This document shows positions 1-38,550 of a stretch of DNA of 38,550 nucleotides, piece after piece. Both the position numbers and the translations under genes were made by a program. The stretch is taken from NCBI RefSeq assembly GCF_900142965.1, contig NZ_FRCQ01000045.1, positions 1 through 38,550 on the forward strand, in the 5' to 3' direction. Source of the DNA: Rhizobacter sp. OV335. Its GTDB lineage: Bacteria; Pseudomonadota; Gammaproteobacteria; Burkholderiales; Burkholderiaceae_C. How positions within the stretch are numbered: the stretch's first letter is position 1; each line of letters begins with the position of its first letter. The notes below the pieces were generated by a model, which saw only the letters and a program-made list of their open reading frames with translations, searched no databases and was not told where the DNA came from.

Positions 1-139
1 CCACTCACTTCGTTCGTTGTGGTCAAACAGTGCCGATGAGTATGTCTACGAAGCGCGCTGGCGCGCGCCATCCCCAAAGCCGATCTTCTCCGTCGCCCCA
101 GAAATCGCCCCCAGCCCAGCCCATCCCCTCACCCGCCGC
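1..139 (+). repeat. Structured palindromic repeat, copy 1 (right half only)
   Basis: This is the right half of the repeat family seen complete at 37894-38141 and 38231-38479; the window edge cuts it. Positions 1-30 are the last 30 nt of the conserved core, identical to 38003-38032. TGCCGATG at 31-38 is the right strand of the inner 8-bp stem. The GCGCGC-TG-GCGCGC hairpin follows at about 53-66, then the right strands of the middle and outer stems. The right end near 139 is set by alignment to copy 2 and is approximate. Its left half must lie just upstream of the window. Confidence 0.75.
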
Positions 140-220
140 TAACCACCAGCCGCTCTTGTTGGAGGGAAAAGACTGATCAGAAGGTTGAGCATGCGAGCGC
201 CGAACGCTTCGTCTGTCTGC

Positions 221-835
221 TCACCCGCTCCTCTCGCGCACCCACACGAGCAACAGGTTGTTGGCCGGCATCGCCACCCGTTCACGCAGCACCAGGCCGG
301 CCTCCGCGGCTTCGTGCTCGACGTCCTCGCGCCGGCGCAGGCCCCAGCCGGCGTTGCGCAGGCGCAGGTCGACGTCGAAGCCCAGGTTGCCCGGCGTTGT
401 CGGCACGCCGTCTTCCAGGTAGGGCCCGTAGGTGATCAGCACACCCTGCGGCGACAGATGGCGCGCGGCACCACGCATCAAGCCACCGCAACATTCCCAC
501 GGCGCGATGTGGATCATGTTGGCGCAGAAAACGGCATCGACCTGCGCCGGCACGCCGGGCCATTCGGGCGACAACACGTCCAGTCGCAGTGGCGCGCGCA
601 CGCGATCGAGCCCGGCGCACCAGGTGCGGATCGACGGCAGCGCCTCGGCCTCGAAATCGCTCGGTTGCCACTGCCAGCCCGGCAGCCCGGCGCTGCAATG
701 CGCCGCATGCTGGCCGCTGCCGCTGGCGATCTCCAGCAGCAGGCCCTGCGGCGGCAACAGCCGCTGCAGTTCGGCCAGGATCGCCACGCGGTTGCGCTCG
801 GCGGCGGGACTGTGGCGGCGAAGGTCGTCGGTCAT
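221..835 (-). CDS. DUF938 family SAM-dependent methyltransferase-like protein
   Basis: A 204-residue soluble protein. The stretch LEIASGSGQHA (about residues 34-44) is the glycine-rich SAM-binding loop of class I methyltransferases, and FCANMIHIAPWE (about 103-114) matches the motif after strand 4 in the DUF938 family. The length is typical of that family, whose substrate is not established. The gene starts 9 nt after the stop of the RIO-type kinase gene on the same strand, so the two are probably co-transcribed, kinase first. No terminator is obvious between its stop and the repeat at the window edge. Family assignment is confident; the reaction and substrate are unknown. Confidence 0.85.
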   Translation of the reverse strand: MTDDLRRHSPAAERNRVAILAELQRLLPPQGLLLEIASGSGQHAAHCSAGLPGWQWQPSDFEAEALPSIRTWCAGLDRVRAPLRLDVLSPEWPGVPAQVDAVFCANMIHIAPWECCGGLMRGAARHLSPQGVLITYGPYLEDGVPTTPGNLGFDVDLRLRNAGWGLRRREDVEHEAAEAGLVLRERVAMPANNLLLVWVRERSG

Positions 836-844
836 GCAATCTCC

Positions 845-1693
845 TCAGCTCATCCGCAGCACGCGAGCCGCCTCTTCGAGCCGCGCATCCTCGATCTCGC
901 GCAGCACGCCCGACAGATCGACCGCACCGGCACGCTGTTCATAGCGGCCGGTCAGCGGCATGCCCGGCACCAGCAGCCCGCCGGCGTACAGCGACCACAT
1001 CTCGGGGCCGTACCGCGTTCCCAGCAGGCTCGGCGCGAAGCGGCCGAAGAAGTTGCGCAGGTTGTCGACATCGCGCATCAGCATGCGCGGCGCGTGGTTG
1101 TTGCCGGCGGCGTCAACCGCCTGCGGCAGGTCGATGATCACCGGCCCATCCGCGGCCAGCAGGATGTTGAACTCCGACAGGTCGCCGTGGATCACGCCGG
1201 CGCACAGCATGCGCACCACCTCGCCGATCAGCGTGGCATGGTGCTGCAGCGCCTGTTCTTCGGTGAACTGCAGGTCGTTCAGGCGCGGTGCGGCATCGCC
1301 CCGCTCGTCGGCCACCAGCTCCATCAGCAGCACGCCGTCGAGAAAATTGTGCGGCTTCGGCACGCGCACGCCGGCCGCCGCCAGGCGGTACAGCGCATCG
1401 ACCTCGGCGCTCTGCCACGCAGCCTCCTGCTGCTCGCGGCCGAACGCCGTGCCCTTGGCCATCGCCCGCGCCTGGCGGCTGTTGCGCACCTTGCGGTTCT
1501 CGGTGTAGTCCACCGCCTGCCGGAAGCTGCGCTTGTGGGCCTCCTTGTAGATCTTGGCCGCGCAGGTCTCGTCACCGCAGCGCACGACGTACACATCAGC
1601 TTCCTTGCCGCTCTTGAGCTGGCGGACGACGCTGTCGATCAGGCCTTCGGCCACCAGGTTCTGCAGTCGTGCTGGAATTTTCATCGGGCCCAT
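845..1693 (-). CDS. RIO-type atypical serine kinase (PA4780-like)
   Basis: A 282-residue protein with the compact RIO kinase fold. SGKEADVY (28-35) is the nucleotide loop, with Lys47 in CAAKIYK as the probable ATP-anchoring lysine. HGDLSEFN (169-176) carries catalytic Asp171 and Asn176, and IDLPQ (187-191) carries the metal-binding Asp188. All catalytic residues are present, so it should be active. Bacterial members phosphorylate serine in vitro, but their targets are poorly known. ATG at 1693 is used; a second ATG three codons in (1684) is also possible. It lies downstream of an SDR gene (31-nt gap) and just before the DUF938 gene on the same strand. Confidence 0.85.
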   Translation of the reverse strand: MGPMKIPARLQNLVAEGLIDSVVRQLKSGKEADVYVVRCGDETCAAKIYKEAHKRSFRQAVDYTENRKVRNSRQARAMAKGTAFGREQQEAAWQSAEVDALYRLAAAGVRVPKPHNFLDGVLLMELVADERGDAAPRLNDLQFTEEQALQHHATLIGEVVRMLCAGVIHGDLSEFNILLAADGPVIIDLPQAVDAAGNNHAPRMLMRDVDNLRNFFGRFAPSLLGTRYGPEMWSLYAGGLLVPGMPLTGRYEQRAGAVDLSGVLREIEDARLEEAARVLRMS

Positions 1694-1724
1694 TCTCGGG
1701 CCTTTTCCCGTCGGGCCCGTCGAC

Positions 1725-2507
1725 TCAGATCCCCTGCTTCGTCGGCATGATCACGACCTGCTGCAGGTTCACGTGCTTCGGCTGCGCGACGATGAAGCCG
1801 ACGCTCTCGGCAACGTTCTCCGGCTGCAGGAACTCCATCGTCTTCTCGGCGCCGGCCAGCCAGTCCTTCGCGCCCTGGAAGGTCACATGGCCCTGCAGCT
1901 CGGTCGCGACGATGCCCGGCTCGATCATCGACACGCGGATGTTCTTCGGACCCAGCTCGATGCGCAGGTGCCGCGTCAGGTGGCTTACATACGCCTTGGT
2001 CGCGGTGTAGACGGCGAAGTACGGGTACAGGTACTGGCCCGCGATCGACGAGGTGTTGACGAGGTCGACGGTCGCGCCCTCGGCCGCTGCCTGCACCAGC
2101 TGCGGCACGAAGGCGTGGATCACGCGCATCACGCCGGTCACGTTCAGGTCGATCTGCTGCTCCCATTCGGCGAGCTTGGCCTCTTCGATCGCGCCGGGCA
2201 GCATCACGCCGGCGTTGTTGAAGACCAGGTCGGCCCGGCCGTAGGCCGCTGCCACTTGCGCGGCTGCAGCAGCCACCGAGGCCTGGTCGGTCACGTCGAC
2301 CACCACCGCGATCGCCTCGCCGCCGGCCCCGGTGATCTCGGCCACCAGCGTGTCGAGCGCGTCCTTGCGGCGTGCGAGCACCGCGACCTTGGCGCCGCGC
2401 GCGGCCAGCAGCAGCGCCGACGCGCGGCCGATGCCGCTCGATGCGCCGGTGATGACGGCGACGCGGCCGGCGAGTTGGGAAGCGAAGAAGTTCGAAGAGG
2501 TGGCCAT
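1725..2507 (-). CDS. Short-chain dehydrogenase/reductase (classical SDR)
   Basis: A 260-residue classical SDR. TGASSGIG near residue 20 is the NAD(P)-binding glycine motif and NNAG (about 96-99) is the structural motif. The catalytic set is Ser in NTSSIAGQ and Tyr/Lys in VYTATK. The tail keeps the PG-containing loop typical of the family (IEPGIVATEL). The substrate cannot be deduced; clade members oxidise or reduce assorted alcohols and ketones. The gene is preceded by a TGGGT-N5-ACCCA dyad about 70 nt upstream of its start and by a LysR gene in the same orientation, which makes LysR control plausible but unproven. Confidence 0.9.
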   Translation of the reverse strand: MATSSNFFASQLAGRVAVITGASSGIGRASALLLAARGAKVAVLARRKDALDTLVAEITGAGGEAIAVVVDVTDQASVAAAAAQVAAAYGRADLVFNNAGVMLPGAIEEAKLAEWEQQIDLNVTGVMRVIHAFVPQLVQAAAEGATVDLVNTSSIAGQYLYPYFAVYTATKAYVSHLTRHLRIELGPKNIRVSMIEPGIVATELQGHVTFQGAKDWLAGAEKTMEFLQPENVAESVGFIVAQPKHVNLQQVVIMPTKQGI

Positions 2508-2577
2508 GAGGTTCGTCCTTGGGTTGCGCGCCGCGACAGCGACGCCTGGACCGAACTCTAGGAATCAAGCCTCAACC

Positions 2578-2592
2578 TGGGTAGTCCACCCA
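2578..2592 (-). promoter_or_regulatory. Candidate LysR-type operator upstream of the SDR gene
   Basis: TGGGT-AGTCC-ACCCA is a perfect 5-bp interrupted dyad lying 71-85 nt upstream of the SDR start codon at 2507, between the SDR and LysR genes. LysR proteins usually bind interrupted dyads of about this size, though the canonical T-N11-A spacing is not met exactly (T-N13-A here). The assignment rests on position and symmetry only. Confidence 0.3.
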
Positions 2593-2623
2593 AGCCGTTA
2601 CTTTGACAACCACGAGTTTCCAA

Positions 2624-3583
2624 TCACCGGCGTGCCGCGCGGGCACGCCGGGCCAGTGCGCGCAACTCCGCCGGCGGGACGTAGAACTGCTTGCTGTCGC
2701 GCAGCCAGGTCGTGCTGAAGTCGATGAAGCGGCGAACCCGCCCCGGCATGTCGGCCCGCTGCGCGTAGTACAGGTAGAGGCCCATGCGTTCGCTGACGTG
2801 GCCGGTCAGCACCGGCACCAGCCGGCCATCGCGCAACGCGGCCGCGGCATTGATGCTGTCGACCTGGCCGAGGCCGATGCCGGCCAGCACCGCGAGACAG
2901 TCCGCCTCGGGCTCGCTGCTGCACAGCACCACCGGCACGTGGTGGAAAACCGCGCTGCCATCCACCTCGAACTCCCACGGCATCGGCCGACCTGTTCCCG
3001 GCTGGCGGTACGCCGTGCAGCGGTGCAGCAGCAGGTCCTGCAACCGCTCGGGCGCCGCGTGCTGTTCGAAGTAGCCCGGCGACGCGCACACGATCTGCTG
3101 GATCGTGAACAGCCGGCGCGCGATGACCTGGGCTTCGGGCGGGTTGCCGGCCCGGAAGCCGACGTCGATGCGCTCGCCGACCAGGTCGGTGAAGCGGTCC
3201 TCGAGCAGCAGGTCGATCTGGATCGCCGGGTGCTGCGCCTGGAAGGCCGCCAGCATCGGCACCAGCACCTGCCGCGCCACCGCACCGGCCGCGCTGACGC
3301 GCACGAGCCCTTCGTCGCTTCGCACCGCGCTGCGGGCGCGCGTCAGCGCCTCGACCAGCCCGTCGAGGTTCGGCCGGGCCGAGTGCAGCAGCCGCTCGCC
3401 CTCCTCGGTCAGCGAGTTCTTGCGCGTGGTGCGGTGGAACAGGCGCACGCCCAGGTGCTGCTCGAGCTGGCGGATCGTCTTGCTGACCGCCTGCGGGGTC
3501 GTGGCCTGCGCCAGCGCGGCCTTGTTGAAGCTGCCGAGCTCGGCCACGCGCACGAAAGTCGACAAGGCTCGCAATTCATCCAT
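2624..3583 (-). CDS. LysR-family transcriptional regulator
   Basis: A 319-residue LTTR of standard length. Residues 1-60 form the winged helix-turn-helix (ALSTFVRVAELGSFNKAA, then TTPQAVSKTIRQLE and LFHRTTRK). Residues from about 90 form the periplasmic-binding-like effector domain, and the RxGxP-type surface (VGFRAGNPPE) resembles the branch that controls SDR and oxidoreductase genes. It is divergent from the TonB-dependent receptor gene (208-nt gap) and lies upstream of the SDR in the same orientation, with a 116-nt gap. Targets are probably the SDR, its own promoter, or both. The effector is unknown. Confidence 0.9.
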   Translation of the reverse strand: MDELRALSTFVRVAELGSFNKAALAQATTPQAVSKTIRQLEQHLGVRLFHRTTRKNSLTEEGERLLHSARPNLDGLVEALTRARSAVRSDEGLVRVSAAGAVARQVLVPMLAAFQAQHPAIQIDLLLEDRFTDLVGERIDVGFRAGNPPEAQVIARRLFTIQQIVCASPGYFEQHAAPERLQDLLLHRCTAYRQPGTGRPMPWEFEVDGSAVFHHVPVVLCSSEPEADCLAVLAGIGLGQVDSINAAAALRDGRLVPVLTGHVSERMGLYLYYAQRADMPGRVRRFIDFSTTWLRDSKQFYVPPAELRALARRARAARR

Positions 3584-3618
3584 TCGCCCAGCCTACCGCA
3601 GCCGCCAGACCGCCCACA

Positions 3619-3637
3619 TTTCGCGGCAGCACCGAAA
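3619..3637. promoter_or_regulatory. Interrupted dyad in the LysR/receptor divergent region
   Basis: TTTCG-N9-CGAAA lies 36 nt upstream of the LysR start, in the 208-nt gap shared with the TonB-dependent receptor. It is where an autoregulatory LysR site is expected. It does not resemble the dyad at 2578-2592, which weakens the idea that one protein binds both. I see no convincing sigma70 promoter in this gap. Confidence 0.25.
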
Positions 3638-3791
3638 CGAAGCGACATGGTGCGTTGCAGTTGGTCTTCTTCTTGCTCTCGGCTCCCGGTTCTGTCCGGT
3701 CCGGCACCCGCCGGCACCGCCGGGCGCCCCTGAGCAAGGCGCGCGGAGTCCCGTCACCCGCTCGCCATCCCCACCAGGGAGGGAGGACCCC

Positions 3792-6554
3792 ATGCAGAGA
3801 AGAACCAGGATCCATCGCGCCATCACGCTGGCTTTCAGCGGCGGCATGGCCTTGGCCAGCGCCCAGCAGGCCGCGGCACAGGAAGCGACAAAACAGCAAC
3901 TGGAACGCGTGGAAATCACCGGCTCGTCGATCCGGCGTGTCGAATCCGAGACAGCCCTGCCGGTCACCGTCATCACCAAGGAGCAGATCGAGCGCAGCGG
4001 CGCGACCAATGTCGAGGCACTGCTGCAGCGCGTGTCGGCCAGCACCGGGCTGCAATCGGACACCACCCAGGGCGCCGGCTACGCGACCTCGAATGCCAAC
4101 ATGCGCGGGCTGGGTGCCAACTCGACGCTCGTGCTGCTGAACGGCCGGCGGCTCGCGAACCACCCGTTCGGCAGCATCGGCGGCACGGTCTCGGTCGACC
4201 TGAACAGCATTCCGTTCGCCGCGCTGGAGCGCATCGAGGTGCTGCGCGACGGCGCCTCGGCGGTGTACGGCACCGATGCGGTCGGCGGTGTCATCAACTT
4301 CATCACGCGTCGCGACTACAAGAGCGGCCAGCTGACGGTGCGCTACGGCGACACACAGGCCAACGTGGGTGGCCGGGAAAGCGGCCTGAGCCTCGCTTAC
4401 GGCCAGGGCGACCTGCCGACCGACGGCTACAACTTCCTGTTCACCGCGAACTACCAGGACAACACCCGCATCCGCGCGATCGACCAGGGCTACTACAACC
4501 GTGGCGTCACCGAGATCCCGGGCTCCGCGCCGCCGACCTCGGGCCGCGGCTTCCCGGGCCGGCTGGTCGACTTCGGCATCAGCCCCGGCGCGTACCTCGG
4601 CACCAACGGCTTCAACGATCCGAACTTCGCGCCCTGCGACCCGAAGTTCACCGTCGTCACCACGGCGGTGGCCACCACGCCGAACGGCCAGCCGAAGCAG
4701 GCCTGCCGCTTCATCTACTCGGCCACGCTCGACAACCTGCCGGACCAGACCAAGGGCGACCTGTTCGGGCGCTTCAGCCTGCGCCTGGACGCGGACAGCG
4801 AGTTCTTCGCCGAGGCCTCCTATGCACGCAATCACAACATCGGACGCATCGCGCCGGTGCCGATCGACGCCACCGCGGGGCACCTGAACCCCGACACCGC
4901 CAGCTACCCGAGCTTCGCGATCCCGGTCACGAGCCCCTACTACCCGGCCGCGCTGCTGGCCACGCTGGGCTACGCCGCCCCGGCCAGCGGCATGGCCGAG
5001 ATCTCGATGCGGGCCGTTCCGGTCGGCAACCGCATCAACGACAACGTCAACGAGCAAGTCCGCGCGGTGACCGGCATCAAGGGCACGGCGCAAGGCTGGG
5101 ACTACGACTCGGCGCTGACGATCGCACGCGGCATGGGTACGCTGAACTACTCGGGCTACATCAGCGAGCCCCGGTTCATCGACGCACTGAAGACCGGCCA
5201 GATCAACCCGTTCGGCCCGAGCGATGCGGCCGGCGAGGCGCTGCTGCGCTCGACGCTGCTCGAAGGCACGATGCGCAAATCCACCAGCACCACCACGGTG
5301 CTCGACGGCAAGGCGAGCCGCGAGTTCCTCGAGCTGCCGGGCGGACAACTGGCGGCGGCGTTCGGCTTCGACCTCCGCCACGAGCAGGCCAAGGACACGC
5401 CGGTCAACGACGAGTACCGCCAGGGCCTGCACATCGGCGGCGAGGGCACGGTGCCGGAGACGCGGGCCAGCCGCAACGTGATCGCGGTGTTCACCGAGGT
5501 CAACGCGCCGTTCGCGAAAGGCTGGGAAGCCGGCCTCGCGGCCCGCTACGACCGCTACAGCGACTTCGGCTCGAGCTTCAACCCGCGCGCCAGCCTGCGC
5601 TGGCAGCCGGCCCGCGAGGTGCTGCTGCGCAGCTCGGCCGGCACCGGCTTCCGCGCCCCGTCGCTGTGGGACGTGAACAGCCCGCCGTCGATGACCAACA
5701 CCGCCAACTCGCTGAAAGACCCGAACTGCCCGATCGCCAACGACGAACGCTGCGAAAGCCAGTTCAACGAGCGCTTCGCGTCGTCGGCCGACCTGAAGGC
5801 CGAGAAGTCGAAGCAGTTCTCGGCCGGCATCGTGCTGGAGCCGGTGAAGTGGCTGTCGACCTCGCTCGACTGGTGGCTGATCAAGAAGACGGACCAGATC
5901 AGCGTGGTCACCGGCGACGCGATCCTGACCGAGCCCGGGCTGCTGGCGAAGTTCGGCAACCGCATCCACCGCACCGCCGACGGCTTCATCAGCTACATCG
6001 ACACGCCGGTCGAGAACCTGGGTGACCTGCGCACCTCGGGCATCGACCTCGACGTGACGACGCGCTGGGCGCTGCCCTCGGTCGGCAAGCTGACGGTCGC
6101 GTTGAACGGCACCTACGTCGACACCTGGAAGCGCCAGGCCTACAAGGACGGCCCGATGACCGACTACGCCGGCACCGCCGGCGACGGCGGCAGCGTGCAG
6201 CCGCACCCGCGCTGGCAGCACTCGTTCAGCATCGACCTGCAGCGCGACAGCTGGGGCGCGACGCTCGAGAACGTGTTCGTGAAGGGCTGGACCGAGTCGG
6301 CCGACCTGGTCGACGCCAACGTCGGCGTCCACCAGGAATACCACGTGAAGGACTCGAGCCGCTGGAACCTCTCGGGCGTCTACAACGGGCTGAAGGACTT
6401 CTCGGTGCGCCTGGGCGTGCGCAACCTGTTCGACGAGGAACCGCCGTTCACCGCGGTGGCGTCGTACGGCTCGCATGCCACCGGCTATGCGGCGTCGTTC
6501 GCCGACCCGCGCGGGCGCTTCTACTACGCGTCGGTGAGCTACCAGTTCAAGTAG
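3792..6554 (+). CDS. TonB-dependent outer membrane receptor
   Basis: A 920-residue receptor. Residues 1-29 are a Sec signal peptide ending AQQAAAQ. They are followed by RVEITGSSIRR, the N-terminal motif common in this receptor subclass and usually taken as the TonB-box region. The plug spans about 40-170 (LPVTVITKEQIERSG, LNGRRLANHP, VLRDGASAVYGTDAVGGVINF), and a 22-strand barrel follows to SYQFK. There is no STN domain, so FecA-type signalling is not expected. ATG at 3792 is chosen for its strong AGGGAGG ribosome site; upstream codons in frame lie in the LysR promoter region. This subclass is used for varied ligands, so the siderophore role is inferred from the iron genes downstream. Confidence 0.93.
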   Translation: MQRRTRIHRAITLAFSGGMALASAQQAAAQEATKQQLERVEITGSSIRRVESETALPVTVITKEQIERSGATNVEALLQRVSASTGLQSDTTQGAGYATSNANMRGLGANSTLVLLNGRRLANHPFGSIGGTVSVDLNSIPFAALERIEVLRDGASAVYGTDAVGGVINFITRRDYKSGQLTVRYGDTQANVGGRESGLSLAYGQGDLPTDGYNFLFTANYQDNTRIRAIDQGYYNRGVTEIPGSAPPTSGRGFPGRLVDFGISPGAYLGTNGFNDPNFAPCDPKFTVVTTAVATTPNGQPKQACRFIYSATLDNLPDQTKGDLFGRFSLRLDADSEFFAEASYARNHNIGRIAPVPIDATAGHLNPDTASYPSFAIPVTSPYYPAALLATLGYAAPASGMAEISMRAVPVGNRINDNVNEQVRAVTGIKGTAQGWDYDSALTIARGMGTLNYSGYISEPRFIDALKTGQINPFGPSDAAGEALLRSTLLEGTMRKSTSTTTVLDGKASREFLELPGGQLAAAFGFDLRHEQAKDTPVNDEYRQGLHIGGEGTVPETRASRNVIAVFTEVNAPFAKGWEAGLAARYDRYSDFGSSFNPRASLRWQPAREVLLRSSAGTGFRAPSLWDVNSPPSMTNTANSLKDPNCPIANDERCESQFNERFASSADLKAEKSKQFSAGIVLEPVKWLSTSLDWWLIKKTDQISVVTGDAILTEPGLLAKFGNRIHRTADGFISYIDTPVENLGDLRTSGIDLDVTTRWALPSVGKLTVALNGTYVDTWKRQAYKDGPMTDYAGTAGDGGSVQPHPRWQHSFSIDLQRDSWGATLENVFVKGWTESADLVDANVGVHQEYHVKDSSRWNLSGVYNGLKDFSVRLGVRNLFDEEPPFTAVASYGSHATGYAASFADPRGRFYYASVSYQFK

Positions 6555-6568
6555 TCGCCGGGCACGGC

Positions 6569-6590
6569 GGGCGCCTCGGGAGAGGCGCCC
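6569..6590 (+). terminator. Hairpin after the TonB-dependent receptor gene
   Basis: GGGCGCCTC-GGGA-GAGGCGCCC is a perfect 9-bp stem with a 4-nt loop, 15 nt after the receptor stop codon. The following CGTTC is a poor U-tract, so intrinsic termination may be partial. It separates the receptor from the Fur-box promoter at 6599. Confidence 0.55.
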
Positions 6591-6598
6591 CGTTCATG

Positions 6599-6623
6599 GA
6601 TAATGATGAGAATCGTTCTCATC
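6599..6623 (+). promoter_or_regulatory. Fur box over the promoter of the DUF3649-PepSY-DUF3325 operon
   Basis: The sequence GATAATGATGAGAATCGTT matches the 19-bp Fur consensus closely. It overlaps a palindrome GATGAGAA-TCG-TTCTCATC (6605-6623, 8-bp perfect arms). It contains a GATAAT -10-like hexamer (6599-6604), so bound Fur would block RNA polymerase. Only 10 nt separate the palindrome from the ATG at 6634, which has no clear Shine-Dalgarno site. Confidence 0.85.
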
Positions 6624-6633
6624 TTCCAGTCCC

Positions 6634-6918
6634 ATGCGCAAGCTCCAGATCGTCTCCCGCGTGGCCGCCGGCGTGCTCGGCGGCTGGTCCTTCACCTGGG
6701 GCTTCGTGATGCTCGGCATCGCGCTGGCGCTCGCCGCAGGCATGCCGTACGCCGATGCGCAGACGCTGCTCTACCTGGTGGCCTTCCTCGTCTACCTCGT
6801 CGTGTTCTGCTGGTCGTTCGCGGCCGCGAGCGCGGCGCGCGTGTGGCTCGTGCTGCTCGGCGGCGGTGCGGCGATGACCGGTCTCGGCTGGTGGATGACC
6901 CGGTTGCCGGCCGTTTGA
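6634..6918 (+). CDS. DUF3649 family small inner membrane protein (iron-regulated)
   Basis: A 94-residue hydrophobic protein with three likely membrane helices (about 8-36, 44-66, 70-88). Length, composition and its place before a PepSY protein match the DUF3649 family, which is repeatedly found in Fur-regulated siderophore-uptake clusters of Pseudomonas and Burkholderiales. The biochemical role is not established. The start is immediately downstream of the Fur box with a leader of only about 20 nt and no evident ribosome site, so translation may start in a near-leaderless way. The PepSY gene follows after 11 nt. Confidence is high that it is a gene and moderate for the family name. Confidence 0.8.
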   Translation: MRKLQIVSRVAAGVLGGWSFTWGFVMLGIALALAAGMPYADAQTLLYLVAFLVYLVVFCWSFAAASAARVWLVLLGGGAAMTGLGWWMTRLPAV

Positions 6919-6929
6919 GGAAGCACCCC

Positions 6930-8633
6930 ATGTTCCCGACCTTCCGACTCTCGATGACGTGGCTGCACACCTGGTTCGGCCTGGTGCTCGGCTATGTGCT
7001 GATCGTCGTGTTCTTCTTCGGTTCGCTGTCGGTGTTCGACCGCGAGATCGACCGCTGGGCGATCCCCGAGACGCGCTTCGCGCCGCAGCCGATGTCGTCG
7101 TTCGACACGATGCTCGCGCCGATCTTCGCGCGCATGTCGCCCGAGGCCGACGAGTTGCAGGCCGCCGCGAAGCGCGTCAGCGGCCCGCTGCCGAAGGCGC
7201 TCGCGCCGATGAACTGGGGCGCCTACACGACGCACCGCGATCCGGTGCTGTCGCTGTATGCCGAGTACGCGGTGCCGAACAACCCGGACGACCCCGACGA
7301 CCACGTGCACGGCCACGTGACGATCGACCCGCGCAACGGCCGCCTGCTGCCCGACGACCAGCTGAAGATCGGCAGCGAGTTCTTCTACCCGATGCACTAC
7401 GGGCTGAACCTGACCTGGAAGGACCTCGGCTACTGGATCGTCGGCTTCGCGGCGCTGGTGATGCTGGCGGCGCAGGTCTCGGGCGTGGTGATCCACCGCC
7501 GGCTGTTCCGCGAGCTGTTCACCTTCCGCCCGCGCAAGCATGTGCAGCGCAGCACGCTCGACCTGCACAACCTGACCGGCGTGGTCGCGTTGCCCTTCCA
7601 CTTCATGTTCGCGCTGACCGGCCTGACGGTGTTCGCGAGCATCTACCTGCCGGTCTCCGAGACGCTTCTGAAGCCGCAGGCGATGGCGGCGGCGATGGCC
7701 GATGCCACGGCCAAGGGCCTGCCCTTCAAGCCGGCCGGCGTGCAGGCGCCGCTCGCATCGGTGGATGCGATGGTGATCGAGGCCAAGCGCCGCTGGGCCG
7801 CGCGCGGCATGCCCGGTGAGGTCGGCTACCTCTACGTCAACCACGTCGGCGACCGCAACAGCACCGTCACGCTGTACCGCGCCGGCAGCGACCGCGTGAC
7901 GCTGGTCGGCCAGCCGATCCACTTCGAAGGCAGCACCGGCCGCGTGCTGCTCGAGGAGCCGCCGCCGAGCGCGGTGGCCAGCGTCAACGACTTCCTGACC
8001 GGCCTGCACCTGCAGCATTTCGAGCACTGGCTGCTGCGCTGGTTCTACGTGTTCGGCGGGCTGATGGGCTGCATCTGCATCGCCACCGGCTTCATCTTCT
8101 TCGTCGAGAAGCGCAAGCGCCAGCATGCCAAGGCCGGCACCGGCGGTGCGCGCTGGGCCGATGCGGTGGCGGTGGCCACGGTGACCGGCATGCTGGTCGC
8201 GGCGCTGGCGATCCTGGTCGCCAACCGGCTGCTGCCCGCCGAGATGGCGCAGCGTGGCGACTGGGAGAAGGCGAGCTTCTGGGGCGCCTGGGTGCTGGCG
8301 GCCGCGCATGCGCTGTGGCGCAGCGCACCGGTGCGCGATGCGCGGCTGTCGCCGGCGTGGGCCGAGCAGTGCGCTGCGGTGGCCCTGCTCGCGTTCGCGG
8401 CGGTCGCGCTGAACTGGGTCACGACCGGCGACCATTTGATCAAGACACTCGCGGCGCGCTACTGGCCGGTGGCGGGGCTGGACCTGGCGCTGCTGGTCGT
8501 CGGCGCGATCGCCGCGACCGCCGCCGTCGGGCTGCGCCGCCGCGCACGCTCGGTCGTCGCGGTCGCCAAGGAAGATGAATTGGACGCGAACCAGGCCCCC
8601 ACCGCGGACCGGCAGGAGACCGCGAATGCATAA
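6930..8633 (+). CDS. PepSY-associated TM-domain protein (probable ferric-siderophore reductase/iron uptake)
   Basis: A 567-residue membrane protein of the PepSY_TM (PiuB-like) family. The first helix is at about 10-33 (TWFGLVLGYVLIVVFFFGSLSVFDREIDRW). Further helices lie around 168-190, 215-240 and 370-395, and a cluster of helices makes up the last 170 residues. A long periplasmic segment between helices 1 and 2 carries the PepSY-like region. Conserved histidines sit next to the helices (WLHTW, VVIHRRLF, LHNLTG, LHLQHFEHW), as in family members proposed to reduce iron in the siderophore complex. ATG at 6930 follows a GAGG ribosome site. The 3' end overlaps the DUF3325 gene by 8 nt. Confidence 0.88.
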   Translation: MFPTFRLSMTWLHTWFGLVLGYVLIVVFFFGSLSVFDREIDRWAIPETRFAPQPMSSFDTMLAPIFARMSPEADELQAAAKRVSGPLPKALAPMNWGAYTTHRDPVLSLYAEYAVPNNPDDPDDHVHGHVTIDPRNGRLLPDDQLKIGSEFFYPMHYGLNLTWKDLGYWIVGFAALVMLAAQVSGVVIHRRLFRELFTFRPRKHVQRSTLDLHNLTGVVALPFHFMFALTGLTVFASIYLPVSETLLKPQAMAAAMADATAKGLPFKPAGVQAPLASVDAMVIEAKRRWAARGMPGEVGYLYVNHVGDRNSTVTLYRAGSDRVTLVGQPIHFEGSTGRVLLEEPPPSAVASVNDFLTGLHLQHFEHWLLRWFYVFGGLMGCICIATGFIFFVEKRKRQHAKAGTGGARWADAVAVATVTGMLVAALAILVANRLLPAEMAQRGDWEKASFWGAWVLAAAHALWRSAPVRDARLSPAWAEQCAAVALLAFAAVALNWVTTGDHLIKTLAARYWPVAGLDLALLVVGAIAATAAVGLRRRARSVVAVAKEDELDANQAPTADRQETANA

Positions 8634-8949
8634 GGCGCTGCTATTGACCCTCGCGCTGCTGTGCAGCGCCGGCGGCATCGCGTGGCTGGCGCTCGCGATG
8701 GAGGTGCACTGGCAGCAGGCGCGCGGCACCGCCGCCGGCCCGGGCCGGCGCACCGCGATCGGCTTGCGCGCGCTGGGCGGCGTGGCGCTGGCCGTGTCGT
8801 TCGGCGTCTGCCTGCTCGCCGACCACGCGACGATGGCCGTGCTGGTGTGGGTGATGTCGCTCGGGGCGTCCGCGCTGCTGGTGGCGCTGACGCTGGCGTG
8901 GCGGCCAAGCTGGCTGTCAGGGCTCGTGGCCTGGGCCGACCGTGGCTGA
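8626..8949 (+). CDS. DUF3325 family small membrane protein
   Basis: A 107-residue protein with three hydrophobic helices (about 3-24, 45-67, 70-92). The DUF3325 family is the usual third partner after DUF3649 and PepSY_TM proteins in iron-uptake clusters; its function is unknown. The ATG at 8626 lies inside the end of the PepSY gene (shared ATGCATAA), which implies translational coupling. An earlier in-frame ATG at 8575 would start inside the PepSY gene and lacks support. After its stop, 219 nt (8950-9168) hold no gene or clear site. Confidence 0.8.
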   Translation: MHKALLLTLALLCSAGGIAWLALAMEVHWQQARGTAAGPGRRTAIGLRALGGVALAVSFGVCLLADHATMAVLVWVMSLGASALLVALTLAWRPSWLSGLVAWADRG

Positions 8950-9168
8950 GCGCGGCGCTTTCCCGACGAGCCAACGACCCGACAGGTAGTCCGGCAGGCG
9001 CGACACGAGGGAATCCAGGAAAGGACGACCTCAATTGCATCTGAAGCAGCTCAAGCGCCATCAAAGACGGCTCATGCGCCGGTGCATGCCGTTTGCCGCA
9101 TCGCTCGCTCGAATGCGACGGTGACACCCAGAATCTGGCCGATCATTCGCCGCTGGAAAGAACCTCGC

Positions 9169-9741
9169 ATGACCCTGAAATCACTGCTCGCCGCCATCGG
9201 CGTCGCGCTGCTCGCCACCTCGCTCGGCGCGGCCAACTCCACGCTGCCCGAAGGCTGGATGCGCGCCGGCGATGCCGCCGCCTGCCGCCACGGCGTGCGC
9301 GCCGCGAGCGCCGCACCGACGCCGCGCGTCTTCTTCATCGACTGCCCGGCGCAGACCACCGGCTTCGCGACCGTGATGCAGCAGGTGTCGGCCGGGCGCC
9401 ATGCCGGCCACCGCCTGCGATTGCGCGCGCAGCTGAAGACCACCGAGGTACAAGGCTGGGCCGGCGTCTGGCTGCGCGCCGACAAGGGCGGCAGGTCGGT
9501 GGCCTTCGACAACATGCAGGGCCGCGCACTGCACGGCAGCACCGATTGGCAGGCGATCGACGTGGTGCTCGACATTCCGCCCGGCGCCGAGACGCTGAGC
9601 TTCGGCTTTCTCACCGAAGGCGCCGGGCAGGCCGATGCGACGCAGTTCAGCCTCGACCCGGTCGGCACCGACGTGCCGGTCACGGCCATGGCCTCGGCAC
9701 CGCTGACGCGCATCGAGCCGCAGCACCTGAGCCCGCCGTGA
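9169..9741 (+). CDS. Secreted protein of unknown function, coupled to a LytS/LytTR pair
   Basis: A 190-residue protein with a Sec signal peptide (about 1-20, MTLKSLLAAIGVALLATSLG). The mature part is beta-rich: LRLRAQLKTTEVQGWAGVWL, then a conserved-looking FDNMQGRALHGSTDW block and VVLDIPPGAETLSFGFLTEG, with the final QFSLDPV strand typical of a carbohydrate-binding-like jelly roll. ATG at 9169 follows GGAAAG; an upstream in-frame ATG at 9082 would destroy the signal peptide. Its TGA overlaps the GTG start of the histidine kinase gene. Coupling suggests a periplasmic accessory or sensing subunit for that kinase, which is inference. I do not recognise a named family. Confidence 0.75.
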   Translation: MTLKSLLAAIGVALLATSLGAANSTLPEGWMRAGDAAACRHGVRAASAAPTPRVFFIDCPAQTTGFATVMQQVSAGRHAGHRLRLRAQLKTTEVQGWAGVWLRADKGGRSVAFDNMQGRALHGSTDWQAIDVVLDIPPGAETLSFGFLTEGAGQADATQFSLDPVGTDVPVTAMASAPLTRIEPQHLSPP

Positions 9742-10757
9742 CGGCGGCGCCGCTCGACGACTTCGTCCTCGAAGGGCGCTGGCGCAACGCGTTCATCGGT
9801 CTGCTGCTGATGGCCGCTGCCGCCGTGCCGTGGCGCGACCACCCGGCCTGGCGGCTCGCGCTCGCACTGTGGATCGGCTACGGCGTCGCGTTCATGCTGC
9901 TGGCCACGACACGCACGCCCCTGCGCTGGTGGATCGCCGCGCCCGTGGCGTGGCTCGCCGGCAGCGCGAGCGGCTGGGCCTTCGACCGCGCCACCGGCGG
10001 CGGGCCTGCCGACACGCTCGCCCGCGCCGCGCTGCACGGCGTGTTCTGCGGCCTGTGGATCGGCGTGCCGGTCGCGCAGTCGCTGGCCCGCCGGGCAACG
10101 GCACGGCGCGCCGAAGCCGAACGCGCGCGCCTGCAGGCCGAGCTGATGAGCCTGCAGGCGCAGATCGAACCGCATTTCCTGTTCAACACGCTGGCCACCT
10201 TGCGCAGCCTGGTGCGCCAGGGGTCCGCGCAGGCGCTGCCCTTGCTCGATGGCATCACCGGCCTGCTGCAGACGGCGTTGCCGCAGGTGCGCGAGCCGAT
10301 GTCGCGGGTCGAGCGCGAGCTGCAGATGGTCGAGCAGTACCTCGGCGTCATGGCGATCCGCCTCGGGCCGCGGCTGCGCTGGCGCGTCGACGGCAGCGCC
10401 GAATCGCTGGCGCTGCCGATCGCCCCGCTGCTGCTGCAGCCGCTGGTCGAGAACGCGCTGCGCCATGGTGTGGAACCCGATGAAGCCGGCGGCGAGGTGC
10501 AGGTGAGCGCGCGTTGCGACGCCGGCCGCCTTCACCTGCGCGTGCGCAACACCGGGCGTCCGCTCGACCTCGCCACACGCGCAACAACGGCCGGAAACGG
10601 CCTCGCGCTGCGCAACCTGCGCGAGCGCCTGCACGCGCTGCACGGCGATCAAGCCGGCCTGACCCTGCACCGCGACACCGACGGCGCCACGCTCGCCGAC
10701 ATCGCCCTTCCCCTCCCCGACAAGCCCCATGCCGACAGCCCTGCTCGCCGACGATGA
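9738..10757 (+). CDS. LytS/AlgZ-type sensor histidine kinase
   Basis: A 339-residue membrane kinase. Four hydrophobic helices occupy about 18-115, with no extended periplasmic domain. The His_kinase motif QIEPHFLFN carries the phospho-acceptor His146. The ATPase N-box QPLVENALRHG (about 235-245) and a G-box GNGLALRNLRERL (about 283-295) follow. The start is GTG at 9738 in a GTGA overlap with the secreted-protein gene. Its last 29 nt overlap the LytTR regulator gene. With so little periplasmic sequence of its own, it may depend on the co-encoded secreted protein or on membrane cues for its signal. Confidence 0.9.
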   Translation: MTAAPLDDFVLEGRWRNAFIGLLLMAAAAVPWRDHPAWRLALALWIGYGVAFMLLATTRTPLRWWIAAPVAWLAGSASGWAFDRATGGGPADTLARAALHGVFCGLWIGVPVAQSLARRATARRAEAERARLQAELMSLQAQIEPHFLFNTLATLRSLVRQGSAQALPLLDGITGLLQTALPQVREPMSRVERELQMVEQYLGVMAIRLGPRLRWRVDGSAESLALPIAPLLLQPLVENALRHGVEPDEAGGEVQVSARCDAGRLHLRVRNTGRPLDLATRATTAGNGLALRNLRERLHALHGDQAGLTLHRDTDGATLADIALPLPDKPHADSPARRR

Positions 10758-11433
10758 ACCCGTGCTGCTCGACGAGCTTCGATCGCTGCTGGCCGAGGCC
10801 TGGCCCGAGCTGCAGATCGTCGCGACCGCCGGCACCGGCAGCCAGGCGCGCCGGCTGCTCGACGAGCACACGCCGGACATCGCCTTCCTCGATGTGCGCA
10901 TGCCCGGCATCGACGGCTTGAGTGTCGCGGCGCTGGCGCCGGCCCGTACCCGCGTGGTCTTCGTCACGGCGCATGCCGAACATGCGCTGCAGGCCTTCGA
11001 GCACGAGGCGGCCGACTACCTGCAGAAGCCCGTCACGCCGGCACGTCTGGCTCGCACGGTGCAACGCCTGCGCCGCTCGCCGGCGGCACAAGCGCCCGCC
11101 GAGGCCCGCCTGCGCTTCCTGCACGCATGGTCGGGCCTGACGATGCGCGTGATCGAGGTCGACGAGGTCGCGGTACTGCGTTCGGACCTGCGGCACACGC
11201 AGGCGATCGCGCGCGACGGCACGGTGCTGCTGCTGCGCACCCCGCTGGCGGAGCTGCTGCCGCAGCTCGACGACGCGGTGTTCTGGCCCATCCACCGCGG
11301 CATCGTGATCAATGCGCGCTGCATCGAGCGTGTCGAGCGCGGCGACGACGGCGAGCTCGTCGTGCGCCAGCACGGATTGGCGGTGCCGCTGCCGGTCAGC
11401 CGCAGCCAGCGCGGGCGCTTTCGCGGCATGTGA
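10729..11433 (+). CDS. LytTR-family response regulator
   Basis: A 234-residue two-domain regulator. The receiver (1-120) has the acidic pair Asp8-Asp9, phospho-acceptor Asp55 in FLDVRMPG and Lys100 in DYLQKPV. The LytTR DNA-binding domain (about 128-232) ends with VFWPIHRGIVINARCIERVER and LPVSRSQRGRFRG, matching the family. It overlaps the kinase gene by 29 nt, so it is the cognate partner. LytTR regulators bind paired direct repeats; I found no clear candidate within this cluster. Targets are unknown, although AlgR-type regulators often control exopolysaccharide and motility. Confidence 0.93.
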   Translation: MPTALLADDEPVLLDELRSLLAEAWPELQIVATAGTGSQARRLLDEHTPDIAFLDVRMPGIDGLSVAALAPARTRVVFVTAHAEHALQAFEHEAADYLQKPVTPARLARTVQRLRRSPAAQAPAEARLRFLHAWSGLTMRVIEVDEVAVLRSDLRHTQAIARDGTVLLLRTPLAELLPQLDDAVFWPIHRGIVINARCIERVERGDDGELVVRQHGLAVPLPVSRSQRGRFRGM

Positions 11434-11445
11434 TGCCGCGCGTTG

Positions 11446-13173
11446 TCAGTCCTCGGCGCTGAACAGGGTTGCGGGCAACTCGAGCAGGCGCAGCACCGGA
11501 TACAGACGCCATTCGGGTTCGGCATACCGCTGCGCCGCGAGGAAGATGAAGCCGAGCACCGCTTCCCGGTCGCCCAGCAGATCCGGATGCTCGGCCTTCC
11601 ACGCCTCGAAGCGCGCACGCAGCCCCGGCTCGGCATCCAGCAGCCGCTCGGCCTCGTCCTCGAACACGTAGTCGCTGAAGCTCTCCTTCTTGTCGAGCAC
11701 GCTGTCGAAGAACGCCCAGCGGAAGAAACTGTCGATGCCCAGCGGCTCCAGCACCTCGACGATGAAGCGATCGTGCGGTCCGCCGAGCGGGACCAGCCAA
11801 TCGCCCTCTGCGACGTCGGCGGTGCGCATCACGGTCTCGACCTCCAGCACGTCGTGCAGGTGCCGGCCCTCGAACGGCATTCGCCGCTTGTCGAAGCGCG
11901 TGATGCGGCAAGCCTCGGCCGGCACGCGGCCCGCGCGCAATGCACGCTGCAGCGGCACGCCGTGCCCCTGCAGACGCAGCGCCACGTCATGCCAGGCCTG
12001 CGGCAGCAGGTAAGCGCGCGGCGGCACCGCGCTGACGGTGGTGCGGTAGCGGTCAAAGTACGGGATGTCTTTCACCCACGGCGCGCCGCGGTCGTAGCGC
12101 AGCCGCTGGTAGCTGCCGAGGCGGCTCGGTTCGTGCACCGCCGTGAAGCCGCTGAAGCGGAACGGCCGGCTGCGCTGCCGATCGAGCGACCAATCGAGCG
12201 CGACCGGTGCGCCACCTGCGATGGCCGCCCGGTCGGCCGCCCGCGCGGCGCGGATCGCATCGCCATGCGCCACCGTGTGCGCGAGTGCCGCCTCCACCAG
12301 CGCGCGCGTGCCGTGGTAGCGCGCCTCGAAGGCCTTCAGCATGTGCGTCTCGGGCATGAAGCCGATCGTGTGGTGCAGCGCCGCGTAGCCGGTCGAGAAG
12401 CGCGGCGAATCGAGGAAATCGGCGATACCGTCGTCCGGAATCTCCTGCAGCGGGTTCACGTACGGGCACATCGGGAAGCCGCGCTCGGCCATGTCGGCGT
12501 ACAGCGCCGGCAGCATCGTCTCGCGCAGGTGCTCGCCGGTGCGGCCGCCGAGCTTGTCGGGCTGGGTCGCGATCAGCGTCACCACATGCTGGTAGTCGGC
12601 GCCGTTCGAGGTGTGGGTGTCGACCATCACGTCGGGGTCCCAGCGGGTGAACACTTGCGCGAAGCTGCGGGTGTTCAGGCTGTCGGCCTTGATGAAATCG
12701 CGGTTCAGGTCGAGGTGGCGCGCATTGCCTCGAAACCCGAAGGCCTCCGGCCCGTTCTGGTTGACGCGGCTGGTGTCGTGCCGGTTCAGCGCGCCATCGA
12801 CGTTGTAGACCGGGATGAAGACCAGCACCGTGCGCCCGAGCGCCGCGCGCCGTGCCGGGTCGAGGCACAGGTCGCGCAACAGGGCCATGCAGGCATCGAC
12901 GCCCTCGGGCTCGCCGGGGTGGATGCCGTTGTTGTTGAAGAACACCGAGCGACCGGCAGCCTTCACCGCGGGCGGATCGAAGACACCGTCGTTCGAGAAC
13001 ACGCCGACGTGGATCGGCACGCCGCCATCCGACCGGCCGGCCTCGTCGAAGCGCAGCCACGACGGGAAGGCCCGTGCCAGCCGCTGGTGGAAATCGATGC
13101 AGTCGCGCCAGGTCGTGGTCTGGTTGCCGTTGCCCCGCTCGAACGGCGTGGCCCAGTCGTCATGGATGTTCAT
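11446..13173 (-). CDS. M14-family zinc carboxypeptidase
   Basis: A 575-residue cytoplasmic-type protein with no signal peptide. HPGEPEG near residue 90 gives the zinc ligands His and Glu, VDTHTSNG supplies the third ligand His, and MPETHMLK near 300 has the Glu that serves as general base in M14 peptidases. Conserved NVDGALNR and LDLNRDF blocks agree with the family. The roughly 200-residue C-terminal extension is beyond the catalytic core. The start is ambiguous: GTG (13176) and ATG (13173) are adjacent, and ATG is preferred. It converges with the LytTR regulator gene (12-nt gap) and is divergent from the DUF1801 gene. Peptide or cell-wall substrate is unknown. Confidence 0.88.
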   Translation of the reverse strand: MNIHDDWATPFERGNGNQTTTWRDCIDFHQRLARAFPSWLRFDEAGRSDGGVPIHVGVFSNDGVFDPPAVKAAGRSVFFNNNGIHPGEPEGVDACMALLRDLCLDPARRAALGRTVLVFIPVYNVDGALNRHDTSRVNQNGPEAFGFRGNARHLDLNRDFIKADSLNTRSFAQVFTRWDPDVMVDTHTSNGADYQHVVTLIATQPDKLGGRTGEHLRETMLPALYADMAERGFPMCPYVNPLQEIPDDGIADFLDSPRFSTGYAALHHTIGFMPETHMLKAFEARYHGTRALVEAALAHTVAHGDAIRAARAADRAAIAGGAPVALDWSLDRQRSRPFRFSGFTAVHEPSRLGSYQRLRYDRGAPWVKDIPYFDRYRTTVSAVPPRAYLLPQAWHDVALRLQGHGVPLQRALRAGRVPAEACRITRFDKRRMPFEGRHLHDVLEVETVMRTADVAEGDWLVPLGGPHDRFIVEVLEPLGIDSFFRWAFFDSVLDKKESFSDYVFEDEAERLLDAEPGLRARFEAWKAEHPDLLGDREAVLGFIFLAAQRYAEPEWRLYPVLRLLELPATLFSAED

Positions 13174-13228
13174 CACCGCAGTCTAGGCGGTACGATGCCG
13201 GCCTCAAGAAATCGAGCCGAGGATTGCG

Positions 13229-13597
13229 ATGCCCACTCCCTCCGAACTCATCGACGAGAAGATCGAAGGCCTGGCCGACTGGCGCGGCGAGATGCTCGCC
13301 ACGCTGCGCGCGCTGATCCTGAAGGCCGACCCCGGCGTGACCGAGGACTGGAAGTGGAGCACGGCGGCCTGGTCGCACCACGGCTTGATCTGCACCGGCG
13401 AAACCTACAAGAAGGCGGTGAAGCTGACCTTCGCGAAGGGTGCCTCGGTGCCCGACCCGGCCAAGCTCTTCAACAGCAGCCTCGACGGCAACGTCCGCCG
13501 CGCGATCGACTTCCACGAAGGCGACAAGCCGGACGCCACCGCGCTGAAGGCGCTGTTCCGCGCGGCGATCGCGGTCAACAAGGCCGCGGGCACGTGA
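13229..13597 (+). CDS. DUF1801 domain protein
   Basis: A 122-residue soluble protein. Motifs LIDEKIEGLADWRGEMLATLR, EDWKWSTAAWSHHGLICTG and KLTFAKGASVPDP match the DUF1801 (YdhG-like) fold, which is related to the frataxin/CyaY shape in some classifications. Members are small, widespread and without proven function. It stands alone, divergent from the M14 peptidase gene (55-nt gap) and convergent with the hydrolase gene at 13650. A TACGAT hexamer at 13191 may be its -10, but no -35 is evident. Confidence 0.85.
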   Translation: MPTPSELIDEKIEGLADWRGEMLATLRALILKADPGVTEDWKWSTAAWSHHGLICTGETYKKAVKLTFAKGASVPDPAKLFNSSLDGNVRRAIDFHEGDKPDATALKALFRAAIAVNKAAGT

Positions 13598-13649
13598 GCC
13601 CGCAGCGTCCGCCTGCAGGTCGAAGCCGGGTCAGCCGCAGGATGAATGC

Positions 13650-15236
13650 TCAGCCGCCGACATGCACCGTCACCACCGCGGCGCCGACACCGCCGCGCCC
13701 GTCGGTCACCACGTAGATGAAGTAGTCGGTGCCGCTGGTCATGCCGGCGGGCGGCGTGTAGGTGACGGTGCGGCCGTTCAGCACCGCCTGGCCGCCGAAG
13801 CTGGTCGCCGTGCCGGGCAAGGCGTACGAGAGATGAGCCCTGTGCTGATCGTGCGCGAGCCCCGCCAGGTGAACTTGCACGGGCACGCCGGCGGCCGTGC
13901 TGACCTCGGCGAAGGCGGCGTGCGGCGGCTTGTCGTGCCCGAGCGCTGCGACGCGCTGGTCGAACCAGGTGGTGAGGTAGCCGAGCACGGTGTTCTCGAT
14001 GCCCATGTAGCCGTGGAAATTCAGCGGCCCGCAGACATCCGGCGACACGCCGTTGCCCGTGGCCGTGACGCGCACGCCGCCGCTGGCGATGTTGAACGAC
14101 GGCCCCTTGCCCTGGACGAGCAGGCTCTCGTAGAACATGCGCGAACCGGTCGGCGTGGAAGCGATGCAGCCGTCCTGCTCATGCCACAGCACGTGCGTCG
14201 GGCGGTGCACGTAGTCGGCTATCAGGTTCGGCACGCTGGGCTTGCCCACCCACAGGCGGCGGCCGTTGTCGTTCGAATCGAAGGTGACGGTGCTGGAGGT
14301 GGAGATGCCGGTGGCGATCAGGTTCTGCGCCACCACCGAGATCGAACCGCGGCTGGTGCCCATCAGGAACACCGGCAGGTGGCGGGTGTCGAGCGACTTC
14401 AGCACCGTGAGGATGTCGACCGCGTGATCGACCGACACGCGGTAGAAGTCGGTCGCGGTGGTGACGTCGGTCGAGCCCGGCGGCACGCGGGGCCCGGGCA
14501 CCGGCCGGTCGAGTGCGACCGCGAGGTAGCCGGCGTCGGCCAGCAGTTGCGCGGTGCGCACGACGAAGTTGTTGGCGCCGCCGGTCACGTCGCCGGCGCC
14601 GGTGTCCAGGTTGCCGCGGATGGCCATGTTGAAGTCGCCGCCGCCGATCAGCACGACGACCGCTTTCGGCGCGCTGCCGTTGGACGGCCAGTTGACGAAA
14701 TAGTCCATCACCACCGGGCCGTCGATCGAGACGCGCGTGGGGGTCTGGCCGTAGTAGGCGCAGCCGTTGGACTTGGTGCGGCTCTCCAGCACGCCAGCCG
14801 GCGTGACGGTGCTGTCTTGCCGGCAGGTGGCGAGGGTCGCGTCGTCGTAGACCACGATGCGGGCCGTGCCGTCGACGGAGAGGCCGGCCCGGTCGGTGGC
14901 GCGGTAGGTGAAGGTGTCGACGCCCGCGGTGGCGGGGGCGGCGTAGGTGATGTGCTTGCCGTTCGCGGAGACGGCGGCCGAGCCGGTCAGCGGAGCGGAG
15001 AGCAGTTCGAGGTGGTGGTGGTCGTGTCGATCCGGGTCGTCGACGAGGGGCGTCAGGTTGACGATGGCGCCGGTGTGCACGGCGCGGCGCACGTCGGTGA
15101 AGGTGGGGGCATCGTTGGCGCGATGCCCGGCGCCGCGGGCCGCTTCGGCCGATGCAGTGGCAGGGCCGGGGTCGGCGCCTGCGGCAACCGCGAGTGAACA
15201 GAACGCCAGCGTGGCGAGCTTTGCTTTCAAGGTCAT
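13650..15236 (-). CDS. Secreted alpha/beta hydrolase flanked by Ig-like domains
   Basis: A 528-residue exported protein. Residues 1-30 form a Sec signal peptide. A cadherin/Big-like repeat spans about 43-132, with hallmarks GKHITYAAP and VDTFTYRATD. The central alpha/beta hydrolase (about 150-430) has VVLIGGGDF as oxyanion region, nucleophile elbow GTSRG with Ser295, Asp in HEQDGCIAS, and a late His in NFHGYMG. A second Ig-like repeat closes the protein (TYTPPAGMTSGTDYFIYVVTDGRGG). ATG at 15236 is chosen for its GGAGGAG ribosome site. An esterase or lipase acting outside the cell is likely. Ig-like modules on both sides are unusual. It sits 88 nt after the alginate-lyase-like gene. Confidence 0.82.
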   Translation of the reverse strand: MTLKAKLATLAFCSLAVAAGADPGPATASAEAARGAGHRANDAPTFTDVRRAVHTGAIVNLTPLVDDPDRHDHHHLELLSAPLTGSAAVSANGKHITYAAPATAGVDTFTYRATDRAGLSVDGTARIVVYDDATLATCRQDSTVTPAGVLESRTKSNGCAYYGQTPTRVSIDGPVVMDYFVNWPSNGSAPKAVVVLIGGGDFNMAIRGNLDTGAGDVTGGANNFVVRTAQLLADAGYLAVALDRPVPGPRVPPGSTDVTTATDFYRVSVDHAVDILTVLKSLDTRHLPVFLMGTSRGSISVVAQNLIATGISTSSTVTFDSNDNGRRLWVGKPSVPNLIADYVHRPTHVLWHEQDGCIASTPTGSRMFYESLLVQGKGPSFNIASGGVRVTATGNGVSPDVCGPLNFHGYMGIENTVLGYLTTWFDQRVAALGHDKPPHAAFAEVSTAAGVPVQVHLAGLAHDQHRAHLSYALPGTATSFGGQAVLNGRTVTYTPPAGMTSGTDYFIYVVTDGRGGVGAAVVTVHVGG

Positions 15237-15324
15237 GTGGGACTCCTCCGTGAGTGCCGGGAAGCGTAGCGGCAACGCGCGGAGGGCTCAAACCCCCTTG
15301 CGGGGGATTCGAGCGCCCAGAAGC

Positions 15325-17478
15325 TCAACCGGTGGCAAGCGCCGCCACAGCCGCCGCACCGAGCGCACCCGCGTAGATGCTGAAATCGTCGACCTTGCCC
15401 TTCAGCAAGGGATCGGTCGCGTACTGCGACTTGCCGATGAACCCGGCCATGCCGACACCGAGGTGGTACGGCGCATAGACCACGTCGGCCTTGCTGCCCA
15501 CGGCCACGCCGTCGACGTACAAGGTCGCCAACTGCCCGGACAAGGTCACCGCCAGGTGCGTCCACTGTCCGGTCGGTACGGCCGTCTGGCCGACGACGTT
15601 CTGGGCGACATAGCCGTGCTCGGTGTCGATCGAGAACTGAGGCAAGCCTTGCGCATTTCGCGCCACCAGGAACATGGATCTCCGAGGACCGGAACCGAAG
15701 TCGAAGACCCGGGCCCAGGTCGTGGCGGCATCGAGGAAGACCCAGGTCGCGATGGTGAAGTCGCTCAGCGATGCAATGACGTTGGCCGGCAACGCGATGA
15801 AGTCGGCCACGCCATCGAGGACCACCGAGTGGCCCGCCTTGCGACCCGCCGCCCAGCCGTCGGCGCGAACCGTCTTGCTGGCCGGCCATTGCCCGGTGGC
15901 ATCGACGGCCGCCGTGCCGGTGGTTTCATCGAACGTGAGCTGCAGCAGTTGCTGCGCTTGGGTCGACACCGCCACCTCGTTGGACGTGCCGCTTTCACCA
16001 GCGCCATTGACGGCGGTCACCACGTACCAGGCCGACGCGAGCGGCGCCGTGTCGGTCCAGGTCAGGACCGATGTCACGCCGGTGGCGACGACCGCGTACG
16101 GCCCGCCGGCGCGAGCACCGCGCTTCACGGTGTACGAGTCGGCATCCGGCACGCCCCACCACGACAGTTCGACCTTGACCGCTTGCAGCCGCGCCGTCAG
16201 GCCGCTCGGCCGTGCTCCGGCGACGGGATCGCGCGCGAAGGTCAGCGTGCCGAAGCCGAGCTGATCGCCGTTGTCTCCGTCGTACTCCGGGCGCAATTGC
16301 AGGGCCTGCTGCCTGACCTCGGGCGCTGCGATGCCGAGGCGCCCTTCGTAGTGGTGGAGCACCAGCTCCCAGACCGGGCGCTTGATTCCCAGGCCGCCGC
16401 CGAGCACGGTGCTGTAACCCTGCTTGTTGTTGTAGGGCAGATAGGGGACTCCCTCGAAGCCCCCGTTGCCGTCCGGCAGGTTCGACTTCGCCACGTACCG
16501 GGCTCCGGCCAGGAAGCGGTGGTTGTCGTACGAATAGAGGTCGTCGCCCTGGTTCCATGCCGCCTCGAGGAATGCGCCGGCGAGGCCGATGCCCAGCGTG
16601 GAATGGCCCTGGTCGCGCCCGCTTTCCTGCCACTGACCCAGGTTCCCCGGGTGCACGTGGTAGACCGCTTGCAGGCCGGCGCCATGGCCCTGGCCGTTCC
16701 GGTAGTAGGCGAGCGCCTGGTCGTAGAGGTCCTCCCGGTCGCACAGCACGCCGATGCTGAGCATGCTGGCCAGCGTGCACTGGTCCCAGTTGGCCCAGTA
16801 GTTGGTGATCACCGCGCCGTTGTGGTTCTTCAGGAAGTCGGCGTTCCACGGATAGAAGACCGTCAGCATCATGTTCTGGAAGCGCTTGAAGTCTTCCGCC
16901 GCCCACCCGCTGTAGCTGCGCATGATCTCGGCCGCGTTCGCGAACTGGTAGCCATAGATGCCCGCGGCCAGGAATCGATCCGCGTTGCCGACGATCGAGG
17001 TCAGCGTGCCGGACCATGCGTTGAGAAAGACGACGGCCTGGTCGGCATAGCGGGCGTCCTGCGAGACCTTCCAGCGCAAGGCCAGTTGGTAGGCGCGGGC
17101 GATGTCGATGTACATCTGCGCGAAGTTCGAACCATCGCCACCCCGCACCACCTGCGCCAGTGGTCGAGGCGCGGCACCGAGCTGCGAGCGGCCGTTGGCG
17201 ATGAGGGCATTCCAGCCGTCGGTCCATGGCTGCGCGCCCAGCGCGACCTTCTCGCGCATGCGGGTGAAGTCGGCTTCGGTATGAAGCAGCCCCGGGTGGA
17301 CAAAGACCCGGGACGCCCCCTCGCTCGGCTGACCGGCCGATCGGCCGGCGTCTGCCGAATCGGCCTGGGTCTCTTCACCGTTGCTGCAGGCCTGCAGACC
17401 GAGCCCGCCGGCGCCGATGCCCAGCATGAAGGCCCGTCGCGAGAACGGCAGCGCTCCCTGGTTGTTGTCGTGAGTCAT
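15325..17478 (-). CDS. Tat-exported alginate-lyase-family protein with FN3 and LamG domains
   Basis: A 717-residue exported protein. The N-terminus SRRAFMLGIGAGGLGLQAC is a twin-arginine signal ending in a lipobox-like LQAC, so it is probably a Tat lipoprotein. Residues about 55-390 match the alginate_lyase helical-toroid family, with hallmark QESGRDQGHS, NWDQC and a conserved NHNGAVITNYW. An FN3 domain follows at about 425-509 and a LamG-like jelly roll at about 510-717 (FTIATWVFL, GQWTHLAVT, LYVDGVAVG, GKVDDFSIY). Substrate could be alginate or another acidic polysaccharide; the catalytic fold alone does not settle it. ATG at 17478 places the Tat motif near the N-terminus, and earlier in-frame starts do not. 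Confidence 0.87.
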   Translation of the reverse strand: MTHDNNQGALPFSRRAFMLGIGAGGLGLQACSNGEETQADSADAGRSAGQPSEGASRVFVHPGLLHTEADFTRMREKVALGAQPWTDGWNALIANGRSQLGAAPRPLAQVVRGGDGSNFAQMYIDIARAYQLALRWKVSQDARYADQAVVFLNAWSGTLTSIVGNADRFLAAGIYGYQFANAAEIMRSYSGWAAEDFKRFQNMMLTVFYPWNADFLKNHNGAVITNYWANWDQCTLASMLSIGVLCDREDLYDQALAYYRNGQGHGAGLQAVYHVHPGNLGQWQESGRDQGHSTLGIGLAGAFLEAAWNQGDDLYSYDNHRFLAGARYVAKSNLPDGNGGFEGVPYLPYNNKQGYSTVLGGGLGIKRPVWELVLHHYEGRLGIAAPEVRQQALQLRPEYDGDNGDQLGFGTLTFARDPVAGARPSGLTARLQAVKVELSWWGVPDADSYTVKRGARAGGPYAVVATGVTSVLTWTDTAPLASAWYVVTAVNGAGESGTSNEVAVSTQAQQLLQLTFDETTGTAAVDATGQWPASKTVRADGWAAGRKAGHSVVLDGVADFIALPANVIASLSDFTIATWVFLDAATTWARVFDFGSGPRRSMFLVARNAQGLPQFSIDTEHGYVAQNVVGQTAVPTGQWTHLAVTLSGQLATLYVDGVAVGSKADVVYAPYHLGVGMAGFIGKSQYATDPLLKGKVDDFSIYAGALGAAAVAALATG

Positions 17479-17549
17479 GGCGGTGCCGCAGGGCTTCAGC
17501 TTCGATGGCAGCATTTGCAGCAAAGCCCGGGCCATGCCTGAGGACCCGA

Positions 17550-17603
17550 AACAGGCGCAGCTTCGGTCAGGATCGGACGGTTTTGGTCCCTCTTGCGCCT
17601 GTT
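17550..17603. repeat. 10-bp inverted repeat in the gap upstream of the alginate-lyase-like gene
   Basis: AACAGGCGCA (17550-17559) and TGCGCCTGTT (17594-17603) are perfect reverse complements 34 nt apart, in the 183-nt gap between the MDR oxidoreductase stop and the alginate-lyase-like start. They lie about 72-125 nt upstream of that start, where an operator could sit. Nothing else is evident in this gap. Confidence 0.4.
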
Positions 17604-17661
17604 CGGCGTTTCGCCAGAACAATCCGGTTCAGGTTCCAGCCGCTTGCCGGTGCGTCAGGGC

Positions 17662-18663
17662 TCACTTGATCTTGATCACGACCTTGCCCTTGGCTCGGCC
17701 AGATTCAACATGGGCCAGCGCTTCGTTGGTGGATGAAAACGGGAAGACCTTGTCGATGACGGGCCGGATTGCACCGTCCTCGATCAGGCGAGTGATCTGC
17801 TGCAGCTGAACACCGTTCGCCTTCATGAAGAGGAAGGAATAGCCCACGCCTCGACCGCGTGCCCTGCGCCTGATGCCTGAGCTCAGCAGCCGCATCACCA
17901 GCTTCACGAAGCCCGGCGCCGCGATCTCCTTGCCGAACTCGGGGTCCGGCGGCCCGGAGATGGAGATGAGCCTGCCGCCGCTCTTCAGCACGCGCAGGGA
18001 CTTGCCCAGCGTCTTGCCGTCCTGGCTGTTCAGCACCACGTCGTAGCCTTGCAGGACGGTCTCGAAGTCCTGGGTGCGGTAGTCGACGACGACGTCGGCA
18101 CCCAGGCGCTTCACGAGCGCGGCGTTGGCGGCACTCGTCGTCGTGGCGACGCTCGCGCCCAGGTGTTTGGCCAACTGGATGGCGAAGGTGCCCACGCCAC
18201 CGGAGCCGGCCTGGATGAAGACCTTCTGCCCCTTCTTCAGGCCGGCCTTTTCGACGAGCGCCTGCCATGCCGTCAGCCCCACCAGCGGAATGGAAGCGGC
18301 TTCCTCCATCGTCAAGCCCTTGGGCTTGAGCGCAAGCGACGCCTCCTTGACCGGGACGAATTCTGCGAACGTGCCGATCCGGAAATCATCGGCCCGCGCA
18401 TAGACCTCATCGCCCGGCTTGAACTGCCGCACGCGCGCGCCCACCTTGACGACGACGCCCGCCACATCGTGACCGAGGATGATCGGCAGGCGATAGGGCA
18501 GCAGGAGTTTGAACTCGCCGCTCCGGATCTTGGCATCCAGCAGGTTCACGCCGGCGGCATGGACCTCGACCAGGACCTCGTCTTCACGGAGCTCCGGGGT
18601 CGGCATGTCCGCCAAGCGCAGAGAGGCTTGCTTCTGATAGCGATCGAGGACGAATGCCTTCAT
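17662..18663 (-). CDS. MDR-family NADP-dependent oxidoreductase (quinone-reductase-like)
   Basis: A 333-residue medium-chain dehydrogenase/reductase. N-terminal GroES-like fold (ILGHDVAGVVVKVGARVRQF), then a Rossmann domain with QAGSGGVGTFAIQLAK (about 148-163). The cysteines of the structural zinc site are absent, as in quinone and enone reductases that need no metal. It probably reduces quinones or activated alkenes with NADPH. Its ATG overlaps the SDR stop (ATGA), so it is the last gene of a TetR-SDR-MDR unit and is translationally coupled to the SDR. The exact substrate is not deducible. Confidence 0.9.
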   Translation of the reverse strand: MKAFVLDRYQKQASLRLADMPTPELREDEVLVEVHAAGVNLLDAKIRSGEFKLLLPYRLPIILGHDVAGVVVKVGARVRQFKPGDEVYARADDFRIGTFAEFVPVKEASLALKPKGLTMEEAASIPLVGLTAWQALVEKAGLKKGQKVFIQAGSGGVGTFAIQLAKHLGASVATTTSAANAALVKRLGADVVVDYRTQDFETVLQGYDVVLNSQDGKTLGKSLRVLKSGGRLISISGPPDPEFGKEIAAPGFVKLVMRLLSSGIRRRARGRGVGYSFLFMKANGVQLQQITRLIEDGAIRPVIDKVFPFSSTNEALAHVESGRAKGKVVIKIK

Positions 18664-19502
18664 GATTTCACCGCCAGCATCGCATCGAGCCGCAGATCCC
18701 TTCGAATCCCGGCATCGATCAGTCCGGCAGGCGCAAATCTGCGCAGCCATGTCAGCCGGGCAGCGAGCCCCCCGGCGGTGTAGCGCAGCAGTGGGCGAAC
18801 CGCACTGGCGGCCTTCAGCACGGTCTCGGCCACGACGCCCGGCTGGTCTGCGGTGGCCATCACTTCCTTCACGCGCTGGCTGACGGCGGTGCGGGCCTCG
18901 CGATACGCATCGAGCTTGGCGTCGGGCTGCATGAAGTTCGCGTCGAACGGCGTGTTGGTGTAAGCGGGCTCGATGACCGAGACCCGGATGCCCCTTGTGC
19001 GCAACTCATGGTCGAGCGACTCGGAATAGCCTTCGATCGCGTGCTTCGTCGCGGCGTAGAGCGCGCCGTACGGCATGGGCAACAAGCCAAGCACCGAGCC
19101 GATGTTGATGATGCGGCCGGCGCCCTGTTTGCGCATGTGCGGGAGGACGGCGCGCGTCATTCGGACGATCCCGAAGAAGTTGGTGTCGAAGATCGACTGG
19201 GCCTGCTCGATCGAGCTTTCTTCCGCTCCGGCAGGGGCGACCCCGAAGCCGGCGTTGTTGACGAGCAGGTCGATACGCCCCTCCCGCTGCATCAACTGCG
19301 AGACGGCATCGGCGACGGATGCATCGCTGGTCACGTCCAGCGGCAGCATCTCGAACGCTCGCTGGCGCCCGTCTTCACCGCGCCGGCTCGTGCCGTAGAC
19401 CTTGTAGCCTGCCTTCGCGAGCCGTTCCGCGGTGGCCTGGCCGATGCCTGATGAGGCGCCCGTCACGAGGGCGATCCTGGGCTTGCTGCTGGTTGCTGTC
19501 AT
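18660..19502 (-). CDS. Short-chain dehydrogenase/reductase (TetR-linked)
   Basis: A 280-residue classical SDR with cofactor motif TGASSGIG (about 15-22), NNAGFG and catalytic Tyr/Lys in YAATKHA, with the Ser in NIGSVLGL. The protein continues about 40 residues past the usual end, with a basic, amphipathic C-terminus (RLTWLRRFAPAG) resembling the extension of steroid- or lipid-active SDRs. ATG at 19502 follows GGAG with 8-nt spacing. A TATGAT-C-ATCATA dyad lies 33-45 nt upstream. The stop overlaps the MDR oxidoreductase start. It probably acts with that enzyme on a reactive carbonyl or quinone. Confidence 0.9.
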   Translation of the reverse strand: MTATSSKPRIALVTGASSGIGQATAERLAKAGYKVYGTSRRGEDGRQRAFEMLPLDVTSDASVADAVSQLMQREGRIDLLVNNAGFGVAPAGAEESSIEQAQSIFDTNFFGIVRMTRAVLPHMRKQGAGRIINIGSVLGLLPMPYGALYAATKHAIEGYSESLDHELRTRGIRVSVIEPAYTNTPFDANFMQPDAKLDAYREARTAVSQRVKEVMATADQPGVVAETVLKAASAVRPLLRYTAGGLAARLTWLRRFAPAGLIDAGIRRDLRLDAMLAVKS

Positions 19503-19534
19503 GTCGTGGCTCCGTCGGTGTTGGCTACTAGCAT

Positions 19535-19547
19535 TATGATCATCATA
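19535..19547 (-). promoter_or_regulatory. Operator-like dyad upstream of the SDR gene
   Basis: TATGAT-C-ATCATA is a perfect 6-bp dyad, AT-rich in GC-rich surroundings, 33 nt upstream of the SDR start. It shares the half-site TATGATGA (minus strand) with the site at 20180-20193 at the start of the adjacent TetR gene, and overlaps a CATAAT -10-like hexamer. A TetR-protein site is the simplest reading. Confidence 0.5.
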
Positions 19548-19587
19548 TGGAATGGCAAAAGAAAAGGCCACGACCCCCGGTGTGGGT

Positions 19588-20181
19588 TCAGTGGCCGGCA
19601 GGGGTGAGGTAGCGGCGTGCGGTGTCGAGCAGGTCGTCCGACAGCTTGGGATCGTCCACCGCGCGGGCCAGCAGCAAGGCGCCGACCATGGCGGAGATCG
19701 TCACCAGCGCCCGCTCGTGCGCGGCGGACTGCCCCCAGTCCGGCGACTGGCGGGCGAGCAGGTCGACCGTTTCCTTGATGTGCTGGGTCGTCACGCGACG
19801 CACCTCGGGGGCCTGGCGCGATGTTTCAGAACCCAGCGCCGCCAAGGGGCAACCCAGCTCGGGGTTCGCGGCATGCGCTCTGGAGAGGTAGGCGCCGAGC
19901 ATGGGCGCCAGTGCCGACCCGGCGGGCACGCTGGCCGCCACGTCCGCAGCCGCCGCAGCGGACTCCGCGCAGGCCCGGGCCGCCGCCTCGGCCAGCATGG
20001 CCTCACGCGATTCGAAGTGGGCATAGAAGGCACCGTGCGTCAGCCCAGCCTCCTTCATGATGTCGGCCACCCCGGTCCCGTCGTAGCCGCTGCGGCGGAT
20101 GGCACGCGCCGCCACGGCCACGATGCGCTCGTGCGTGGCCTCTTTGGCGGCGGCCCGGGCGGTTGTGGATGACTTTCGCAT
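19588..20181 (-). CDS. TetR/AcrR-family transcriptional regulator
   Basis: A 197-residue TetR-family repressor. Residues 15-62 are the helix-turn-helix domain (ERIVAVAARAIRRSGYDGTGVADIMKEAGLTHGAFYAHF). The rest is the helical ligand domain, with a CPLAALGSE segment seen in the AcrR-like branch that responds to electrophiles or quinones. ATG at 20181 is used; in-frame ATGs at 20190 and 20193 are possible, and none has a ribosome site. A TATGAT hexamer just upstream would give a nearly leaderless transcript. Probable role: repress the SDR and MDR genes that follow 85 nt downstream, and itself. Confidence 0.88.
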   Translation of the reverse strand: MRKSSTTARAAAKEATHERIVAVAARAIRRSGYDGTGVADIMKEAGLTHGAFYAHFESREAMLAEAAARACAESAAAAADVAASVPAGSALAPMLGAYLSRAHAANPELGCPLAALGSETSRQAPEVRRVTTQHIKETVDLLARQSPDWGQSAAHERALVTISAMVGALLLARAVDDPKLSDDLLDTARRYLTPAGH

Positions 20182-20193
20182 GATTGTCATCAT
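20180..20193 (-). promoter_or_regulatory. Operator-like dyad overlapping the TetR start codon
   Basis: ATGAT-TGTC-ATCAT is a 5-bp dyad that includes the TetR start codon and a TATGAT -10-like hexamer on the minus strand. It shares TATGATGA with the dyad at 19535-19547 but has a longer spacer (4 nt against 1). Autoregulation is the likely meaning. The 109 nt between here and the ssrA terminator (20194-20302) hold no gene. Confidence 0.5.
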
Positions 20194-20302
20194 ACGGCAT
20201 TTTTTGTGCCCATGGCGCACGCAAGGGTGGACGATGAAGAGTCCTGGGGTGGAATTCCTCACGGTCTTGCCGCCGGGCTTGATGGAGCTTCCGATGCACA
20301 AC

Positions 20303-20334
20303 AAAAAAGCCCTGGAGCGTTGGGGCTCCAGGGC
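20303..20334 (-). terminator. Rho-independent terminator of ssrA
   Basis: On the minus strand, GCCCTGGAGC-CCCAAC-GCTCCAGGGC is a perfect 10-bp stem followed by six T residues (20303-20308). It begins 36 nt after the CCA end of the tmRNA. Confidence 0.92.
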
Positions 20335-20370
20335 TTCTTGCAACATCACGGTCCTCGGTGGACCTTGTAC

Positions 20371-20774
20371 TGGTGGAGCCGGGGGGAATCGAACCCCCGT
20401 CCGAAAGCCTTCTCCGGGTAGATCTACATGTGTAGCTGACTGATTTGTTTTTGAGGACAGTGGTCGCGCAGCAGCACGCTACCCTCATCCCGAGTCACTT
20501 GATTTAGCCCTTGAACCGAGTGACCCGGCTCAGAGCGATTCCATGTGAATGACTTCGCAGCTCTTGGGTTGCCCCTCAAGCCCAGCCCATGGACGTGCTG
20601 TTGCGAAGCCCACCGGGATTAAGCGGCGGGGGGTAGCCCTTGGGCGGGTATTAAGCCGCTTTCAGGAACTTGTTGTCGTTCGCAGTTAAGTGCGATCCAG
20701 TGGATTTACGAGCGAACTGGTGCTCGACATGCCCCACTCCGAATCCGAACCTACGTCGAAACCTGGTCGGCCCC
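20371..20774 (-). ncRNA. ssrA: Transfer-messenger RNA (tmRNA)
   Basis: This RNA rescues stalled ribosomes by trans-translation and tags the stalled peptide for proteolysis. The 5' end GGGGCCGACC pairs with 3' CGGCTCCACCA to form a 7-bp acceptor stem containing the G3-U pair that alanyl-tRNA synthetase requires. The T arm reads GGGGGTTCGATTCCCCC. The tag frame is at 20651-20683 and encodes ANDNKFLKAA followed by TAA. The first six residues fit proteobacterial tags; the Lys before the final AA is unusual. The 404-nt length is normal for a one-piece tmRNA including its CCA. The 5' end lies 13 nt after the gph stop, so its promoter must be inside gph or further upstream. Confidence 0.96.
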
Positions 20775-20787
20775 AGAGCTGCGTAGT

Positions 20788-21453
20788 TTAGGCCATCGCC
20801 AGCAGCTTCAAGAGCTCATCGGGCGAATGAACGACATGCTGCGCGCCCCACACCGCCACCGGTTCGCCGACCCCCAGGTAGCCCCAGCCCGCAGCCACCG
20901 TCGCCATGCCCGCCGCCTGCCCGGCCTGCACATCGCGCAAGTCATCGCCGACGTACACGCAGTCGTGCGCCGCCACGCCCATCTGGCGCGCCGCCTCCAG
21001 CAACGGCGCCGGGTGCGGCTTTGAATGCGGTGTCGTGTCGCCGCTCACCACCGCGCCGGCCCGCACATCGAGCCCCAGCGCCGCCACCAGCGGGTTCGTG
21101 AAGCGCTGCGCCTTGTTCGTGACGATGCCCCAGCGCAGGCCGAGCGCCTCGATCGCGTCCAGCATCGCCGGCACCGCGTCGAACGCCCGCGTGTGCTGCG
21201 TCATCCGCACTTCGTAGCGGTCGAAGAACTCGTCGCGCAGCACGATGAAGCCGTCATCCGCCGGCGTGATGCCGAGCGCCACGCCGATCATTCCCCGCGC
21301 ACCCGAGCCGACCATCGGCCGGAACTGCTCGAAGGGCAGCGCCGGCAGGCCGCGCGTGGCGCGCATGTCGTTGGCCGTGCCGGCAAGGTCGGGGGCGCTG
21401 TCGATCAAGGTGCCGTCCAGGTCGAACAGCACCGCCTTCACGCGCAGGCTCAC
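20788..21453 (-). CDS. gph: Phosphoglycolate phosphatase
   Basis: A 221-residue HAD-superfamily phosphatase. FDLDGTL (motif I, nucleophile Asp), IVTNK (motif II), a Lys in SKPHPAPL (motif III) and YVGDDLRD (motif IV) are all present. The cap helical region [19 protein letters not shown] fits phosphoglycolate phosphatase, which clears 2-phosphoglycolate arising from DNA repair. GTG at 21453 overlaps the ubiG stop (GTGA), so the pair is translationally coupled. The ubiG-gph pairing is common in Burkholderiales. It could serve as a more general HAD phosphatase, but context favours Gph. The ssrA promoter probably lies in its 3' end. Confidence 0.92.
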
Positions 21454-22184
21454 AGCGGTTTCCTGCAGGCGAACAGGTAGTTCACGCTGGTGTCGGCCGA
21501 GAGCCAGTAGCGCCCGGTCAGCGGGTTGTATTCCATGCCGCGCGTGCCCTCCAGCGCCAGCCCGGCACTGCGCGCCCACTGCGCGAGCTCGCTCGGCTTG
21601 ATGAAGCGCTTGTACTCGTGCGTGCCTTGCGGCAGCAGCTTCAGCAGGTATTCCGCGCCGACGATCGCGAACATGAAGGCCTTCGCGTTGCGGTTGATCG
21701 TCGAGAAGAAGACCCAGCCACCCGGCTTCGCGAGCGTCGCGCACGCCTGCACGATCGACGACGGGTCGGGCACGTGCTCCATCATCTCCATGCAGGTGAC
21801 GACGTCGAACTGCCCCGGCGCTTCGATCGCCAGCGCCTCGGCCGCGACCTCGCGGTACTCGACGCCGGTGGTGCCGGCCTCCATCGCATGCAGCTGCGCC
21901 ACCTTCAGCGCCTTGCCGGCGAGGTCGATGCCGAGCACGTCGGCGCCCTTGCGTGCCATCGAATCGGCCAGGATGCCGCCGCCGCAGCCGACGTCCAGCA
22001 CCCGCTTGCCCTTCAACGCGGCGAGCCGGTCGATCCAGTCCAGCCGCAGCGGGTTGATCTGGTGCAGCGGGCGGAATTCGCTGTCGGGGTCCCACCAGCG
22101 ATGAGCCAGGTCGCTGAATTTGGCGAGCTCTTGAGGGTCGGCGTTGATCATGAGGCCGTCAGTTTGACATGTCAGGGTCGACAT
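21450..22184 (-). CDS. ubiG: Ubiquinone biosynthesis O-methyltransferase
   Basis: A 244-residue class I methyltransferase that catalyses both O-methylations in ubiquinone synthesis. SAM motif I is [16 protein letters not shown] (about 63-78), post-I is VLGIDLAG, and [13 protein letters not shown] is the signature following motif II. The N-terminal [29 protein letters not shown] block is diagnostic for UbiG. It lies downstream of the OmpA-like gene, separated by a strong terminator, and overlaps gph. The promoter is expected between 22185 and 22232, though no clear hexamers are visible. Confidence 0.95.
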
Positions 22185-22232
22185 ATTCGAAGCAGAGGAA
22201 TCGCTCGCACCGCAGGTATTCCCCGCGCCAAT

Positions 22233-22257
22233 AAAAAACCCCGCCGAGGCGGGGTTT
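22233..22257 (-). terminator. Rho-independent terminator after the OmpA-like gene
   Basis: On the minus strand AAACCCCGCC-TC-GGCGGGGTTT, a tight stem, runs into TTTTTT (22233-22238). It starts 22 nt after the stop codon at 22280 and separates this gene from ubiG. Confidence 0.93.
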
Positions 22258-22279
22258 GTCGTGCATCAGCCGAGGCCGA

Positions 22280-22954
22280 TCACTTGTTGCGCGTACCAAC
22301 CACTTCGATTTCGACGCGGCGATTCTTCGCGCGGCCTTCGGCGGTCTTGTTGTCGGCGACAGGCTGCTTCTTGCCCTTGCCTTCGGTGTACACGCGGTTC
22401 TTCTCGATGCCCTTGCTCACCAGGTAGGTCTTGACCGCTTCGGCACGAGCGACCGACAGCTTCTGGTTGGCGGCGTCGCCACCGATCGCGTCGGTGTGGC
22501 CGACGGCGATGATGACTTCGAGGTTCACGCCCGAGGTCTTGCTGACCAGGTCGTCCAGCTTGGACTTGGCTTCCGGCTTCAGCGTCGACTTGCCGAAGTC
22601 ATAGAAGGCGTCAGCGGCGAAGGTGACCTTCTCGGAGACCGGAGCGACCGGAACGACGACCGGTGCGGGCGGTGCGACCGGGGCCGGAGCCATCGGGGCC
22701 GGGGCGGGAGCCGGGGCCTGTGCGACCGGAGCCGGTGCAGGCGGCGGCTTCAGGGCGCCGTCGCAAGCCTGGTTGGCCGTCGCCGGCGTCCAGTTGGCAT
22801 CGCGCCAGCAGAGTTCGCTGGTGCCGTTCTTCCAGGGGATGCCGGTGCTGTTGACCCAGTTGTCAGCCCCGTTGGATTGGGCGAACGCAACAGACGCTGA
22901 TGCGGCCAGCGCAGCGGTTGCGAAGAGCGATGCCACTTTATTCAGTTTCTTCAT
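22280..22954 (-). CDS. OmpA-family peptidoglycan-binding outer membrane protein
   Basis: A 224-residue envelope protein. Residues 1-26 are a Sec signal peptide (AASASVAFAQ). A short Trp/Cys-containing segment (about 27-70, with CWRDANW and ACDG) follows, then a Pro/Ala-rich linker (about 70-105), and the C-terminal OmpA domain (about 112-224) with the peptidoglycan-binding motif GHTDAIG...NQKLSVARA. There is no eight-strand barrel, so the N-terminus must anchor by the short segment. This layout matches the major OmpA of Bordetella and Burkholderiales. ATG at 22954 follows AGGAG. The gene is divergent from gyrA (276-nt gap). Confidence 0.92.
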   Translation of the reverse strand: MKKLNKVASLFATAALAASASVAFAQSNGADNWVNSTGIPWKNGTSELCWRDANWTPATANQACDGALKPPPAPAPVAQAPAPAPAPMAPAPVAPPAPVVVPVAPVSEKVTFAADAFYDFGKSTLKPEAKSKLDDLVSKTSGVNLEVIIAVGHTDAIGGDAANQKLSVARAEAVKTYLVSKGIEKNRVYTEGKGKKQPVADNKTAEGRAKNRRVEIEVVGTRNK

Positions 22955-23164
22955 GATTCTCCTCTTGAGGAATGTCGCAGATGGCCTGCAAAACGTCCAA
23001 ACCGGAATCGGAAAGGTACGGCGAAACCCTCGGTCCCGAGCGCTCACCACCGTCGACGGATTGTGCCATAGGGCCTCTGGCGACCCGGATTTTGGCCCGG
23101 GGTCGCGGCTTCGTCCTACGAGAGTCGAATCAGATGTTGCGCAAGCACTACAACGGCCGCGAAC

Positions 23165-23170
23165 TAGAAT
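23165..23170 (+). promoter_or_regulatory. Possible -10 hexamer for gyrA
   Basis: TAGAAT lies 60 nt upstream of the gyrA start in the 276-nt gap shared with the OmpA-like gene. The context CTAGAATC is the same as before lapA (33982-33989). A TTGCGC lies 22 nt upstream, too far for a standard -35. Evidence is the hexamer and position only. Confidence 0.3.
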
Positions 23171-23230
23171 CGCGGATTGCGCTCACGGGCCCGCCAGCGC
23201 CCGTCTTACCGGCTCCGCCGACGACCTCGA

Positions 23231-25884
<2,654 letters not shown>

Positions 25885-25885
<1 letters not shown>

Positions 25886-26547
25886 TGCGCCACCACCTGA
25901 TCACGATCGCGCTGCTGGGCAGCACCACGCTGGGCGCACAAGCGCAGTCGACGCCGGCCGCACCGGCATCACCGGCAGCGGCCTCCGCGCCGGCGGCCCC
26001 GGCCAGCCCGGCGAAGAAGGCCCTCATCCAGCGCGTGCTGACGCTGCAGCAGCCGGCCCTCGAGAACACCGCCCGCGAGGTGGCCGAGCGCCCGGCGATG
26101 CAGCTCACGAGCGCCGCGCAGCAGTACCTGCAGCAGCGCGTGCCGCCCGACAAGCGCGACGCGATGTGGACGCAGGTGCAGGCTGCCGTGCGCAAGTACC
26201 TGGCCGAAGCGGTGCCGCTGGTCAAGGAGCGCGCGCTGACGCTGAGCCAGACCACGCTCGCCGGCATGCTCGACGAACGCTTCACCGAAGACGAACTGAA
26301 GCAGTTGGCCGCGACGCTCGAGAACCCGGCCTTCAAGAAGTTCCAGCAGGCGATGCCCGAGATCAGCGACAAGTTCGTGCAGAAGCTGGTCGCCGACGCC
26401 GGCGCCTCGGTCGACCCGAAGCTGAAGGCGCTCGACGCGAGCATCTCGACGGCGCTCGGCGTGCCGCCGGCCGGCACCGCCGCATCGGCACCGGCCTCCG
26501 GCCCGCGTGCCGCCAAACCGGCCGCGCCGAAGGCGAGCGGCAAGTAA
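25885..26547 (+). CDS. DUF2059 family exported protein
   Basis: A 220-residue protein with a signal peptide (about 1-20, ending LGAQAQS), an Ala/Pro-rich stretch (21-45), and a helical DUF2059 domain (about 100-190; LAGMLDERFTEDELKQLAATLENPAFKKFQQAMPEI). The tail (about 195-220) is again Ala/Pro-rich with Lys. Function of the family is unknown; it is frequent between gyrA and serC in Burkholderiales. Its start overlaps the gyrA stop by one base, so it depends on gyrA translation. It is followed by serC after 30 nt. Confidence 0.88.
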
Positions 26548-26577
26548 TGTCGTTCCGCTGAGTTCCCTGGTCTCTGG

Positions 26578-27693
26578 ATGAGCGCGATGCAACGCCCGTA
26601 CAACTTCTCCGCCGGCCCGGCCGCACTGCCCGAAGAGGTGCTGCGGCAAGCCGCCACCGACATGCTCGACTGGCACGGCTCGGGCATGAGCGTGATGGAG
26701 ATGAGCCACCGCGGGCGCGAGTTCGCCAGCATCTACGAGCAGGCCGAAGCCGACCTGCGCGGCCTGCTGGCCGTGCCCGCCAACTTCCGCATCCTGTTCA
26801 TGCAGGGCGGCGGCCTGGCCGAGAACGCGATCGTGCCGATGAACCTGTCGCGCGGCGGCGTGGTCGACGTGGTCGTCACCGGCGCGTGGTCGCAGAAGTC
26901 GTACAAGGAAGCGCAGCGCTATGCGCAACCGCGCATCGCCGCGAGCAACGCCGACAACCAGCACACCCGCATCCCGGCGCCCGAGACCTGGTCGCTGAGC
27001 GCCGACGCGAGCTACGTGCACGCCTGCACCAACGAGACCATCCACGGCGTCGAGCTGCACACGATTCCCGACCTGGCCGCGCTGGGCTCGAAGGCGCCGC
27101 TGGTGATCGACTGCTCGTCGCACATCCTGTCGCGCGCGATCGACTGGACGCGCGTGGGCCTGGCCTTCGCCGGCGCGCAGAAGAACGTCGGCCCGGCCGG
27201 GCTGACGCTGGTCTTCGTGCGCGACGACCTGCTCGGCCACGCGTTGCCGATCTGCCCGAGCGCGTTCGACTACAAGACCGTGGCCGACAACGGCTCGATG
27301 TACAACACGCCGCCCACCTACTCGATCTACATCGCCGGGCTGGTGTTCCAGTGGCTGAAGGCGCAGCGCGAAGGCGCGGCCGCGGGCGTCGCCGCGATGG
27401 AGCAGCGCTCGATCGCGAAGGCCGCGCTGCTGTACGGCGCCCTCGACAGCTCGGAGTTCTACCTGACCCGGGTCGACCCCGGCAGCCGCTCGCGCATGAA
27501 CGTGCCCTTCTTCCTGCGCGACGAATCGCTGAACGATGCGTTCCTGGCCGGCGCGAAGGAGCGCGGGCTGCTGCAGCTGAAGGGCCACAAGAGCGTCGGC
27601 GGCATGCGCGCCAGCCTGTACAACGCGATGCCGCTGGCCGGCGTGCAGGCGCTGGTGGCGTACATGCGAGAATTCGCGGCGCGCCATGGCTGA
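26578..27693 (+). CDS. serC: Phosphoserine aminotransferase
   Basis: A 371-residue PLP enzyme for 3-phosphohydroxypyruvate to phosphoserine in serine synthesis, and the equivalent step of pyridoxal phosphate synthesis. The N-terminus [14 protein letters not shown] is diagnostic. [12 protein letters not shown] carries the PLP lysine, Lys202, and TNETIHGVE forms part of the cofactor pocket. Length and sequence are full. ATG at 26578 or at 26587 ([10 protein letters not shown]) are both possible. It overlaps pheA by 8 nt. The serC-pheA-tyrA-aroA order is a common beta- and gammaproteobacterial arrangement. Confidence 0.97.
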
Positions 27694-28792
27694 CCCGACA
27701 CCCGCCCCCCACCCTGACCTGCTCGCCCTTCGCACCCAGATCGACCGCGTCGACCGAGAGCTGCTGGGCCTGCTGAACCAGCGCGCCCAGCTCGCGCTGC
27801 ACGTCGGCGAGCTGAAGAAGAAGGAAGGCTCGGTCGCGTTCCGCCCCGAGCGCGAGGCCCAGGTGATCGACGGCCTGAAGCAGACCAACCCCGGGCCGCT
27901 GGCCAGCGACAGCGTCGCGCCGATCTGGCGCGAGATCATGTCGGCCTGCCGCGCGCTCGAGACGCCCACCCGCGTCGCCTACCTCGGCCCGGCGGGCACC
28001 TTCAGCGAACTCGCGGTGCTGGGCTTCTTCGGCTCGTCGATCGTCAAGGTGCCGTGCGCCAACTTCGACGAGGTGTTCCACGCGGTCAGCGCCGGGTCGG
28101 CCGATTTCGGCGTGGTGCCGGTCGAGAACTCCACCGAAGGCGTGGTCACGCGCTCGCTCGACCTGTTCCTGACGACGCCGCTCTTCATCATCGGCGAGAC
28201 CAGCCTGTTCGTGCGGCACAACCTGCTGCGCCGCGAGAACTCGCTCGAGCACCTGAGCGCCGTCTGCGCCCACCCGCAGGCGCTGGCGCAGTGCCACGGC
28301 TGGCTCAGCAACCACCTGCCGAACGTCGAGCGCCGCCCGGTCGCGAGCAACGCCGAAGGCGCGCGCATGGCGAAAGAAGACCCGACGGTCGCCGCGATCG
28401 CGAGCGAACGCGCCGCCAGCGAGTTCGGCCTGCACATCGTCGCGCCGGCCATCCAGGACGACGCGCACAACCGCACGCGCTTCACGGTGCTCGCGCATCC
28501 GCACCAGCATCCGCAGCCCAAGGCCTCCGGCCACGATTGCACCAGCCTGATCGTCTCGGTGGCGAACAAGCCCGGCGCGGTGCACGACATGCTGGTGCCG
28601 CTGAAGCGCCATGGCGTCTCGATGACGCGTTTCGAATCCCGCCCTGCGCGGTCCGGCCAGTGGGAGTACTACTTCTACGTCGACCTGCAGGGCCACCCCG
28701 ACGAGCCCCATGTCGCGGCCGCCTTGAGCGAGCTGCGCGAGGTGTGCGCCTTCTTCAAGGTGCTCGGCACCTATCCCATCGACGTCCATTGA
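27686..28792 (+). CDS. pheA: Bifunctional chorismate mutase/prephenate dehydratase
   Basis: A 368-residue enzyme that converts chorismate to prephenate and then phenylpyruvate for phenylalanine. Chorismate mutase domain at 1-90 ([22 protein letters not shown]). Prephenate dehydratase at about 97-275, with [11 protein letters not shown] and the catalytic motif NRTRFTVLA. The C-terminal ACT domain at about 285-365 has the Phe-binding ESRP motif (RFESRP), so feedback inhibition by phenylalanine is expected. It overlaps serC and is followed by tyrA after two bases. The fused P-protein layout is normal for proteobacteria. Confidence 0.97.
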
Positions 28793-28794
28793 CC

Positions 28795-29679
28795 ATGTTC
28801 AACCAACTCGGCGTGATCGGTGTCGGCCTGATGGGCGGCTCGTTCGCACTCGCCCTGAAGCGGGCCGGGCTGGTCAAGCGCGTGGTCGGCTACAGCAAGT
28901 CGCCGTCCACCACCGAACGCGCCCGCAAGATGGGCGTGATCGACGTGGCCGCCGAATCGGCGCTGCTCGCGGTGTCGGGCTCCGACATCGTGCTGATGGC
29001 GGTGCCGGTGTCGGCCACCGAAGCCACCTTCAAGGCGATCCGCCACCTGGTGGAACCGCACGTGCTGTTCATGGACGTCGGCTCGACCAAGCGCGACGTG
29101 GTCGACGCCGCGCGCCGCGTGCTGAAGGAGCGCGCCAGCGCGTTCGTGCCGGCGCACCCGATCGCCGGCAAGGAAGTGGCCGGCGTCGCGCACGCCGACG
29201 CGTCGCTGTACACCGGCCGGCAGGTCATCATCACGCCGCTGCCGCAGACCTCGCCCGAGCTGATCCAGAAGGCCACCGACGTGTGGTCGGCGATCGGTGC
29301 GCAGGTCTTGCGCATGACGGCCGAGAACCACGACGCCGCGTTCGCCGCCGTCAGCCACCTGCCGCACATGCTGGCCTTCGCGTTCTTCAGCTCGGTGGCC
29401 AAGCAGCCGGCGGGCAAGGATTTCCTGTCGCTGGCCGGCCCGGGTTTCCGCGATTTCACGCGCATCGCCGCGAGCGACCCCGAGGTCTGGCGCGACATCC
29501 TGATGTCGAACCGCGAAGAGATCCTGAAGCAGTCGATGCGCTTCCGGCACACGCTGGATGCGCTCGAGCACGTCATCAAGACCGGCAATGCGGAAGCGCT
29601 CGAAGGGCTGATCCGCAACGCGTCCGAAGCGCGCTCCAGCTGGCAGATGGGCTCGGGCAAGCCCAGCTCGTCGCGCTGA
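28795..29679 (+). CDS. tyrA: Prephenate dehydrogenase
   Basis: A 294-residue NAD(P)-dependent enzyme that forms 4-hydroxyphenylpyruvate for tyrosine. GVGLMGGSFALALK is the Rossmann motif, HPIAGKE carries the substrate-binding histidine, and AVSHLPHMLAF the catalytic region. There is no chorismate mutase or ACT domain, so feedback control through ACT is not expected. ATG at 28795 is two bases after the pheA stop, which implies coupling. Cyclohexadienyl dehydrogenases are similar, so arogenate use cannot be excluded. Confidence 0.95.
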   Translation: MFNQLGVIGVGLMGGSFALALKRAGLVKRVVGYSKSPSTTERARKMGVIDVAAESALLAVSGSDIVLMAVPVSATEATFKAIRHLVEPHVLFMDVGSTKRDVVDAARRVLKERASAFVPAHPIAGKEVAGVAHADASLYTGRQVIITPLPQTSPELIQKATDVWSAIGAQVLRMTAENHDAAFAAVSHLPHMLAFAFFSSVAKQPAGKDFLSLAGPGFRDFTRIAASDPEVWRDILMSNREEILKQSMRFRHTLDALEHVIKTGNAEALEGLIRNASEARSSWQMGSGKPSSSR

Positions 29680-29738
29680 GCTCGCGTTGATTTCCTGATA
29701 CCGCGGCGCCCGGCGCCGCCCCTGGTCGCCCACTGCCG

Positions 29739-31754
29739 ATGTTCACGACACCGTTCCTCGACCTCCCGCCCCTTGCGTCCGCCGACGGCAGCGTCCGACT
29801 GCCCGGCTCGAAGAGCATCTCCAACCGTGTGCTGCTGCTGGCCGGGCTCAGCGCCGGCACCACGGTCGTGCACGACCTGCTGGATTCCGACGACACCCAG
29901 GTGATGCTGGCCGCGCTGCGCGAGCTCGGCTGCGGCGTCGAAGCCGACGGCGGCGCCTGGCGCATCACCGGGCTCGGCGGCCGGCTCGCGACGCGCGAGG
30001 CGAGCCTGTTCCTCGGCAACGCCGGCACCGCGATGCGCCCGCTGACCGCCGCGCTGGCGGTGCTGGCCGCCACGCAGAACGGCCGCTTCGAGCTGCGCGG
30101 CGTGCCGCGCATGCACGAGCGCCCGATCGGCGACCTGGTCGACGCGCTGCGCCAGCTGGGCTGCAACATCACCTCGCTCGGCGAGGAGGGCTTCCCGCCG
30201 CTGCGGCTCGCGGCCGCCGACACGCGGCTGAACACCGCACAGCCGATCCGCGTACGCGGCGACGTCTCCAGCCAGTTCCTGACCGCGCTGCTGCTCGCGC
30301 TGCCGCTGGTGTCGGCCGAGCATGCGGTGACGATCGAGGTCGACGGCGAGCTGATCTCGAAGCCCTACGTCGACATCACGCTGAACCTGCTGGCCCGCTT
30401 CGGCATCCAGGTGCAGCGCGACGGCTGGCAGCGCTTCGTCATCCCGCAGGGCAGCGCGTATCGCTCGCCGGGCAGCATCCACGTCGAGGGCGATGCGTCG
30501 TCGGCGTCGTACTTCGTCGCGCTGGGCGCGATCGCGGCCTTCGGCGGGCGAGTACTGCGCATCGAAGGCGTCGGCGACGACTCGATCCAGGGCGACCTGC
30601 GCTTCATCGACGCCGCCCGCGCGATGGGCGCCGACGTGCGCAGCGGCCCCGGCTGGCTCGAGGTGCGCCGCGGCGCCTGGCCGCTGAAGGCGATCACGCT
30701 GGACTGCAACCACATTCCCGACGCGGCGATGACGCTGGCCGTGATGGCGCTCTACGCGACCGGCACGACCCGGCTCGACAACATCGCCAGCTGGCGCGTG
30801 AAAGAGACCGACCGCATCGCCGCGATGGCGACCGAGCTGCGCAAGCTGGGCGCCGCGGTCACCGAAGGGCCCGACTTCATCGAAGTCACGCCACCGGCCA
30901 CTTGGCGCGCGGCGGCCATCCACACCTATGACGACCACCGGGTGGCGATGTGCTTCTCGCTGGCGGCGTTCAACCCCCTCGTGGGCGGCGCGGTGCCAGT
31001 GCGCATCCTCGACCCGCGCTGCGTCGCGAAGACCTTCCCCGACTACTTCGAGACGCTGTTCGCCGTCTCCCGGCCCGGCCCGGCCGGCGTGCCGGTGATC
31101 ACGATCGACGGGCCGACCGCGTCCGGCAAGGGCACGCTGGCCAGCGCGGTTGCGCAGGCACTCGGCTACCACTTCCTCGATTCGGGGGCGCTGTACCGGG
31201 CGACCGCGCTGTCGGCGCGCGACGCCGGCGTCGCCGACACCGACGAGCCCGGCCTTGCAAAGATCGCCGCCGGCCTGCAACTGGCCTTCCACGACCAGCG
31301 CATCTGGCTGGCCGGCCGCGATGTGAGCGACGACCTTCGCCAGGAGCAGGTGGGCGCGATGGCCTCCAAGGTGTCGGCTTGGCCGGCGGTGCGCCAGGCG
31401 CTCTACGAGCTGCAGCTGGCGCACCGCCGCCTGCCCGGCCTGGTGGCCGACGGGCGCGACATGGGCACGGTGATCTTCCCCGGCGCCGACCTGAAGGTCT
31501 TTGTCGTCGCGAGCGCCGCCGTGCGGGCCGAACGACGCCATAAGCAATTGATTTCTAAAGGAATTTCGACTAGTATCGATGACCTTCGAGCCGACCTTGA
31601 AGCGCGCGACGCCCGGGATCAGAACCGGGCGATTTCGCCTTTGAAGCCGGCCGAGGGCGCGAAAGTGCTCGACAACTCGGCACTGACCATCGACGAATGC
31701 GTCAAGGCAGTGCTGGATTGGTGGGCGGCTTCGCGAAACTGGCCCGCGGCCTGA
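29739..31754 (+). CDS. aroA-cmk: Fused EPSP synthase/cytidylate kinase
   Basis: A 671-residue fusion of two normally separate enzymes. Residues 1 to about 440 are EPSP synthase ([48 protein letters not shown]). Motif GNAGTAMRP is of the glyphosate-sensitive class. Residues about 450-671 are CMP kinase, with Walker [10 protein letters not shown] at about 457-465, DSGALYRA and [13 protein letters not shown]. The EPSP part lacks nothing obvious. The frame is continuous through a short RPGPAGVP linker. The stretch encoding [15 protein letters not shown] is strikingly AT-rich and holds a promoter-like sequence. Similar fusions are annotated in Burkholderiales. Confidence 0.96.
31548..31576 (+). 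promoter_or_regulatory. Sigma70-like promoter inside cmk, probably for rpsA
   Basis: TTGATT-N17-TAGTAT (4/6 matches in each hexamer, ideal 17-bp spacing) sits in an AT-rich island inside a GC-rich reading frame. A start near 31583 would give rpsA a leader of about 260 nt. Conserved cmk residues explain part of the sequence, but not the choice of A/T-ending codons. Confidence 0.55.
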
Positions 31755-31846
31755 CCCTCCTGCACCGCTCTTGACTCAACAAGGGCCGTGCTCCCAGGCA
31801 GCGGATCTCAACCTAACCGCAACGCAAGTTGCACCCGGAAATCCAC

Positions 31847-33565
<1,719 letters not shown>

Positions 33566-33611
33566 TCCCGTCGTTCGCCCACTGACCGCACCCTGAGGAT
33601 CAACAGGACCC

Positions 33612-33944
33612 ATGACGCGTTCCGATCTCGTGACAAGGCTGGCAGAGCAGTTCAGCCAGCTGACGCATCGCGACACCGAGTTCGCCGTCAAGACCATCCT
33701 GGATGCGATGTCCGATGCGCTCGCGCGCGGGCACCGCATCGAGATCCGGGGGTTCGGCAGTTTCTCGATCAACCGCCGCCCGCCGCGGGTGGGGCGCAAT
33801 CCCCGCTCCGGCGAGCAGGTGGTGATCCCCGAGAAGCTCGTTCCGCATTTCAAACCCGGCAAGGCCTTGCGCGAAGCCGTCGACGAGCAGGTTCCGCTCG
33901 AAGACGACCAGCCGATGCCGATCACGCCGTTGACGGGCACCTGA
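33612..33944 (+). CDS. ihfB: Integration host factor subunit beta
   Basis: A 110-residue DNA-bending protein of the HU/IHF family; with IhfA it forms the heterodimer that bends specific sites. [14 protein letters not shown] at the start and [25 protein letters not shown], the beta-ribbon arm with the intercalating Pro, identify it. The C-terminus extends about 15 residues beyond the E. coli protein and is acidic and Pro-rich ([10 protein letters not shown]). Neighbours are rpsA upstream and lapA downstream after 52 nt. Confidence 0.96.
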
Positions 33945-33982
33945 GCCCGTCCCTTGCATTCGTGCGCTGCGCGCCGCCGACC

Positions 33983-33988
33983 TAGAAT
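33983..33988 (+). promoter_or_regulatory. Possible -10 hexamer giving a near-leaderless lapA transcript
   Basis: TAGAAT ends 8 nt before the lapA ATG, so transcription from it would begin at or next to the start codon. No acceptable -35 is visible at 16-18 nt (nearest TTGCAT is 23 nt upstream). The ATG has no ribosome site. Confidence 0.35.
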
Positions 33989-33996
33989 CGGCCGCC

Positions 33997-34326
33997 ATGA
34001 TGCGCATCGCCGTCTGGCTCTTCCGAGCCTTCATCTTCTTCAGCCTGTTCGCCTTCGCGTTGAACAACCAGCACGATGCCAACGTGCATTGGTTCTTCGG
34101 CCAGGAATGGCACGCCCCGATGGTGTTCGTCGTGCTGGGCGCCTTCGCGTTCGGCTGCGCCTTCGGCGTGCTCGCGATGGTGCCGAGCTGGTGGCGCAAC
34201 CGCCGCCTCGCCCAGCGCCGCCTGCGCCGCCGCGGCGATCACTCCGAGCTGGCCGACAGCGCGCTGACGCAGTCGTCCGAGCTCCCCACCCGAACCGATT
34301 CCCACCCCCCGCGCGATGGACTTTGA
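33997..34326 (+). CDS. lapA: LPS assembly protein A domain protein (LapA)
   Basis: A 109-residue inner membrane protein. Two membrane helices (about 5-25 and 43-66) flank a short loop with HWFFGQEW; the following basic segment WWRNRRLAQRRLRRRG is cytoplasmic. This is the LapA/DUF1049 family, which with LapB regulates LPS synthesis by controlling LpxC degradation. It overlaps lapB by 11 nt. The second ATG (34000) is an equal start candidate. Confidence 0.88.
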   Translation: MMRIAVWLFRAFIFFSLFAFALNNQHDANVHWFFGQEWHAPMVFVVLGAFAFGCAFGVLAMVPSWWRNRRLAQRRLRRRGDHSELADSALTQSSELPTRTDSHPPRDGL

Positions 34327-35467
34327 CTACCAGTGGTTCCTGCTCGGCCTGCCGGTCGCGTTCGCCCTCGGCTGGCTGGGCTCGCGCCTGGACCTGCGGC
34401 AATGGAAGCGCGAGCAGCGCGATTCGCCGAAGGCCTACTTCAAGGGCTTGAGCCTGCTGCTGAACGAGCAGCAGGACAAGGCGATCGATGCCTTCATCGA
34501 GGCCGTGCAGCAGGACCCGGACACCTCCGACCTGCACTTCGCGCTGGGCAACCTGTTCCGCCGCCGCGGCGAGTACGAACGCGCGGTGCGCGTGCACCAG
34601 CACCTGCTGAACCGCGCCGACCTGCCGCGTGCCGACCGGGAGCGCGCACAGCACGCGCTGGCGCAGGACTTCATGAAGGCCGGCCTGTTCGACCGCGCCG
34701 AAGAGGCCTACAAGGCGCTCGAGGGCACGGCCTTCGACACCGAGGCCCGCCTCGCGCTGCTGACGCTGCACGAGCGCTCGCGCAACTGGCGCTCGGCGGT
34801 CGAGGTGGCGCAGAAGCTCGAGCGCAGCGGCACCGGCTCGTTCGCGTCGCGCATCGCGCACTACTGGTGCGAGCTGGCCATCGATGCCGATGCGCGCCAG
34901 CAAGAGGCCGACGGCGACGATGCGCTGCGCCGCGCGCGCAGCGCGGCCCCGCAGGCCGCTCGCCCGATGGTGCTGGCCGGCCAGCGCGCCTTTGCGCGCG
35001 GCGACCATGCGCAGGTCATGCAGGCCTGGGGCGAGCTGATGACGACCCACCCGGTCGCGTTCAACCTGGTTGCCCGCGACTACGCGAACAGCGCGATCGC
35101 CGCCAACGATGCCGTCGGCGCGCTCGAGCGGCTGCGCACGCTGTACGGCCGCGCGCCGACCATGGACCTGCTGGCCGCGATCACGCTGCTCGACCCGGGC
35201 GCCGCGGTGCAACGCAGCCGCCTGCTGGCGCACCTGCAGACGCAGCCCAGCCTGTCGGTGGCTCAAGAGCTGCTGCGCGTCAGCGCCGGCGACACGCTCA
35301 GCAGCGACGAGACGCAAGGCCTGCGCGATGCCATCGGCCGTGCCGCCAAGCCGCTGCAGCGCTACCGCTGCGCCGCCTGCGGCTTCGAGGCGCAGCACTA
35401 TTTCTGGCAATGCCCGGGCTGCCTGAGCTGGGACACCTACCCGCCGCAGCGCCTGGAGGACTTGTGA
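34316..35467 (+). CDS. lapB: Lipopolysaccharide assembly protein B
   Basis: A 383-residue protein with an N-terminal membrane anchor (about 5-22, FLLGLPVAFALGWLGSRLDL). A series of TPR repeats follows from about 40 to 330 (EAVQQDPDTSDLHFALGNLFRRRGEYERAV). The C-terminal rubredoxin-like metal site has CAAC and CPGC (YRCAACGFEAQHYFWQCPGC). In E. coli LapB (YciM) brings FtsH to LpxC and lowers lipid A synthesis. It is coupled to lapA and rfaE1 (one-base overlap TGATG), so LPS control and heptose synthesis share one transcript. Confidence 0.95.
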   Translation: MDFDYQWFLLGLPVAFALGWLGSRLDLRQWKREQRDSPKAYFKGLSLLLNEQQDKAIDAFIEAVQQDPDTSDLHFALGNLFRRRGEYERAVRVHQHLLNRADLPRADRERAQHALAQDFMKAGLFDRAEEAYKALEGTAFDTEARLALLTLHERSRNWRSAVEVAQKLERSGTGSFASRIAHYWCELAIDADARQQEADGDDALRRARSAAPQAARPMVLAGQRAFARGDHAQVMQAWGELMTTHPVAFNLVARDYANSAIAANDAVGALERLRTLYGRAPTMDLLAAITLLDPGAAVQRSRLLAHLQTQPSLSVAQELLRVSAGDTLSSDETQGLRDAIGRAAKPLQRYRCAACGFEAQHYFWQCPGCLSWDTYPPQRLEDL

Positions 35468-36414
35468 TGACGGCTTCGATCGACCCCGATCGCCTGGCGC
35501 GCGCCCGCGTGCTGGTCGTCGGTGACGCGATGCTCGACCGCTACTGGTTCGGCGCCGTCGACCGCATTTCGCCCGAGGCGCCGGTGCCGGTGGTGCGCGT
35601 GACGCGCGAGGAAGAGCGCCTGGGCGGCGCCGCCAACGTCGCGCTGAACGTCAAGACGCTGGGCGCGCAGGCCACGCTGCTGACGGTGGTCGGCAACGAC
35701 GAGCCGGCGCACAAGCTGCAGCGCCTGCTCGAGCAGCAGGGCGTCGCCACGGTGCTCGGCCACGACCCGCAGCTCTACACCATCGTCAAATTGCGCGTGA
35801 TCGGCCGCTCGCAGCAGCTGATCCGCGTCGATTTCGAGAATCAGCCCGACCACGAGGTGCTGACCGCGATGCTCGGCGACTACGAGCGCGAGCTGGCCCG
35901 CCACGACGCGGTGCTGTTCTCCGACTACGGCAAGGGCGGCCTGACGCACATCCCGCGCATGATCGAGCTCGCGCGCGCCGCCGGCAAGCCGGTGCTGGTC
36001 GACCCGAAGGGCAGCGACTACAGCCGCTATGCCGGCGCCACGGTGATCACGCCGAACCGCGCCGAGCTGGCGCAGGTGATCGGCGCCTGGGGCAGCGAGG
36101 CCCAGCTGCACGAGCGGGCCCAGGCTTTGCGCAAGCAGCACCGCCTGGATGCGCTGATGCTGACCCGCTCGGAAGAAGGCATGTCGCTGTTCGACGAGGT
36201 CGACGGTGCCGACGGCCACACCCGCGTGCCGGCGCAGGCGCGCGAGGTGTTCGACGTCACCGGTGCCGGCGACACCGTCATCGCCACGCTGGCCGCGATG
36301 CTTGCGTGCGGCGTCAACCTGCGCGAGGCCATGCCGATCGCCAACCGCGCCGGCGGCATCGTCGTCGGCAAGTTCGGCACGGCCAGCGTCAGCTACGAGG
36401 AGTTGTTCGAATGA
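35467..36414 (+). CDS. rfaE1: D-glycero-beta-D-manno-heptose-7-phosphate kinase
   Basis: A 315-residue ribokinase-family kinase equivalent to the N-terminal half of E. coli HldE. It phosphorylates heptose 7-phosphate at C1 for the LPS core. [13 protein letters not shown] at the start, [14 protein letters not shown] for the sugar site and [14 protein letters not shown] near 265-280 with catalytic Asp are seen. The adenylyltransferase domain is absent, so a separate rfaE2/hldC must exist elsewhere, as usual in Burkholderiales. It overlaps lapB by one base and hldD by four (ATGA). Confidence 0.95.
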
Positions 36415-37403
36415 AGGTGGTTGTCACTGGCGCGGCCGGCATGATCGGCAGCAACATCGTCCACGGGCTGAACGCGCAGGGCATCGACGACGTGATCGCC
36501 GTCGACGACCTGACCGACGGCCCGAAGTACCGCAACCTGCTGGGCGCGAAGCTCAGCGACTACTTCGACAAGAGCGAGTTCTACAAGCGCTTCGCGAACG
36601 GCGATTTCGGCAAGATCGACGCGGTGCTGCACCAGGGCGCATGCTCCGACACGATGGAGCACAACGGGCGCTTCATGCTCGACACCAACTACCGCTGCAG
36701 CAAGGACCTGCTCGACGCCTGCCAGGCGCAGGGCACGCGGCTGCTGTATGCGTCGTCGGCCGCCACCTATGGCGGCAGCGACAGCTTCCGCGAAGAGCCG
36801 GCGTTCGAGCGGCCGCTGAACGTCTATGGCTATTCGAAGCTGCTGTTCGACAACGTGGTGCGCCGCATGCTGCCGCACAACCGCAGCCAGGTGGCGGGCT
36901 TCCGCTACTTCAACGTCTACGGCCCGCGCGAGCAGCACAAGGGCCGCATGGCCTCGGTGGCCTTCCACCACTTCAACCAGTTCCGCGAGACCGGCAAGGT
37001 CAAGCTGTTCGGCGAGTACGGCGGCTACGCAGCGGGCGAGCAGAACCGCGATTTCGTGTTCGTCGACGACGTGGTCGCGGTGAACCTGTGGTTCCTGCAG
37101 CACCCGGGGCAGAGCGGCGTCTTCAACCTGGGCACCGGGCGCGCGCAGCCGTTCAACGACGTGGCCGAGGCGACGGTCAACGCGTCGCGCGCGCTGAAGG
37201 GCGAGCCGGCACTGCCGCTGGCCGAGCTGGTCGCGAAAGGCTTCATCGAGTACATCGAGTTCCCGCAGGCGCTGGTCGGCAAGTACCAAAGCCATACGCA
37301 GGCTGACCTGTCGCGACTGCGTGCAACAGGTTGCGACCTTGCATTCACCGACGTGGCCGGCGGCGTGAAGCGCTACGTGGATTGGCTCGCGACGACCGCC
37401 TGA
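36411..37403 (+). CDS. hldD: ADP-L-glycero-D-manno-heptose 6-epimerase
   Basis: A 330-residue extended SDR that epimerises ADP-heptose at C6, the last step before LPS core assembly. [18 protein letters not shown] is the Rossmann motif. [12 protein letters not shown] is the family signature, [10 protein letters not shown] carries the catalytic Tyr/Lys, and [20 protein letters not shown] follows. ATG at 36411 overlaps the rfaE1 stop. A hairpin 16-31 nt after the stop lacks a T-run. It completes the lapA-lapB-rfaE1-hldD transcript. Confidence 0.97.
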
Positions 37404-37418
37404 GAAAGGTGCATCTGT

Positions 37419-37434
37419 ACCGGCCCTGGCCGGT
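37419..37434 (+). other. Short hairpin after hldD
   Basis: ACCGGCC-CT-GGCCGGT is a perfect 7-bp stem 16 nt after the hldD stop, without a U-tract. It may slow or partially end transcription before comEA, or may be a processing site. The rest of the 109-nt gap before comEA shows nothing else except its GGAGAGG ribosome site. Confidence 0.35.
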
Positions 37435-37512
37435 CAACGTCCTCTGCGAAGGGCCCGTTAGGCCGCGGAGTTGCCACCCGGCAATTCGTCAACCTTCCAG
37501 GAGAGGATCACC

Positions 37513-37821
37513 ATGTTCAAGAAGACCATCATCGCCACGCTGCTGGCACTGTTCTCGGCGCTGGCTTTTGCGGCCGGTGTCGACATCAACAAGGCGACGC
37601 AGGCCGAGCTCGAAGCGGTCAAGGGGATCGGTCCGGCGATGGCCACGCGGATGCTGACCGAGCGCAAGAAGGGTGAGTTCAAGGACTGGACCGACGTGAT
37701 GGGTCGCGTGAAGGGCGTCAAGGACCACCAGGCTGCGAAGCTCTCGGACGCTGGGCTGACGGTCAACGGCGGGGCGTACAAGGCCTCCGCTGATGCCAAG
37801 AAGGAACCGGCGAAGAAGTAA
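37513..37821 (+). CDS. comEA: ComEA-family helix-hairpin-helix protein
   Basis: A 102-residue exported DNA-binding protein. Residues 1-21 are a signal peptide (MFKKTIIATLLALFSALAFA). VDINKATQAELEAVKGIGPAMATRMLTERKKGEF is the helix-hairpin-helix pair with the KGIGP hairpin that grips the DNA backbone; a second HhH follows (VMGRVKGVKDHQAAKL). The tail is Lys/Ala-rich (AKKEPAKK). ComEA pulls DNA into the periplasm in natural transformation, so the strain may be competent. ATG at 37513 follows GGAGAGG and yields the proper signal peptide. Confidence 0.93.
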   Translation: MFKKTIIATLLALFSALAFAAGVDINKATQAELEAVKGIGPAMATRMLTERKKGEFKDWTDVMGRVKGVKDHQAAKLSDAGLTVNGGAYKASADAKKEPAKK

Positions 37822-37853
37822 TCCAAGCGCCGGGCCACGAGCCCCGCGACACA

Positions 37854-37882
37854 ACGCCTCGCGCTATCGCGGGGCGTTTTTT
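37854..37882 (+). terminator. Rho-independent terminator after comEA
   Basis: ACGCCTCGCG-CTAT-CGCGGGGCGT forms a 10-bp stem with one T-G pair and runs into a T-tract (37877-37882). It ends 11 nt before the first structured repeat. Confidence 0.93.
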
Positions 37883-37893
37883 CTTGCTGTGCG

Positions 37894-38141
37894 CGCAGGC
37901 TGCGGCAGGGGCCCTGGGCGGGGGACTCATGCCGGGGCGGTCGGCCCGGGGGGCCGACTCCACGAAGAAGCTCGGCTTCGGGGGTGCATCGGCAAACTCC
38001 CTCCACTCACTTCGTTCGTTGTGGTCAAACAGTGCCGATGAGTTGGTCTACGAAGCGCGCTGGCGCGCGCCACCCCCGAAACCGATCTTCTTCGTCGCCC
38101 CAGAAATCGCCCCCCGCCCAGGCCCCCTGCCGCAGCCTGCG
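37894..38141 (+). repeat. Structured palindromic repeat, copy 2 (complete, about 248 bp)
   Basis: A long nested palindrome. Outer arms 37894-37925 and 38110-38141 pair at 30 of 32 positions. A left hairpin TCGGCC-CGGGG-GGCCGA is at 37941-37957. Middle arms 37962-37986 and 38071-38095 match at 23 of 25. The inner 8-bp stem is CATCGGCA (37987-37994) with TGCCGATG (38033-38040), enclosing a 38-nt core (37995-38032). A right hairpin GCGCGC-TG-GCGCGC is at about 38055-38068. No transposase, duplicated target site or protein-coding signal was seen. The open frames through it (protein fragments such as SLHSLRSLWSNS) are products of the core sequence, not genes. Confidence 0.85.
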
Positions 38142-38230
38142 AACCGCTTGTGTTCGTAGCCAGGGTGGCAACCCGGGAATCAACGCCCACTTGTTCGCTT
38201 GTCACCCCCGAAGGAGCGGGGCGGTGCCAC

Positions 38231-38479
38231 AAAGGCGCTGACGGGGAGTCCGTGGAGCGCCAATAGGGACGGGGCGCCGGAGCTGGCTGGTTTCATGGCC
38301 CGCGTGCGCAGCACGCTTCGTGAACTGACTGTCGCCGACTGTTTGACCACAACGAACGAAGTGAGTGACGGGAGTTTCGGCGACGGGCCATGAAGCCAGT
38401 CAGCGGAGGGAAGTCTTCGCCCCGCAAGGGGCGAAGACCGGCCCGTCCGGCGAGCCACGGACTCCCCGTCAGCGCCTTT
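38231..38479 (-). repeat. Structured palindromic repeat, copy 3 (complete, about 249 bp, inverted)
   Basis: The same architecture as copy 2, with the core on the minus strand. Outer arms 38231-38255 and 38455-38479 are perfect 25-bp inverses, with weaker pairing 10 bp further out. The hairpin GTCTTCGCCCC-GCAA-GGGGCGAAGAC (38413-38438) has an 11-bp stem and a GCAA tetraloop. Middle arms 38282-38302 and 38384-38404 pair at 19 of 21, the two exceptions being G-U compatible. The inner stem is GTCGCCGA (38331-38338) with TCGGCGAC (38377-38384), and the core is 38339-38376. The hairpin GCGTGC-GCA-GCACGC is at 38302-38316. The 89 nt between copies 2 and 3 (38142-38230) hold one further CCCCG-AAGGAG-CGGGG hairpin (38206-38221) and no gene. 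Confidence 0.85.
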
Positions 38480-38491
38480 GCAGCGCCGACC

Positions 38492-38550
38492 TCAGCGAAC
38501 ACCCCAGCCAAAGAAGCGCGCCACTTCCTCGCGCCGCTTCAAGGTATCGG
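38492..38550 (-). CDS. Possible 3' end of a minus-strand gene (partial)
   Basis: The minus strand from the window edge reads ...DTLKRREEVARFFGWGVR and a TGA at 38492-38494, immediately after the structured repeat ends. Codon choice fits the rest of the window and a charged helical C-terminus is believable, but 18 codons do not allow a family call. It may equally be noncoding. Confidence 0.3.
   Translation of the reverse strand, partial: DTLKRREEVARFFGWGVR

Follow-up and report, generated by a model that had tools for sequence, protein, structure and literature searches.

Paired palindromic elements conserved as a one-strand fold with DNA-type tips: an old and widespread repeat family

The question raised by this locus is what two large structured repeats, lying side by side in contig NZ_FRCQ01000045.1 of Rhizobacter sp. 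OV335, represent. The first-pass annotation of the window, by which we mean the whole stretch of 38,550 nucleotides that was analysed, had described them as two adjacent repeats around a conserved 38-nt core. Their plan and coordinates (arms, side hairpins, inner stems and core) were recovered from the sequence and its inverted repeats, and the stems reported for the second side hairpin, GCGCGC in one copy and GCGTGC/GCACGC in the other, were both read in the sequence. The two cores are inverted copies of each other over 40 nt at 95% identity, with the reported 36 of 38 positions identical across the annotated core. The window contains one complete unit made of a type A and a type B half (37894-38479) and one cut A half at its start; three core-like matches occur in it, against none in any of 100 shuffles. 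The features are the following.

1-139, minus strand (folding strand): type A half, cut; core match at 2-29, model R1 match at 1-100 with 75.3 bits; arm end placed by eye
37894-38141, minus strand (folding strand by the wobble and loop tests): type A half, annotated earlier as copy 2; inverted repeats I2 and I4; model R1 at 37954-38102, 137.6 bits
37940-37958, minus strand: side hairpin 1 of A, from the sequence; its loop in this copy is not of the GNA type
37987-37994, minus strand: inner stem arm of A, CATCGGCA, pairing with 38033-38040; from the sequence and covarying columns 38-45/85-91
38000-38024, minus strand: core hairpin of A, CC.A.C.A.AC.GA.AC[GAA]GT.GA.GT.G.G.A.GG, with the GAA triloop at 38011-38013; from the sequence and covarying columns 51-75 and 56-70
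38033-38040, minus strand: inner stem arm of A, TGCCGATG, pairing with 37987-37994; from the sequence
38055-38070, minus strand: side hairpin 2 of A, GCGCGC stem with minus-strand loop GCCA; from the sequence and the loop survey
38142-38230, no strand: linker between the A and B halves, containing a REP-like GTAG hairpin; from the sequence
38231-38479, plus strand (folding strand): type B half, annotated earlier as copy 3; inverted repeats I1 and I5; model R1 at 38270-38417 on the minus strand (the orientation of the earlier annotation), 136.6 bits
38302-38316, plus strand: side hairpin 2 of B, GCGTGC-GCA-GCACGC; from the sequence and the loop survey
38331-38338, plus strand: inner stem arm of B, pairing with 38377-38384; from the sequence
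38340-38377, plus strand: core of B, TGTTTGA ... C-GAA-G triloop at 38358-38360 ... GGGAGTTT; from the sequence, inverted copy of the A core (repeat I3)
38413-38438, plus strand: side hairpin 1 of B, GTCTTCGCCCC-GCAA-GGGGCGAAGAC; from the sequence

In half A the outer arms (37894-37939/38096-38141) are 85% and the middle arms (37962-37986/38071-38095) 92% complementary; the corresponding values for half B are 80% (about 38219-38272/38438-38491) and 90% (38282-38302/38384-38404). To the left of the unit lies a gene at 37513-37821, which we take, by reading, to encode a short secreted helix-hairpin-helix (ComEA-like) protein; a terminator-like hairpin that has a T run (37842-37879) lies between this gene and half A. 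By reading, the T run of an intrinsic terminator was absent 3' of the outer stem of either A or B in the window. The linker hairpin (38156-38176) is REP-like with a GTAG foot (GTAG-CCAGGGTGGCAACCCGG) and is similar to the REP given for Pseudomonas mendocina in the consulted part of PMC2817692, so that REPs of the RAYT type appear to be present as well.

The arrangement of the two halves proved to be general. Of the 71 pairs of neighbouring model hits no more than 700 bp apart, 70 are turned towards each other in the orientation of the model, and their folding strands therefore diverge. Compact relatives of the element gave the same picture, as 26 loci carried two matches and 23 of the 24 pairs within 450 bp were arranged in this way, the exception being L342. 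In genome G806 a unit with defined ends and inverted termini was found at nine of ten loci, measuring 525-599 bp and carrying a hairpin ACTTTTCTTTG...CAAAGAAAAGT close to each end, while terminal inverted repeats in Rhizobacter are seen only as the palindromic outer arms. What had been described as two adjacent repeats is a single inverted unit, with A and B as its halves.

The annotation had anticipated many further copies of the core. Indeed, ACTTCGTTCGTTGTGGTCAAACA has 59 matches at no more than three mismatches in the 6.9-Mb genome, split 30 to 29 between the strands, and 78 matches were counted in one congener; the reversed core pattern, searched as a control, gave none in the genome. Two types were distinguished among 51 distinct copies, A having the inner stem CATCGGCA or CATCGCCA and B having GTCGCCGA or a near variant. 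Copies within each genome resemble one another, and several contigs of the draft genome terminate in or close to a copy. A degenerate core pattern returned, among the matches listed, records of Rhizobacter, Rubrivivax, Ideonella, Aquincola, Inhella, Piscinibacter and Pelomonas, and an inner-stem check retained 127 of 140 core matches. A set of 103 copies was thinned to 56 and, after removal of four degenerate ones, the remaining 52 diverse copies were aligned without structure (alignment A1) and used to build a covariance model; its 249 hits were reduced to 169 copies by flank, N, duplicate and core filters.

At E <= 0.001 (rough E-values, with 7, 10 or 11 candidates per genome scored, so that these figures are not copy numbers), the model matched in its own family 239 of 399 genomes, from 93 of 141 genera. 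An order-wide sample gave matches in 59 of 300 genomes (8 of them from the own family), representing 35 of 135 genera, and a class-wide sample in 27 of 274 (3 of them from the own family), representing 25 of 222 genera. In most other families of gammaproteobacteria the matches listed are a compact version of about 100-130 nt, often paired. The exact tip TGTYTGAGCGNAGCGAGTT occurred 182 times in 20 of 398 genomes of a phylum sample, all 20 from the same class, and a control pattern had no occurrence among the matches listed in that sample. No description of the element family was found in the literature searched, also with the printed tip forms, a search of partial coverage with few subscription journals.

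The conservation of the fold was then assessed on A1. Arms match within a copy yet differ between copies. RNAalifold placed 31 pairs, 25 of them with both sides changed, and 93.3% of the cells in the proposed structure pair, against 26.6-44.9% when partners are slid; the covariation score was reached by none of 500 shuffles. Since relatedness can mimic covariation, a simplified tree-aware test was applied, in which substitutions were re-dealt on a FastTree tree to give 100 null alignments. Nine of 10,296 column pairs were significant at E <= 0.05 and eight of them fall inside the proposed structure, which bears out the covarying stems across a larger set of copies; the ninth, columns 10-153, is also complementary (CG 34, AT 12, GC 4, GG 2). 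The core had been regarded as an invariant loop, a view that had to be abandoned, as on the folding strand, opposite to the one shown for copy 2, the core itself is a hairpin with regular mismatches, and its columns 51-75 covary without exception in 52 copies (CG 24, GC 24, AT 4).

In distant relatives this hairpin is often exactly GCGNAGC between TGTYTGA and GAGTT. The distant set comprised 124 matches, 117 of them distinct; the search pattern fitted 84 of 100 stretches fetched on model matches and had no match in the other 16, and 116 copies were used for mismatch and helix counts. Their helix GNANC/GNANC forms Watson-Crick pairs in 115, 113, 115 and 111 copies at its four positions, all four pair types occurring at the two positions not fixed by the search pattern. 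A central A lies opposite A in 102 of the 116 copies; the pattern required this A·A, TGTYTGA and GAGTT, with few mismatches allowed in the CGAG motifs, and the constancy of these letters is therefore not independent evidence. The fold is held across genera, and in many gammaproteobacteria selection on one strand maintains its shape.

Which strand folds is revealed by the mismatches, because a one-strand fold tolerates G·T and not A·C in its stems. On the strand opposite to that of the model, the 169 Burkholderiales copies showed 271 G·T against 76 A·C stem mismatches, or 172 against 59 when only distinct contexts were counted, the safer figure as copies are related; the 116 distant copies gave 34 against 13 and, in distinct contexts, 29 against 10. 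The wobble and loop tests agree that the strand originally shown for copy 2 is the non-folding one.

The type of loop was fixed as well. A loop was detected in 139 of 143 distinct tips and was of the GNA or GNNA kind in 121: there were 101 GNA triloops (GCA, GAA and GTA, never GGA), 20 GNNA tetraloops of which 14 were GNYA, 12 other triloops and 6 longer loops, and 130 of the 133 tri- and tetraloop tips were closed by a C-G pair. Side hairpin 2, detected in 160 of the 169 copies, followed the same rule, with C-GNA-G in 110 (C-GCA-G 102, C-GAA-G 6, C-GTA-G 2) and C-GNNA-G in 28 (C-GCCA-G 23, C-GTCA-G 3, C-GCGA-G 1, C-GTGA-G 1); G-TACT-C (6) and G-TACC-C (4) were the main other loops. The rule was not seen in side hairpin 1, where a crude survey that missed 53 of 169 copies found GNA in 7 of 32 distinct triloops and GNNA in 11 of 35 distinct tetraloops.

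The oligonucleotide d(GCGAAGC) and the d(cGNAg) and d(cGNNAg) types are unusually stable DNA hairpins, tandem G·A pairs in the context Y-GA-R are stable, and the loop preferred by RNA is GNRA. A functional likeness in one respect, with no homology claimed, is offered by the virion-RNAP promoters of phage N4, small DNA hairpins structured on one strand: according to the part of PMC4496689 consulted, such a hairpin extrudes at physiological supercoiling only if its closing pair is C:G and its loop has 5'G and 3'A, and the loop on one strand does not behave like that on the other. Unlike the element, the N4 hairpin is a promoter on phage DNA and not a dispersed repeat.

The element sites lie behind gene 3' ends, and none of 127 copies was spanned by a called gene. 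Gene calls and A/B types were obtained with purpose-written scripts. For the 85 copies with both neighbours called, the spacer was convergent in 25, codirectional in 58 and divergent in 2; counted per unit (n=57), the figures were 14, 41 and 2. On a circle the numbers of convergent and divergent spacers are equal, so that chance would seldom give a split of 14 against 2 (two-sided binomial about 0.004). The order of the halves along transcription was mixed in the 41 codirectional units (AB 10, BA 16, other or untyped 15).

Variation in presence among relatives, suggested at the outset as a check, was found. Flank searches for seven units in 11 Rhizobacter genomes showed that some relatives have contiguous empty sites for three of them (for L038 in G203, for L022 in G204 and G206, for L028 in G119 and G203), others having gaps the size of an element. 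A fourth site in G203, orthologous to L020 (L179), has a 92-bp gap that, by reading, is a short leftover of the element in which the A and B outer arms are fused, as after an internal deletion; two further gaps of about 325 bp were seen in the same genome. In a sister genome of G806, three of nine sites were empty, as shown for two by flank matches found in pairs and for one by an uninterrupted match of 65%; where the element is missing there, a terminator-like hairpin with runs of A and T is present. Loss is a possible origin of each empty site taken singly. Target-site duplications were not clear at any junction, although with flanks 65-95% identical short ones could be missed.

The search for a mobilising enzyme centred on RAYT/Y1 transposases. 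A single Y1 transposase gene was present in the genome of strain OV335, and its locus contains no element. Of 30 other element-bearing genomes, 17 had a PF01797 match and 13 had none, present absence being no proof against past Y1 action. Among the 31 Y1 loci examined only L272 had a clear element, about 900 bp away; weak model hits in L258 (E 0.026) and L256 (E 0.41) were discarded as they lie inside a coding gene, and L252 had another weak hit (E 0.073). No link between the element and a RAYT/Y1 mobiliser thus emerged in these genomes. An all-against-all comparison of 507 proteins near copies yielded no shared neighbour gene, the largest groups (22 and 13 loci) being, by reading, ABC-transporter- and sensor-kinase-like.

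Taken together, the 59 copies, the covariation of the fold, the G·T excess, the GNA/GNNA tips, the inverted pairing, the empty sites, the convergent contexts and the defined ends in G806 favour the A-B pair as one non-autonomous, REPIN-like DNA element that probably acts as an extruded or single-stranded hairpin, a reading to which we assign a probability of about 0.58. The family itself is real, old and widespread. Each half is a long imperfect palindrome of which one strand folds into a rod with purine-rich internal loops, closed at the tip by C-GNA-G or C-GNNA-G, with the two folding strands pointing apart. Owing to its GNA-capped tips, the palindrome may be able to extrude when the DNA is negatively supercoiled, or to fold in the single-stranded DNA of replication forks; a putative trans-acting, single-strand-processing enzyme would recognise the conserved unpaired marks and copy the whole unit into spacers behind genes.

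The element shares features with described repeats and differs from them in others. As in REP, REPIN and BIME families, the palindromes are dispersed and intergenic, and the halves are inverted (70 of 71 pairs, and 23 of 24 in distant relatives); a REPIN unit likewise consists of two inverted palindromes (PMC3116915, seen in part), and in the REP/RAYT system one folded DNA strand is the substrate (PMC8266576, likewise in part). REP hairpins carry a 5' foot GT[AG]G, which, in the portion of PMC6006769 consulted, is missing from subclass 2.6 and class 3 REPs; the letters beside the hairpins of our element are instead CGAGNANNGCAG, TGTYTGA and GAGTT, and no GT[AG]G foot was read in the alignment. 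Its halves also differ from REPs in their several internal loops and in their length of about 250 bp, or 105-125 nt in compact relatives. The element works like a REPIN yet, having neither this foot by reading nor a RAYT link, does not qualify as one. With MITEs it shares the non-autonomous, multi-copy nature and, in G806, the defined ends with inverted termini, and it differs from them by the conserved single-strand fold inside; no parent transposon came to light among the 507 proteins near copies, and no target-site duplication was visible, although short ones could be missed at such flank identity. Intergenic dyads of Haemophilus influenzae, thought to be important for gene-locus mobility and mentioned beside a terminator in the part of PMC4144887 consulted, may be an earlier sighting of a family member, being likened by description only.

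Other explanations were weighed against the REPIN-like element. A structured RNA at gene ends, serving as 3'-UTR element, mRNA stabiliser or bidirectional terminator, would account for sites that follow gene 3' ends, for the terminator-like hairpins in the empty sister sites and, as RNA also tolerates G·U, for the strand asymmetry; with the halves inverted, transcription from either side would yield one correctly folding half. We consider it unlikely, because tip tetraloops are mostly GNYA (14 of 20) and thus outside the GNRA type of RNA, the A/B order along transcription is mixed, and no Rfam family matched the element at gathering scores in the window and 15 loci of relatives. Moreover, the half nearest the incoming gene is transcribed in the non-folding sense, and half A in the window already has a terminator-like hairpin ahead of it. 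A lax Rfam scan of 37800-38550 gave seven matches, all below gathering scores and none credible on the element. Of the initial proposal of selection on folded RNA or single-stranded DNA, the folded single strand stands, owing to the tree-aware covariation, the strand-asymmetric mismatches and the fixed loop type, and the RNA alternative is disfavoured; similarly, a regulatory or catalytic RNA loses ground, and the single-strand DNA substrate and the non-autonomous mobile element, offered as options, are favoured jointly.

A static element of chromosome structure (supercoil absorber, gyrase or nucleoid-protein site), spread long ago and now only inherited, would fit the cruciform-prone tips and the preference for convergent over divergent spacers, which BIMEs also show; it is improbable, as presence and absence differ among congeners and copies are alike within each genome, which points to recent amplification. 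Finally, the fold might be under no selection at all, with palindrome correction by template switching matching the arms and imitating covariation. Such a process is expected to produce arms that match within copies despite divergence between them, yet it is blind to strand, at odds with 271 G·T against 76 A·C, and would neither fix G..A at the tip around a free middle base nor leave the regular mismatches of the core hairpin, and we regard it as very improbable. If the DNA-element reading is true, many genomes carry a repeat that works as folded DNA and not RNA, with tips like those known to extrude under supercoiling; the wobble asymmetry combined with GNA/GNNA tips would be a sequence-only test for selection on single-stranded DNA, and the family would point to a missing single-strand-processing enzyme while providing many substrates for finding it.

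A broader proposal is only tentative, namely that these repeats form a class-wide, unnamed family of DNA elements whose folded single strands are moved by an enzyme outside Y1/RAYT, with the tip TGTYTGA-GCGNAGC-GAGTT as an old recognition signal shared by gammaproteobacterial repeats, by stem-flanked copies in Bacteroidota- and Haemophilus-like DNA and by Vibrio filamentous phages, themselves single-stranded DNA, in their intergenic region. The exact tip was located in 87 stretches of viral contigs. Across 80 viral loci, only 3 of 80 tip matches resembled the complete gammaproteobacterial plan, even by a loose standard; perfect stems of at least 5 bp nevertheless flanked the tip in 17 of 37 distinct viral contexts, against a shuffled mean of 2.3 bp, and contexts lacking a stem may reflect chance or something else. 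By reading, L407 resembles Haemophilus DNA and L476 and L438 Bacteroidota DNA, several adjoining a TTTCTTTTG-type hairpin; in L407, which shows a Haemophilus uptake signal, the tip sits within an 11-bp stem. The L475 region is partly common to Vibrio phages, its segment matching 28 phage records, mostly Vibrio phages, over 19-40% of the query among the matches listed, and the filamentous Vibrio phage VAI1 carries TGTTTGAGCGCTAGCGAGTC, a GNNA tip, near an RstR-like repressor gene. Searches by blastn with the A half and segments from L288, L084, L407 and L476 matched no plasmid, and the L410 segment matched no phage.

Some further observations were made along the way. In L475, L442, L436, L448, others and L494, from the Vibrio filamentous-phage intergenic region and similar contigs, a GNA/GNNA tip with TGTTTGA occurs without a flanking P2 stem. 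A second recurrent family (GGTTTGTTTGAGCGAAGCGAGTTAAATAAAT or similar), found in L410, L418, L433, L437 and about 30 similar viral contigs, has the tip without a stem. A separate hairpin type, ACTTTCTTTG...CAAAGAAAGT, lies beside elements in many genomes: it flanks the G806 unit on both sides, is near unit ends in L241 and L293-L301, and also occurs in L235, L236, L231, L407 and L476. Five records of Rhizobacter sp. Root1238 (L090, L104, L106, L128 and L138) show the core and inner stem tandemly repeated in one half, either real or an assembly artefact. Lastly, a xanthine riboswitch (NMT1) match above the gathering score was present in L084 (2374-2428), and a tmRNA gene scoring 179 bits was located at 20371-20774 of the window.
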